From Nannochloropsis salina CCMP1776 (Eukaryota > Sar > Eustigmatophyceae > Eustigmatales > Monodopsidaceae): DNA of 64,000 nt. The notes under the pieces are model-generated. The model did not search any database and was not told where the DNA came from. It saw only the letters and a list, made by a program, of their open reading frames with translations. The position numbers and the translations under genes are program-made. Numbering within the stretch: position 1 is the stretch's first letter; each line of letters opens with the position of its first letter. Positions 1 to 64,000 of the stretch are shown one piece after another. The stretch lies in contig SDOX01000006.1 of the NCBI GenBank assembly GCA_004565275.1, positions 186,001 to 250,000 of the forward strand, in the 5' to 3' direction.

Positions 1-993
1 AGAGGAGGCGCGTAAAATTCACGCAGAGTCCTCTTTTAGCTTCATTACAACCAATCTCAGATGGGGGTGTGACTTAACGAAGTACGTCGCCTCGCTTACA
101 AAAAGTGACTGAGTCGCTCACTACGACAGCGACACCAAAAGAAGCACCGGAGATGCCTATGCCTTATCAATTAGCACTTGAACCAATGGTAATAAATCAA
201 CACTGCGCGCGGCCATAATTAAGTGGCTACCTTTCACAATTTCAGGAAGAACGTTACGGCTGAAGCTCGTCTGCGGAGTCATATGCTGATATGCGAGTGA
301 CAAATGGCCCGTAGTGTTCGGCGTTGCACTTGGTAGATAGCGTGATAAATGTGTAGATCACGGGTGTAAGACTACGAGGAGAGAAACTTTTTTAGCCATC
401 CTTACCTGGATGTGAGAATCTTTCTTTATTAACCTCCTGCCTCCCGTGAAAAGGAGGGCACCCACACCGTGCGACTATTGTGGGAAAACTTTATCAAGTT
501 GCCCCGATCACGGCATCTTGCTCGTCACAATACGTTCAACAGACAGAGAGGGGAGCACACGCATTCAATTTTGGGTCAGTATCAGAATTTTGAATCTGTC
601 CCATGGCTGCGATAGTCAGTGCATAAGTGCAAGTAAACGGACTGACCATGTAAAAAAGTTGAACCACTCTATACCCATCTGTATTGGGGCCCACTTGTCA
701 GGTCCCTTTTGATCAAGTAGTTGTGGGGGTGCAAATTTTGGGTGCAAGGAAAGTGCGGGAGTGCGACTTTCCTCAAAAGGCGTGCAATATTTGAGACGTG
801 CGGTTAAAATCAACGGATTGTCTTATTTCTCGTGTGCGGCACGGTTTTGGCACGAAGACTTTGCCACAGGAATTCTACATGGAATCAATTTTCAATCAAT
901 TTTCTTGTATTTCTTTGGAGTTTCATACATTTCAGTCCTTCTTTTAAGGATTTGAGAATGCTTTTCGCATCGGACGATATTTTATCCTTTCGA
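1..993. other. Gene-free stretch downstream of the Na+/H+ exchanger
   Basis: Balanced base composition and only short ORFs without recognisable domains, in contrast to the GC-rich genes that follow. It lies 3' of the minus-strand exchanger gene and may include its 3' UTR. I see no RNA gene or long repeat in it. Confidence 0.5.
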
Positions 994-3832
994 TCAAATC
1001 ACATTCCGCTGAGATTCCTGCCCGTCATCCCCGTCTCCTTCTGCTATACCCGCCCCGGACGCGCTCATTTCAATCGACCCACGCGCATTGTACCCGAAGA
1101 GACGATCGATATGGTCGTTGGCCATGAATCCTTCCCCGCTCGACTCACGCCTGAGTCGCTCCCCAGGGTCCCTTGGGTAAGCGACAGGCGACAACTCTGG
1201 AGCCGAGGGCATGGCGTCGCCCGACCCTCCCTCCTTCCCTCCCTCCTCCTGGTCGTGCCCGTGTCGCCCTCGGTAATTGGGGGACCAGGGCGTGGCTTGC
1301 GAAGAAAATTCGAGGGGCCGCTGCAAGAGAGGAACCAGGTATTTTTCCTCTAAGGCCAAAATCCGGCTTTGGTTTTCCGACAGGTTCACGGCGTCCGTGG
1401 CGGGCACGCCGAGGGGAATCTCCATTTTCTCGAGCATGGTGATGGTAAAGGTGCCAAAACCAAAGACCGTGATGAGCACGATGACCATCGTCGTCGCCTC
1501 AATGCTGGCAAAGGAAGGATGTGGAGCAGTCATGCGGATTCAGAAAGACGCGTGGTGAGCAAACATGAGACACCACCCAACGGAAACGTGAGCTCCGCGA
1601 ATCACACCATGCAACCGAAAAGACGCGTTTCCCCCACGCCGACGTACATTGGCTGATTGCCAAAGACGTTGGAAAATTGCTTGGAACAGGCGTAAGCCAT
1701 GGCGCCCCGGAGGCCCGCGAACCAGAGCATGTGTTGGACGTTTCTACCCACCTTGACGCTGGTGAAGCGGTTCACCTGCGAGAAGTCGGATCCCAGAAGG
1801 GTACAGAAGGAAAGGACGGGCGAGAAGGCGATTTAATTGGGTTGGAAGGCGAGTGAGTGGGAGAGACAGTGCCTTGCTCGGATTGTACCCGTGACAACGA
1901 CTCGTTCGATCAACCACGAGGGGATCACGTGAAGGGTAGAGGATGAGGTTTTCGACCCATACCTACGCCTTTTGGCGAGAGACGCAAAGGCCCTGCATGC
2001 CAAAGAATCAGACAGGACCCCCCAGAGAAGCACAACCACGTATCGACGACGACTGGGTGCACAACGACACAAGTTGAAACTCCATTGCCTGCCTACCAGG
2101 AAGCTGATGGGGTAGATGTTCAGGGCTCGACCGATAAGAATCAAGAGCAACGTCCAGATGATCAGGAGAGGATGGAAGTATTCCTTCTCGCCCGAGAAGA
2201 CGCTCAGACCCAGCTCCAAAAAAACGGCAGTCTCGGACAGGACCGCGAGGAGGGAAAAGATGAAAAAAGCCAGTGCCTGGCCTTTCACGGACAGGTTCCG
2301 GTGCGTGTAATGCCGGGAGAACATGCCTGTGAAGAGGATGCAGACAATACCGGAGAGCTCGCTGGGGTGGGGAAAGAACAAGGGGAAGGGCGTCAGCGAA
2401 GACAGGAACGGGACAGGTCTTGACAGTCTCTGCCTCGATGGGCCTCGTAAATGTTCAACATGGAAATTACGCAAAATAAAGCAGCGCCAGGCAGCCATGT
2501 AGATTCCCTTTCTTTCGTGTACGTTCCCCCCATCCTCCCTAAGCACCCACATGGCGGTCCCAAACAGGCTTGGGATGTAGGCCAGGAGGAGGTAGACACC
2601 CATCTCGTAGATGGAGTGCCGAAGGTCGATGTGCTTGAAAAGGAGGGCGCTCAGACAGCCAAAGAGGAAACCCACGGCCATGGAGCCGAAAAAGATGATG
2701 AGGAAATCCACGATCGCGAAGCCCATGCTGGCAGTGGTGAAGGCCTCCGTGCCCACAAACTTGGAGAAGATGTTGAAGAGCACCAGAGCCACCGCGTCGT
2801 TCAAGACGCTCTCCCCGAACACCAGGTAAAACATGAGAGGGTCCACCTTGAGTTGCTCGAAGACCGACAGGACAGAGACCGGGTCCGTGGCGGAGATGAG
2901 CGCCCCGAAGGCGAGGCATTCGGCCATGGACAGGGAGTAGGAGAGGTGGGCTTGGGCGAGTGCGTAGAGGGACAGGCCGACAAAAAGGGAGGAGAGGAAA
3001 GTGCCTATCACAGCGTAGAAAACGATGGGAACGAAATAGTACAAGAAAACCTTGCGGCGCAGGGTGTATCCGCTGTTGAAAATAATGGGAGGCAAGAAGC
3101 CGATAAAAAACACCGTGGGGCTGCGGATGGGGTATAAAGTGGCAGGGAAGGGGCGAAAAGAGGAGAAGGAATCAGACAACTGTCGGCTAGATCAGGCCCA
3201 GGGCTCGTTTTGAGCGCGAGGATACCTTAAAGAAGGTGAATGAAAAAACATGGATGGCCCGTCCTCCCAGGAGTCCAAGGACAAAAGTCCATCAATCTAT
3301 TTACCTGATTCCCCTCAGCCAATCTTTCGCCTCTCTGTGCAAGACAAGCCGGACAATTCCACTTATGACAAGTCCGACGGCGACGACGGCCCCTGCCTCT
3401 GAGATGTACTTGGGCTGTGGGAAGCGGACAGAGGGAGAGTCCAAGAGAGGTGAGATTGATGGACTCGTGTCCCACGCAAACCCATATAGATATCCTTTCT
3501 TCAGACTTACATGGTATTTGTGTCCTATCATGTGGTTCATGATCAAGCAGCCGGCCAAGAGACAAAGAAATGCTGCTCATGGATGCACAGGAATGCCAGG
3601 ATGAGAAATGGATGCATAGAAGGACGACACTTTACGCAACGATGAGGCTCATCGTGGCTCACTCTTGAGGCAGAGCCTACCGCAAAATTATGTGAGACTG
3701 CTTGGAGAAAATCTTTCAAATAACAGTGAAGAGATGGAAAGGACCTGAAAAAGCTTATGCCTCGCACTCACCAAAAATGAATCCATTGACAATCGCCTCG
3801 CTGTACTCGCCCTCGTCTCCTATCTCTGCCAT
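994..3832 (-). CDS. Na+/H+ exchanger, CPA1/NHE family, 7 exons
   Basis: Electroneutral cation/proton antiporter of an internal or plasma membrane. Exons on the minus strand: 3832-3772, 3572-3511, 3414-3305, 3120-2547, 2357-2097, 1775-1648, 1504-994. All junctions are GT-AG, keep frame, and give about 568 residues. The start MAEIGDEGEYSEA is the first ATG before the first membrane span. Family marks: LPPIIFNSGY in the third to fourth span region, ATDPVSVLSVF, the ion-binding FGESVLNDAVALVLFN (Asn-Asp pair), and WFAGLRGAMAYA in the late spans, which the splice model places correctly. The C-terminal tail (exon 7) is hydrophilic and Gly/Ser/Asp-rich, as expected for a cytosolic regulatory tail. 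The family call is firm. The compartment is not shown by the sequence; the shared strand and position next to a CLC exchanger would fit an endomembrane pH pair. Confidence 0.9.
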
Positions 3833-4725
3833 GACTGCCAGCGATCTCCGAGGTAATGGAAATGACACTTGATAACAATGCGTAATTAAAATATTGATGA
3901 GTTTTCAAATGATGCGAGGATGTTGCGTACGTATCATGCGGGGCATCACGTAGAAGCAGCTCTGGAAGGAAGGGAAGTATCGGCGTTTCATGCCAGAAAA
4001 ACAAGTAGCACATTTTTTGGGATAGGATTGTCATACACGGTGCAAAGCATCGTAACCCAAAGATGTAGAGTATGTATTTAATTTGGTGTGAAGGGTGAAA
4101 TTTTGGCGCTTTCTTGCTGTAGTGGTGCAAAAAAGAAGCACGAGCAGTTATCGTGTTTTTGTTTCAATTCCGGGGCCCATATAACGAACGACGAACGGCG
4201 ATGACGGCATCGACCGGGGTGGGGAGGTTAAGACTTCTTGTCGAAGCCTTTTAAGGGCGTGGGGCACCACCATCACCTTAGAGTTCCATGTGAAGTTGAA
4301 CGACTTGGAAGAATAAAGGTTGTTACGCGAATGTGCTGGAAGTATGATTAAGTTGTGTGCTTTAAATCAGGTAAGTTCATTGATTCAGTTGATTCTGTCT
4401 TGTCAGAGTGCCCTTGCGCTAATCAGGGACAAGGAGTGAATCGCTTGCTAGAGCATGACCACACCTTGTGTCATTTTCCAAATGTGTAAAGAAATTCGTT
4501 TCGTCATGAAGAGAAGTCATTTTGGAAGAAAACTGAGACAAACCGGAGTTGCGTTGTCACAGACAAATTACTGCTTTAGGGTTAGAGTCTAGTCGGTCGC
4601 GCCTCCACTGAAGGCATTTCAGAGTGTTTTTTTCTACAATACTCTCCATTGATTTCTATATTTCCCATAAATCGTTGTATTTGATCAAGGATACTATCAA
4701 AAAGATACCGAGGGATGCATCTTTC
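3833..4725. other. Intergenic: exchanger promoter and CLC 3' flank
   Basis: Lies between two minus-strand genes. It is AT-richer than the genes and should contain the upstream region of the Na+/H+ exchanger and the 3' UTR of the CLC gene. No coding signal or clear repeat was seen. Confidence 0.45.
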
Positions 4726-7700
4726 TTACAACACGCGTATCATGGTTCCCCCGTCTTCAAAGTCCTCCTCCTCATCCCCTTCCTCCACTCCAGCACCTCT
4801 GATCTCTTTCCTCGCAGCCCAATCTTCTCTCCATTGACTACGATTGCTAGGTGGCTTGACGGTGAAGGCTGACGCGCGGCGATCACGCGTATAGTAAGAG
4901 CGTTCCCCTGCGGTAGCAGCTTTCGAAAGATGTTCATACTTGATATGAAGGTTGTCAGGCAGCAGGTCGTAACGGGTGATAATTCCGGTAACCTGCAGGA
5001 AAGGAGAGATAAAAAATTAAAAAAAATGGAGATGTCAGGTGGCGGGATAATGATTGAAGAGGGACATGTCTTCTAAAGCATGAGCTCATAGAGGAGTCTC
5101 TCCCCCCCCCAAAGTAAATCTGAGTATTTTTTTTGACAAAAAGAGACACTAAAATACAAGTGCACCATGTATAACACAAAAGGGGCCGGCCAACACACGC
5201 GAATAATGGGACCCGCCCGTCAGTCCCTAGGGTCTCCCAGGGGTACCTGGTTGTGACTATTGACGACACAGAGGTGTCGTAGCCCCATGGTGCGGAAGAG
5301 CCGGTAGGTCCTCACCAGGGAGGCAGTCTCGTTGATGCAGTAGGGCGCAGTGTTCATGACGGGCCGCAAATCGATCACACATTGCCGGTCCTGGGAAATG
5401 AGGGCGTGTGGTCGGGGAAGAGCGAGGGAGGGAGGGAGGGAGGGAGGGAGGGAGGGAGGGCAGTAGCTTAAACATTTGAGCGTTCAGGCAGCCCGAAGGA
5501 CTTGGGCGCTTCTTGATGGTTCTTGCCCCTAGTTTCCTCCCCTGCTTTCACCTTACCTCGACGGTAATTCTGATGTCCTGAATGTTGGGATAGCGGGGAT
5601 AAATCTTCTCCAGGGTCGGCCAGTCCAAGAGAGGTGAGAACAGGCGACCTTTCTCCCGGTGAGAGCTCTCGCTCAAGGGGCTGAAGGTGTCAGGGTGAGT
5701 GAAGGCCTTGTGCTGAGAGGAGGGTGAGGAAGAGGAAAGGAAGGAGAGAAGGAGGAGGTAAACAGAAGGGAAAACATGGAAAAGAAGAAGGAGTGCTACC
5801 AAAAAGAGTGCATGTCAGAAGAAGAAGGAGTGCTACCAAAAAGAGTGCATGTCAGCATTCGCAACCCTGGCTGACCCAGGTTCCTTTCTCCCCCCCGCTT
5901 TCTTCCCTCCCCCCAACCTGCAGAATCACGCAGAGCGCCTTCCTGAGGACCGTGCCCACCAACACGTTGCCGTCCTCTGCGTTCAAGACCGGGAAACAGT
6001 CGTGCTCGGTGGAGGCCAGACTGTCGTAGATGGTGCTGACCCGTTCGACGCGACGGAAGGTCTTTGGGAGAAGAGGGAGAAATGGCGTCCATGAGTGTAC
6101 GCTAAGAAAAGAAAAATAAGCAGAAGGTGCCGAGGGACCGAGCATTGTTGAAGGGAGAAAGAGAGGGAACAAATAATGCGGGAGCATCTAGGCGGCCCAC
6201 GTCATAAGAGGGGCAACGAATGCAACATGTATGGACCTGATCCATTCAAACCCATCCATCCATCCCTCCCTCCTCCTTTCTCCGCCCTGTCTCCAATTAA
6301 TCTGAGTTATCAACGCCCATCTCCATACTTTCCTCCCCTCCCTCCCTCCCTCCATCCCGCCCTCCCGCCCTCCCGCCCTCCCGCCTGCCCCACCTTCGGA
6401 GACGCACTCATGATCTCCGCAGCGATCATGTTCTTCCTGGCGGCAGGGGGCATGTCGGGTTCCAAGACCGGGTATCCTTTCAGGCGGGAATGAATGTCGT
6501 ACAGCGACTCACCGAACAGGTTGCCCACCCTGCAAGGGAGGGCGCGAAGAAAGGGAGGGAGGAGGGGAGAAGGGGGGNNNNNNNNNNNNNNNNNNNNNNN
6601 NNNNNNNNNNNNNNNNNNNNNNNNNNNNNNNNNNNNNNNNNNNNNNNNNNNNNNNNNNNNNNNNNNNNNNNNNNNNNCCGGGCACTGAGTTAGACAGAGC
6701 CGTGCCTGCCCTCCACCTGATATTGACACCTTTTCGACCTGCGGCACCCTGTTCTCCTGGCAAGTCTCTCCTCCTTCCCTCCTACCTTGGCCCTCCTCCC
6801 CTCCCTCCCACCCTCCCTCCCTCCCTTCCTACCAGCGCGCCGCCATGAGTGTGATCATGAGGGGTACTACGTATTGCATGTCTCCTGTCGCTTCGAGGAG
6901 GATCACGGTCAGAGAAATCGTCATCCGAGCCATACCTCCCAGGACCGCCGCCGCTGGTCGGGGGGGGGGAGGGACAAACGTGGGAAGAGGTAATGGTGTA
7001 TGTGAGGAGATTCAGGGACGACCACTTCAGGCGTAAGCCTAAGAAAAGGACAATGGAAGGATGAGGCCAAAAGCGAGCACTCACCACCCACAAGTGCGTA
7101 GGTCCCGGAATCCGCAAAAGTCCCTGTGGCGACATGTGCAAAAACGTGAATGTCCACGGTATCTCAGAAGACGCTACCGGTGGCAAGCACGCAGACAGGA
7201 CAAGGTACCCGCACGCGCGTCCTCTCCCCTTTTCTGCCCCCTCGTCTCCTCCATCAGCCTGGTGCAAAGTCTTCTCTGTCTACCTTCTTCCCTCCCTCCC
7301 TCCCCTCCCTCCCTCCCTCCCTCCCTCCCTCCCTCCCTCCCTACCATTCGCCCCATCCATCACATGCAAGAGGTGCCCGAACAACCTGCCCAGAGCCGCC
7401 CCCGACAAGAGGGTGGGGACAAAGAGCCCGGACGGAACCGCCGAGCCGTAGGCCCATATTGCCATGCCGAAGAAAGGGAAGAAGTAGAGGATCAAGGCGC
7501 CCGCCGAGAAGGATGGGTAGTGGGTGGAGCCGCTCTCTCGGAAATGGAAGACTGGATCCGAGCAGGGGAAAGGCGGTGGAGAGAGAGCGCATGGACGGCA
7601 TCAGGCCCGAAAAATGCGTCATGCTTTCCCTCCCCTTGCTTGTCCTCCCTCCCTCGGTCCCTCCCTCCTTCTCTCTCCCCCCCCTCCTCACGTTGCTTGA

Positions 7701-10700
7701 TGGCCGTGTCAGGGTCCGTGAAGAAGAGGGAGGCGAGCTCGTTGTACTCCTCACCGGCCTTGCACCGGAAAGGAACCAGTTTCATAGCCAGGGCCTGATC
7801 AAACGCGAGGGAGAAGATGAGACGAGGCACATACAGGGAGGCCCGCACCATCTTTTGGAGTCGACCACGTCCGTTTCCTCCCTCCCTCCCTCCCTCCCTC
7901 CCTCCCTCCCTCCCTCCCTACCCTCTCCTGCTCCGTCCATCCGTCCGTGGCCATGGCCCCCGAGGAGGGCAAAGGCGTGCATTTCACCCAACAGAGGGGA
8001 AGGAAATAGGAAATAAAGGTCATGGCGGCACACACAGCCACCACCTCCAGGCACTGTCGCCGTGGACAGGGTTGGAGACGGCGCATCCTCCACCGCGTCA
8101 ACCGCTCGTTGCTCCGGTTAAAAAACGCCCCCAAGAGACCCCCCAGGCAGCCGATCAGGACGAAGAGGGCGAGCTCCCACACGCTGTAGTTCCCTTCCAC
8201 CCCCTTCAAACTCGTGAATTTCCCAAAGGAGAACATCTTGGTCGCGTCGGGGATGCCCCAGGCTTCCTCGGAAGTCTTGATCACCAAGAGCTGCAGGGAA
8301 GGGTAGGAAGCCCACGGCGGAGGGGAAATAAATATTGCAGTCCGTCCAGGCACCCGTTGCCATGCCCCCCAGGAATGTACCCTTTGCTCCCTCCCTCTCT
8401 CCCTCCCTCCCTCCCGCCCTCTCCCACCGTGAAGGCCGTGAGCAAGGCACAGAGGAAGGCCCTGTAGGTGAGTTTGCTGCTCCAGTACGAGGCTCCTTCT
8501 TCCAGGGAGAAAAGGACCCCCCCCAAGGGGGCGCCGAAGGCCGAAGCCACGCCCGAGGCAGCCCCGCAGGAGACGAAGTCGCGCTGGGAGGGAGGGAGGG
8601 AGGGAGGGAGGGAGGGAGGGAGGGAGGGCGCAGGGTACCTTTTCACGATCGTTCCTGAAGTCTTGCATGCGCGAGAAGGAAGTATCCACGCCCCACAGCG
8701 AACTGCGGCCCTGCGACACCCCCGCCGCCACCACGGCGCCTGTCCACAGGGCGAGTCACGGCAACAAAAGGTTGGACCGAGGGAAGGGAAGAGTAGGAGG
8801 GAGGAAGGGATGGAGGGAGGAAGGGAGGGCAACCTACCAATATGCACCATGGGACCCTCCTTTCCGGCTGGAAGACCGCTTCCGACAGTGAATATGACGC
8901 CCACAAGCTTGCAGAGCATGGTCTTGACCCGAACCACCCTTTGAAGCGAGAGGAGGAGGTGGGGAGGGAGGGAGGGAGGGAGGGAGGGAGGGAGGGAGGG
9001 AGGAAGGGGGGGAAAGGGACGGCACGAATGTTATCGCGTGAGCCTAGCGTCACCACACCTTTCCTACACATCAGACAAGCTTCTCTCCCCCTCCCTCCCT
9101 TCCCCTCTACCCTCCCACGCGGGGTGCCTCCAGCTCCCCTGCCCTCCCTCCCCCCCTACCTCGGAAGGCTGACGCCGTTCAGGAAGGCTTTGATCTCGGG
9201 AATGCCGCTCCCGGCCGCAACAGGCTCCGCCCAGACCGCGGCATTGGCGATGAGGACGTACAGGAGGTTCAGGCCGAGGTAGGAGAAGAAGGAGGCGCCA
9301 GGAAGACGGGTCCCGGCCACTTCCTCCTGCAAGAGGCCTGGAGGGAGGGAGGGAGGGAGGGAGGGATGGAGGGAGGGAAGGAAGGAAGGAAAGGGACGCG
9401 TGGAAGTAAGGCCATAGCCTGGGACGGAGGAATGCCTATAAACAACTTTGCAGAAACCTACGTGTAACGGTTCCGAGTTTGAAACGGACGAGCCGTTGCG
9501 TGGTGTACGTCATCGCCACGCCGAGGAGGCCAATCAGGACGCCGGTCAGTGCTGTAAGGAGCCAGCGCTTGACCGCGCTGGGGAGGAAAGAAGGAGGAAG
9601 GGGGGGCATGAGCGAGGAACCTCATGAGAATTGAAGGAGGTGGGCAGAAAATCCGTTACGCGCCCGTTCCATTCCACACTTTGGGCGAGGGCGCCCTACG
9701 TACCGTTTTTTGCCCGTCGTCCAGAATTGACTCTGCTCTCTATGGACCCTTTGTAGCTGTGCGACCGAGACATCGTTGGGACCAAAAGAAAGCGTGAGAT
9801 ACACGCCGTTCGCCTCCCCTCCCCCCCTTCTGCCCGCCCTCCCTCCCGCCCTCGCTACCTCATGCGTGCGCCACACCTCGCTGTCCTCCGGCTCGTACGT
9901 CAAGGAGTCTGGGTACGATTTCCCGTGGTAGGGACCCCGCTTTTTGGATGCAGAAGTAGACAAGGGGTGAGGATAGGGCTTTATCGCTCCTTCATTTGAG
10001 GAGGCCTCCTTGCTACCCCTTCCACCTCCTCATCACGATATCGCCACATGCATCTCTTGCCGTTATTCTACCTCTGCCAGTGGCATCCCCCCTTCCCCCC
10101 CGCCTCACTCACCTCCACATGCCGGTCTGGATCAATGTATTTGCTCAGCTTCCCCATTTCTTGCTGGAAGGCAGCGCCGGCGGCGCCTTGCGTTGTGTCT
10201 AGGGGGGGAAGGAGGAGGGGCTCTTGGTGCTGGACCTGGAAGGGTGGACCCCGCGGCGTGCGTTTCTTTTTGGCCGTTGACGTCGACCCGTTGGCTAAGA
10301 AGGGCGCCTTTCAAAAGTGGAAAAGAGGATTTGCATGATGGTGGAGGTTAGGGCTCCTGGCATCGATCGAGTTGCCAGCCCCCTGGGCCTTTTGCAACTC
10401 GTTCCGTGTCCGTCACGCTTTGCTTGAAGGTTTTCGACCTCTCGACACGTACATACCTCCTCCGCCTCTGTTTCCTGTCCGCCATCGCTACTGTGCTGTG
10501 TCTTGATCGCCGTGGGGGCTGTTGTCGTATCTGCTTCTCCGCCCCCCACTGTTCGATCTAGGGCCCCGAGACCCGACTCAGGAGATGGTGTCACACGCTG
10601 CTGCAGCTGCTGCTGTCTCGGTTGTTGTTGTTGACGTCGCCAAACGCTGACTGTGCTGGCATGGCTGCTGAAGCTACTGCCACTGCCACTGCTACTGTTG

Positions 10701-10795
10701 CTGCTGTTGCTGCTGCTTCTCCCCTTCGCGGCAGACGGGGGGGGAGACACTTGCAGCTGAATGGCAGGATGCGAGAGCGGGTCCCCGTCATCCAT
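4726..10795 (-). CDS. CLC-type Cl-/H+ exchanger with two CBS domains, about 19 exons
   Basis: Voltage-gated-type chloride channel family member, predicted to act as an anion/proton antiporter. Start ATG 10795 ([11 protein letters not shown]), stop 4726-4728. After a Ser/Gln-rich cytosolic N-terminus come [25 protein letters not shown] (9160-9300), [16 protein letters not shown] (8840-8945), [15 protein letters not shown] (8460-8583), [15 protein letters not shown] (7345-7560) and the late spans (6837-6960). Two CBS modules follow, encoded at 5395-6070 and 4726-5400. The gating Glu in GKEGP and the Glu pair in FSLEEG are the residues that mark exchangers rather than channels. The Ser of GSGIPE suits chloride rather than nitrate, by analogy with plant CLCs. 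Junctions tested are GT-AG and in frame. The 100-N gap (6578-6677) falls in an intron. Plant CLC-c/d and animal CLC-7 are the nearest types I can name. Confidence 0.93.
5425..5460. repeat. GGGA array near a CLC 3' splice site
   Basis: Pure GGGA tandem repeat on the plus strand. On the sense strand it reads CCCT, about 45 nt before the 3' splice site of the exon encoding the start of the second CBS module. Confidence 0.9.
5782..5855. repeat. Tandem duplication, period 37 bp, in a CLC intron
   Basis: Two copies in direct order of a unit containing AAGAAGGAGTGCTACC and AAAAAGAGTGCATGTCAG, identical as far as I can read. They lie in the intron between the two exons of the first CBS module. Exact identity implies a recent duplication or an assembly artefact. 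Confidence 0.85.
6578..6677. other. Assembly gap of 100 N in a CLC intron
   Basis: Exactly 100 N, the usual placeholder for unknown length. Flanking exons (AARW at 6837 and VGNLFGE ending near 6531) join in frame, so no CLC coding sequence needs to be missing. G-rich and C-rich tracts flank the gap, which probably explains the failed assembly. Confidence 0.95.
7289..7341. repeat. CCCT array directly after a CLC 5' splice site
   Basis: About 50 bp of CCCT on the plus strand. On the sense strand it is GGGA, starting within the donor sequence GTAGGGAGGG of the exon encoding [11 protein letters not shown]. Confidence 0.9.
7877..7919. repeat. CCCT array directly after a CLC 5' splice site
   Basis: Pure CCCT on the plus strand, sense GGGA. 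It starts inside the donor GTAGGGAGGG after the exon that ends with EQER. Confidence 0.9.
8584..8638 (-). repeat. 55-nt CLC intron made of a CCCT array
   Basis: The sense strand reads GTACCCTGCG, then about 40 nt of CCCT, ending CCAG. Both sides join in frame as …NDREK|RDFVSCG…, the conserved CLC sequence, which fixes the boundaries. The intron length is not a multiple of three. See finding. Confidence 0.9.
8961..9003. repeat. GGGA array before a CLC 3' splice site
   Basis: GGGA on the plus strand, CCCT on the sense strand. It sits about 20 nt before the 3' splice site of the GKEGPMVH exon. The same intron begins with a sense G-rich tract near 9100-9160. Confidence 0.9.
9340..9380. repeat. 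GGGA array at a CLC 3' splice site
   Basis: On the sense strand this is a CCCT tract that ends at the acceptor region of the exon encoding [10 protein letters not shown] and GSGIPE. It provides the polypyrimidine tract. Confidence 0.85.
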
Positions 10796-11468
10796 AGTCC
10801 GCCCTGTGGTGTTGAATAGACCAGAAATGCACGGAATGAGTGGATAGCACGGTATGGAAAGGGACAACAATCCAAAAATGGTCGTGCAAAAAACAGCATT
10901 TACGTTCGACGCTCCTAGTCCGAAACGCCGCTCCTCAGGTAGGGGGATACAAAAGGGCGACACCGACGATTTGTTTTGAGCGAGACACGAAGTTCTAAGG
11001 GCGCACACACACGTACATTCCTTGGATGCGAACTGAGAAAAGCGATGGAATGCTCACGGTCAAGCATTGTTTCGGTACGAGTATTTTTGGTTTGCATTTC
11101 TCAGTGGGCAGGAACATGATCGTGATAAACCGACATCAAAGCAAATCGAAGGCGGTTTAGTTTATTGAAAAGTCTCACCCAACACCGGAGCTGCACGTGA
11201 CATCGCAATAAGCATTTATTTTCTTTGGGAAAAAATGTGTCTTTGTTCGTTTGTCCATCATTTGGGAGGCAGGATTAAAAGCGTTCGGTGTACTTCGTGC
11301 TGCAGCCCCAGTATCTCGTGCCTCCCACGTCGAATCTCGTAGGGTTGCTAATTTCACTGGCATAAACTCAACACGCATCTCCCCTCCAACCATCGATTTT
11401 TGCGCACAAGAAACGTCGGCTACCTTGGTCTGGTCCTATTGGGAAAGCTTGGTGTCATGCCTACAAAA
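10796..11468. other. Intergenic: CLC upstream region and deacetylase 3' flank
   Basis: Separates two minus-strand genes. An open frame continues upstream of the CLC ATG to 11008 and could be 5' UTR or an N-terminal extension. Nothing else was recognised. Confidence 0.45.
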
Positions 11469-13904
11469 TCATTTCATTCCTGCCATCCGCCGCGTCAGGG
11501 CCGTCACCAGCGCCTCGCATTTCTTGATTACGGCATCCTGTACACCGGGATATGAATTTTCTCAGTACGCACATCTCCATGCTCCCTTGCTTTCTCTACG
11601 CCTTCGCCTACCTGGTGCGGCTGCAGCTCTTGGTACCCCCACTGGTGGACATCCGTTAGCATGCAATCTCGCACTCCAGTCCGTCTCTTTGTCAGTTCCT
11701 CCACGATCGCATGCCCGCAGAACGGCACGTACAGGTCCGAATACCCGCCCTGCATCCGAGCACGGAAAGGGAGACGGCGTGTCAATAGGAGGTCATGCGC
11801 GTCGATGCGACCAGGGCATCCCCCCGGTCCCTCTGACCTGGCGCTCTCTTACCCCCCCGCCCCTACCTCGTGCACGTAGACGATCCTCCCGTCGCACACG
11901 TCCTCCGCCAGCCCGTTCAGTTTTTGCCCCAGGGTTCGGAAGTGCTCCGAGGAAAGCATCATGGTGGCGAGGGGATCGAGGTAGCCGGCATCATACCCGG
12001 AGGAGACCAAGAGGAGCTCAGGAGCGAAGGCCTAGGAGGAAAGGAAAACGGCATGCGAAAACGCGGCAGGTCCAAGGGGGGGGGCGTGAGGGGCAGAGAG
12101 GGTAAGAGAACACTCGGGAGCTTTAAAGCCCTTTGCGGACTCCACCCGGGCAAAAGCTTCTCCCCGGAACTATCCCGGCCCAACCCTACCACGGCGTTTG
12201 CCCTTCATTTCCGCGACACACTATCTTGGCAAACGTAGACTCAACGCACACTTTCCTGCACAGTCTCTGCGTACCTTATCCCCCCCCCTCAAGCCCCCTC
12301 CCGGCATTGCCTTCGACTCCCTTGCTCTCTTGCCCTCCCCCCCCCGCGACGTCCCCCCCCCTCCCTCCCTGCCTCGCCTCCCCACCCGTCCACGATCTCG
12401 CCTATCATCCTCTCTTCTACGCACCCGGACAGCGGGGAGGATGACTCGGTCAAAGGCCTCGAAGTAGGCGCCAGAGCCGCTCCCGGGGGGGAGGGGGATG
12501 TTGATGGTGGTGCCTTCCCCCTTCCCGGTCCCATTCTCTTCCACGTAACCTGTCCGCGCCGGATAGTTGCTGTCTTGGTGGATGGAGATAAAAAGCACTG
12601 CCTCGTCCTCGTAGAAAGCTTGCTGGAAGGGAGGGAGGGAGGGAGGGAGGGAGGGAGGGATGGATTGTGACTCTAGGGATTTATCGACCCAGGTGCTTTC
12701 CCGTACGTTCGCACGCGGCAAAAAGGGCAAAAGAAGGAAAAGAGGAAGGGAGGGAGGAAGGAAGGGAGGGAGGGAGGGAGGGAGGGAGGAACAGGAGCAT
12801 ATCGCGCGGCCCCTCTTCCTACCTGAGTGCCATTCCCATGGTGCACATCATAGTCGACGATGGCCACGCGCTTCAGCCCTTGCTTGACCCGGGCGTGCAT
12901 CGCCCCCAGAGCCACGTTGTTGAAGAGACAAAAGCCCATCCCTCGGTCTTTTTCGGCATGGTGCCCCGGGGGTCGGACCAAACAGTAAGCGTTTCGGACT
13001 TTGTCGCCCGTTTCCGTCCGACCCGTGACCACCGCGTCGATGGCGTTCAACACCCCGCCCACTGCCAGACAGGCAATTTCGTACGATCCCGGGCCAAAAG
13101 TGGCAAAATCCCCCGCTTCTCCTCCCTGGGCTCGACTCAGACTTTGGATCTTGCCCACGTACTCCAGGGTGTGGAAACGGGTGAGTTCCTCCACGCTGGC
13201 CAAGCGCGGGGGGACGCGGACCAGGCTGGAGGATCCAGAGACGGCGGCGACAGGAATGGAGACGGGCAAGGGCGGCATGGCACGTATAAAGGGGATAAAA
13301 TGGAATGTGGGGGGTGGACGGGGGAGGGGATAAAGCGGAGGGACAGAGCAATGGAAGGGAGTGAAATGGGGTATGCGTACACGTGTGCGTGAATCCGCGC
13401 GGGAGGGCGGGGGCAGGACTTTATGGTAGGGCGTGCCCGGTGAATACATAGCATACACGAAAGACGAGGAGAGTGCAGAGAACAAAACACGAGCAGCGAG
13501 GAAGAAAGATGTCCGTTGCGATCGTCACGATTACGAACGCGTCGTTCCCGGTTCCACGTACCAGTCGAGCAGACCACTTGCATCCAACAAGTTGTGCAGG
13601 CGGCGTTTCGACTCCGGAGATTCAAAGTGTCGCGTTGGTTGGATCCATTCACTGCATATAGATAATATCGAAATAAAATGTGGAAGGCGTGTCAAACAAG
13701 ATGGGGCCTGTTTTTCAAACGCACAAGGCCGGGGCGAAATGCGACGTACTTCCAAGTATATTTGCCGGCGTGATGCCACATGTATCGTTCATGCCAGACA
13801 TAGCCTGTCGTGCTTTTGGTGAGAGCAGACGAAAGCTTTGTGCCAGCGCCCGCATTCGCAGCCATGGTTCTGTTCCCAATGGCCTTTACTCCGTCTCTGT
13901 CCAC
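11469..13904 (-). CDS. Class II-type histone deacetylase, 7 exons
   Basis: Zn-dependent lysine deacetylase of the arginase/deacetylase fold. The first exons are 13904-13750, 13651-13562, 13225-12823 and from 12622 on; the last ends at the stop 11469-11471. N-terminal TGYVWHERYMWHHAG matches the class II start (…DERM..H..G). The catalytic core follows: RPPGHHAEKDRGMGFCLFNN (general-base His pair), VDYDVHHGNGTQ (Zn-ligand Asp and His), SSGYDAGYLDPLA (third Zn-ligand Asp) and HEGGYSDLYVPFC. All key residues are present, so it should be active. Start ATG 13904 or the in-frame ATG at 13865 are both possible. It resembles plant HDA8/HDA14 and bacterial acetoin-utilisation-like deacetylases, so a non-histone or organellar substrate cannot be excluded. 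Confidence 0.92.
12628..12661. repeat. GGGA array at a deacetylase 3' splice site
   Basis: Sense strand CCCT ending CCCTTCCAG, then the exon encoding QAFYEDEA. The array is the polypyrimidine tract. A second, degenerate array lies in the same intron at 12747-12789. Confidence 0.88.
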
Positions 13905-14438
13905 CTGCCTCGATTATCCGACGGGGAATATTGACAAGGGTCCTGTGCCTTTAAAGTGATGAAGGAATGCGAAAAGCCAAGCAACACCTCACCAAGGCGC
14001 TTCCAATGGATACCTGGGTAGAAACGTGTGTTGATATCGTCGTTAAGTACTTTTTGGAGCTCTCAAAGGAGGGGGAACGTTAGTAAGGCGGAAGACAGCA
14101 TGAGCGAGATGACGTTGTCATCGCAGTTGCTTTTCTGCCCTAGAAATCCGCTCCATTCGGCTACCCTTTCACGCTGCAGCACATGCTCTCAATGTGTCAC
14201 GACGATCTATGAATTCTAACCCTTCGAATGCAGTGCGAGTCGGATAAGCTGGTGAGACAAGTAGTGTGTCCTGGTGACTGCGGAAGGCGCAGAGCCTTCT
14301 CGCTGCTAGGAAAAAAGTTCAAAAATCCGGCGGATGGAACAAATACTTTTTCTCGTCGCTGTCTGGCCTTGCTAGAAAACGCGATTTCTTTTTTCACTTT
14401 CTTATTCCCGTGCCTTTTCAGAATTGACAGCACGGCAC
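13905..14438. promoter_or_regulatory. Divergent promoter region, deacetylase / OFD1-like
   Basis: 534 bp between two genes transcribed away from each other, so it must hold both promoters. No TATA box or shared element is obvious. Confidence 0.45.
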
Positions 14439-16748
14439 ATGGCTGATGATGGTAATGAAAAATACCCTGAATGCCAGGAGTGTCAGCATCACTTTACAAC
14501 CACCCTCCCCGAGATAAAGGCCCACGTCCGACAAAAGCTGCGGGAATCAGGAGCCATCGACGTAATTTTAGCCCAGCTTCCGGTACATTTAATCAGACCT
14601 TTGCTCAAAAATATTCCTAAAGATTCAAAATTCAACCACGGACGTGCATTTTTTCCTCCTGATGTGCCATGGGAGCACGTTGTGCTTAACAGCCTGGTAG
14701 TGGATTTCTTGCGGCACGGAAACTTTTGCAACACATTAGCAACGTTCATGCGCGAGAGTCATATGCTAGTCCAACGAAAGCCTTTATCACGGTCTCATGT
14801 GGCGGAAACCTTGGGATTAAAAAATGCCAAGTCCCAGGAGAACCAGAGTTTGCTCCACGTACTAGTTGGGCCGGGGCCCATTTTTCGGAGTGCCACTTTT
14901 GTCAATGTCATGTCGTCTCAAACCCAGACGGACGTACAGGAAGACCCGCAGCTTTGGCCTTCTCCTTCCCAGTGCTATGAGCAAAAATTTCGCCAGTTTC
15001 AAGAGGAGTGTGGGGCGCGGGTTGCCAAGGAGAAAGCAGAAGAGTTGGCGCATTTTCGCGAGACGGACCTCATGCATATGAGATTGGAGGAAGCCGCGAA
15101 GCACCGTCGGGAGCTTTCGATGTTGCAAGAGCAAATGAAAGTGAGGGAAGAGGCCCGAATTGAGGAAGCGCGGGCCCAGGCCAGGGAAGAAACACGTTTG
15201 GTCCAAGCACGGTTGCAGGCGGGCGAGGCCGTTCAGTACGCAGCCAGGCAAGCCGTGCTCCGGGAAAAGGAAGGACTGAAAGTCCGAGAGGCGGCCGTTG
15301 AAAGGGCAGAAGCACGCGTCACCCAGCGATACAAGGCATTGGACAAGGCTGAGCAGGAATTGCAGGACAAGGTCGAGGCGTGGAAACAGGAACGTACGCA
15401 GGAGGTCTCAGCCGCCCGTCAGGAGGGAGCAAGCCTGTACAGCACACAGCTACAGAGCCTGCGGCGGCAGCAGCAGCTTCTCCAAGAGGAGCTTCGGAAG
15501 CTGGAGGCCGAACGGGTGGATTGCCACGAGCAGGCCTTGGCGAGTCAGGATTTGCGGCGCGAGTTGGAGGAGGCCCGCGCCTGCGTGACGGAGGTGGGGC
15601 GGCTCCGGAAAGAGAACGCGCGGCTATTGGCGGAAAAACACCGTTTACAAGCCCAGGAAGAAAACGCATGGGCACGGGAACAACAAGCGACGGAGAAAGA
15701 GCGGTGCTTGGAACGCTCGTGCAGAGACCTGCGGGTGGAGGTGGAGAAGCTCGGCCGGGCACGGGAGGAGGACGAGGAAGAGCTTCTTGCCCTCCGGGAG
15801 GAAGTGACGGGCCTTCGCGCCCTAATGCGCGCCTCGCAGCAGGCCTTGCACAGCTTGGGGGCCCAAGCGGCGACCAGAGAGACTCTAAATGACCAGATGC
15901 TTCCCACGCGCCCGCCTTCCACCGGCGCCCCCCGCACCAGACCCCTCTTTCCCTCCTCGTGTGCCGGATTCTCCAGAAATGGCACCAGGTCCATGAGAAA
16001 AGAACAAGACTTGAGACCTGTCTCTCGGAAGACCGTGTCGCCTTCAAGGCTGCGTGATAGACTGCTCTCAGGAAAGCAAACATATGTCCTTCCATCTTCC
16101 CCCTCCGCCTCTTCTCCTGCCCTCTCCTCACCCGCTTCCTCCCCCTCGGACTGCCCCCCGGCGTTGACCGCTGCCATGCACGCCTACGAGGGAGAGGTAC
16201 AGAAACTTCAAGAGATCCACGACGAGTTTGCGCAACGACGGGAAAGTTGTCGGTTTGCCCTCTCATCTCCCACCAACACGAACGACACGAGCGCAAAATG
16301 CGACCGGACCCTCGGAGAATATCAAGTGGGGGCCCAATCCATCCGTGACGATGCCATCGAGGCAGTGGGTGTTGCAGGAAGGAGAGAGGATGTAACGGGG
16401 GAGGATGGCGAGCGGTTGGAAAGGACAGAGGTGTTGGCAGGAGTGAGCAAGGTGGAAAATGTCGACGGCATCAAGAAGGAAGGGGCAGGAGGCACGGCAC
16501 ACTGGCAGGAGGAGGAAATAGACACCGAAAAGGAGAGTGCGGAAGAGGGGAAGAGGAAGGTGGAGAGGAGGGAAGATGACGAGGAAGAAGGCGTGGGGGA
16601 GGAGGGGGAAGGGGAGGAGGGGGTAGACCGAGAGGGGAAAGATGGGAAAGAGAAGGAAGAGGGGGACGAGGAGCGGGGGGCAATGGAAGAAGGCGAAGAT
16701 AGTTTTGAAGAAGAAACGGAAGAGGAGAGCAGCGAGAAAGGCAACTAA
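14439..16748 (+). CDS. OFD1-like LisH and coiled-coil centrosomal protein
   Basis: Single exon, about 769 residues, first ATG at 14439 (MADDGNEKYPE). Around residues 20-60 it reads EIKAHVRQKLRESGAID and HLIRPLLKN, then a LisH motif (VDFLRHGNFCNTLATFMRES), with the same order and spacing as the N-terminus of animal OFD1. QTQTDVQEDP recalls METQTS of OFD1. Residues 160-480 are a long Glu/Arg/Gln-rich coiled coil with LREKEGLKVREAAVERAEAR, like the LRGREAELKQRVEAFE stretch of OFD1. The last 150 residues are strongly acidic. OFD1 is a distal centriole and basal-body protein. The call rests on domain order and local similarity; other LisH coiled-coil proteins (FOPNL, FOP) are alternatives. Confidence 0.72.
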   Translation: MADDGNEKYPECQECQHHFTTTLPEIKAHVRQKLRESGAIDVILAQLPVHLIRPLLKNIPKDSKFNHGRAFFPPDVPWEHVVLNSLVVDFLRHGNFCNTLATFMRESHMLVQRKPLSRSHVAETLGLKNAKSQENQSLLHVLVGPGPIFRSATFVNVMSSQTQTDVQEDPQLWPSPSQCYEQKFRQFQEECGARVAKEKAEELAHFRETDLMHMRLEEAAKHRRELSMLQEQMKVREEARIEEARAQAREETRLVQARLQAGEAVQYAARQAVLREKEGLKVREAAVERAEARVTQRYKALDKAEQELQDKVEAWKQERTQEVSAARQEGASLYSTQLQSLRRQQQLLQEELRKLEAERVDCHEQALASQDLRRELEEARACVTEVGRLRKENARLLAEKHRLQAQEENAWAREQQATEKERCLERSCRDLRVEVEKLGRAREEDEEELLALREEVTGLRALMRASQQALHSLGAQAATRETLNDQMLPTRPPSTGAPRTRPLFPSSCAGFSRNGTRSMRKEQDLRPVSRKTVSPSRLRDRLLSGKQTYVLPSSPSASSPALSSPASSPSDCPPALTAAMHAYEGEVQKLQEIHDEFAQRRESCRFALSSPTNTNDTSAKCDRTLGEYQVGAQSIRDDAIEAVGVAGRREDVTGEDGERLERTEVLAGVSKVENVDGIKKEGAGGTAHWQEEEIDTEKESAEEGKRKVERREDDEEEGVGEEGEGEEGVDREGKDGKEKEEGDEERGAMEEGEDSFEEETEEESSEKGN

Positions 16749-17130
16749 GTAAGCATGCAGGGGTTTTAAGATAATCCAAACAAGATCGTTGCACACAACT
16801 TTTTTGTCCTCGTCGCTGGGGTTGGTTCTATCATTTTCCCTCTCACGTCCGCTCACTTGTTACTAAAACACGAAAGATCCGAAACTCGAACGTTCATCCT
16901 ACCCACACCCGATTCCTGTTACTATGCGTGTGAGCTCATGCAATTTCAACTATTACCTCCCTCGTCCATTTCGTCCTTCAATGGCGAGGATGTGCAGTCA
17001 GGAATAGGAGAGGCTTGTACATAGGCATTCAAGCAGGAATCTCCAAGGAACGAGGGAAGGACGAAAAGAGGGAGTTCAGGGTCATTCTCCGCACGGGGAG
17101 CACCGGGCGCAAGCCCTCCATTTTCAATGC
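16749..17130. other. Convergent 3' region
   Basis: 382 bp between the stops of the OFD1-like gene and the small plastid protein. It presumably holds both 3' UTRs. Nothing else seen. Confidence 0.4.
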
Positions 17131-17541
17131 TTAGTCGTAATTGGGGAAATCGATCTGGGGCAGGAAGACCAGCGCACCCAGGAAAATGGCAATCATCAAA
17201 CCCACGACCACGATACCGTTTCCTTTTGCCACCTCCACCTCTTCCTTACGCTCATATGCCCATATATTTGACTTGCCATCCTCGTCCGTCGTGCGGCCCT
17301 TGCGTGACCGCAAGTTGTTCTGGAAAGTAAGCTGTCGCGCTTCCTCTTCTTCTTCCGCTGTCATTTTGTCCAACAGTGCCAAAGAGGGCAGGTTAATTAA
17401 TGGTAGCTGCGTGCGACGGCTCATCGCAGCGCCAGCGCTTGTAGATAAGGGGAGCTGCTTCCTAGGAAGGGAGGCTTTGGGCACGAAGGCCTGGACGAGC
17501 AGGGCCAAGAACGCGGCCGCGAAGAACAATTGCTTGAACAT
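17131..17541 (-). CDS. Small plastid-targeted one-span membrane protein
   Basis: Single exon, 136 residues. The N-terminus MFKQLFFAAAFLALLVQAF^VPKA is a signal peptide ending at an AF motif, the bipartite plastid presequence of stramenopiles. The mature part is short: an acidic helix (TAEEEEEARQLTFQNNLRSR), then SNIWAYERKEEVEVAKGN, one transmembrane segment (GIVVVGLMIAIFLGALVFL) and a short tail PQIDFPNYD. Size and topology are those of a low-molecular-mass photosystem or cytochrome b6f subunit, but I do not recognise the family. It is divergent from the DUF1995 plastid protein. Confidence 0.8.
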   Translation of the reverse strand: MFKQLFFAAAFLALLVQAFVPKASLPRKQLPLSTSAGAAMSRRTQLPLINLPSLALLDKMTAEEEEEARQLTFQNNLRSRKGRTTDEDGKSNIWAYERKEEVEVAKGNGIVVVGLMIAIFLGALVFLPQIDFPNYD

Positions 17542-18179
17542 TAGATATGGTCACTCTGTAATCGTGAGGTGGCGGGGCGGGATAATGTGTGATCATGAGT
17601 GGCATATGTAGAGTCACCATTATCATAGCGTTCTATGCGACAGTCAGCAAGACAACAACCACAAGTGCTGCGCTATATTGGCTTCCCAATCTGGCAATTC
17701 GGCATAAGGGTGGTCAGTCGACTTTATCAGATGGTTACGTGCATCGGAAAGCCACAAAGCTTCCACTACACGCGTCTCTGCGGGCCTTTCCGAGGACGTG
17801 GTCCTACCCCGTGAGGAGAGAAGAACACCACGTTGTGGGATCTGACCTCGCTTCACGACAGACTACCGACTGAAGAAATCCTCTCCATGTTTGTACACTC
17901 CTTCTGTCATTACACACACCATTGCCGTCACCAGAGGCACACAACGCACCACCACCGCCCTCGGGAAGAAGACCCCAACTCAATTGAGATATGCGACAAC
18001 GTGGCTGGGGCGACGCGTGGATCGGCCCAGTAACGGCTTGAAGCTCGACCCCCTGTTCCCAACTATCAGGCGGGCCCCGTGTGCTCCTGTCTATTGCGTC
18101 CTCTGACCCTTGTTCCTCCTTTAACACCTACCTTACAGCTTGTGTGGTGAATTTCTCCGTGATTGCTGGCTGGGAGATC
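17542..18179. promoter_or_regulatory. Divergent promoter region of two plastid-protein genes
   Basis: 638 bp between the small membrane protein and the DUF1995 gene, both predicted plastid proteins, so shared control is plausible. The DUF1995 5' UTR lies at its right end. No motif stands out. Confidence 0.45.
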
Positions 18180-19722
18180 ATGGGTAAGTGATGCTTGCTA
18201 TTTTTTCCGAATCAAATGTGGATGATTTAACCTCCTCTGTCCTGTCGCCCACAGCTGCCCGTGCTCCTTGCGGCTTTCTTTTACGAATTGTAGCATTTCA
18301 CAAGACCTGGCTTTCTATACTGGTTTTAATTTTGCTATATAGCACCAGTACGAACGCGTTCTATGGTCTTTCTGGACCCCAACGATCCCAATCTGTCTTT
18401 GTTTTGTATGCCTCCACGCCAAGCAAACTCCCTGTCGTGGGACCCTCGTTTTACGCTGAGGTCCGGAAACAAGGTAATGATGCCCATGACTGGATGTTAG
18501 GTATATTATAGGATTGTTACTAATCTCACCTATAACCTTTTTTACCCATCAAGCCACCGAGGCTGTGCAAGCTGGATTGAAAGCTGGATTTGAGCAAATG
18601 GAAATCGAGTTTCCTATCAGTCCAGGACGAATAGATGTCTCATTAGGAGAGTTCTTGGACGACTCCCGAGAATGGACCCGGGAATTTGTCCGACCATTCA
18701 CGCCAAAGGGGGCCAAACTCTGGGTGATATTTCCAGACGGGAAGGAGGCGACCTTGGCAGGGAAAAGATGGGGGGGGGTGAATTTTCGCATCATGGGGAT
18801 CGATACCGCGATGAAAGCGTCCAAGGATGAGGCCTGTGAATTGCAGGTGTGTGACATCTCTGCCTGTACAGGATGACCGACCTGCAGGGGTTTCCTTCTT
18901 GTTCCTGCATCAATTCATTGCTTTTCTAAACATGTCAAGTTGGTTCCATTTTCCGAAGCTTTCTACATGGTATTTGTTCGTTAACCCTAATTGATTCATT
19001 CTCGGCTATTCCGTCCCTTTATCATCCTCCTTTCCTGACGACTCCGTCCTCAGATCGCTGTCACGCCAGGGTTTAACGTCCAAGAATACATTAACTTGGA
19101 AAAAGTTCGACGGCCTGGGGTGCCCATGATAGTTGTCAATGGAAATTTGGACCGCATTCGTGGAGGTGAGAGGGAGAGAGGGAGGGAAAGGGGGAGAAGG
19201 GGAGGGAGAGGGAGGAGAAAAGAGGGAGGTAGGTAGAGGGATAGAAAAGAAAATCAGGACACAAGTACGGCCACACAGATGAACCAATGTATCATCAAGG
19301 TGCCCGGAATAGGCGATTGGACTAAGGCCTGTAGTATCCGATAGGGCCTTCCTGCCTTCCACGTTCCTTCCATCCCCGCAGGCTACTACCCTCGCATTTT
19401 TTACCCCGGTCTCTACAAAGTCAAGGAGCGGATGCTGCAATATTTCGAGCCGGTGTACTACCTGAAGCCCGCTCAAGGTGGATTTCTTTTCAGGAAATTT
19501 CCTGAAGAATGGCAGCAGGTCCTGGCCTACTACGACCTTCAGCCGGGGGCGGGGCGTGGGAGGGGAGACAAAGGGCGGAAGCAGGTGTTGACAAAGGTAG
19601 TGGCAACTTGCGAGGAACGACCAGCCTATAACGACGTGGTGAATGCTCTTAAAAAAGAGAGCTTGAGCATGGCCAGGGCCGCGCAGGAGGCCCAGGAGGC
19701 GGCGGAGAGGGAGGCAGGATAG
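18180..19722 (+). CDS. Plastid DUF1995 protein (LPA3-like), 5 exons
   Basis: Exons 18180-18183, 18255-18473, 18554-18846, 19054-19165 and 19382-19722 give 322 residues. The first coding exon would be only ATGG: ATGG|GTAAGT…CCCACAG|CTGCC gives MAARAPCGFLLRIVAFHKTW followed by a hydrophobic segment and STSTNAF^YGL, a signal peptide with the AF motif. The alternative start at 18191 reads through that intron. The mature protein starts LPVVGPSFYAEVRKQATEAVQ and contains AGLKAGFEQMEIEFP, the DUF1995 opening, later VQEYINLEKVRRPG and MIVVNGNLDRIRGGYYPRIF. Arabidopsis LPA3, needed for photosystem II assembly, belongs to this family; that role here is inference. GT-AG boundaries all keep frame. Confidence 0.85.
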
Positions 19723-20489
19723 GACTCGGGCTTGTAGATGTGAGAAGGAGGGGAAGAGAGGAGGAAATGAAAGCGGCCAGCCATGGGCTGGGAAGAAGGA
19801 GGGCTATGCAAATAAAGTAATCTTTGGGAAAGAAAGAGTGCCATACGGGTAAGTGGAGAAGGCCTTTCTTATTACTCGCGGAATAAGGGGCGGTCGTCGG
19901 AAGGAAAGAGAAAGAAGCAGGCGTGTCCTCGACATGTCAAAGGGCGACCCACAAGAAATGAAGCTCTTTTCAGCAATTGGAAAATGGAAGAAAAAGAACG
20001 ATGTTGTATTTAAATGTAATGGTACTGTGAAGTACGATGAGCAGCCAGTGAATTCTGTGTGCAATACTCCTTCTTAAACACTTCTCATGGCATACCCAAA
20101 GCCCCTCGCCCTCACTTTCTCCGCCTCTCCACCTCCCATCTCTCTCTCTTCCATTCTCTCTCTCTTTCTTTCAGCCTCTTTGTCTCCCTCCTTCTCTCAC
20201 CTTCCATCCCTCTCACAAAATTTTCTTCTTCACGTGCATCACCTCCAACATGCTCCTTACGTCTCGTAGTTTCCCCCGCCCGTCATTCGTTTCCTCCGTA
20301 TTTCCAGTTACTCCGACGTCATGCCATCTTCGCTGGCCTTTCCTTCGACATGTCGACATCCCACCCGTTCTCCATTGTCCTTCTTGTCACTTTCCTTGCT
20401 CATTCCCCACACCACACCCTGCCTGATTGAATACATCGATTTCCAATGATGTGATATCCCGTATTCATGTTTCATTTCTGGCCCACGAG
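19723..20489. other. Convergent 3' region
   Basis: 767 bp between two converging genes. It includes a pyrimidine-rich stretch (20100-20300) but no array like those in introns. No gene supported. Confidence 0.4.
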
Positions 20490-21487
20490 TCACAAATGCA
20501 TGCTTCTTCTGGAAAAAAGCCGTGCCCATAGACGTGTGCACGGATTCCCCTGCTCCCTCCTTCCTTGGCGCGCCGGAAAGCGCGAGTTGGAGGCAAGGGC
20601 GATCGTGATGCTACTGCAGGTGGGGCACCGAACATATTTGGCAGCCACTGGGACACGCAGCCATTCCTCCTCGACACAAGACATGCATTGCACATATTTA
20701 TACCCTTTGGCGGTCGTGGCAGGCAAAGCATGAAGCCGTCGCCGTTCTGGTTCTATGCGTGGACGGGGGGAGGTATTTGCAGAGGAAGGAATATTTTGAG
20801 GCGCTTGTGAAGGGGGAGGAGAGGCAGCTGTGGGCATAGCCGATACGGGGGGGCGCGTGCCTCGTAAGGTAGCTAAGATGCTGCTTAGGGAGGTCGGGCC
20901 AGAGAGGTCCTCGGAAACGAGAGAAGCAGCGTGAGCGTCGTGGAAAGGATTGTCCAAGGGAGGATCGCCTGATGGAGATGCAGGCTGCTGCTGTCTTGGG
21001 GCTACCGAGGCATGTTGATCAACGATCATCTCATCGTCCTCCTCATCGCCCGCCGATCCCGCGACCACATTCCCGGCGCCCGTGACACGCGCATTCATTT
21101 CGCTGGAAGGGATGCCTCGGCTGCCTAGCATTCTTTGGCGATGTCCTTGTCTCTTCCTACTCTCTAATTCTTTGCGTTCAGAAGTTGTTTCGTAAGGGTG
21201 GAGATGGTGGATCGCCGAACATAAGGCTCCCAGGGCACCTCTACAGAACAGGGTAGGTCTCGTTTCCTCCTCGTCCTCGTCGTCGTCCTCGTCGACTTCG
21301 TCTCGCTGTACGAATGTTTCAGAAAGTAGTTGGCATGAGACTCTGTAGGATAAAGTATAACATGAATGTGAAGCATGTCTACTGCACTCACCAGCCAAGC
21401 GAGGCGTGCATCTTCGTCTTCAGCCCGGGCCATGGAAGTATAATGCTGCAAAGCCCGCGCCGCTGCGCTGTCGCTATTTGCGCTCAT
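20490..21487 (-). CDS. Zinc-ribbon (LSD1-like) protein of unknown role
   Basis: Two exons, 21487-21392 and 21305-20490, 303 residues. The start MSANSDSAAARALQHY opens a short alpha-helical segment (MARAEDEDARLAWL) that resembles a MIT or TPR helix, broken by the intron. Then come a very acidic run (RDEVDEDDDEDEEETRP), a helical part (GALGALCSAIHHLHPY), and a long Ser/Pro-rich disordered region. Near the C-terminus is a zinc ribbon, YVQCMSCVEEEWLRVP then YVRCPTC, two CxxC pairs 16 residues apart, similar to plant LSD1 zinc fingers. The last residues are basic. I cannot assign a function. Divergent from the RUS-family gene. Confidence 0.7.
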
Positions 21488-21908
21488 TTCGCCTATTGAA
21501 GTAACATATCTATATGATTGGTTTGTCTGTACGTATACGCATTGTCCAAGGTGCCTGAAAGGCGGCGGTAATCTGTTAATGAACCGAGCCCAAGAGAAGA
21601 TCGGAGCTGCCATGCTATCAAAGAAGAAACGTCTAACGGCCTCAAGAGGATAAACGTAGAGAAAAATGGCTCCACTCCTCGTCCTAATTACACACAATAT
21701 TCGAAAAATTAAAGGAATTCCTCTCTTACATCGAATTCTGCGACGTTTGACGATGCCTGCAGACAACTTTGGTTAGAATGCATGGCGGCCCATGTAAAGC
21801 ACCGAAACTTCAAAGTGTTGCGTTCTTCAATCTAGTCACAGCCTGCCCCGTTTCCTGCACTCAAGCACGTTTTTTGACGTCTGATCCCACTGCGCACACA
21901 TCAACAGC
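21488..21908. promoter_or_regulatory. Divergent promoter region, zinc-ribbon / RUS family
   Basis: 421 bp shared between two genes transcribed outward. An ORF continues upstream of the zinc-ribbon start but shows no domain. No specific element recognised. Confidence 0.4.
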
Positions 21909-23702
21909 ATGAAAGCCTACCCGATAGCAACGGAGACGGACATACACAATCCTCGGGCCCACACAGCACATTATTATGCCTCATCGTCTGCGAAAACTCT
22001 CGTCCGCGATGATGCCCGGCATGGCCTACTCTGGCGCGCCCTTCTTGCTCCACGCGCCTTAGGATCTTCAATCATTCATGGCATTAGTGCCACATTTTTA
22101 CCCGTTGGCTACCCATACAGTGTGCGTGAGGAGTACCTGACGTACCAGATCTGGGACACTGTGCAGGCTTTATGCAGCTATTTGAGAGGAATTCTGACGA
22201 CAAAAGCCATTCTGGAGGGAAGTGGAGTAGGGTCTGAGGCAGCCAGTGCCCTTTCTGCAGCCATGAATTGGGTATTTCGGGACGGCGTGGGCATGGCATG
22301 CTCCCTCCTTTTTTCCTCGATGGCCTCTATCAGCTTCGACTGCAACGTGAAGGAGTGGCGCCTTTTTGCTGACATATCGAACGGTAAGTTGTTCATTTGC
22401 TCTTTCGTACTGTACTTCATACCCTTCCTTGATGTATAAGCTTACACTTATTTGTATATTTGGGGTTTGCATGTACCTTCTTGCAATCAAAATATGGCGT
22501 CTCTTTTACTTCTTTACCTGACGCGTATTAAATCGTCGAGTGGGAGCGAGCATTCACACGATACCATTCCTCCCTCTTACACCGCAGATGTGGGACTGAC
22601 ACTCGACATGCTAACCGGATTGCCGAGCTTGAAAGGCCATTTCCTGCTGCTTACCTGCTTGTCCACGGTCTGCAAGACCATGTGCGGGGTGGCGGCCGGC
22701 TGCACCAAAAGCAGCATTACCGCCCACTTTGCCCTCCTTGGCAACATCGCCGACGTTTCTGCCAAGGAAAACGCTCAGGAAACTGCTGTGACCTTGTTTG
22801 GGATCGTGGGCGGCCTCCTGTGCGCCCAGTGGATCGCCTGCCCAGAAACGGCATGGCCCGTCTTCCTCTCCTTGACTGCTTTGCACGTTTTTGCCAACTA
22901 CAAGGGCGTTGTATCGCTCAAGTTGTACTCTCTCAATACGCAGCGTGCCGCCATCCTCATCGACGATTTCCTGGACCGAGACCAGGGGATGGACCGCGCT
23001 GAGGGACAGGGCGCCCAGGATAAGAAGAGAGGTGACAGCACAACTATCGGAAGCAGCACAACAGACTCCCCCCATCCTCTCCCTCGACTTCTCACTCCTA
23101 CCCAAGTCATGGCACGTGAACGGATCTACCAGCCTCTGTGGAGCTGGCTCTTGGCCCAACAACCCTGCCTAGGGAGCCGAATCAGTGACCTCTCCCTCCC
23201 TTCCCCCGCGCACCTCTCCTTCCTCATGCGTGTCTTTTCCCACGAACGCTACCTGCTCACTTTCGCGCCATTTTCGGGGCGAGTGATTGTCATCTTTCGA
23301 GCCGGCGCCACTCCACAGGACGAGCTGAAAGCATTCTTTCAGGCGCAAGTGATCAAGCGCCTGGATCTGGATCGCAGGGTGGGGAACGGCGGGAGAGAGG
23401 CGGGAAGGGAAGCAGGAAGGGAAGCAGGGAGTAAAGCAGGGAGGGAAGGAGGAAAATGGCCGTCGCCGCTTTTGGGGAAACTGGTCCTGAAAAGTTACGA
23501 AACGACGGTGCATCGCTTTCCTGTCTTTTGGGCGGCGTTACAATCGGAAAACGGAAACAATGAGAAAGGCGGGGAGGAGCCGAGATCGGATAGGAGTGCC
23601 GCGGGCGAGGAAGGCTGGGATCTGGGCCGTATGAACTTGGGGACCAGGGGTTGGCGTTTGATAGAGACGGGCGAGCATCAGACGTCTAAAAAGAAGAGTT
23701 GA
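21909..23702 (+). CDS. RUS family protein (DUF647, root UVB sensitive-like)
   Basis: Exons 21909-22383 and 22588-23702 (GT-AG, in frame N|D) give 529 residues. Family marks in order: FLPVGYPYSVREEYLTYQIWD, LCSYLRGILTTKAILEGSGVG, MNWVFRDGVGMACSLLFS, CNVKEWRLFADISND, GLTLDML, then ACLSTVCKTMCGVAAG-type CKTMCGVAAGCTKSSIT, HFALLGNIADVSAKENAQET and FANYKGVVSLKLYSLN. These are the diagnostic blocks of DUF647. The C-terminal half carries a variable domain with a Gly/Arg/Glu/Ala repeat (GREAGREAGSKAGREG). Plant RUS proteins act in plastid-linked UV-B sensing and vitamin B6-dependent development; the animal member RUSF1 is uncharacterised. No clear targeting peptide. Confidence 0.92.
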
Positions 23703-24035
23703 GGCATTGTAGACAAAGAAACAAAAATCTTACACAGGGTTCGCTCTGGATTTTAAATCTGAGTAATGTACTTTAGTGCTCCGGATGGATGGTACGAATC
23801 CCCCCATAAAGCATATGTATTCGGCTGATCCGGTAGTAATTTGCGCAGACACGATCAGGCAGGTTACAAACAATTGTCTGTCATATGTATCCTTTACCGC
23901 CCCTGTGCACCTGAAGCTGCCCGTGTCATTCCCCGCCTTCATTTTCCTCCCCTCAGGTGCTAGCGACCTTACGCCACGCGTATGCTTGCAAGGGAAGGTA
24001 AGGAGCATCCAGACGCCCTGGGGACCCCAATCCTC
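23703..24035. other. Convergent 3' region
   Basis: 333 bp between the RUS-family and kinase-like stops. Nothing recognised. Confidence 0.4.
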
Positions 24036-26146
24036 TCACAGCCCGTCAGCCTCCCACCCTGACTTCTCCGCGCTCTTTCCATCTCCCCACACCCTCCTTC
24101 GTTGGAACTGCTGCCCCCGTCTCAGCCTCTGGCGCTTCCTCCGGGCAGCTTCCGCCTTTCTTGCCCGTAGCTCTCCAAGCATTTGCAAAAGAAACCCTGT
24201 CCTCAAGCGCATGTCCCGATTTTCCTCCTGCAACTGCTTCACAGTCTCTCGCACCTCCATCAACCCCAGGCCGCTCTTTCCATACTTAATCCCTTTCTTT
24301 TCACTAACCTCGGAGCGTCCCAACCCCTTTCCCTCCCTCCTGTCAGCAAGCGCCCACTCCACTCGGAGAAGGGCCGCGTCAAGATCGCGGATCCGACGAT
24401 GTTTCTCCGCCACCTTGGACTGGAGCGACTGGAGCTGACCCTGGAGGCAGCGAATACCCGCCTTCATGCTTTCGACCGTGCATGGCCGCTCCTCACGGCC
24501 TGTTGCTCCTACAGGTCGACCCAAAGGCTCCGGGCTCCCCCCCCAGGCCTCCAGCCCTGTGGGTCCCAAGCCCCTCGACAGAGACTGCGGGATGTTTTCG
24601 GGGCCCTGCCAGCCCATTTCGGTGCCCACTGCTCTCGAAGGAGGCTGGAGGGACAACCTGGCCACGACTGCCTCCAGAAGGTCCTCCTCCTGCCGACGGC
24701 CCTGCGGCCTTGTATCGTCCTCGCTCGACCAAGCCTCCATGCTGCCCTCTCCTTGACCCCCCGAGCCTGCTCCATCCAGGGCGCTAGTCAAGGGCCCCTG
24801 TCCCGGAAGCGATCCCCCAGTGGCTCGCGACTCGCTCGCGGGGAGGGCCGTCTCTGGCCCTTGGTCAGTATTTGCCTCTTCCCTCTTCCCGCCCTTCTTC
24901 TTTTCTGCCTCCTTCGTCCACCGCCCTTCCAATAGCTTTCCCCTCCCCCTTCGGGCGGGCGAGGGGGTCGGCCATGCGCTCCATCCCTTCTCCGACCCTG
25001 CCTCCACATTCTCGCCCGTTTCCATAGCTCGCACCCACCTAAGGCCTTCGCCCCCCCCGTTTCCTCTCCTTTGTTCCCACCGGGGACCTCCCCCCCGCGT
25101 AATTCCGATTCTCCGAGCCGTTTCTCGGACGCGCTCCACGTCCGGGCGTTTAGCCGGGTCCACCGACAGCATGGAGTTCACCAAATCTCGAAGCTCCTTC
25201 GAAAACCCTTCGGGCCACGCCAGTTCCTCTCCTCCCAAACCCATCGCTGCCAGAAGGCCCTCCACCCCGCCCTCGCCGAGCTGAAAGGGGGGCCGCCCCG
25301 CGCCCATCTCAAAGGCCAGGCAACCCAGGCTCCACGTATCGCTCTTCCACCCGGGCCCGTCACCCCGGAGGATCTCTGGGGGCGCGTATACCGGCACTGG
25401 CTTCCTTCGCTTCTTTTCCCCCGCCCCCATTGCCTGGGAGGCGGGGGCAGCTTCAGGGAGAAGGCCGTGGAGGGTGGGTGGTCTGACCCGCGACTGCGAG
25501 ATGCTGACTCCGCCTACCTTTAACGTCCCTTGCCCATCACAAAGCACGTGTGAGGGTGTTAAGTCCCCGTGAACGATCTTGGCTTTGTGCAAATGCTCGA
25601 TCCCTGCACAAAGTTGCTCCAGGCATCCCCAGACCCGCGCCTCACATAACCCTCCATGTATCCTCCTCTCCTCCTTTTGCGCCTTGCGGATCACGCGGGC
25701 GAGGTCCCCCGCCTCGGCCCACTCCGTCACTACGATCAAATAGGCCTGTGCTCCCTTTTCGACGACCAGGAGGGCGTCCAGGCAAGAGAGAAGGTTGCGG
25801 TGGGTGGAGGAGAGGGACGTGATTAGGCGAGCCTCCCGCAAGCATTTCTCCTGAGCTCTGGCGTCGCGACCGGCAAGACTTGTTTTTTTAATCGCCACTG
25901 TCGCGTTTTGAATAATGTAGAAATGAGATGAAACTTTGATCAAGGACACATGCACATGTTAGGAATGATTCAATCCTGAGGCGGGCGGGAGAGCACTGAT
26001 TAGCCAGATCCGTCATCTCGTTCGTTCGACCTTTCATCTCCCTCCATGATGCACGTACCGGGTGTACCGTCACATTTCTTCCGACCAAGATACACAAGGC
26101 TCGAGCTGCTTTTGGAGATGAGCTTCGTTACCTCGTATTGATCCAT
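24036..26146 (-). CDS. Kinase-like protein with degenerate catalytic motifs (probable pseudokinase)
   Basis: Exons 26146-26059 and 25897-24036, 649 residues. The junction TP|VAIKK is in frame and restores the kinase N-lobe. The fold is clear: MDQYEVTKLIS, VAIKK (Lys 33-34), REARLI (helix C Glu), WAEAGDLARVIRKA, HLHKAKIVHGDLTPSH, YAPPEIL (APE) and KSDTWSLGCLAFEM. The pattern is closest to NEK kinases. Three catalytic sites are unusual: the glycine loop reads SKSSSSLVYLG with no Gly-x-Gly, the catalytic loop HRDLKPxN is HGDLTPSH, and the DFG site is KVGGVS, lacking the metal-binding Asp. Residues beyond 270 are disordered and then form a coiled coil (LQGQLQSLQSKVAEKHRRI; VKQLQEENRDMRLRT). A scaffold role is inferred. 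Confidence 0.85.
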
Positions 26147-26838
26147 GCACCCGGACGTTGCGGCTCGAGTCGCACTTTTCTTTCAGTATCACTGTCCAAG
26201 CCGTCTTCGACCCTCACCGCCCTGATGAAAAGTCGAAGGCTCCACAACAGCACGTTATCTTGTATCGTCACCGCATTTACGCTCCTGTACTGGCCCGGGC
26301 AGTATCCCTTCGCACAGGCATTGGAATACAAAGGCGAAGTCAGCTTCGAGCATCAGATAAGTTTGCGGGAGGCAAATATGTTTGAGTGCACCCTTGATTC
26401 GTGAACGCCCAAATTGATGCATGTAGTCATAAAAATTTTAATTCATTTTGGTGGATCTGGACGTGCCGCCTGGTAATCGTCTTGCTCACAGTTTTTGTTA
26501 TCGGCTACACAATCCTCGCTAGAACGCTTCCAGCGAGCAGTTCGCCGGGAAAAGCTACCTGCCCAAAAGCAGCAGGTTGTTGTTTTGGGTCACGGTCCTA
26601 CTTTATTGCTTTTTCGAAAAAGGCGAAGTCATTGACATTGATTGTGCTCAAGCGATCAACGCTAGACTTATCCGATTTTTTGTATAGGTGCAGGCATCTG
26701 AAAAGAATTACGCTAGCAGACCGCAACTAGGTATCGGCGCGCGTTGAGCCTGAGGGACTCTGTTCTAATAGATTCTCGCTTCTCCTCTTCCCGTATAATT
26801 TAAAGAGATCCTACGTCCACGTTCAATTCTCTACTACT
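26147..26838. promoter_or_regulatory. Divergent promoter region, kinase-like / enoyl-CoA hydratase
   Basis: 692 bp between outward genes. Short ORFs have no recognisable domain. Presumed to hold both promoters. Confidence 0.4.
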
Positions 26839-27750
26839 ATGTCATTGCGGCTGCGGCAAGTACATCCGTCCCTGCTGCCTGCGCGACGCTTCATGTGCTC
26901 TTCGACCTCCCCGCATCCCCAACCCCCTCCACTACTGATAACACGCCATGATCTGGAAGGCAAACCAGTCGCGGAGTCGAGTAATAAGGGGGTGATAGTC
27001 ACACTTGCCCTCAACCGGCCTGAAGCCCGGAATGCCTTGAACAAAGCGTTGGTCACTGCTTTGAACAATGCCGTTTCCTCCCTCGCCCAGGATCAGATTG
27101 CCCGTGTCCTTCTCCTCACCAGCTCCGCGCCTACGAAGGCCTTCTGCGCCGGCGCCGACTTAAAAGAACGTGCTAATATGTCTCCCTCGGAAGTTTCCTC
27201 CTTCGTCTCCAGCCTCCGGGCCCTGATGGACGGCGTGGAGAATTTACCAATGCCTGCCCTCGCTGTCCTGGAGGGCGGTGCCTATGGTGGCGGCCTGGAA
27301 TTGGCGTTAGCGTGCGATATGAGGGTGGCAGGACCCAAGGCCGAAATGGGCCTGACGGAGACAAGCCTGGCAATCATCCCGGGGGCGGGAGGCACGCAGC
27401 GTTTGCCGCGTCTAATAGGCGCGTCTAGGGCCAAGGAGATGATGTTTCGGGCCACGCGTATCGGCGCTTCGGAGGCGCATCGGCTGGGTTTGGTGAATGC
27501 AGTGGCGACGGAGGAGGAGGAGGGAGGAGTGAAGGGATTGGCAGCCCGGTGGTGCCGGGAGATCGCCTCGAACGGGCCGGTGGCAGTGCGCGCGGCGAAG
27601 CAGGCAGTGCGGGAAGGGATGGAGGGGTCCCTGGCGCCAGGCCTGGAGATTGAGAGGGCGTGCTACGCCAAGGTCATCCCCACGGAGGACAGACTGGAGG
27701 GCCTGAGGGCGTTTAGGGAGAAGCGGAAGCCGATGTACGCGGGGAAGTAG
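26839..27750 (+). CDS. AUH: Methylglutaconyl-CoA hydratase-like enoyl-CoA hydratase
   Basis: Crotonase-fold enzyme, single exon, 303 residues. The family order is intact: VTLALNRPEARNALNKALV, AFCAGADLKERANMS (first oxyanion-hole element), LEGGAYGGGLELALACDMR (second), MGLTETSLAIIPGAGGTQRLPR (catalytic Glu region), GPVAVRAAKQAVREGME and a C-terminus ACYAKVIPTEDRLEGLRAF. The combination CAGADLKER, TETSLAIIPGAGGTQRLPR and IPTEDRLEGL is closest to AUH, which hydrates 3-methylglutaconyl-CoA in mitochondrial leucine breakdown. The Arg/Ser-rich N-terminus (MSLRLRQVHPSLLPARRF) fits a mitochondrial transit peptide. A broader short-chain enoyl-CoA hydratase is the alternative. Confidence 0.9.
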   Translation: MSLRLRQVHPSLLPARRFMCSSTSPHPQPPPLLITRHDLEGKPVAESSNKGVIVTLALNRPEARNALNKALVTALNNAVSSLAQDQIARVLLLTSSAPTKAFCAGADLKERANMSPSEVSSFVSSLRALMDGVENLPMPALAVLEGGAYGGGLELALACDMRVAGPKAEMGLTETSLAIIPGAGGTQRLPRLIGASRAKEMMFRATRIGASEAHRLGLVNAVATEEEEGGVKGLAARWCREIASNGPVAVRAAKQAVREGMEGSLAPGLEIERACYAKVIPTEDRLEGLRAFREKRKPMYAGK

Positions 27751-28236
27751 GGAGTGAGGGGGTTGGTAAGAGGTGGTAGGGTGGTGGGGAAGGAGGGAAG
27801 GAGGGAAGGAAGGAGGGAGGGAGACGGTGCTAGGCCCTGTGGGCGCCTCGAGGTCCCCCGAAATGTGTAACACAACCGTCGGTGCGTCCATGAGGCATCG
27901 CCAAGGGTGCGTGCCTGCATATCGTACGTTCATTTCGTTACTTTGGATCCGAGGACATTGCCTCCGTCCCAAACGCCTCCCACATTCCGGGAATCCGGAG
28001 AAGCGCCCCACCGTTTTGGGCCGAAAATCACCGACGTCAGGCCTGAGCACCCTCGCAGTCCTTGTCGTCCTTCCGGTAATCACCGACAGGATCGGCTCCA
28101 TTGGGAGAGCAAGAGGCCCCGGTCTCTCCGGCGGCCACGTCCCTACCCCCTCACAAGCATCCTCGTCGCCACTTTCCTCTCTAACCGACGATATCGCCCC
28201 CCGTGCACGTTCTATCTATCGAAAACGTTCCTTCCC
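27751..28236. other. Convergent 3' region
   Basis: 486 bp between the hydratase and PEX6 stops, beginning with a short G-rich tract. No coding signal. Confidence 0.4.
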
Positions 28237-30760
28237 TCACTTCATTCTGATGACCCGCCCCTCCTCCCTTCCCTCCCTCCCCCCTGCCCTTCCTCCCCCT
28301 CCTTCGCCCTTCCCGTTCAGAAATCCTGTCCTTTCCCCCACCCCCACGGGGAGAGCCTCCCTCCCTCCCCCCTTCTCCCCTCCACGGACCGCCGCGCTGC
28401 CTTCCTGTGAGAGCCCCACCGCGGCTTGCGTGCTGCTGAATTGAAGCCGAAGCCTTTCGTAATGGGCCAGCTCCTCTGCGGCCACGGAGGGGGCGACTTT
28501 CGTGGCGGCCTCCAAGAGATCTTCCTGGTAGACCCGCGCCACGCATTCTTCAGGGGATAAATGCGACAAAAATGTTCCCAGGCTCAACTTCCCTCCCCCC
28601 GTCCCACCCTCATTCCCCTCCTCCCCTCCCTCGTTCAAGACCGCCAGCTCCTCCTCCAATTCAGCCACCCGCCGGCGCAATGCCCGCATCAAAGCCTGGG
28701 CGGCCACGGCGGAAAAGTCGGCCCCAGTAAAATTCGGGGGAAGTCGGGAAACCACGTCGGACAAATCCACGTCCTCGCCGAAGGGAAACTTCCGGGTCGC
28801 CGCCTGCAGGATGGCGCGTCGGCTGCCCGCGTCGGTGGTGTGCCCCAGGTACAAGAGTCGGTCGAAGCGGCCGGGGCGCAGCAAGGAGGAATCCAAGAGG
28901 TCTGGGCGGTTCGTCGCACCGATGACAAAGACGTCCTTTCTCTCTGTTCCTCCCTCCCGCCCTCCTCCCCCCCCCCCCTCTCCCGAGGAGACCGCATCCA
29001 GTTCCACCAGCAGCTGCGCCACCACACGGTCCATCACCCCTCCACTGTCGCTACCTCGGCCACGCTGCGGTGCCAAGGAGTCCAACTCGTCGAAGAACAA
29101 GACGGCAGGCGCCGCCGCCCGGGCCCGGGCAAACGCTTGACGCACGTTCCGTTCGCTCTCCCCGACGTACATGTCCAAGAGCTCCGGTCCCTTTACGGAG
29201 AGGAAGGCGAGGCCGCACTCCGTGGCCACTGCCTTCGCCAAGAGGGTCTTGCCCGTCCCTGGTGGCCCGTACAACAGGATCCCTGCGCGTCGCTTGACCC
29301 CGGCGGTGAATACCTCTGGGGGAGGGAGGGAGGGAGGGAGGGAGGGAGGGAGGGAGGGAGGNNNNNNNNNNNNNNNNNNNNNNNNNNNNNNNNNNNNNNN
29401 NNNNNNNNNNNNNNNNNNNNNNNNNNNNNNNNNNNNNNNNNNNNNNNNNNNNNNNNNNNNNTCCGCCCCGCCCTCCGCCCCTCCCTCCACCCCTTCCTCC
29501 TCCATCGCCAGGGTCAACATGTCCAGCATCAGCGACGACCGGCTTCGCCCGTCCCGGCCTGACAGCTGCCAGGGAGCAGGCGGCGCCCCCCTGGGAGCAG
29601 TCTCCTTAACTCCCTCCCCCTTGTCTCCCGAAAGGGGCGCGGCGGTCGTGCTCCCGCTTTCAGGAGGGAGGGACGGGAGGGTGGGAGGGAGGGAGGGAGG
29701 GGCCAAGGGAGGGCTTTCCAAGGCGCGGGGCACGGGGACCGCGATCAAGTCCCCCACGGTGAGGAGGCGGGGGGAGGAGAAAAAGTGGGCAATAGCGCCG
29801 GCAAAATCCTCGCGTCCGTGTCGGTCGGGGTTTTTCACGGGGGCGATGACAGCATGGCCGGCCAAGGGGGGGCGGGGAAGGGAGGAGGCGGGAGGGGGGG
29901 GGTGGGAGGGGGGGGGCGGAGGGCGGGGCGGAGGAGAAGCGACGGACGCGGAAGCGACAAGGACGCAGGCTGCCCGTTGCGTTGAAGAGCAGAAGGGGGG
30001 GGACGTAAAGCACGTCCTCCTCTTCCACCTCCTCCCCCTGCTTCCCCTTCCTCCCTCCATCCCCCTCCTTCCCACCCGTTCCTCTCTCCTCCTCCGCCGC
30101 CGCCTCCTCCTCCTTCTGCCGAAGCACCACCGCCAGCACCTCGTCTTCGTCCATGGCGACGATCCGACACACCCTTTCCCGTCCTCCTCCGGCGTCCCCT
30201 GCTTCCGTGCCTGTCGCCGCGCCCCCGCTCTCACCACACCACCTCCTTCCCTTCCCTCTCTCCTCCACGGAGGTCAAAGTGATCCAGGCCCCACTCACCA
30301 TCCCAAGCCGCGCCAATGACCGCGTGCGGGTTGCCACTTCCGTCATTGGGTCCCGGAGCATGGTGCAGGCAGCCTGGGAAGGCTTGCGGTCGGCGGGATA
30401 AGGGGGGGGGCTGAGAGCGGGCGGGGCGAGAGGGACGGCGTCGCTGGGTGCTAAGGGAGGATGGCGCACAGGTTGCGGCAACAGTCTGGCCAGGAACGTA
30501 TGCTCAGCCTCGTCGGTGTTGCTGAGAAAGGAGGTGGAGGAGGAGGAAGAGTCCTGAATGGGATTGGAAGGGCCGTAAAAAGAGGACGGGATGTGGACGC
30601 GTCTGCGGGCAGTCTGGGAGTCTCCCGTGATAGGTGCAAGCTTGCTGGCGGCAGTGGAGGAGTAAAATATACTAAGTTGCGGCAAGGCACCTTCGCAGGC
30701 GCTACCTGGTCGAGAGGAAGGCGGTGATGGTGATGTTGTGGTGGGAGGAGGAGAAGACAT
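28237..30760 (-). CDS. PEX6: Peroxisomal AAA ATPase PEX6-like, interrupted by an assembly gap
   Basis: With PEX1, PEX6 extracts the import receptor PEX5 from the peroxisome membrane. Start ATG 30760. The N-terminal part reads [25 protein letters not shown] and [18 protein letters not shown], the last typical of PEX6. The C-terminal (D2) ATPase is complete from [16 protein letters not shown] (Walker A) through [35 protein letters not shown] (Walker B), [22 protein letters not shown] (sensor and Arg finger) and [17 protein letters not shown]. Between the halves lies the 100-N gap; the D1 ATPase and the start of D2 are not present, so the gap hides real exons. The frame also changes within a C-rich homopolymer tract around 29880-29935, probably a base-count error. 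A CCCT array precedes the D2 exon's acceptor. Confidence 0.88.
29321..29361. repeat. GGGA array at the PEX6 D2 3' splice site
   Basis: Sense strand CCCT ending CCCCCAG, then the exon beginning with the codons for VFTAGVKRR. The array runs directly into the assembly gap. Confidence 0.9.
29362..29461. other. Assembly gap of 100 N inside PEX6
   Basis: Exactly 100 N. The true length must be greater, because about 300 or more residues of PEX6 (D1 domain and N-terminal part of D2) are missing between the flanking coding sequences. Confidence 0.9.
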
Positions 30761-31081
30761 GGCTGCTGAAGTTCACGCGGCAATGCCCACAGGGCAACGC
30801 CAATTATAAGGCTAAGGCTATGGGAGGGTTTGTGAGCACGGGGCGCGACGTGGCTCTCCTCCGTCCCTATGTACGCATCGCATGTATGTACCTGTGCGAG
30901 GAAAAAACGGTGAATGGGACGTCAGACAGGCAGCATCGTAGGGAGGCAGGTGTTGACTTGACTTTGAGAGAGTTGCTGCTTTGGCGAACATGCGAGTACG
31001 CGTCTTCCCAGCCGGTTCAATTTTGTATGACAGATACAACCTACATTTGCTCCTTTTAACAGGCCAATTGTGTCCAGACCA
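30761..31081. promoter_or_regulatory. Divergent promoter region, PEX6 / RRP8
   Basis: 321 bp shared by two outward genes. No motif recognised. Confidence 0.4.
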
Positions 31082-32655
31082 ATGCCTAAGAAGAGATTGC
31101 CTTCAAAGAAGGCGGCATTGATGACGGGGGGGAAGAAACGGAATCCCAGCACCACGGCGCCTGATCCTGCGGCTGGTACACAAAGCTCCTATACCCGTGA
31201 TGGTGCTCCGTCGATTAACGCGAGCTATCATGGGGATAAGTCTCTGCCCGCTGCTGGAACTAAAACATCCTTGACTCCAGAATCTCATTTAAAACGGAAG
31301 CGTGGTCGGAGGAACAGGAAAAAGGCGAAATTAGCGTCGAGCGCTCCAAATGAAGTGCCCCTTGCAACCTCCTCCCCTATCCCCTCTTTTGCCGCTACAA
31401 TTCTGGGAGCTGGGCCGGTCAGCCCACCCCCGACTTCCGCTGTCAACTCACAGTCTACCTCCTCAAAATCCAGAAAGAGGAAGAAGAGGCATCCTGTGAA
31501 CGCGGGAATCTCGTCTTCGTCCTCGCACTTGGTTTCCCTTGCCCATCCTCAAAAGCATCCGTCGTCAGAGGTAGCCCTGAAAAGGGTGTCTCCATCGTCC
31601 TCTGGCCCAGTTCTTAGTGCCCTTCAAGCGAAAATGAAAGCCAGGCTGGAAGGAGCGCGCTTTCGCGACATCAATGAGATGCTGTACACCTCCCGTGGCG
31701 ACCATGCCCTTACCACGTTCAAAAACGAGCCCGCTCTCTTTGAAGCGGTCAGTTCATGTCAGAGATAGACGTGAAGAATGGAACCATGCACAACTCCTGA
31801 CACGCCTCTCGTATATTAATTCTCTTCCCTTTCCTGACCGCCCCTTAGTACCACAAAGGCTTTCGGGAGCAAGTCCAGAAGTGGCCCCGGAATCCCCTAG
31901 ACGATATTATTGCATGGGTGCGCAGGCAGCCACGTACGCACACTTTTGCCGATTTTGGCTGTGGAGAGGCTCGTCTGGCGGCCTCCTGCCCCCACCATAC
32001 GGTCCACTCATTCGACCTGGTAGCTCCTGGGGGGGAGGAGGCAGGGAGGGCGGGGACAGTGATTGCTTGCGACATGGCAAACGTCCCATTGCCGTCGGAG
32101 AGCGTCCACGGCGTGATTTTCTGTCTGTCACTCATGGCTACGAACATGATGGATTCCCTTCGGGAGGCCGTACGCGTGTGCGTGGAAGGAGGGGTGGTCA
32201 AGGTGGTGGAGGTCCGAAGCCGGTTCGAGGGGCAAGGCGAAGCGGAGGGAGGAAAGGAGGGAGGGAAAGAAGGAGGGGGAGGTGGAATCGAGAAATTTGT
32301 GGCAGCCTGCCAGGCGTTGGGCTTGGCGTGCAAACGGCTGGACAGGACGAATAAGATGTTTTTCCTGGTCGATTTCGTCAAGGTGGGGAAGGAGAAGGAG
32401 ACGGGGGTGAAAGGGCAGAAAAGAAAAGGAGCAACGTCTGGTTCCGCACCGGGAAACGTCACGGAGAAAGGGAAGGAGAAAATTGGGCGAGGTGGGAAAC
32501 GTGGTGGGGGTGGACAGGGCCAAAGGAGTGGGCAAGGGTCAGATATGAAAGCGGGACCCGGGTCCCCCAGAGCGGGAGGACGGGGGAAAGGCGGGAAGGA
32601 GGATGGGAAGCGGCCGGACTTTCGCGCCAAACCCTGCCTATATAAACGCCGATAA
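31082..32655 (+). CDS. RRP8: rRNA-processing methyltransferase RRP8
   Basis: Nucleolar SAM-dependent methyltransferase; yeast Rrp8 makes m1A in 25S rRNA. Exons 31082-31747 and 31849-32655 join as FEA|YHKGF in frame, 490 residues. The N-terminal 190 residues are Lys/Arg/Ser-rich and disordered, with basic clusters that fit nucleolar targeting. The conserved domain begins LQAKMKARLEGARFRDINEMLYT, then YHKGFREQVQKWP.NP, FADFGCGEARLAAS (SAM motif I), VHSFDLV, ACDMANVPLPSESVHGVIFC, LSLMATN, EVRSRF and NKMFFLVDFVKV. Motif order is exactly that of the family. A GGA-rich insert (EGGKEGGKEGGGGG) lies between late strands, and a Lys/Gly tail follows. ATG 31082 is the first in frame after an upstream GTG. 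Confidence 0.95.
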
Positions 32656-32872
32656 GGTCGGCTACATGTAAAAGAGGCATTCGCGCAAATACTCGCCAAA
32701 GGTCCCCACAGCAACCAATGCATGTGGTATTCTTTGCTGCCATTCTTCTATCGCGACCGTGGCCGCTCCTTCTCTTGTATAACCCAAACGCCCCTTCCCT
32801 CCCTCCACCCCCCCGGATTCCCATCGTCGTACCACTCTAGTATCTCAGCCCTCACATCGCAACCCCTCACAC

Positions 32873-34215
32873 TCACCCCGACGTGGCCTCTTTTTTCTTG
32901 GCGGCCTGTACGATGAACATAGGGTCGCTCCGACCAGGGTTGGGGCTGATATCCACCGCTGTCGGAGGCTCGAACAAGGGACTTCCGTACCGAAAGTACG
33001 CGCCTACGATAAAGACATGGCCAGCGTCGCCCGTCTCGAGCCAAATGGAGACGGCTTTGGTGGGGAAACACCGGTTGGACATGCTCATAATGCAGGTTCC
33101 GCCTGGCTTCAAGACCCGCGCGATCTCCGCGAAGACCTCAAGCGGGCGGATGAGGTAGTCGACGCTCACCACGCAGGTGACCACATCGAAACTCTCGTCG
33201 CAGAAGGGAAGGGTGGGGTCCACGTTGAGGTCCTGTCGGGTGTCGGTGGGGCGGCGGGGAGGAGGAAGCGTGAGCCAGGACAGGAGCAAGAGGAAGGACG
33301 GGTGGAATGGACTTTCTAGACCGAGCGTCGGAGCGCTGTGGGTAACAGTGCATGGTCGAGTGAAGCGGGGAATACCCTGGGGCAACCATGCCTCGCCCCA
33401 GACGGTGGGATACGAAATATGTCCGGATAAGGCCGAGTAGGAAAATTCCCACACCGGGGCCCAAGAGCTGACACGAGCGCCTACGTTCTAGAACGATATG
33501 TGAACACCTCCGGCAAAAAGCCAGGCACGTACCTTGACCACGTACTCGTCCAACTGCTTGTTTTTGGCGAGTTCCGCTTTGTTCATGCCCATCCCCACCG
33601 TCCGCTTCCTCTTGGCACCCTCGGGGTAGTGGGAGATCCAACTCGAGCAGATGTCGAGCACTTCCGCGTTCGGCGGGAACGTCACTGCGTAATAATCTTT
33701 AAGAAAAAAGACAGGGGATGAAAGCGCCAAATTTGTCAACGTTATACGGAACACCCATGGTATGGAATATGCGACGCATTCATGAAATCATGCGAGCACG
33801 GCCGGAAAAATCTGATTACAAAATTTCATACGGCTTATCAATACGAAAACATGCCTAGGAAGTGGAAGGATATTTTACTTGTTCGGTGACTGACATGGGA
33901 CAACGAACCTGTTAACGCCTTTATGGCCGGGTCATCGATGTGGGTGACGAAGCGAGGGCTGGAGTAGAAAGACGTATCGCTCGATTCGTCTTGTCGTTGC
34001 CAATCAGTCGGGCGGAAAAATGGCTCCTCAGGCCACTTTGGGTCTTTCAATACGTCTGCGATCTTGACATTCATTGTGGTAAGGCCTCGTCGCGTTGAGG
34101 AGGGAGAAGAAGCAACGTCGCTGCAGGACTGAGAGAATGTAGGTGGGATGAAGGCCGTGACGGGGAGGGCACAAAAACACGAAGCTGCTCGACTCAAGTG
34201 CTGCAACGACCGCAT
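32873..34215 (-). CDS. Plastid class I SAM-dependent methyltransferase, 3 exons
   Basis: Exons 34215-33909, 33696-33533 and 33232-32873, 276 residues, GT-AG with frame kept (ALT|DYYAV and YVVK|DLNV). The presequence MRSLQHLSRAASCFCALPVTAF^IPP has a signal-peptide core and an AF motif, so plastid import is predicted. The conserved body has SFYSSPRFVTHIDDPAI, YYAVTFPPNAEVLDICSSWISH (SAM motif I), FCDESFDVVTCVVSVDYL, EIARVLKPGGTCIMSMSNRCF, WLETGDAGHVFIVGAYFRY and AVDISPNPGRSDPMFIV. These blocks belong to a methyltransferase family shared by plants, algae and cyanobacteria whose substrate I do not know. It converges on RRP8 with 217 bp between stops. Confidence 0.88.
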
Positions 34216-34730
34216 GGTGTACCTGTATCACATGTGTGGAGTCGTGGCATGATGAGCGTGTGCAGGGCGCGCACTCAGGTAACAGCTACTTGGCATTTGA
34301 TCGACCACTGAGCTCAGCAGAAGTCTTGACGTCAAGTCAGAACCTTAACATGCCAGAAAGTGTCATTTGCGACTATTTTAATCCTTGTCATGTGCAAGTT
34401 TAAAATTCTCAATCCCAACAAATAAAATTGGACAGGTATTGAGTCAGACAGCCCCCTTCAGGCGCTGTAGCCGGGTAGGGGCAGGAGGTTAATCGCCTCC
34501 AGGATGAAACGTGCCACTAGCACGTGCGTTCCCTCTTGGAGTCTAACAAATCTAAAAACAGTGGAATAAATCTTGACGGCCGCACGTGCAAAAAGGTCGC
34601 ATTGTCTCGTTTTCGGTGCGTTGACTGTCCTGTGCGAGGCTCTCGGCTGCTTAGCAGGAGCAAGTAGCAACGGTCTGGAAGTGTGGCGAGGAAATCCGTA
34701 GCCCTGCGACTGTTGGTTGACTGACAATTT
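34216..34730. promoter_or_regulatory. Divergent promoter region, plastid methyltransferase / PPR protein
   Basis: 515 bp between outward genes. No obvious repeat or element. Confidence 0.4.
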
Positions 34731-37700
34731 ATGACGCGCACCTCACAACGTCAAGTTGGCTACGAGGTCATAATGCAGGGCTTTGCTTCTTTGGTCAGGA
34801 GCACCGGCTGGCGTCGGAGACCTTTGCCCTTTTCTTTCCAGGTACAAGCCCCTCCCCCGTTTCCTGCTCAACGGTTGTGTGCTGTCCGGGAGCTGGCCAC
34901 CATCCCGTTGCGGTGGTCAAAACCCATCCCCGATGCAAACATAGAAGGCCTTCAGCATCGACTGGACACGCACGGGCTGGCTAAAAAAGAGGAGGCTTCG
35001 GATGCGCGGAGAGTGAACGCGTTTGCTGCTGCGTTGCGTATCCTTCGGAGGGAAGGATCTCACCGCGATGCAGGGAAAGAAGCCCATCGCCGCGCACTTT
35101 TGACACTGGGGCACTATGGCAGGGAACTTGCCCCTGCAGACGCGTTGCGTGTCGTCCATCAGGCATTGGCCATGCGTGGTCTTCAAAAGCTTGCTTTTAT
35201 CACTTTCTTGGAATTGAGCAAGCGGCCAGAAGGACTCGCGGCAATCGTTCAAGACGTCAACGCCTTGCTTCTGTCGAGTTGCCGGGCCGAGAAACATCGC
35301 ATGGCGATTATGCTAGTATCCATTCTGCAACAAGCACACACAAAGCCGGTGCCAGCTGCGGCGTCGGAGGACGGCTTTTCCCCGACAGCCCCCCCTGTGC
35401 CTACCCTGTCGCGGGAGGCATCCTTGGCCCTCCTCAGGCTCTTGCAGGAGCGAAGTCGATCGCAGCATTACTGGCACGTCGCAGAGGACATGGTGAGAGA
35501 CCAGCGGGTGATGGGTGCTTCCGTAGACGTGGAGGTCGTTGCGGCCGCCATGGTAGTGGCGTGGCGGGCCGTTAAATGGGCAGCGGTGCAACGGCTGTCG
35601 GCGTATGTGGCTGGAAAGGCAGGGGTGCCCGAGGTGGTATTGTTGACGTCGGGGGAGGTAAAGAAAGAGGAAGGGGAGGAGGAGGAGGGTCGGGGGGAAT
35701 TGCGGCGGGTGCTCTCCCCGGGCATGTCGGAGTATGCCAGGAAAAATTGGAAGACCGCGATGACACTTCGAAGCCTCGTGAAGGTTCTGGGACGCATGGA
35801 TGCGAAGAACGAGGAAGATGTTGCTCCTCCCACAGCTGCGGAAACCGCAGGAGAGGGAACGGGAAGGAGGAGTGGGAGGGACGCGGGCGGACAAGGCCAT
35901 GTCCCCTCCGCCGGGGCACCCCATGTCTTACACACCGCCCACATGAACATGTACTTGAAAGCGCTCTTACGAGTGCGTCAGCTTGATGAAGCCCGTGCAG
36001 TCCTCTCGTCCATGCTTTCGCCGCATTCCCCCCCCTCGCCTGCCCCTTCCTCCCTGCCGCCCTCCCTCCCTCTCCCCCCCCCCGACGTTCTATCCCTGTG
36101 CATGCTCATGGAGGCCCTCGGTCGGCAGGGAGACGCCCCGGCCGTACTGACGCTCTTGAATCGCGCGCAGGATCTGCCTCGGACCCCGACCCCCTCCGAC
36201 TACCGTGTCTTGTACAAGACGGCCATCGCCGCCGTCGGGAAACAGGGTCGGTGGGAGGGCGCCCTCTCCCTCTACTACGAGATGCACGAGCGTGGGGTGG
36301 CGGCGGACGCCCAAGTCTTCACCAGCCTCTTGAAGGCCCTGAAGACGGGCGGGAAGACCGAGTCCGCCTTTGCCTTCCTCGAGGCCATGAAGGCGCAAAA
36401 CATCACCCCCACCCGCACTGTCTACAACGTGCTCTTCTCCCTCCTGGGGGAGATGGGCCAATTCGAGGAAGCGGTGCAGCTCTTTGAGAAGATGAAGAAG
36501 GAGCTGGGGAATCAAGGCTCTCCGTACGACTACGGGACATTGATTAGCGCCTGTGGGAAAACAGCAGTGCTCCGACTGCGGGAAGAGCGCCCGCGGGCGG
36601 CGCCCAAGGGGTGGGATGGGCTGGAGGCTTCGGTCCCGCGAGAGCATGGGGAGGAGGCAGTGAATCTCTTGGTCAGACGTGCAGAGTCGCTGTTGCAGGA
36701 AATTTTGGACCAAATCCGTCCACCTGCTGCATTCTCCTCGAGAAGTGCAGATGGTGGGGCTCCTCCGCATGGACTGGACCCAAAGGCATTTTTCCCCGCG
36801 TCCGCACACCGGGAGGAGACGCAGGATGACGCCTCGGTGGTCGGGTCTTCGGCTTCCTCCCCGCCATACCCATTCGATCGGGCGGACAATCATGGGCGTG
36901 CGACGGGGAGGAGTTTGGGCATTCATAGCAGCAGCAGCCGCCGCCGCCGGACACACGACGGCGGCTTGGGCAACGTTTTTACCCAACTTCTTAAGGTATA
37001 CGGAAAAACCGGGCGCTGGCAGGAAGCCAGGAATCTTCTGGAACGAATGCGTGGAGAGGGGTGGATAGAACCCACCCCCGGTCATTATTACGAGGCTATG
37101 CGGGCGTGTGCCTTCGCCCTCCGTCCGGACGACGCCTTGGGACTGCTCCGAGAAGCCAGGGGCCAACGGGGGCAGGAGCCCGGGAATTCCTCGAAGCCAC
37201 CGCTTATTCTGTGCTGGAACGCGGCCATACTCGCCTGTCAACGGGCGGGGCGTTGGATGTCTTGTCTGGAGCTTTTGAAGACAATGGAAGGGACGGGTGT
37301 ATGCCCCGGTCCCAGTAACTATGCACGGGCCATTCAGGCCTGTGGAGAAGCGGGCAAGATAGAGGAGGCCTGGAAAGTCTACGAGGAGATGGGCCAAGCT
37401 GCCGGCGGGGGGAAAGGCAGCCGGGAGCCGGTGGTGTATGGAAGCATGCTCCGCCTCTGTGGGTTCCACAGGGACGCGCCAGGCGTGCGGAGGGTTTGGA
37501 CCGACCTCCTGGAGGCCCCGGGCCTTGGAGCCGATCCTTTGAACGTCGCGCAGGCCGTGGCGGCGTGGGCGTGGGAGATTGGGGACCTTGACGCGGGGAG
37601 GGTTGTCTTGCTAGGCCCTGGTCGAAATGAGCGAGACGAGGCAACAAGCCCGGCCTCGGTAGACTCCGCTCCCGTGGCACCTCCCCCCTTGCCTTTTCCC

Positions 37701-38003
37701 CCCCCCCTCCTAGGATTCCATGCACTCATGCTGGCGACGCTGAGACATGGTGGCTCGGCGGAGGAAGCACAAGTCGCCTGCCAAGAGCTTGTGGACATCA
37801 TGATGGAGAGATTCAGCCTTTGTCCTACCAGCACTACGAAGGCGATCTTGGTACGTGCAGGCTGTGACGTATCAGACTTATTTGTGGAGGAGGACGAGAC
37901 GCAGGACTGGGAGGAGGCGGAAGCGCGGGTGCAAGAACTCGTCGCAATGAACCCCTATGACCCGCGTAGACGCAAGAGGGTGAGCGAGGGGGAAAGCGGA
38001 TAG
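34731..38003 (+). CDS. Pentatricopeptide repeat (PPR) protein, organellar RNA-binding
   Basis: Single exon of 1090 residues. The Arg/Ser-rich start (MTRTSQRQVGYEV, then MQGFASLVRSTGWRRRP) looks like an organelle transit peptide and lacks the AF motif, so the mitochondrion is favoured. Clear 35-residue PPR units run at about residues 485-610 (DYRVLYKTAIAAVGKQGRWE, QVFTSLLKALKTGGKTESAF, TVYNVLFSLLGEMGQFEEAV, YDYGTLISACGK) and again at about 750-930 (NVFTQLLKVYGKTGRWQEAR, CWNAAILACQRAGRWMSCLE, SNYARAIQACGEAGKIEEAW). A Ser/Pro/Gly-rich insert separates the two arrays. No DYW or SMR domain is visible. PPR proteins bind organellar RNA for processing or translation; the target is unknown. Confidence 0.9.
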   Translation: MTRTSQRQVGYEVIMQGFASLVRSTGWRRRPLPFSFQVQAPPPFPAQRLCAVRELATIPLRWSKPIPDANIEGLQHRLDTHGLAKKEEASDARRVNAFAAALRILRREGSHRDAGKEAHRRALLTLGHYGRELAPADALRVVHQALAMRGLQKLAFITFLELSKRPEGLAAIVQDVNALLLSSCRAEKHRMAIMLVSILQQAHTKPVPAAASEDGFSPTAPPVPTLSREASLALLRLLQERSRSQHYWHVAEDMVRDQRVMGASVDVEVVAAAMVVAWRAVKWAAVQRLSAYVAGKAGVPEVVLLTSGEVKKEEGEEEEGRGELRRVLSPGMSEYARKNWKTAMTLRSLVKVLGRMDAKNEEDVAPPTAAETAGEGTGRRSGRDAGGQGHVPSAGAPHVLHTAHMNMYLKALLRVRQLDEARAVLSSMLSPHSPPSPAPSSLPPSLPLPPPDVLSLCMLMEALGRQGDAPAVLTLLNRAQDLPRTPTPSDYRVLYKTAIAAVGKQGRWEGALSLYYEMHERGVAADAQVFTSLLKALKTGGKTESAFAFLEAMKAQNITPTRTVYNVLFSLLGEMGQFEEAVQLFEKMKKELGNQGSPYDYGTLISACGKTAVLRLREERPRAAPKGWDGLEASVPREHGEEAVNLLVRRAESLLQEILDQIRPPAAFSSRSADGGAPPHGLDPKAFFPASAHREETQDDASVVGSSASSPPYPFDRADNHGRATGRSLGIHSSSSRRRRTHDGGLGNVFTQLLKVYGKTGRWQEARNLLERMRGEGWIEPTPGHYYEAMRACAFALRPDDALGLLREARGQRGQEPGNSSKPPLILCWNAAILACQRAGRWMSCLELLKTMEGTGVCPGPSNYARAIQACGEAGKIEEAWKVYEEMGQAAGGGKGSREPVVYGSMLRLCGFHRDAPGVRRVWTDLLEAPGLGADPLNVAQAVAAWAWEIGDLDAGRVVLLGPGRNERDEATSPASVDSAPVAPPPLPFPPPLLGFHALMLATLRHGGSAEEAQVACQELVDIMMERFSLCPTSTTKAILVRAGCDVSDLFVEEDETQDWEEAEARVQELVAMNPYDPRRRKRVSEGESG

Positions 38004-38698
38004 CAAAACGCTGCTTTTGATCTAGAAGTGTCGTGAAATGAAGGGAAGGGTTTGACTGATGTGGTCGCCAGCATTTATCCTCAGTGAGGATATTAACTGT
38101 GGTGTTAGCACGTGATGTATTTTAACAATAATGCAAGTAATCAGCCGAACTGGGCCAAAGAAACTATTGCAAATGTTATGTGTAGCAGGTATGTCTTTCT
38201 TCAATTTTTTTTTGAAGTTGTCGCTAGCGGGCTGAACGGCTCGACTGGTCGTACAAATTTGACTGCAATCCGAACCAGACGGTCCATGCAACCTGGTTAG
38301 GTCGCGGAAAAGTTTTTCGTGCAATTGGACCTCGCTGATATACCTTGAAATCGTGGAATGACACATTTGGGACGCGTGCCTTCGACATCGTCGAGACAAA
38401 GACACATGCAAGCAACGGCCACATGTTAGATCTACGCTCCTTTTCGCAAAATTAAAGAAATCACACGAAAATGGCAGGACTTTTTTCGGACGAAGTACTC
38501 GAGTCAAGGAGCAACTTGTTACTCTAAAATGACAAGAAATGGTGGTAAGTGGCAGATGTAGCCCTTGGCGTGGCTCAACTTTCGGACTGCTTTCTCAAAT
38601 TAGCTTCCTCATACACATATGAATGATTTGCACGAATGTTGTGTGCCTGAGGCTGCTCACACTGTAGTACAAGTTGGGCAAGTCTGTAGGCTAAGAAT

Positions 38699-38766
38699 GG
38701 GCCGTCGCAGAGTCGTTCTTGAAGCATGCTCCGTGCTTCAAGTCCGTGGAAACCCAAGAAAATCAA
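38699..38766 (-). repeat. Dispersed repeat, copy 1 (coding-like)
   Basis: Read on the minus strand, about 67 nt match 52599-52670 at roughly 85-90 percent by eye, including the block TTGAAGCACGGAGCATG and CTCTGCGACGGCCCATT. In an open frame that runs 38892-38575 it encodes SLIFLGFHGLEARSMLQE then RLCDGPFL. See finding. Confidence 0.8.
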
Positions 38767-38883
38767 TGACCTCGGCACCAAGATCCTCAGACGCCTGATG
38801 TTCATGTGTGCAACACGGCACAATTGGACACTGGAATGTTGGGGTGCAAGCGTTTGGGGTCGTGAAAGCAGGCATAGTCGAGC

Positions 38884-38936
38884 TTGAGGCATGCTCCTGC
38901 TTCAATGTCCGTCACGTTCAAGAAAATGCTTCATTG
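38884..38936 (-). repeat. Dispersed repeat, diverged copy 3
   Basis: Minus strand again carries GAAGCA(g)GGAGCATG and TTTTCTTG at matching spacing, about three quarters identical to copy 1 by eye over 45 nt. A partial tandem relationship with copy 1, about 170 bp away. Confidence 0.5.
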
Positions 38937-39320
38937 CACAGCTTGTCTGGCATCCGAAAATGTGCTTTTCCATGACAATATACGTAACCATTGCAAAAAT
39001 TTTAATCTTGGTAATGTGAAGAACCTTTATTGATCAGAAATTCTTGTTTGTATGTCTCAAAACGCGGAACTTTACCTTTACCCCTCGGGAGCGTCAAGCA
39101 AGAAGATACGATCATACGTGGGAGGTGGCTCCAAGAAATTGACCCAGATTTAATTGGTGTGCTTATCACTTAAACACCCTTATTGCTTGTCAAACATTCC
39201 CAAGACAGAAGCGTGGTGACGCTGGCGAAGTTTTGGTCCCAAGTCTCTTAAATTTTACTTGTCGTCCCGGGTATACCTCCCTGCACTATCTTTTTGATCC
39301 GATTCTGAGTCTTTTCTATC

Positions 39321-40757
39321 ATGGCACCTGCTGGAAATGAGGGATGCAAGGAGGAAGATTTTGTCCTTTTGGATGGATCGGAAGCAGTCTCCGCGCAATT
39401 GCAAGAGGATTCCCTTGGCCGTGGGGGGTCTGCCCGAGTGGTCGAATATGAATTGGCCTCATTCCGGCGCACCCTCTCCTCCATCACCGACGACGCTTCC
39501 TACGCGCGACGGGGGGACGAGGACTTTGAAACCAAAGAAATTGAGGAAGATACCGACGACCTGTCCCTGGAGGACATGCCCGAGGATTTGCGTGGCTTGT
39601 GCCGCCGTTTGCGGGCACAAAGCCGTGCCCTGGACGAGGAGGAGCGAAGGGAGACGGGCACCGTCCTTGGGGAAGGGGGATCCGGGCTCAAGGATAATGA
39701 AGGCGTGGGAGACTGGGGACAGGGGAAAAGCCGTCGGCGTCGTCAGCAGGTGCGCCGGCGCCACCCGCACGCGGAAGCGTGTCTTTTCGAGGCCTTGTGG
39801 CGCTTCTCCTGGCCTTTGGGGACCCGGGACATCCTCATTGGGGCCCTTTTGGTCGTGTTTATGACCACGCTCATTTCTTTGAGTGGGGGCCCACACACGC
39901 GGGCAGTGCCCTTGGCTGCGAAGAGGCGGGGAAGCGAGGGGGAAAGAAGCGCCCCTCCCTTGTACGTTTTTGACGACGTGGCCGCGGCAGTGGCCACCGC
40001 CGCCGCCTTTCCAGGCCATTGTGCATCCTGGGCCTTCCCGTCTACCCGCTCCCATGCCCACGAGAAAGCGTCCACCCCGCCGCTCCCGGTGAAGATATCC
40101 CTGCTGGAAGGGAGAGTGCGGGCGTTGGTGTCGATGGTGGGGGACTTGGAGAAGGAGGTGGCGTGGCGGAAAGCCGTGCAAGGAGGGCTGGAGCGGGAGG
40201 TGGAGGGGTGGGGGGAAAAGGCGCGAAACTTGGAGGCGGAGCTGCGCGTAGCCCGTGAGAGCATGGAGGGAGGGAGGGAGGGAGGGAGGGAGGGAGCGGG
40301 GCGGGACGAACGGGTCAGGCTGACCGTCGTCCCTGAGGTGCACACCATAAAGGAAGGAGGAGATGAGGAAGAACGGACAGAGACGAGGGAGCCGGAGCGT
40401 GCCTACTGGTGGGGATCGGAAGTACTGAACTGGGGCAGCGACAACACCCTTTCCCGCGGTTTGACGACGGGCTTGAAGGAGGGAGGGAGGGAGGGAGGGA
40501 GGGAGGGAGGGGGAGCGACCGTGTCGTCTCCCGACATTTGTCCTTGCAATGTGTGGGAAATGAGCATGTGCACGGACGAGGGAGATTGGGAGGATGAGGA
40601 ATGGGAGTGGTGGAGCGAGGACGAGGAGGAATGGTGGAGCGAGGACGAGGAGGAGGAAGAAGAGGAGGACGGGATGGAGGAAGGGGTAGCGGGCCTGGAA
40701 TGTCCACTCCCTGATTCGTATTTGTGGGCAAAGACCGAGATAGCCCGTCGGACGTGA
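39321..40757 (+). CDS. Acidic one-span membrane protein with coiled coil, unknown function
   Basis: Single exon, 478 residues, ATG 39321 (MAPAGNEGCKEED). The first 140 residues are acidic and hydrophilic, then a basic patch (RRRRQQVRRRHPH), one membrane segment (ILIGALLVVFMTTLISL near residues 176-192), and a probable coiled coil (LLEGRVRALVSMVGDLEKEV) on the far side. The C-terminus is very acidic with a tandem WWSEDEEE motif. Two GGGA microsatellites (40265-40298 and 40481-40512) lie in frame as repeats of Glu-Gly-Gly-Arg. Basic residues before the span suggest an N-in orientation. Type II membrane protein of unknown family; no enzyme motif. Confidence 0.7.
   Translation: MAPAGNEGCKEEDFVLLDGSEAVSAQLQEDSLGRGGSARVVEYELASFRRTLSSITDDASYARRGDEDFETKEIEEDTDDLSLEDMPEDLRGLCRRLRAQSRALDEEERRETGTVLGEGGSGLKDNEGVGDWGQGKSRRRRQQVRRRHPHAEACLFEALWRFSWPLGTRDILIGALLVVFMTTLISLSGGPHTRAVPLAAKRRGSEGERSAPPLYVFDDVAAAVATAAAFPGHCASWAFPSTRSHAHEKASTPPLPVKISLLEGRVRALVSMVGDLEKEVAWRKAVQGGLEREVEGWGEKARNLEAELRVARESMEGGREGGREGAGRDERVRLTVVPEVHTIKEGGDEEERTETREPERAYWWGSEVLNWGSDNTLSRGLTTGLKEGGREGGREGGGATVSSPDICPCNVWEMSMCTDEGDWEDEEWEWWSEDEEEWWSEDEEEEEEEDGMEEGVAGLECPLPDSYLWAKTEIARRT
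40265..40298. repeat. In-frame GGGA array
   Basis: Encodes (E)GGREGGREG inside the acidic membrane protein. A second in-frame array occurs at 40481-40512. Because the period-4 unit reads through three frames, gain or loss of a single unit would shift the frame. Confidence 0.85.
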
Positions 40758-42451
40758 GAAGAGGATTGGGCGAAGGGGGGCCTGTAGGGTCCTCTTGCTG
40801 GCTCTGCAGGGTCAGGGGGCAGGGAGAGGGAGGGAGGGCGAGGAGAAGGGTGGACGGAAGATCCTCCACTGCACAGTGAGGGTCCGAGGGGGTCGTTTTA
40901 GTCCAGTTTGGGAAGCAGGTTGATGTAGGGAGGTGGGAGGAGGGCTTCAGGGGTATGCGATGGGCACGGCGGGACAGACGTCTGCGATGGAATGTGGAGG
41001 CCGCATGCACCTCGGGACCGGGTGGAGCATGGGGAGGACAGCCAAGTAGTGTGTAAAGACGGGTAAAAGCAGCCTTTGAGGCTGCCGAGATTGGGAGGAA
41101 AAGGAGTCGATGGAACGGGAGAAGAAGGAGGCGTCGAGGAAAGGGAGAAAAAGTTGTGAGAGCGTCTGTGTGATCGCAGGGTTAGAGTCCAGCTGAGATC
41201 TCAATGCGTTCATTTTCTCGGTGTCATGCGTTTAAAGGTTGGTAGAGATAATAGGAATGGTTGGATAGCGGGCCAGAAAAGGCGCTTAGAGTGAGCGCAA
41301 GGGAGGGAGGGCCATGTTTGATTGGGGGAACGCCTGAGCCGGGAAAAGAAGAGAAGTACATACAAACAAAAGGGTTATGAGGACGAGGGGAGGCACGTAG
41401 AGAGAGAGGAGTGGCTCCATCCTTCTCACAAGCCTTTGGATGTTCGCGACAGGATTGCTGCGGGAAATTTGAGAAGAGGAGAAGGACAGAGAGACGTACA
41501 TAAGACCCGTGCCAAAAAAAAGCACTGAGACATACGATTGGGAGTCGCGAAATGAGCAAGGCACAAGGTTTACCATGGTAGCTCTTAGATCGATTCATCT
41601 GTTTCTTTGAAGCCACATTTTTTTGGTATGAATGTATGTTGTGCATCATCGTTCCTATCGCTTTGTTTCTCCACAGTGCCTCTTCTCACCGGTTACGATG
41701 GGAGCATGTGAATTAGAAAATGGCCACGAGTTAATTTCACGCCTTTCTTTACTCCTGTCAAAAATTTACCTTCTGTCGCACGTATCTCACTGTGTTCTTC
41801 CACTTCATCCTCTCTCATGCGTGCTTTTTTTCCAAACTCTACCAGAAACATTTAAATGTAAGACAGCTCCGATTAAGGTCAAGCAACTCCTTTCCTCCCC
41901 CATCTTATCACTCCTCGGTGGTCTATCGTCATACAACGATAAGAAAATCTCACGATCGTCCTTGGCACATTGCTCGTCCTCGTGATACTCATTATCATCC
42001 TCCCGACACTTCTCGTTATGAAGGGTCTTCCCACAAACGGAGTGGCCCATTTTCCATGTAAGGTACTCATGCGATGATCCTCGCCACACCTCTACGAATT
42101 GGAGGCATCCTCAGTGGTTCTCCATCCTGGAGATACCATCACCACCCCTGATCCGCTATCGATTTATTCACAAACCCGCAGTCGTCCCTGACGCGCCTAC
42201 CATCTTAACGACGCCCGTATAGACGTCCTCGAACTTGTTCTTCGCGTGTCGTTATTCCCCAACCAACGCTCATGGATAACCGCATTGGCGGTAGCCATTG
42301 CCTGCAATCCCCGTCCCAACTTTTCCTCTTCCCACCCTCTTCGCTTGCACTCCCATGTCTGCACCGACAAGCCCCCTGCATTGTTCGGCATGTCCTCCGC
42401 CACTCGGCTCCTCCACTCGGTGGAGTTTCTTTTCCACCTGCTATCCCCACC
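40758..42451. other. 1.7 kb convergent region, no gene recognised
   Basis: Between the stops of the acidic protein and the ABCG transporter. ORFs on both strands are short and without domains. May contain long 3' UTRs or a non-coding RNA, but I cannot support one. Confidence 0.45.
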
Positions 42452-44540
42452 CTACTTGACGGACCGGGATGCCCTCAGACGCACTCTGAGGTTCACATAC
42501 GTGAGCACTTGGAAGGCTGCAGTCAGGATCCACAACATCCCAACATTCCAGCCCATTTTCCGGGGGTTAAATTGGATGAACTGTTGCACCACTTCTCCCT
42601 GGTTCCCCGGCAAAATATGCATCTGTTGGGCCATCAAGGTATCGAAGGCATAGTTGACGACCGAGACGTCTTCGATCCAGGCCAGCCAGACGGGCACACT
42701 GCTGCGCTCGATCAGGAGGCCGGAGAACATGATCATGGGACTACAAAGAGAAATAAGGACAGAAAACCAGGGGAGAAGCGGTGAAAAACGGAGGAGTCAA
42801 GGCACTCATTTAGAGTGTCCATGCGGAACAGAAACCAAGCAAAGAGATTCCGTGTGCCCATCCCGCCCTCGCGATACCCCATTCCCGCACTCACGTGACA
42901 AAGCCTGGCATGATCGTCATCGCCACCAGCGGATTGGCGGAGAAGGAGGAGATCCACTGCCCGAGCGAGAAACAGGACCAGTTGAAGGAGACGAAGATCA
43001 AGACGAAGATCAGGTAGGTTCCGGCGTCGGGATCCATGCCGGTGCACCAATAGATGATTGAAGACATCAGGACTGGGCCGTAGGACAGGGGCAAGGTGGT
43101 GAAGAAGCGGGCTATCATGTAGGGGCCCACGGCGTTCGCGCCGCTGGAAAACTCTCGGACTACCAGGGTCCACTCCATGGGAAAACGCATCACCACTCCC
43201 AGGCAGCCCGTGAACACGTTCCCCACCACGGCCGAAAAAATCAAGCCCATCAGGTTGCGCCAATTGCTCGCCGCCAGTTGCCAGTACAGGACCCCAAACA
43301 GCGCACCTATCAAGGCACTCACGACGGCCCAAAGGATCAACGTTATCCGGTCCCGGGCCAGCTGCAAGCCGCCCCGCCATAAGTTCAGCTTGAAGAAAAC
43401 CCAATCGCTCGCGCCTTGTCCACGCACATCGTGCAAGGCCTTGTGCTTGTCGTCGGCAGGCAGCGGGTTCTGAATTTTCATGAACGACTGCGCGTACGCA
43501 AGAGAGAGGGCGTCCATGCGCCGGAGTTCTTCTTGGAGGGGTACCCCCGGTTCCGCCGAGACCAGCTCCAGGACAAAATCCGCCGGGTTATAATGCTGCG
43601 GACATTCAATTCCCAACGCGGCCTGGAAATACGACAGGGCCTGTGCGGCAGGGCCGGAGTACGCCAGGCGGCCGTCGCAGGTGAGGAGGATCAGGTTCGA
43701 GAAGAGGTGGTAGGTCTTGGAGGAGGGGCAATGGACGGTGGCGATGACGATCCGGCCTTGGGTTGTCAAATCCTTGAGGGTTTGAAAAATCGATTCCGAC
43801 ATGACTGAATCGAGGCCCGAGGATGGCTCGTCCAGGAAGATTATCTCGTTCGTCTGCAAAAGCTCGGTTGCGATCGTCAGCCGTTTGCGTTCTCCCCCCG
43901 AAATACCCTTGACGTTAAACACGGGGTCCGAACCCCCGATCAAGGTGTCGGCACATTTCTCCAGTTTTACGGTCGCAATCACTTCTTCGACCCGTCTTGC
44001 CATGCTTTCTGAAGACATTTTCTCTTCCTGCCAGCTTTGTCCATGGAATGTCTGGGAGGCACCCGGCTCGGGCAGTCCCCGCGCAGCTGTCCGACTACCG
44101 CCGCTCATCCGAGCGATCGCGTGGAAAGTCAAATGCTCCCGGGGTGTTAGAAAGCCATACAACATGTCTGCCTGGTGGACAAAGGCTGAGAGTGTGAAGA
44201 ACCTCCCCTCGGGGGCCTGCCCGTCATACTGCACACAACCATCGAAATTCCTGTTCCGCAGCGAGATGCATTCTAGCAGCGTTGTTTTACCTGCACCTGA
44301 GGGCCCTAGGATTGCTGTAAGCTCCCCACTGACCGCGCAACCCGCTACTTTTTGCAATATAGTTTTGGTTGTTTGGGTTGTTGTTGAAGCTGTTCCTTTG
44401 CCGGGAGCACGGCTGCGACGAATCTGAACCTTGAAAGATTCCACATGCCATTCCAATTTGTGCTGAATTTTGACGGCAACATTGTTCGTAGATGTCTGAT
44501 CAACCACGGAAGCGTCCTTGTAGTCTTCGTGCGTGGTCAT
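42452..44540 (-). CDS. ABCG (White-type) half transporter
   Basis: Exons 44540-42895 and 42740-42452 join as VT|PMIMFSG in frame, 644 residues. The nucleotide-binding domain comes first, as in the ABCG subfamily: TAILGPSGAGKTTLLE (Walker A), VKGISGGERKRLTIA (signature), NEIIFLDEPSSGLDS (Walker B) and IATVHCPSSKTYHLF (switch His). The membrane domain follows with about six spans, including LILWAVVSALIGALFGVLYW, LMGLIFSAVVGNVFTG and YLIFVLIFVSFNWSCFSLGQ, then PMIMFSGLLIER and a final span. Start MTTHEDYKDAS is the first ATG; ATG 44540 follows non-ATG codons in the same frame. Half transporters dimerise and usually export lipids or other hydrophobic compounds; the substrate is not shown. Confidence 0.93.
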
Positions 44541-45075
44541 TCCTGTGCGTGATTGTGATGTAAGTGCGGGTACCACAGCTTGTCACGCCTGATCATAAAC
44601 GGCTGTCGCCAAATTTAAGACGAAGCGCTATCCAAACCACCTTTGCCACGAGCACCACAACGGCAGTACCCGCGCAGCCCCTTTTTCAGATGCAGGGATG
44701 TATCCAAGGGGGCGGGCATGTGCAAGGTACGAGGACAACGGAGGGGAAAGGACCGTGCAATAAAGGCGCATAAATGTGGTGGAGACATCGTCACCGAAAA
44801 AGCGGAGCCGAGATCAGGAACAGCCATAGCGGCCCATAAGTCTTATTGCATGACTTGCTGGGACCGCATTATATGATTCTCACATTGATGTCGGCGTCAA
44901 GGTGCCCTTGGGAGGTGAACACTACTTCTTTGGATGCCTACGCGCCACGTGGTGTACAGTGCCACCCTAAGTTTTGGTTCTTTCTTGTCTCAACTGACCT
45001 TTTTTCATCATCGGCGACGTCCCCATCACCCCTCTCGACCCTTATCACTCACTTTCTTCACCTTGAACAGGAGCC
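44541..45075. promoter_or_regulatory. Divergent promoter region, ABCG / syntaxin
   Basis: 535 bp between outward genes. Nothing specific recognised. Confidence 0.4.
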
Positions 45076-46790
45076 ATGGCGACACGGGATGTCACGAAAC
45101 GATTTGTGGAGCTACGAGTCGAAATAAAGGTATTTTGGGCGTGAATTGCCTAATCTGTTGGATTCGCTCTAGCATGGGAAAAACCCTCCCTATTCCCGGT
45201 CTTTTCACATGCTTTTCACGTGCCTTCCACATGACTCCTCCTCGTGCATCAAGTTTTTAGCGCGTGTCCACATTTTGCACCCCTACACCATGCGCTCTCA
45301 TCATTCGGAGATTCTGCACGGCATCTGGCGTGGGTTCGGTTGTGTCACGTTTTTTTGATTCCTCCACCGTGCTTCCAAGGCCCTATCCTCCCCCCCTCCT
45401 CCACAAATTCTCTCATCTCCATGACGTCCAACTTCTCCTTCATACCTTGTATTTAACATGCCACAGAAAGCCCGGCCTACGCATCGTTCGAACGACAGTG
45501 CCCTTTCTAATTCAATAAATGGAAGAGGAAGTGCCCACCTCTTGGGGGATCCGAAAGACCTGGAGAAAGGTGGGACAGACTGGCAAGCGGCTCGCAGCCA
45601 GCTCCCACCGCTGTGGGTGGACGTGGTCGATCGGGTGGGTGAAGAAGCATGCCAAGTGCGGGGAAAATATCCAATGCCCCCGCGTCATCCCTCTGTCCAG
45701 GATGCCTTGTCCTTCCCCCCCTTGCCCGGCTTTTTGACTCGTCGCATCGCCGGCCGCCCCTGGTGTTCCCGACTCACAGGTGGACGAGGCAATCCGAAAC
45801 ATCCAAGAGCAAATGAAGGAACTATCCAGGCTACACCGGAAGCGGCTCCTGGTCTCTTTCGACGAAAAGGCGGAAGCTGGCAAAGAGCAGGAGATCCTGG
45901 CCTTGACCGAGGCCATTACGGAGCAGTTCCGGGTCGTGGAAAGAAAATTAACCGCTGTGGGGGGGCAGGTGGAGTGTGAAAGCGACGCCGAGGTACCAGC
46001 GGGTGGAGGCGGAGAATTGGACATTGGGGGGAGCTACCCCATCGGAACGAGCGTGTCACACCTCCTCTCCTCCTTCCCTCCCTCCTCCACGCCCCCATGC
46101 ACAGGTCAAAGTACGTCGCAATCTCCAACGATCTATGGCCTCCAAGACGCAACGGCTCTCACACGCGTTCCGGTTTCAGCAAAAAGACTACCTGAAAAAG
46201 CTCCGGGCGCAGAAGGAGGGGGCGATGGGTGGGGGTGAGTTTGCGTTCTTGGACAAGGACGAAGGCGGGGAACCAGTCCTAGTGCCAGACAATCGTTCAG
46301 AGACCGGCTTCCGACAAGCCCAGGTGACGGTGCTCGAGAGCACGGACGCGCTGGTGCAGGAGCGTGACTCGGAAATAGCGCGTATCGCCGAGGGAATCGA
46401 AGCGCTCGCCCACGTGATGAAACGGCTAGGGGAGCTCGTCATCGACCAAGGCTCCGTCCTGGATCGGATCGACTACAACATCGGTACGCAGGATATCCGG
46501 AGAGTGCTCCTGTCTGTCTCCCTGTCGCGTCAGGCCGTTGCATGGAAACAAAGCCAGCCCTCCTTCCCTCCCTCCTTCCCTCCCTCCTTCCCTCCCTCCT
46601 TCCCTCCCTCTTCCCCTACCACTTCTCAGACATGGCCGTCGATCGCGTCCAGCAAGGTGTCACCCAACTGGAAGCAACGGAAAAAATCCAGAAACAAGGA
46701 GGAGCAACCTCCTGTATCCTTACTCTCATCTTTCTGATCTTCGCCCTCCTTGTGGTGCAGGTGATCAAGCACGCGCCTCGGAAACGGTAG
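45076..46790 (+). CDS. Qa-SNARE, syntaxin-16/Tlg2-like, 5 exons
   Basis: Membrane-fusion SNARE of the trans-Golgi/endosome. Exons 45076-45129, 45467-45634, 45780-45968, 46105-46483 and 46630-46790 give 316 residues with all junctions in frame. The short first exon encodes MATRDVTKRFVELRVEIK, matching the N-terminus of syntaxin 16 that binds the SM protein VPS45. Next come PPLWVDVVDRVDEAIRNIQ and QMKELSRLH, the Habc-region helices with RRNLQRSMASKTQRLSHAFR and QQKDYLKKLRAQ, and the SNARE motif (ERDSEIARIAEGIEAL to VLDRIDYNID), with the central Gln in LVIDQGSVLD. A C-terminal anchor (LTLIFLIFALLVVQV) ends the protein. The last intron has a CCTCCTTC array before its acceptor. Confidence 0.93.
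46559..46611 (+). repeat. CCCTCCTT array before a syntaxin 3' splice site
   Basis: Sense-strand C-rich array with period 12 (CCTCCTTCCCTC), about 20 nt before the acceptor of exon 5. It fits the splice-anchored pattern in a plus-strand gene. Confidence 0.85.
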
Positions 46791-47173
46791 TGAGAGGGAG
46801 GGATCGGGGTTGAATGGAGAAAGGGATGGAGAGGGTTGTATGATACAAGGACCGGGAGAAGGATTCGGAAAACAAACGGTGTATGATAGAGAAAGGCTTT
46901 TGATGTGTGCGCGTCTAAGTGGCCGCTGCCGAAAAGGAAAGGAAAGAGGGGGTAAGACGCCCCTCTCGTCGGCTTCCAATCACCGAACGAGCCCTCCCTC
47001 AAGCCTTCTGCTCACACGAAGAAACCTGGAAGTTACCATGCTCCATTTGCTTTCTGGTTCAGGCGTTTGTCTGGGAAGTGAACACGATGCGGTTGCCTGA
47101 TGCACACGCATGCGTGGTCAAGGGAGTCTGGTTTCCTCCTCAGCTCCTTCTCTTCCCTCCCCCTGTCCGAGCG
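46791..47173. other. Convergent 3' region
   Basis: 383 bp between the syntaxin and P-loop kinase stops. No gene seen. Confidence 0.4.
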
Positions 47174-48481
47174 TCATTTCCCAAATTTCAGCAAAGCCAA
47201 TGCCCGTTCCAACGCCTCCTCTTGACTTGTCTCGTCCCTCCCTCCGCCTCCTCCCCTCTCTCTTCCTCCTCCCCCACCAAAAGAAATCCATTGCCCCTGC
47301 CGCACCGAGATCCGCCCTGCGTCGCGCAACACCTCCTTCCCCCTCTCCTGCTCAATCTCCCGCCTCTCCGCGGGCGCCAAGGCGTTCAAGACGCTGTCCA
47401 TGGTCAGCCTCTCCAGGCGCGCCCGCATCATTTCCACCTTCTCGGCCGGCACCCCATGCACGTTGCCATACCGACCTTCAGCCCGCACGAATTCCACTTT
47501 AACCCCCAGATGGATGGCATGCCGCACGTATTCCCGAGGCTCCCAAGCTTCGATGTTCGTGTTGTCGACGACCACGCTCCGGCCTTCGTCCAGGAAGGCC
47601 TTGGCCCGGGCTGGATGAGGGAGGGAGTGAGGGAGGGAGAGAGGGAGGGAGGGGAGATGACTGGGTGAACGAAGGGAGGGCAGGAGCACTGCTCGAACTG
47701 CCTCTTCCTCCTCCTTTTCCCTCTCCTTCTCCTCTGTTCATTGTCTCATCCTCCCTTCTGCCCCTTCTCCCTCCCACCCCGCCTTACCCAGATTTTGGGC
47801 ATGGTTCTCTCTCAATTTGCTTGCCTCCCAGGCGTACTCGCCCGTGTGCGTCAAGGAAAACGTGTCCGTGGAGCATATCACCATGTCTCCCGGGGGTCGC
47901 TCCGCCCGTTCGACCAAAGCGCGGGCCAAAGTGGTCTTGCCTGACCCGGGGGGGCCTTGCATGACGACAAGGAGCTGGTGGTTTCGGTTTAGGGCGAGGC
48001 AGTGGGAGGGAGCGGCTCGAACGCGTTGACAGAGGGGGCATGGGCAGGGGGTGAGGGCGGGGGGGAGGGAGGGGTCGAGCAGGCGGGGGTCAAGGGGACT
48101 GCACTGGTGCGAGTGATAGTAGCCCCGGACGAGATCCAGCAGGTCGTTGCCGGGGGAGGAGGAGGAAGAGGGAGGGAAGGAGGAAGGGAAGGAGGGATGG
48201 ACGTAGGTAGGCGCCGGATTCCTGGACATGCGGGCCCGACCAAGCGGGAAGGCGGCCTCAAGCCGGTCGCTTGTCCCTGGTCTCGCAAAGGGAGGGAGGG
48301 AGGGAGGGAGGGAGGGAGGGAGGGAGGGAGGGAGGGAGGGATTGAGCCGCTTGCATGGATGAAAAGCAAAGGGGTCGGGAATGTGGACCGGCACGGCACG
48401 GCAGGGTTGCATGCAGGTCATTGCGGCCAGACATCCCTCGTTATTTCTTTCAGCGATTCCATCCAAAGCGGACGCTGCCAT
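47174..48481 (-). CDS. P-loop kinase of the N4BP2L/AAA_33 type
   Basis: Exons 48481-47788 and 47610-47174 join as NL|ARAKAF in frame, 376 residues. The kinase core has QLLVVMQGPPGSGKTTLAR (Walker A), VICSTDTFSL, GEYAWEASKLRENH, then SVVVDNTNIEAWEPREYV (Walker B-like with substrate-binding Asn/Thr) and NVHGVPAEKVEMMRARLE. The order ST.D, DNTN..AWE and N.HGV...K...M is that of N4BP2-like proteins and polynucleotide-kinase-related domains. The N-terminal 150 residues include a CCCT-encoded SLPPSLPP run (48290-48341), so the true start may lie downstream or this may be an unrecognised intron. The stop is only 125 bp from the upstream same-strand cytochrome c6 stop side. The substrate is unknown. 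Confidence 0.8.
48290..48341. repeat. GGGA array in the 5' part of the P-loop kinase gene
   Basis: About 52 bp of GGGA (sense CCCT), read as SLPP repeats if translated. Whether it is coding, intronic or 5' UTR is not clear. Confidence 0.9.
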
Positions 48482-48606
48482 TGCATGTTTTTTTTATCTC
48501 GGCAGGGCACCGTCAAGACAAGGCAAGGCTTCGACCGAGCCTATCAAAAATCACGTGAAGAGGGGACGAGGGATCTCCCACGCGGCTGGATTCCTCCATC
48601 CTCCCC

Positions 48607-49313
48607 TCATTTCCATCCGGCCTTGGCCTGCTCCAAGACGTAGTCCGCCACCTGCTCCATCTCTTGTTCCGTCAATTTTGCCGGCACCACGTCTCCGTTC
48701 TTCCTCGTGTAGCTGCTGTACTTGGGCATGACACCTTTTCCTTCCGTTAAGAGGTTGACGATGGAGGCGCGCGTGTTAAATTTGTACTTGCTGAGGGCTT
48801 CTTCTTTCAGAGTTTTCCCGCGAGCGTATCTGATCAGGCGCACAGAGAGAATGAAATGAAGTAGTGCGTGAGCCCTCGAAGAGGAATGTGGGGAAAAACG
48901 TCTAGGGGGGCGCATTCGCAGCTACAGAGATTGAAAGCGTGGGCAAAAGAGTACGCCGTTGTCGTTACCCACCCAATGATATTTGTGCCTGCTACGTGAC
49001 AACTTGCACAGTTGTTCTCAAAGAGGCGGGCACCCTTGGCGTCGAAAGCATGGGCGGGGGAATTGTGGGTATTGGGAAGGAGGATGAGGGCAAGGACAGA
49101 GGCTACTCGGTACCATTTGACTTGGTTCCTTGAGATTGAATCGGTCCTTGATGGGGCCAAGGATTTAGAAGAACTGGTTATGCTGGTAGCCTTTGGTGGT
49201 TGAGGCGTGCGAGCAGGAAGGATGAAGGCGGTGCTGTGAGACAGGCACATACTGAGGAGTCCTACCACGGCCAAGACCGCTGTGGATTTTGGAAGGCAGC
49301 GACGGAGGGCCAT
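48607..49313 (-). CDS. petJ: Cytochrome c6, plastid lumen
   Basis: Soluble electron carrier from cytochrome b6f to photosystem I. Exons 49313-48973 and 48829-48607 join as IIG|YARGKT, 187 residues. A three-part presequence is visible: signal peptide to LSHSTAF^ILPA (AF motif), a Ser/Thr/Pro-rich transit part, then a lumenal signal (VASVLALILLPNTHNSPAHAF). The mature protein starts near DAKGARLFENN with the heme-binding CASCH and a Met ligand in GKGVMPKYS, ending ADYVLEQAKAGW. Length of the mature part (about 100 residues) is somewhat above the usual 85-90, because of an insert between the heme motif and the Met and around NGDVVPAKL. Divergent from TFB2. Confidence 0.92.
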
Positions 49314-49683
49314 ACCAGCTTCTGCTAAGACAAGCGCTTTGATTGCGTAGATTTGAAAATTTGTTGGGATGTAAATATATCACGTTTTGTGCGCTCGAGG
49401 CATAATATCGTAGAACGAGTAGTGTCAATTGCCCCTGTGCTAGGGGGTGAGGAGGTTAACGATATGCAGCGCTACACCTGGTGCATGAAAATGTTTTTCC
49501 GGTATGTCTTGAATTTAACCGATGCATCATTCCTGGTTTTTCGTTCTTCCACGTCACCATGGATGCAGGACCGGCACGTGACATGAATGGCTTCGTGGAC
49601 ACGCAAGCACTTAGTTGACGCGGTCAAGCCGCCGGAAATTGCCTGACCCTGCGCCCTCCTGGCGCCCTCAAACAATCAGTGTG
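49314..49683. promoter_or_regulatory. Divergent promoter region, cytochrome c6 / TFB2
   Basis: 370 bp shared by a plastid electron-transfer gene and a transcription/repair gene. No motif recognised. A copper- or iron-responsive element might be expected for c6 but is not visible. Confidence 0.4.
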
Positions 49684-51692
49684 ATGTTAAAGCCCACGTA
49701 CCGCCCTGATCTTCATGGCACGGAAGATGGATCCGCACACGTGGCCACCGTATTCGATTTGCTGGGAACCCTTCCTCGTATCTCGCTCGACCGATTGTAC
49801 GGCCTGGAAGACTTGGGTAGTGCCTCCTCCTCGTGCACGCCCTCAGCCTCCCCCTTCCCCTGGACCTGCCGCGCCGTTTTTCAGTCGCTGACACCTTTAG
49901 CCAAGCAGTACGTCATGCGGCTCCTATGCTTGCCGGAAGGGGTCAGACAAAGCTGTTTGAAGAGCTGGGTGGAACCAAGGTTTTTTACGGGCCATCAAAA
50001 AGCCGTCCAACAGCTTGACAGGTTGCGAATTTTGCTTTCTTCAGAGGACGAAGATATAGAAGAAGACGAGGACGACAGGGACGGCGGACACGGGAGACTG
50101 GGCAATGGGAAAGGGCGCCCGAGCCCAAGGTACAGGCTCAATGGCCATTTTCGCAAGAATTTACAAGCGGCTTTGACGAACCAGTTGGCAGGTCCATGGG
50201 GTGTGGGAAGGGCTCTGGAAGAGAAAGCAGCGCCCGATGCAGCTTTGCCTCCGTCGCTTCCGTCGGAAGAGCTGGAAACATACATGTGTGACAAGTGGAA
50301 CGGGGTCCTGCACTATTTGGTTGGGGCTGAGGAGGCGGGTTTCCCCGACCCTGCGGAGGAGGTGAAGCAATTCTTGGCAGACACGGGAATGATGGCGGTC
50401 CCGGAGGAGGAAGAGGGGGAAGAGGTGGAGGGGGAGGTGGAGGGGGAGGGAGGCGTGGTATTGATGGAAGTGGAAGGGAAGATGGGGAAGGAAGGGAAGG
50501 GAAGGCGGCACTTGCGCATCACGAACGCCGGCATCAATTTTTTGTTGAAGGACGTTCATCTTCAGGTCTGGCGCTTCGTTGCCTACGTGATCGCGCACGA
50601 GGCAGCTTCCCGCGACGAGATCCTTACCTTCCTCTTTCAACTCTCCTACTGCGCAGTGGGGCGGCCGTACCCGGTCAGGGCCCTGTCGCCGACCCAGCAG
50701 GCCCTTCTCGAGAAGTTCATCTCCTTCGGCCTCATTTATCAGGACGACCGCCATTCGCGCCATTTTTATCCGACCGCGGTGGCGGTGAATTTGATTTTTG
50801 GTGGCACGGTCCAGGAAGAGCGCCTGCGTCGCGGCCACGGGCATATCAGAGCCGAGGGACGGGAGAATAGAAAGGTGAGAGTGGGGGGATGTGCGTGGAG
50901 GCATTGTGCGTCATGGATCTGTGGGCTAAGGAAAGGGAGGCGTCCTCGCGCCGTCACCTTCCTATCTTCCCCCTCCCATCCCGTCACCCGCACGTCCATC
51001 CAGGCCAGGGCCCAGCCCTCAGCGACCTCCCCTCCTTTGCCTCATTGTGTGCCTGATCCCGTTCCCCCTCCTTCCTCCCTCTATCTACAGGAGCTCCGCC
51101 TGGTGGATCCCTCCCAGCTCGCCGTCATCGTTGAGACCAACTACCAGCTCGTTGCCTACACCTCCTCCTCTTTGCACGTGGAGATGCTGCGAATTTTTAC
51201 GGACGTTCGCTGCCGCCTTCCCAACGTAGTGATTGGCTTTATCACCCGTGCCAGTGTCCGCCGCGCCATGGCTTCCGGCATCACCGCCGCCACCATCCTC
51301 TCCTTCTTGAAGACCCACACCCACGTGGCGGTCCGTACGGGGAAAGGCAGGCTTCTCCCCGAGAACGTGGAGGCGCAGATCGAGCTCTGGCACCAGGAGC
51401 GAAGCCGGGTGAAATTTGAGGAGGTGATGATGATCGATTTGTCCAGTTTAATGGTGGAGGAGTTCGAGGAGGTACGGACGTATGCAGAGAACCTGGCGGT
51501 CGTGTGTTGGGCGAGCCGACGGAGGGGGGGGGGGCTGTGGAGGCAGAAGAAGAGGAGGAAGAGAGGGGCATGGGGGAAATCCGGGGTCCCGAGGGGGGGC
51601 GTCGTAAGCGCAAGCAGTTACTAGCGGTACGACCGGAAGGTCTAGAGAGGATTCGAGCGTTTGTGGAAGACCGCGGTTATACGCAGCACTAG
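49684..51692 (+). CDS. TFB2: TFIIH core subunit p52 / TFB2, with an apparent frame change
   Basis: TFIIH subunit that holds and stimulates XPB in transcription and nucleotide excision repair. ATG 49684 (MLKPTYRPDLHG). Exon 1 49684-50874, exon 2 from 51091 (RK|ELRLV). Family blocks: VFDLLGTLPRISLDRLYG, WNGVLHYLVG, RITNAGINFLLKDVHLQVWRF, FLFQLSYCAVGRPYPV, ALLEKFISFGLIYQ, FYPTAVAVNLIFGG, IVETNYQLVAYTSSSLHVE, RFPN-like CRLPNVVIGFITRASV and SGITAATILSFLKTHTH. Reading frame 1 holds to EFEEVRTYAENLAVVCWAS, then the conserved C-terminus (RKQLLAVRPEGLERIRAFVED) continues in another frame beyond an 11-G run at 51524-51534. One wrong base count there, or a short intron, would explain it. An acidic/Glu-rich insert (50395-50500) is lineage-specific. 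Confidence 0.88.
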
Positions 51693-52598
51693 CAGCTATG
51701 GGCCAGGAGCGGGAAGGCGGGCGGGAGGGCGGGCGAGGGAGTTGGACGGTCCATGCCGCTGGAGCTAGGGGGAAGAGGGAATTTCCAATATACCCACGGC
51801 GATCTCGGCACTCGGGCCTGCCTCTAGACCTGGACCCATGCTTGGATGCGCATGAAGGGGGGTCTGCACCCTAGACATTCACGTGTAATTATAGTCATTC
51901 GGATGTAATTCTCAGCTGGCGTGACCTAGACACAGAAAAGCAAGTCTTCGATCAGTCCTTCGCATTGTTTTGGTACTTGATAATCACTGATTCGTGTACG
52001 ACGTTACGCTCCCTGCGACAAGCTTTCCCCTGAATAAGTTGATGGATTTCTTCATCAATACGCGTCAAAGTCAACACAGAAACACGCTTTTGAGAGCGTG
52101 AAAGTCTATTTTAGTATGGTAGCTATACCAGCGTATCTGACGTTGATATCTTGTTTCCCCCTCCAACGCTCATTTTATGCCTCTTACCATGTTCCTAGAC
52201 ATATGAGGTGTCGTAGAAAAATTTAAAAGTATGTCTATGCGCTTCGCGTTTTAAAAAGTGAATATATGTGCTAGAGTTTGAGTACCTATGAACTTACGAA
52301 ATTTTACGTGCTATTCTTCGTAATACTAGCAGTCGCTAGGACGCGACAAGTGGTATTAATGCATTGGCATTCCATCGTATGTACATATAATATCGCTCTG
52401 ATAGCAATTTTTACCTGTAAGGAATGAGGGCGCATAGAGAAAAACTTCGCAGCGTCGTCTTGGTGCGTTGCACAGTAGTACCAATTCGACGAAAACGAGG
52501 ACGCGGGCGTGCCGCAGCCGTATCCACCCACATGACTACCTTCAAGAACTACATCTACTAAATTGCACAGTGGTATCTATCCTTCACGTCTGAGTTTC

Positions 52599-52670
52599 TT
52601 GGGTTTTGACGGAGTTGAAGCACGGAGCATGATTCAAGGACTCTGCGACGGCCCATTATTATTTGGGCGA
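52599..52670 (+). repeat. Dispersed repeat, copy 2 (coding-like)
   Basis: Plus-strand match to the minus-strand copy at 38699-38766, so the two are in inverted orientation about 14 kb apart. One open frame encodes RLSFLGFDGVEARSMIQG then LCDGPLLFG, with conservative substitutions and an in-frame 3-nt difference against copy 1. Confidence 0.8.
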
Positions 52671-52983
52671 GAGGGCAGAGAGGGGCATCACGAGTATGAG
52701 GAGTCCAGGGCATGAGTGATCCATAGACATGCTCCTCTGTTTGCCACAAAAAGTGCTATGCTTGCCTAGTCGGACACAAAATTTCGTCCAAGACAATCCT
52801 TGGGCTTTAATTGATGCCTTATCAATTGTGGCATCCTCGCCGTCGAGGACAATTGCCCAATGATATCATATGATCCTCCTACCGTCACAGGCGAGGCACT
52901 AGGGAGGGCAAAGGTCTTGGGTTAATAAACCTTAATGGGGTTTTATAGTTTTAATTTGTCGGCAACAAGGAGTGCTTGACAAC

Positions 52984-53271
52984 TCACACGCCGTGGTGTG
53001 TCTCGCGTGCGCGCAAGGCTGCTTCGAGAGCCCCGATTGCAGCATCCTCTCCTGCTTTGACCCCTGCCGCACCCAGAGGCATTGTGAATTCCCAGCGAAG
53101 ATATAGAGACGGCAATTTAGTGCATAAGTATGTGGCTGCATTGAAAAGCGGGGCGAACGTAGAGACACGGCGATTTATCGCATTCATATGCGGCTGCACT
53201 AAAGAGCGGGAGACACGAGCGCTCTTGCCATGCTCACTTTTTTTCCCCTTTAAATATCGTCGCCTTTCCAC
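52984..53271 (-). CDS. Possible small protein, uncertain
   Basis: Open frame of 95 residues divergent from NMD3. Its C-terminal 32 residues (MPLGAAGVKAGEDAAIGALE…) have the composition of real protein, while the N-terminal half overlaps a tandem DNA repeat. No family recognised. It may be chance. Confidence 0.2.
   Translation of the reverse strand: MERRRYLKGKKSEHGKSARVSRSLVQPHMNAINRRVSTFAPLFNAATYLCTKLPSLYLRWEFTMPLGAAGVKAGEDAAIGALEAALRARETHHGV
53104..53217. repeat. Imperfect tandem duplication (period about 56) upstream of NMD3
   Basis: Two adjacent units, 53104-53159 and 53160-53217, share TAGAGAC..GGC.ATTTA, GCATAAGTATG/GCATTCATATG and GGCTGCA.T.AA.AGCGGG. They end about 70 bp before the NMD3 ATG, so they lie in the promoter or 5' UTR. 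Confidence 0.75.
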
Positions 53272-53288
53272 AGCAGGGTGATTGAGGC

Positions 53289-55097
53289 ATGGAGACGACT
53301 ACCATTCCGCTAACACGAACAGCGGCCCGTGTTCTTTGCCCATTGTGTGGTTTGTCCATGGAAAGTAATGCTGCCAACCGCTGCGGAAATTGCGTGCGAA
53401 ATGAGATCGACTTGCAAGGGGAAATCAAGCCCTCCCGACCTTTGATCCAATGCAAGCAATGCTTTCACTGGCAGGCCAAATCGAAACATTGGGTGGCGGC
53501 TGAACTTGAGTCCCGCGAGCTACTGGCATTGGTGCTCAAGTTTGTCCCGGGCCTGCACAAAGGTGGAAGTGGACCGAGGGGTGGAGACACACCCATGGAG
53601 GTGGTGGAGGCAGGATGGATTTGGACGGAGCCGCACTCGAAAAGGTTGAAGTTGAAGTTGACGGTTCGAAAAGAGGTACTGAACGGCGTGATGGTGCAGC
53701 AAAGGGTGCAAGCCGAGTTTGTCGTGCGGACCATACAGGTGAAGGGGAGGAGAGAGAGGGCTAAGGGAAAGGAAGCACGCGTGGACTCATCGCCGTCGAT
53801 GGCATGTTCTGGATATTCTTCGTGCCTCGGTAACCCCAAGCCTGTCTTATTCCTCCATACTCCTCCCTTTTCCCTACCCATTCCACCCCAGTGCGACGCT
53901 TGCGCCCTGTCCTACACGGAGCAGGCCTGGAAGGCCGTGTGTCAGCTCCGACAGCGGGTCACCCACAAACGGACTTTTTTTTTCCTGGAACAGCTCCTTC
54001 TCGCCCGGAAGATGGAGAGCAAGATCTTGGACATGGAGCTGACCCGCCACGGGATGGACCTATACTTTGGAGACAAGAACACAGCCCTGCAATTTTTGGC
54101 CTTCCTTCAAACCGCCGTCCCCATGCGGAGCAAAACTACCCGGAAGTTGATCGCCGAAGACCGGCAGAACAACGTCCATCGTTCCCAATGGTCCATGGCC
54201 GTTGACATCGTCCCTCTCTGCAAAGACGACCTCTGCTTGCTGCCTCCCGGCGGGGGGGGAGTGCAGGGGCTGGTGCTGGTGTCCCGGGTCACCGCCGTCG
54301 TTCAATTCCTCGACCCTTGGACCTTAAAAACGGGGGAAATGACCGCTGCCAAATATTGGAAAGCCCCTGTCGAGTGCTTGATGCGAAGCGGGGACCTGAT
54401 CCCCTACGAAGTGCTGGACGTGGAGCTAATACGCCCACGGCGGGGGGAGGGGAAAGGAGGGCGGGACAAGGCACAGAGGGAGGCAGGATACCCGGAGGGA
54501 GGGAACGGTCCATCTCGGAAGTGGCAGCTTGCGGAGGTCGAAGTCATTAAGTCTTCGGATTTTGGGGTCCGGGACGTGACGCACCGGGTCGTGTCGCATC
54601 TGGGTCATCTCCTTGCGGTTGGGGACACTGTGCTGGGCTACGATCTGGGCACTGCCACGGCGCTGGGGGAGAGGGAAGGGGGATGGCGGGGAATGAAACA
54701 CGAGCCGCCCGACGTGGTGTTGGTGCGGCGGGTGGACGTGGAGAAAAAAGGCGCGAAAAGGGAGAGGAGGCGGTTGCGGCGTTTGCAGGCCCGGCGGGCC
54801 CGGCGGGCAGCGGAAAGGGAGGGGAATGGGGAGGGAGCGGGGGTGCGGGGAAGGGACAGGAAGGAGGAAGTGGAAGGGGAGGAAAAAGCGGAGGCGGATT
54901 TTTTGGCCTTTGCGGAGGAATTGGAGGAGGACTTCGAGATGCAGGCGTTGATTTCGCGGGAAGAGTCTGCCGCGAGGCAACGCATGGCAATGGAGGAAGA
55001 GGGGGAGGGATGGGAAGAGGAGGAGAGGGGCTGGGAGGAGCTGGGAATAGAAGGGTGGAACGACGGCATGGTGGACGGAAGGGAGGACGTGCAATAA
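53289..55097 (+). CDS. NMD3: 60S ribosomal export protein NMD3
   Basis: Adaptor that binds pre-60S subunits and the exportin CRM1. Exons 53289-53738 and 53892-55097 join as TIQ|CDAC in frame, 551 residues. N-terminal zinc-binding CxxC pairs are present: LCPLCG, RCGNCVRNE, QCKQCFHW and, after the junction, CDACALSYTEQAW. Family blocks follow: VCQLRQRVTHKRTFFFLEQLLL, GMDLYFGDKNTALQFLAFLQ, VDIVPLCKDDLCLLP, VQFLDPWTLKTGEMTAAKYWKAP and HLGHLLAVGDTVLGYDL. The C-terminus is acidic and basic in blocks; acidic LEEDFEMQALI could be part of the export signal region. The start is the first ATG, 70 bp after a tandem repeat. Very secure. Confidence 0.96.
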   Translation: METTTIPLTRTAARVLCPLCGLSMESNAANRCGNCVRNEIDLQGEIKPSRPLIQCKQCFHWQAKSKHWVAAELESRELLALVLKFVPGLHKGGSGPRGGDTPMEVVEAGWIWTEPHSKRLKLKLTVRKEVLNGVMVQQRVQAEFVVRTIQVKGRRERAKGKEARVDSSPSMACSGYSSCLGNPKPVLFLHTPPFSLPIPPQCDACALSYTEQAWKAVCQLRQRVTHKRTFFFLEQLLLARKMESKILDMELTRHGMDLYFGDKNTALQFLAFLQTAVPMRSKTTRKLIAEDRQNNVHRSQWSMAVDIVPLCKDDLCLLPPGGGGVQGLVLVSRVTAVVQFLDPWTLKTGEMTAAKYWKAPVECLMRSGDLIPYEVLDVELIRPRRGEGKGGRDKAQREAGYPEGGNGPSRKWQLAEVEVIKSSDFGVRDVTHRVVSHLGHLLAVGDTVLGYDLGTATALGEREGGWRGMKHEPPDVVLVRRVDVEKKGAKRERRRLRRLQARRARRAAEREGNGEGAGVRGRDRKEEVEGEEKAEADFLAFAEELEEDFEMQALISREESAARQRMAMEEEGEGWEEEERGWEELGIEGWNDGMVDGREDVQ

Positions 55098-55974
55098 GGA
55101 ACAAAAGAAGACCAGAGGGAGAAAGCGCCATGCCTTCATCTTCAGAATGTGTAGGGCTGGAAAACCAACGGTGTGGGGTTGGTTTGGGCGGAAGGGGGGA
55201 TCATGTAAGTGGACCCCCCTGCTTGCGCACGGGGATGTACAGGGGCGAAGCGTTGCGACACACTGTGAAGGCTGGTAGCAGACCGTGGAAAGGCGGTGCT
55301 CGATCTGCCGAGTCAAGGAGACCAGAGACGCGTACACAAGCGAATTGAAAGCATTCGGGCCAGACATGCTGAGATGCGAGACATCTGTCGAATATCAGGG
55401 TTCATGTTGGACGGTGACACTAACGTGAGCCACATTGTTAGTCTTTTCCAGTCGCTTCTTCGACGCTTATGATCGCTCGGCTTGCGTCGCGAGGTTCTTC
55501 TTTTCTTCCGCTTGCTTTCACATGTCCTGTTCCCTCCCCTCCTCTCACCTCCTCTCCCTCTCCCTCTCTTTCTCTCTCCCTCTCCCCCCTCCCGTTCCTC
55601 TTCGCCACCACGCACTCGTCAACTCTGATGCCCTCTCCTTGCGTCAAATTGCACCCAAAAAAGCAAACCCCCCATTTCCCTCAATTTCTTCCATCGCTTT
55701 CCAACAATCAGAGCATGCTTGGCGCCCACGCGGGGCTGTCAGTACTGAGATCAAACACCGAATGCACTTGCGCCGCGCTTGTATAAGAACATGAGAATAG
55801 CCACCTGAGGCTGTAAAAACCTTTCTCGTCCACCATTTTTCTTGCCCTCTCCTCACCTTGCCCCCTGCCCTCCCCCTCTGCCCTTCTCAGAAGGCCACGC
55901 CCCCAGTCACCCTCCATCACCTCCCACCTCCTTGTATACAACGCATACTTCCTCCTCCCCCCCCCCTCGCCCCT
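55098..55974. other. Convergent 3' region
   Basis: 877 bp between the NMD3 and ALB3 stops. It has a C/T-rich part (55530-55600 and 55850-55970). No gene supported. Confidence 0.45.
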
Positions 55975-57510
55975 CTATTTCTTCCGGCGCTTCGACCGTT
56001 TATTCTGCCTCGGATCATTGCTGGGCTCGGGGGTTTTCGGCGTCGCCGGTGGGCCGACCGCGGCCGGATCCTCCCCCCTGGCCAATGCCTCCCGCCGTCG
56101 CTTCATCTCCTCCGGCGTCAACCGCACCGTCGTGGACACCACAGCCCCGTCCTTCACCTCCCTGAGGACCGTCAAGCCCCCCTCCTCCTTCAACACCTCC
56201 ACCGTCGAACCCTTCTCCGTCCGGCCCAAGCGCTCATCCTGGCTCACCCCCAAGGCGGGGGCCCCCCCGAATTTACGTTTTTCCGCCCCCGCTGAAGCCG
56301 ACGACTCGTCGTCTACGTCCTCCACCTCCTGTTTCGGGGCCGGAGGTGGGGGAGGGGCGCGGCCAAACCCACGCCGGGGACTTTCATCCACAGGAGAGAT
56401 CACAGAGGGCCCCCCCCCCCTCCCTCCGGCAACGGCTTCCTCCTCCTTGCCTTGTATGACGGCCCTGACGGCCACCGTGGTGAGGGTGGTGATCAGGTTG
56501 TTGGCGATCCAGTACACCCCCAGGCCTGAGGGCACGTTCAGGGAGAAGTAGCCGACCATGAAGGGGAGGAACTTGAGGATCGCCTGGGATTGCTGCGCGT
56601 TGGGATCCTCCTTGCTCGCGGCGGGCTGCAAGATTTGTTGGGAGATGCTCTGGGAGACGATCAGAATCAAAGGCACCGTCAAAAACGCGATCGTATCGTG
56701 CCAGCCCAGAGAGGGGTTAAAGCCTTCCCACTGCTTCAGCCAGTTCATCCCGTCCGCTGGGCCCGCCCCGTAGGTCGGTCCCTCCAAATTGGGTAGCCAG
56801 AGAAAAGGCTCGTTCAATTCGTTGGCGGCGGCCAAATTCGTCAAGGCCCGGTACAGGGAGATGAAGATGGGAATCTGCACCAACGCAGGGAGGCAGCCCG
56901 CGAGGGGGTTGACATTGTTGTCGGAATAGAGCTGGGCCATTTTCTGTTGTTGGAGGGTGGGGTCGCTCTTGTACTTGGCTTGGATTTCCTTCATTTTCGG
57001 TTGGATGGCCTGCATTTTCGTCGTGCTTTCGATCTGCTTGTAGTTTAGAGGCAGCGTCACAAGTTTAACGAGGACGGTGAAGGCGATGATGGACAGGCCG
57101 TAAGTATTTTGCAACCCGGCGCCCTCCAAAGTTTCGTGCATGAAGGTAATGGCTTTCTCAATCGCGCCAATGGGAGCCGCCAGCCACCCGCCATTGTTCG
57201 CAGCGGCGGCCGCAGCTGCACTAGTCATCTCTTTACTACCTTCCACTGCTCCTGCAGCGTCGGGGGCTGTGGCTGCGGCAGCGTCCGCTACCCCTTGAAG
57301 TGTTTGCAAAAGCCAGGCCGACGAGGAGGGAAGGTGGGTGTGCACCACCTCCGCCACGTGGCCAGGATCTACCACAGCTTTAAGTGTCCTGGATGCGAAT
57401 CGACGGTGTTGAGTACGTGTGTCTTGGAATGCTTGGTGCATCGGCGTTGGGGTTAAAAAGCCCTGCGTCAGGGCAGCCCCTATGACACAAATGCCAAGCA
57501 ACAGCTTCAT
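55975..57510 (-). CDS. ALB3: Thylakoid membrane insertase ALB3 (YidC/Oxa1 family)
   Basis: Inserts light-harvesting and photosystem proteins into thylakoids. Single exon, 511 residues. The presequence MKLLLGICVIGAALTQGF^LTP is signal-peptide-like with a GF at the predicted cleavage, a variant of the AF motif. The insertase core starts at TYGLSIIAFTVLVKLVTLPLNYKQ and continues with MQAIQPKMKEIQAKYKSDP, NVNPLAGCLPALVQIPIFIS, FLTVPLILIVSQSISQQIL and LPFMVGYFSLNVPSGLGVYW, giving five spans. The C-terminal tail is charged (KRSKRRKK at the end) and carries acidic stretches, as in plant ALB3 tails that recruit cpSRP43. Stramenopiles lack some SRP parts, so the tail partner is uncertain. Confidence 0.95.
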   Translation of the reverse strand: MKLLLGICVIGAALTQGFLTPTPMHQAFQDTRTQHRRFASRTLKAVVDPGHVAEVVHTHLPSSSAWLLQTLQGVADAAAATAPDAAGAVEGSKEMTSAAAAAAANNGGWLAAPIGAIEKAITFMHETLEGAGLQNTYGLSIIAFTVLVKLVTLPLNYKQIESTTKMQAIQPKMKEIQAKYKSDPTLQQQKMAQLYSDNNVNPLAGCLPALVQIPIFISLYRALTNLAAANELNEPFLWLPNLEGPTYGAGPADGMNWLKQWEGFNPSLGWHDTIAFLTVPLILIVSQSISQQILQPAASKEDPNAQQSQAILKFLPFMVGYFSLNVPSGLGVYWIANNLITTLTTVAVRAVIQGKEEEAVAGGRGGGPSVISPVDESPRRGFGRAPPPPPAPKQEVEDVDDESSASAGAEKRKFGGAPALGVSQDERLGRTEKGSTVEVLKEEGGLTVLREVKDGAVVSTTVRLTPEEMKRRREALARGEDPAAVGPPATPKTPEPSNDPRQNKRSKRRKK

Positions 57511-60302
57511 GATGCCACGCTGTCGTGCAGGGGAAAAGGAGAAAACGAGTGGGAAGGCTGTGAGCGCGTACTACGAAGCAGAGTGTACCAGAACGCCTTT
57601 GTGTACCCTTCTCATGAAGAACATCGGCCTTTGTCCCTGGGGTCACATAAAAAAGGTAAGGTGAAGCTAGAGAATCAATCGGCCGGGATATGATACTAAC
57701 CCGCAACCTCTCCGCACAACCCTGATAAATCCCACTTCCACAACCTTTATGAAGCCGCCACGACCGCATGGCCCCCTCTGATATCACAAAGCCTTCTTTC
57801 ACGACATGGTGTGTCTTCGTTTTGCCCCAAGTGGCCATGTGCGCGCCGTGGAGTCCACGAGACCGGGAGGTCTTCGCTCGCACTTCAAAGGTTGCCACCA
57901 CCACCGTGGTTGGTGACCCAATAATCGCCTTTCTACCACATCCGGTCACGCGTGTTCCTCCCAAAACTGCCAGAGGGCCGTCGAACATTGGGATGATCGG
58001 TCCTGGCCACGAATGGGAAGTTGACGATCGAAAGTCATGGTATTCACGACCATTTTTAAGTTGTCTTTGCGCACACTACAGATTTGTTCATCTCTGAAGA
58101 TCTAACCTGAAGGCGCTTTGGTTCCTCTTTGAGAATGGTTGTTTGAAATTCCTCCCCGCAGAAATTCGATCCCGGAGCAAAGGTAATCTTTTCGAGCTCG
58201 AAAAAGTGGACTGCGTAGGAGAGGTCTTTAGCGTGATTTATACAAGCTGGTCATCGAAGTACAGAACCGCCTTGCAGGATGGCCGCTTCAGAGCTCCCGA
58301 GTTCAGGGAATGTACCTCGTGGTCACGGCCAGGTTCAGGGCCCAGCTGGCGCGGCAACTGGAATGCCAACGCCAGGCATTGATTCGGATCTGCATTTGAT
58401 ATGGCCTGAGGAAGAGGATGGCAATGGCTGGGATGAAGAGGAGGACCAAGTGATTGGCCGGGAGGAAGAGGAGGAACCGGCAGCGGGGGAGGAGGATCGG
58501 GGCTCGAGGTACGTGCATGCACATGCCCTGATTTGTGTAGATGGCCCGTGTGCCTGACCGTGCCCGAAAGTGTGTCTTATGCTGTCTCGTCGGCGCTTGT
58601 CTCATGCCCCCTCTTCGGGGTCGGACGTGTCCATGTCGATAGGCGCCTCCCCTGCATCCATCGCACCTCCCCATCCCGCCGGTCCTATCTTGCCCCGATT
58701 CATGACGTGCTCTTTCGCTGGAAAAGAGGTAGAATCGGCATTATCTCAACCACTTACAGTGCCTCTTCCCTCCCTTCCCTCCACCACACCCTCCTTCCTC
58801 AACCCTTCCCCTGCCCACCCCGCCTGCCTGACGAAGCGCGTCCTTCTTGCCAGCAATGCCGTTCATCAACCTGGAGCGAGACGACGCAGAGACGGATGCA
58901 CCAGATGAGGAGGAGGACGAGCCCAGCTACATGCCCCAGCCCCCTCCCCCTCTCCCTCTATTCCATCCTCCCCCGCCTCCTCTCCCCTTCCTCCCTTCCT
59001 CTTCCTTCCCCTCCCCCCCCCCGTCGTCGCCCCTCCTACCTGTCTGCTTTCATTGTCCGCGGGCCCTTCGTTGCCGGCTGTGGGCCTGTGTACCCTGCAG
59101 CGGGAGCCACCGGGAGGGGGTGAGGCGGCAACGGGGAAGGAGGAGGAGAGGGCCGTCCCGGCGTGGGATGTAAGGGACCGGTGGGAGTGGAGGAGGAGGA
59201 CTGGAAGCGGGGAAAGAGGCCGTGCGAGGGGATCATAGGATGGGAAGACGCGCTGGGCAAGGCTTGAGGAAAAGTGAGGGGCCTATTGGGTGTTCATAAC
59301 CGTCGGTTGGATCCAATCACCGGGCCCAGGAAGGAGGAATCAGGACGCGCGGGACCCTCTTGCGGCCCTTGCCTTTCTCGCAGCGTGTAGGGGAGATGGA
59401 TGGAATGCTGCGGCTTCCTGACTGGTGGCGGTAGGGACTTCGCGGTTGAGGAGAGGGTATGGAAGTGAAATCTGGTGTTCGAATCTTCAAAGATTCAGCA
59501 AGTCTGCGAGAGGCGATGGTCTTGTTTCGAGGAGTGGAGAGAGATAAGGACACCTGAGGGGCGCTCTGTAGAGAACTATGAGAGAAGTTTCGGGTCCTTT
59601 TGTATGACTAGAACCACAGTACCCCGCATGGGAAAGGGAGCCAGAACGCAAGAAAAGAAGAGAGGCAAGCGACCTAGCAGGTGTCAACAGGCTACCCCAT
59701 CCGTGCTGAGGAAAGGGGCCTTCGCATGCATCGAGGTAGTGGGGCTGGCTGCCGGTGGAACAGATGAACGTCCACGCCCAAACGTGTAATACAACCTGCA
59801 AGGGTTTGAAAGCCGAGAACCCAATTTAGTGATCAGGCACCAAGGTGCCGCCGACAAAGTCCCCAAAGAAATTCCACGGCGGGTACACAGGCATTGAACG
59901 GGCGGATGGGAATCGCGGATACCCATCCGAAAAGCAGCGCGCCCAGACAGCATACAAAGATCGCTACTGTTGACTTTCTTTTCTTTCAGTTTTGCGTCCG
60001 TCCGTCATGATACAGTCGACTGGCTACCATTCACCCCTATGACCGGAATGTGTCGTCACAAGGGCAGCATCGTACATTTTTGAGCCTCCACCCTCTGCCT
60101 CTTATCCCTTTCGCCTCGTCCCCCCCCCCGCTCCCCCCTGGGAGAATCTTCCTTCGCCGCCTCCTCCCGAATAGACGCTGTACACAGAAACGTCCCGTGG
60201 ACCCATTTCAAATCAGTTCTTGTGTTAAATTTTAATCACACAGTTTGCGCGACTGTCTATGCCTATTTTTTCTTTCCACCTCCTCCATTTCCCCCAACTC
60301 CT
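57511..60302. other. 2.8 kb region without a secure gene
   Basis: Between two minus-strand genes. Contains several overlapping short plus-strand frames; the best is listed separately. 58900-59050 is a C/T-rich stretch. Upstream region of ALB3 lies at the left end. Confidence 0.4.
58279..58557 (+). CDS. Possible small acidic protein, uncertain
   Basis: ATG 58279 opens 92 residues: a Gly/Pro/Ser-rich start (MAASELPSSGNVPRGHGQVQ), then IDSDLHLIWPEEEDGNGWDE and a Glu-rich tail. A further acidic frame starts at 58856 (PFINLERDDAETDAPDEEED), which could be a second exon, but the simple GT-AG joins I tried do not keep frame. Function unknown. Confidence 0.25.
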   Translation: MAASELPSSGNVPRGHGQVQGPAGAATGMPTPGIDSDLHLIWPEEEDGNGWDEEEDQVIGREEEEEPAAGEEDRGSRYVHAHALICVDGPCA

Positions 60303-61577
60303 TTACTCTTTGTGGAGGCAATCCACAAACTCCCTCACGCATTGAAAGGCCCGGGAGGAACCCGCGTCCCAATTTTCGTAAAACGTCCCGTGTCCGCCCC
60401 TCTCCATATGCACGATCGTCGCGAGCTGACACCGTTCCACCAAGTGTTTGTATTGGAAGGTGAAATGCCCGGGGAAGCACATGTCGTCGTAGGCATTGAT
60501 ATACACGACCGGACGGGCGATCCGGTCCAGCACCAATGCTGGATTGTGCGTCTGAAAGTATTCCTCCCGCGACGCTTTCCCGTCGAAGACATGCAAGTGC
60601 TCATGGAACTCTTGCATGGAACGGCTCCGTTTCAACCGTTGCAGGCCCGGGCCATCCTGTCTGGCCAACGTCTCCTCATTCCGCTCCAAGAAGAAGCTCT
60701 TGGCCTGCGTGGTCACTACCAAATCCGCCAGAGGCGTCATGTGCCTCAAGGAAAGCTCCATGTCGTAGCCCCCTGAGATCAACACCCCTCCCTCCAACTC
60801 GCACTCTTCCCCCGCATCCCCCAGATAGCGGGCCAGCAAGCTCGATCCTGCGCTGATTCCGACGCCATAGAAACAATTGTTTGCGAAAAATTCCCGCAAT
60901 CTAGACAGAATGAACCGGAAATCAGCCTGGTCGCCTACTGTGTTGAATCGGGCCCGGGACAAGGGCATGTCGTTTCCCCTCCGGTTGAAGACACAGACAA
61001 CATAGCCACACGTCTCCGTCATGAATCTGCAGAAATCATACAGATCCGCGCCGTTTTGAAAGACGCCGTGGCATATGATCACGATCGGGGGAAGTCTCTC
61101 GTGACAGGGCATATGGTATACTAAGGCCTCGATGATCGCGTCGGTCTCCTCTTCCCTCCCGTCCACCTTGCACTGCATGACCGCGTCCCGCATGGGACCT
61201 GGAGGCGCCATCCAGTACGAGGACACGCACTCCCCGTCCGGCAATCGGATCACTTCCCGGGCAAACCCCCGAAGGTGGTTGTTGCGCCAGCTCCGATACA
61301 TGTAGATGACGGCCTGCGCCCACGCCCCACAGGCCCACGACGGGGGCCGGTAGTCTTTCTGGAAGGATGGGCAGCGCTGGACAATGCTGCGCACCACGGG
61401 ATTGGCGCCGACGTAGACTCGGATTGGGTACCGGAGAGTGAGCTTTACCAGGGAAACGGAGAGGAAGAGAATGGCGAGGCACAGCCGAGGGATCAAGATG
61501 TCCAAGGTCCAGGCTGCCGCCAAATCACCGATGTCGCTCAGGGGGCTCACGCCTTGGATGGCCATACCTACGGTCAT
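60303..61577 (-). CDS. Alpha/beta hydrolase of the ABHD1/ABHD3 (YheT) family
   Basis: Single exon, 424 residues. An N-terminal membrane segment (IPRLCLAILFLSVSLVKLTL) anchors the protein. The hydrolase has PPIVIICHGVFQNGADLYDF (oxyanion His-Gly), VCVFNRRGNDMPLSRARFNT (the RG.....T motif of this family), YGVGISAGSSLLARYLGDAG (nucleophile Ser in G-x-S-x-G), VVYINAYDDMCFP (acid Asp) and MERGGHGTFYE (catalytic His). The triad is complete, so it should be an active membrane lipase or acyltransferase-type hydrolase. Animal ABHD1/3 and plant homologues cleave phospholipids or medium-chain esters; the substrate here is unknown. Confidence 0.9.
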   Translation of the reverse strand: MTVGMAIQGVSPLSDIGDLAAAWTLDILIPRLCLAILFLSVSLVKLTLRYPIRVYVGANPVVRSIVQRCPSFQKDYRPPSWACGAWAQAVIYMYRSWRNNHLRGFAREVIRLPDGECVSSYWMAPPGPMRDAVMQCKVDGREEETDAIIEALVYHMPCHERLPPIVIICHGVFQNGADLYDFCRFMTETCGYVVCVFNRRGNDMPLSRARFNTVGDQADFRFILSRLREFFANNCFYGVGISAGSSLLARYLGDAGEECELEGGVLISGGYDMELSLRHMTPLADLVVTTQAKSFFLERNEETLARQDGPGLQRLKRSRSMQEFHEHLHVFDGKASREEYFQTHNPALVLDRIARPVVYINAYDDMCFPGHFTFQYKHLVERCQLATIVHMERGGHGTFYENWDAGSSRAFQCVREFVDCLHKE

Positions 61578-62868
61578 GTCTCAAGGATTGTATGTGGGAA
61601 GTGTCGCGATGTGGTGCTGGTATTGTCCGTGACAACAAAGTCGAAAGCGTAAATTATTGCCTAACACTTCTACAAGGTGGCCAAGGCTTTCAAGCCGCAG
61701 ACGACGACACGGCGTTGGCGAGCCTGCCACGACAACAACAGGGTTTTAAGACACTGACGGTGTCTGGAGGTGCGGGGCTTGGGGTGAAACGTGCCAAAAG
61801 GGGTTGTCAGGTCAGGCCTTCAGGGAGAAGCCAGGGAGGTGGCCTGCCTGCAGGAGGAGTATGTTGGGAAGGAAAAAGTGAGTAAAACTGCTGGAAATCA
61901 TTGTCTTCATGTCTTTAATGGAGCACACTTTAAACATCCTGCCAATATGCAGTGCCATGGCGTAATTATAACTTCATCCACTTGGAACACCGAGTGCTCA
62001 TGTGGTGACGCTAGATTTCCTGTCATAAAAGTTCGCCACGCGTAAAAATGCAAGATGCTAATATGCCTGCACTGGACAGCATGTACACTACATATGCACA
62101 TAAGAGAAACCAGAAGCCGCAAGCCGCCCCGTCCCCGTCACCCTTTATGACTTTCGGGCTCGAGATGAAGGAGATCCTATGGCCGCAGGTCCACGTCGGC
62201 GCCGGCAGTTGACGAACAGTGTGACGTCACAATCTTTCTCGGAGTTCCGAGCCCCGCCTTGCGGGCCTACGGAGGCAAAGGTTGACTCGCAACCTCTCAT
62301 AGGGAGCACTATGATAAGAAACATATTTCTAGGAACGAAAAAGACAAAATACGCTGTACAAGCTACGTAAAAGCATTAGAGGATACTTGCCAAAGTACGG
62401 TCTGTTTTCATGTCATCGATATTCAGCTGCAAGGCTGAGCTGCATGGAATATATTAACCGAAGAAAAAAAACGCTTTCTCTTGTACCTATCGTCTTCTTC
62501 CCTTACACTTCCGCTCCATACATGCTAAGGAAAGTATTAAACCCGCGCCAGATTCATATGAAACCACCAGACAGATACCACATACAAAAAAATCCCATCC
62601 TTCCCAAACCTGCCCACAATCCATGAGGCCACGCAAACACGACATACATCCTCACGGCTCTTCAGTCCTTACCCCTTCATTCTTTCTGCGTTCCAGACAT
62701 CTGATCCATGAGAAGACGAATGCAGTCAAACCAATTTCCATCAGACTTCTAGGACTTCAGGCGTGTGAGTGAACAGACACTGCCACCATCGATCCTTCAT
62801 TCCCTCCACAATTTCTTCACATGGGTCCTTGTCATTTTCCTTTCCCTGGTCACGTCTCAAAGGAAAGC
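61578..62868. other. 1.3 kb gene-free region
   Basis: Upstream of the hydrolase and downstream of the last minus-strand gene. AT-rich in its right half. No coding signal, RNA gene or repeat was recognised. Confidence 0.45.
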
Positions 62869-64000
62869 TTACTTCTTGGCGACCTTCTTGGCAATATTCG
62901 CAAAACTACCTTTGCCGGACGCCGCGGGGGCCTTGGCAGACAGGAGGGGAGACGCCTTAGCTGCTGCAGGGACTGCTTTTGGTGCCGGCGCGGGGGCCGT
63001 TGCAGCCTTCTTGACTGCCACAGCCGCTACTTTTTGGGGCGCGAGTGCTGCTTTGATCCCCAGAGGTTTCTTCGCGGCGGGAGCAGGCTGGGCAGCGGGC
63101 TTGGCAGCGGGCTTGGCAGCGGGTTTCGCGGCGGACTTGGCAGCGGGCTTGGCAGCGGGCTTGGCAGCGGGTTTCGCGGCGGGCTTGGCAGCGGGTTTCG
63201 CGGCGGGTTTGGCGACTGATTTCATCGCGGGCTTTACCGCAGCCTTGGCCTTCAGAGCAGGGGTGGGCCTGGCAGCAGGAGCTGTGGGAGCCCCGCCCCT
63301 GGCCGGGGCGGAGAGAGGGCCGAGGACGACGGGAGCCGCCGACTTTTTGGGAGGGGCGACAGCATCAGGCTGTGGTGGAAGTGCAAGCGAAAGGGTATGG
63401 TTGAGAAAAAGGAGGGTGGGATGCACCTGGCGCAACAGGGGACCAGACAGCAAATAGACTGGGTGTCACGACCAGTCCCAAAACCGTACGGAAGGGCATG
63501 AGACGTTGAAAGCACTGCCTGTCGGGCAACCTACCACGGACGCCACCACCTTAGCCGCCTTGACTCGGCCTTTCTTGCCCCCGCCGACCTTGAAAGCGGG
63601 CGTCACGTCTACGCCTCCACCGCTGGACGAGATCCTCCTCGGTGCGGCGGAAGGGATGGGGACGCCAGAAGAAAGGATGGTGCCTGTTACGGCCGATACA
63701 GCCGCCAAGCCCACCAGAGGAATCCCCGCCAAGACATCGATAAGGGGGTTCCCACTGACCAGCACAACCCCGGCTTCAGCCGCCAAAGCTGCGGCGGCGA
63801 CCGCAAAGAAGGTAGCGGGAGGCGTGCGAAGCACTCCAGTGAGGATGGGTAGGAGTGCTGGTGCTTGCTCGATGGCAATGGGCGCCAATGTCTGCAGGAT
63901 GAGTTCTTGGTTCTTCTCCGCCAAGGATAAGAGCTCTAGCTCCTCCACCAAAGGCAGCAACTTCTCCAGATCGCTCAGTCTGAGACCAAGCTCTTCCAAT
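62869..64000 (-). CDS. Plastid DUF1118-like protein with Ala/Lys/Pro tail, 5' partial
   Basis: Runs off the right edge of the window, so the start and targeting sequence are missing. Exons 64000-63535 and 63369-62869 join as VASV|PDAVAPPKK in frame. The visible N-terminal part has leucine-rich LEELGLRLSDLEKLLPLVEE and LLSLAEKN, then two hydrophobic segments (TFFAVAAAALAAEAGVVLV; GIPLVGLAAVSAVTGTIL), similar to DUF1118 plastid proteins of algae. The second exon encodes a long tail of AAKPAAKP repeats, resembling histone H1 or bacterial HU tails, and ends KGSFANIAKKVAKK. The combination suggests a membrane protein with a basic, perhaps nucleic-acid-binding or thylakoid-surface tail. Family assignment is tentative. 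Confidence 0.6.
63070..63230. repeat. Degenerate repeat encoding AAKP units
   Basis: Plus strand repeats GGCAGCGGGCTT and GGCGGGTTTCGC blocks of 12 nt, encoding (AAKP)n on the minus strand. Units fall into two slightly different 12-mers arranged in higher-order groups, suggesting expansion by duplication. Confidence 0.8.

Follow-up and report, generated by a model that had tools for sequence, protein, structure and literature searches.

The GGGA/CCCT tetranucleotide arrays in this part of the Nannochloropsis salina genome are concentrated in introns, and their direction is clearly constrained at the 3' splice site. At the 5' splice site, the constraint is no stronger than a soft preference. 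We consider it probable that slippage produced these intronic microsatellites from G-rich intron starts and C-rich polypyrimidine tracts, with direction filtered mainly at the 3' splice site and with a regional driver behind their growth. The mechanism is ordinary; the distribution is unusual.

We analyzed 260 kb around the window, the 64-kb stretch of DNA to which all the coordinates below refer. Introns were predicted ab initio with a self-trained gene finder, and several of these models are visibly wrong. The initial settings gave 1,116-1,468 introns, mostly spurious, and were rejected. A mild penalty on arrays was rejected too because arrays were read through as exon, and the penalty was then raised equally for both orientations. 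As a side effect, some arrays were excised from true exons as false short introns, including two in gene 62 (42 and 51 nt). From the 285 modelled introns, 106 were removed before counting (59 for a weak coding flank, 18 open in frame, 15 as short introns and 14 for a short exon), leaving 179; the filter drops introns below 55 nt. For robustness, nine settings were compared using the filter without its frame test.

The initial annotation had stipulated beforehand that arrays must exceed their level in intergenic DNA, and they do so far beyond chance: arrays of at least 12 nt number 76 in 47.3 kb of modelled introns but just 5 in the 83.4 kb between genes, a 27-fold difference in density. Although some modelled introns are false, the density is unchanged in the filtered introns alone (49 arrays in 30.4 kb). 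Runs of at least 8 nt occur at 5.39 per kb in filtered introns versus 0.48 per kb between genes. The lengths fit slippage arrays and greatly exceed the compositional expectation, with 29 of at least 16 nt observed in filtered introns against 0.35 expected from an order-3 Markov model built from the introns themselves. The share of runs of at least 8 nt that reach at least 16 nt is higher in introns (29/164) than in intergenic DNA (2/40; p=0.05). Thus, seeds alone do not explain the excess, and something intron-specific may aid growth. Base composition is biased at both intron ends. Across positions 6-60 of the 179 filtered introns, G declines from 0.40 to 0.31, and in the last 60 nt (-3 to -60) purines make up 0.24-0.33 of the bases, each bin being scored in the filtered introns that extend that far.

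The main array carrier in the window is a CLC-type chloride/proton exchanger gene (4729..10795, minus strand) with about 18 introns in a self-trained model without stops. Its predicted protein matches CLC-7 (7bxu) with 446.7 bits over residues 274-955 (phmmer), and the solved-structure matches of this protein and of the deacetylase described below span most of their junctions. Two errors in the CLC model are visible by eye: a probably spurious exon at 6237-6286 and a misplaced last-intron donor, whose true position is probably near 5245. The donors given by the gene model, 7344, 7921, 6832, 8427, 6393 and 5917, fall within 1-5 nt of those named in the initial annotation, and each has a GGGA-type or G-rich tract behind it. 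All tracts in this gene are on the minus strand and are given in sense orientation. GGGA arrays of 54 nt (7289..7342) and 43 nt (7877..7919) each begin 2 nt past a donor, in intron 11 (7124-7344) and intron 9 (7795-7921), respectively. GGGA-type tracts lie behind the donors of intron 8 (8387..8421; intron 8291-8427) and intron 13 (6791..6830; intron 6530-6832, which contains an assembly gap of Ns), and a GGGA/GGGC-type tract (6336..6385) lies behind donor 6393.

The CCCT arrays were likewise placed and oriented correctly by the initial annotation, at 2, 23, 2 and 5 nt from their acceptors. Three of these are in the CLC gene: 8586..8628, which fills most of the 55-nt intron 7 (8584-8638) from 10 nt past the donor to 2 nt short of the acceptor; 8962..9003, with the acceptor 23 nt on, in intron 5 (8939-9159), whose 5' end is G-rich; and 9340..9366, 2 nt from the acceptor of intron 4 (9338-9461). 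A further CLC array (5424..5460) ends 33 nt ahead of the acceptor of intron 17 (5391-5556). The fourth (12628..12660, minus strand) stops 5 nt short of the acceptor of intron 1 (12623-12822) of an HDAC6-like deacetylase gene (11472..13278, minus strand), identified by gene model and structure match, with 4 introns. The array in the candidate PEX6 gene (29320..29361, minus strand), an AAA-ATPase by Pfam AAA (E=1.9e-42), also lies as first described and ends 6 nt ahead of the acceptor. On the plus strand, an imperfect CCCT array (46558..46610) lies ahead of the final exon in a SNARE-type gene, initially called syntaxin; the gene finder read through this array and the acceptor was read by eye. 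The SNARE domain (E=2.2e-5, 24.8 bits) scores just below the Pfam cut-off of 26.8.

The 3' part of the proposed strand rule, CCCT ahead of acceptors, is well borne out. In the 3' halves of the 179 filtered introns, CCCT exceeds GGGA by 60:4 among runs of at least 8 nt, 14:4 at 12 nt or more and 9:4 at 16 nt or more. For at least 16 nt, the nine settings gave 12:2, 13:4, 13:5, 11:3, 12:5, 12:5, 10:3, 10:4 and 12:7. The 14 CCCT arrays of at least 12 nt stop 2-49 nt short of their acceptors, in the position of a polypyrimidine tract. All four GGGA runs of at least 12 nt were kept in the counts. One belongs to intron model 28 of ISWI, in which an exon has been swallowed: this piece translates to VAGHKNPLQTLTLNYQGGI, which fits a 17-residue gap in the ISWI alignment, so this array really follows a donor. 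Two others lie in intron model 4 of gene 44, which also appears to swallow an exon (internal TTTCCCAG, judged by eye only), and the fourth, in gene 13, is doubtful. A genome-wide orientation count agrees at this end: with one count per start, CCCT precedes CAGG 366 times versus 114 in the mirror-image control (3.2-fold, p=2e-18), and GGGA ahead of CAGG shows no enrichment (306 versus 299). In the 3' segment GA outnumbers AG (AG:GA 100:137, p=0.02), an imbalance absent from the 5' segment (568:596). However, AG in the 3' segment still stands at 1.19 of the mononucleotide expectation, that is, not below it, which leaves AG avoidance as a weakly supported component of the filter.

The 5' part of the rule, GGGA behind donors, does not hold strictly; it is a soft preference. 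GGGA leads CCCT in the 5' halves of the filtered introns by 63:37 (at least 8 nt) and 19:12 (at least 12 nt), and the two are equal at 8:8 for arrays of at least 16 nt. The nine settings gave 9:9, 8:9, 11:9, 8:8, 10:8, 11:9, 9:5, 10:5 and 12:7 at the longest threshold, and GGGA was ahead in all of them at 12 nt or more (18:13 to 20:10). The examples first put forward were selective. Shortly past its donor, CLC intron 6 (8740-8837), which begins GTAGGTTGCCCTCCCTTCCTCCC, has a CCCT-type tract (8787..8829, minus strand); CLC intron 7 is another exception, and deacetylase intron 1 carries a 27-nt CCCT array (12763..12789, minus strand) 33 nt past its donor and 140 nt short of its acceptor. In an ISWI gene about 64 kb away, introns 6, 7, 11 and 26 have CCCT tracts starting 8-15 nt past their donors, at junctions where the protein alignment is ungapped.

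Genome-wide, no orientation effect was seen at donor words beyond that of the word itself, whether the comparison was with mirror-image controls (p=0.69) or with the exon side (p=0.52). Donor words are followed by GGGA 75 times versus 45 in mirror image and by CCCT 22 times versus 11, so both are enriched about 1.7- to 2-fold. The forward-strand raw counts by word (GGGA:CCCT) are 47:5 for AGGTRAG and 28:17 for AGGTRYG. The ratio of 75:22 past the words compares with 39:8 ahead of them, a control that is not clean for CCCT at AGGTRYG, where most matches read CCCT...CAG/GT and are acceptor-like. Because the exon side shows a like lean, we read the lean towards GGGA at donor words as the words' own purine bias. 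These counts leave room for a modest genuine GGGA preference at 5' splice sites.

Arrays are also unevenly spread. They differ between genes (p=0.0004): among filtered introns, 11/25 in ISWI and 7/10 in CLC carry one, against 0/9, 0/9 and 0/8 in genes 8, 11 and 4. One intron of gene 4 dropped by the filter does have an array. Overall, 141 of the 179 filtered introns have no array of at least 12 nt. On the 17 contigs of at least 590 kb, the only ones included, complete listings gave 81 unique array sites, 76 of which lie in the outer halves of these large contigs. A control word, ACAGGTAAGT, occurs at 26 places, 19 of them on contigs of known length, and only 12 of the 19 are in outer halves (p=0.001 against 76/81); being no commoner than its reverse (26 versus 47), it controls for position only and not for intron density.

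Our model suggests that the seeds are two pre-existing biases, about 50 nt of G-rich sequence past the donor and about 60 nt of C/T-rich sequence, with C over T, ahead of the acceptor, and that replication slippage would lengthen them into arrays. Selection on direction, through AG avoidance and tract maintenance, would act mainly on the 3' side. There, a CCCT array would be accepted since it is itself a polypyrimidine tract without AG, and a GGGA array would be disfavoured since it would destroy the tract and put an AG every four bases. Both directions would be tolerated on the 5' side because neither creates GT, and the soft GGGA preference may be inherited from the G-rich intron start. That the strand asymmetry of polypyrimidine tracts arises from pyrimidine selection and avoidance of premature AG has been reported (PMC10946897). 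Because arrays have grown markedly in certain genes and in outer chromosome parts but not at all in others, the driver would be a regional mutational process, such as recombination or a similar factor, and not a need of splicing.

Splicing need is the core of another explanation, in which the arrays are multiplied intronic splicing enhancers and a longer array means better splicing. G triplets near the donor would be sites for hnRNP H/F-like or U1-linked factors, and C triplets would recruit poly(C)-binding or U2AF-like proteins. Many arrays do start a few tens of bases or less from a splice site. However, the 141 filtered introns without arrays of at least 12 nt, together with entire sets of 8-9 filtered introns in some genes, indicate that arrays are not needed for splicing, and such a need would not predict clustering in outer contig halves; we regard this explanation as unlikely. 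Recent insertion of a repeat-carrying, intron-making mobile element (an introner) would account for a single repeat type that is intron-confined and uneven among genes. Nevertheless, an all-against-all BLAST of the 285 introns with arrays masked revealed no family, just six short matches between 21 and 57 nt long, which makes this origin barely credible.

The initial annotation had also proposed that the G-rich 5' end and C-rich 3' end of an intron pair with each other and bring the splice sites together. Intron 8939-9159 indeed has a strong G/C-paired hairpin as its predicted fold (z -3.1 relative to dinucleotide shuffles), and on average the two ends of an intron have complementary compositions. 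As a splicing aid, however, end-pairing found no support: an intron's 5' end pairs no better with its own 3' end than with permuted partners (duplex energy -27.3 versus -26.9, sd 0.7; z -0.55, n=126), and within genes swapped partners are slightly better (-27.9 versus -27.1). Nor does folding bring the two ends nearer to each other than it does in shuffles (distance 21.2 versus 19.8, p=0.79, 60 introns). Co-occurrence of 5' GGGA with 3' CCCT leans in the direction of pairing without reaching significance (odds ratios 1.6 and 3.2; p=0.22 and 0.11), and an array of each kind no more than 60 nt from the respective end is present in just 3 of 126 introns. CLC intron 7 and ISWI intron 5 have CCCT at both ends and cannot pair in this way. 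In human LCAT intron 4, a swap from C-rich to G-rich that is said to abolish the stem-loop was reported to splice near wild type (PMC2481429). We therefore think a pairing role very improbable. Slightly better placed, yet still improbable, are G-quadruplexes that GGGA arrays, judged by motif, might form in nascent RNA by donors to regulate splicing. Four G-runs with short loops do occur on the RNA strand near donors, trivially so in arrays, where (GGGA)4 and longer match the motif. Sense motifs are present at 29 of 112 intron 5' ends versus 16.7 in mononucleotide shuffles, and G4 motifs are reported to be about 3-fold enriched by splice junctions, with the stronger enrichment on the non-template strand (PMC9065059). 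But antisense motifs are raised as well (13 versus 4.1 in mononucleotide shuffles), an excess on both strands that arrays in both orientations would give anyway, and long arrays at donors, at 8:8, show no clear sense bias.

Two easily confused things are separable: the direction rule that splicing imposes, which is clear here at the 3' splice site alone, and repeat growth, which is regional and unneeded for splicing. Since seeds, direction and chromosome position can be separated, this alga offers a clean system for asking why repeats grow. More speculatively, and with a small chance of being right, introns in outer chromosome parts might grow one tetranucleotide through an intron-tied process, such as recombination at C-rich tracts that are transcribed, or instability arising from co-transcriptional R-loops or quadruplexes; array length would then vary fast between strains and tune the splicing of a few intron-rich genes such as CLC and ISWI. 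Introns that carry arrays, a few of which contain gaps in the assembly, may be incompletely assembled and wrongly annotated in the N. salina genome. Among the matches listed in the open-access literature, we found no description of nuclear intron repeats of this kind in Nannochloropsis.

Three described systems resemble these arrays in part. The polypyrimidine tract with AG avoidance, as described in Drosophila and other eukaryotes (PMC10946897), shares the 3' strand asymmetry, and in the alga too AG is outnumbered by GA, although not below its mononucleotide expectation; the algal tract differs in being C-rich and, in some introns, one exact tetranucleotide array, the longest reaching 59 nt. 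The G- and C-rich enhancers of human LCAT intron 4 (PMC2481429) are similar in their G and C triplets and short intron, and a stem-loop was considered there too. Those motifs are described as isolated and functionally tested, whereas the algal ones are long arrays, absent from most introns and known from sequence. Finally, the intronic short tandem repeats reported to affect splicing (PMC10027321) are likewise microsatellites in introns by splice sites; in the alga, by contrast, a single repeat type prevails and hardly occurs between genes.

Every intron considered here is an ab initio prediction from the DNA sequence alone, made by a small hidden Markov model trained on the joined 260 kb (54.1% GC) surrounding the window in its contig, C72. 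Within genes, the orientation of an array, GGGA or CCCT, is given for the sense strand. Coding states carried a fixed penalty on array bases, equal for the two orientations, and splice-site scoring was confined to positions -3 to +6 at donors and -4 to +1 at acceptors, so that the test regions stayed outside the gene model. This approach predicted 80 genes with 285 introns; 179 of these introns, in 38 genes, passed filters that considered the lengths of exons and introns, how strongly coding the two flanks were, and the reading frame. For genome-wide counts, 26.5 Mb in 103 contigs were searched. The N. salina CCMP1776 assembly is described as 27.6 Mb in 194 scaffolds, with 54.88% GC and an N50 of 828,788 (PMC6953503); the same paper lists the RNA-seq run SRR9992829.

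Two array-bearing genes of the window match known proteins: the product of the CLC gene (4729..10795, minus strand) matches CLC-7 with 446.7 bits at residues 274-955, and that of the deacetylase gene (11472..13278, minus strand) aligns with HDAC6-like proteins. About 64 kb away, an ISWI-type remodeller gene (gene 29, C72:117515-127021) has some 30 introns and many arrays in both orientations, and its product matches ISWI remodellers with 703.6 bits (best domain 549.8). One exon was missed in this model, inside intron model C72:118253-118663.

The initial annotation had proposed a strand rule, with GGGA after 5' splice sites (donors) and CCCT before 3' splice sites (acceptors). Checked against the gene models, its array positions and orientations were right, and its rule held at acceptors: in the 3' halves of the filtered introns, CCCT outnumbered GGGA by 60:4 in runs of at least 8 nt, 14:4 at 12 nt or more and 9:4 at 16 nt or more. 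Among these four GGGA runs, one belongs with certainty, and two more with probability, to an intron model in which two introns have been merged. A strict rule at donors was not supported, with GGGA:CCCT ratios in the 5' halves of 63:37, 19:12 and 8:8 at the same thresholds. Nine gene-finder settings gave the same picture, the ratio for long arrays in 5' halves ranging from 8:9 to 10:5. The acceptor asymmetry is real. At donors, asymmetry shows most clearly among short runs; long arrays have little or none. The CLC introns originally listed follow the rule, but CLC introns 6 and 7 carry CCCT-type tracts in their 5' parts, as does deacetylase intron 1. CCCT tracts start 8-15 nt past the donor in ISWI introns 6, 7, 11 and 26, at whose junctions the spliced protein is ungapped against its relatives; for intron 26, a 3-residue alignment gap lies about 10 residues beyond the junction.

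Genome-wide, we counted forward-strand matches only, one per word start for word-first patterns by our reading of the search output, taking arrays of 16 nt within 24 nt of a donor word. AGGTRAG was followed by 47 GGGA and 5 CCCT arrays, and AGGTRYG by 28 and 17 (50 and 34 on both strands, made unique by hand). On the exon side, the corresponding numbers were 19 and 1 before AGGTRAG and 20 and 7 before AGGTRYG, so that the summed GGGA:CCCT ratio was 75:22 after the words versus 39:8 before them (p = 0.52). In the mirror-image control, in which the pattern is read backwards on the reverse strand, the 75 GGGA arrays compared with 45 and the 22 CCCT arrays with 11 (difference p = 0.69), indicating a modest enrichment after donors for GGGA and CCCT arrays alike. 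Given the similar exon-side ratio and this control, the GGGA excess at donor words is mostly the company kept by purine-rich words. At the acceptor word, CCCT followed by CAGG occurred 366 times versus 114 in mirror image, and GGGA followed by CAGG 306 times versus 299 (Fisher p = 2e-18). In about 12 places in the genome, a CCCT array is followed, in most cases, by CAG|GT, where the acceptor runs straight into a donor-like GTRYG. These are most likely acceptors ahead of exons starting with GT; less probably, they are zero-length (recursive) splice sites.

The proposal that intron ends pair into a hairpin found no support. The duplex energy between intron positions 6-56 and a stretch of 50 nt upstream of the acceptor averaged -27.3 kcal/mol for own partners in 126 introns versus -26.9 (sd 0.7) with permuted 3' ends; within genes, swapped 3' partners paired slightly better than own ones (-27.9 versus -27.1). 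End-to-end distance in the predicted folds of 60 introns was 21.2 versus 19.8 after shuffling (p = 0.79), and co-occurrence of 5' GGGA with 3' CCCT was not significant (odds ratio 1.6 at 8 nt or more, p = 0.22; 3.2 at 12 nt or more, p = 0.11). Intron 8939-9159 has a strong predicted fold, whose z-score is overstated because dinucleotide shuffles mix its G-rich half with its C-rich half.

Arrays of at least 12 nt were nearly confined to introns. Their density was 1.61/kb both in all modelled introns (76 arrays, 47.3 kb) and in the filtered subset (49 arrays, 30.4 kb), compared with 0.06/kb in intergenic DNA (5 arrays, 83.4 kb) and 0.12/kb in exons (15 arrays, 129.3 kb). The sixteen commonest classes of di-, tri- and tetranucleotide repeats supplied 155 arrays of this length, 96 of them AGGG/CCCT; the next class, AGG, had 22 of 24 arrays in exons. 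For runs of at least 8 nt, filtered introns had 11 times the intergenic density, and a larger share of these runs reached at least 16 nt in introns (29/164) than between genes (2/40; p = 0.05). Seeds therefore explain most, but not all, of the excess. The process by which arrays grow is inferred. Could these introns instead derive from an introner? We consider this highly improbable, as the array-masked introns compared share no family resemblance.

We observed assembly gaps, written as Ns, inside three array-bearing introns (window 6578-6677; intron models C72:121728-122054 and C72:175412-175819), edged by a C-rich tract or a CCCT array; these introns are probably under-assembled. Other repeats include a perfect 37-bp tandem duplication upstream of the acceptor of CLC intron 16 (window 5782-5855), and a 12/24/48-bp minisatellite of the AGCGGGCTTGGC family (window 63082-63234) inside predicted exon 62777-63456.

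The arrays are unevenly distributed among genes (p = 0.0004): they occur in 11/25 filtered introns of the ISWI gene, 7/10 of CLC and 5/8 of gene 44, and in 0/9, 0/9 and 0/8 of genes 8, 11 and 4, one dropped intron of gene 4 having an array. On the 17 contigs of at least 590 kb, the outer halves hold 76 of 81 word-adjacent arrays and the outer quarters 56, counted per site; an unrelated control word had 12/19 and 5/19, respectively. The window occupies positions 186001-250000 of the 1,382,544 bases of C72. Among 20 contig starts, C14 and C70 open with CCCTAA repeats and C78 with CCTAA, C1 opens with other sequence and 16 contigs with N, so only a few contig ends are shown as telomeres. What deserves attention is that one tetranucleotide is nearly confined to introns and concentrated in the outer chromosome.

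Overall, the original finding is a mixture of correct positions, an acceptor rule, a donor rule amounting at most to a soft preference, and an unsupported mechanism. Filtered introns are G-rich at their starts (0.40, dropping to 0.31 across 60 nt) and C/T-rich over about 60 nt at their ends. Close to acceptors, GA outnumbers AG (137:100), although AG is not below its mononucleotide expectation; close to donors, AG shows no such deficit (568 AG, 596 GA). A GGGA array brings an AG in each unit and no pyrimidines, whereas a CCCT array contains neither AG nor GT, which predicts that direction is filtered strictly at the 3' end and hardly at the 5' end, in agreement with the observed pattern. The acceptor rule has a reason of an already known kind: a published proposal ascribes such asymmetry to selection that favours pyrimidines and disfavours premature AG (PMC10946897).
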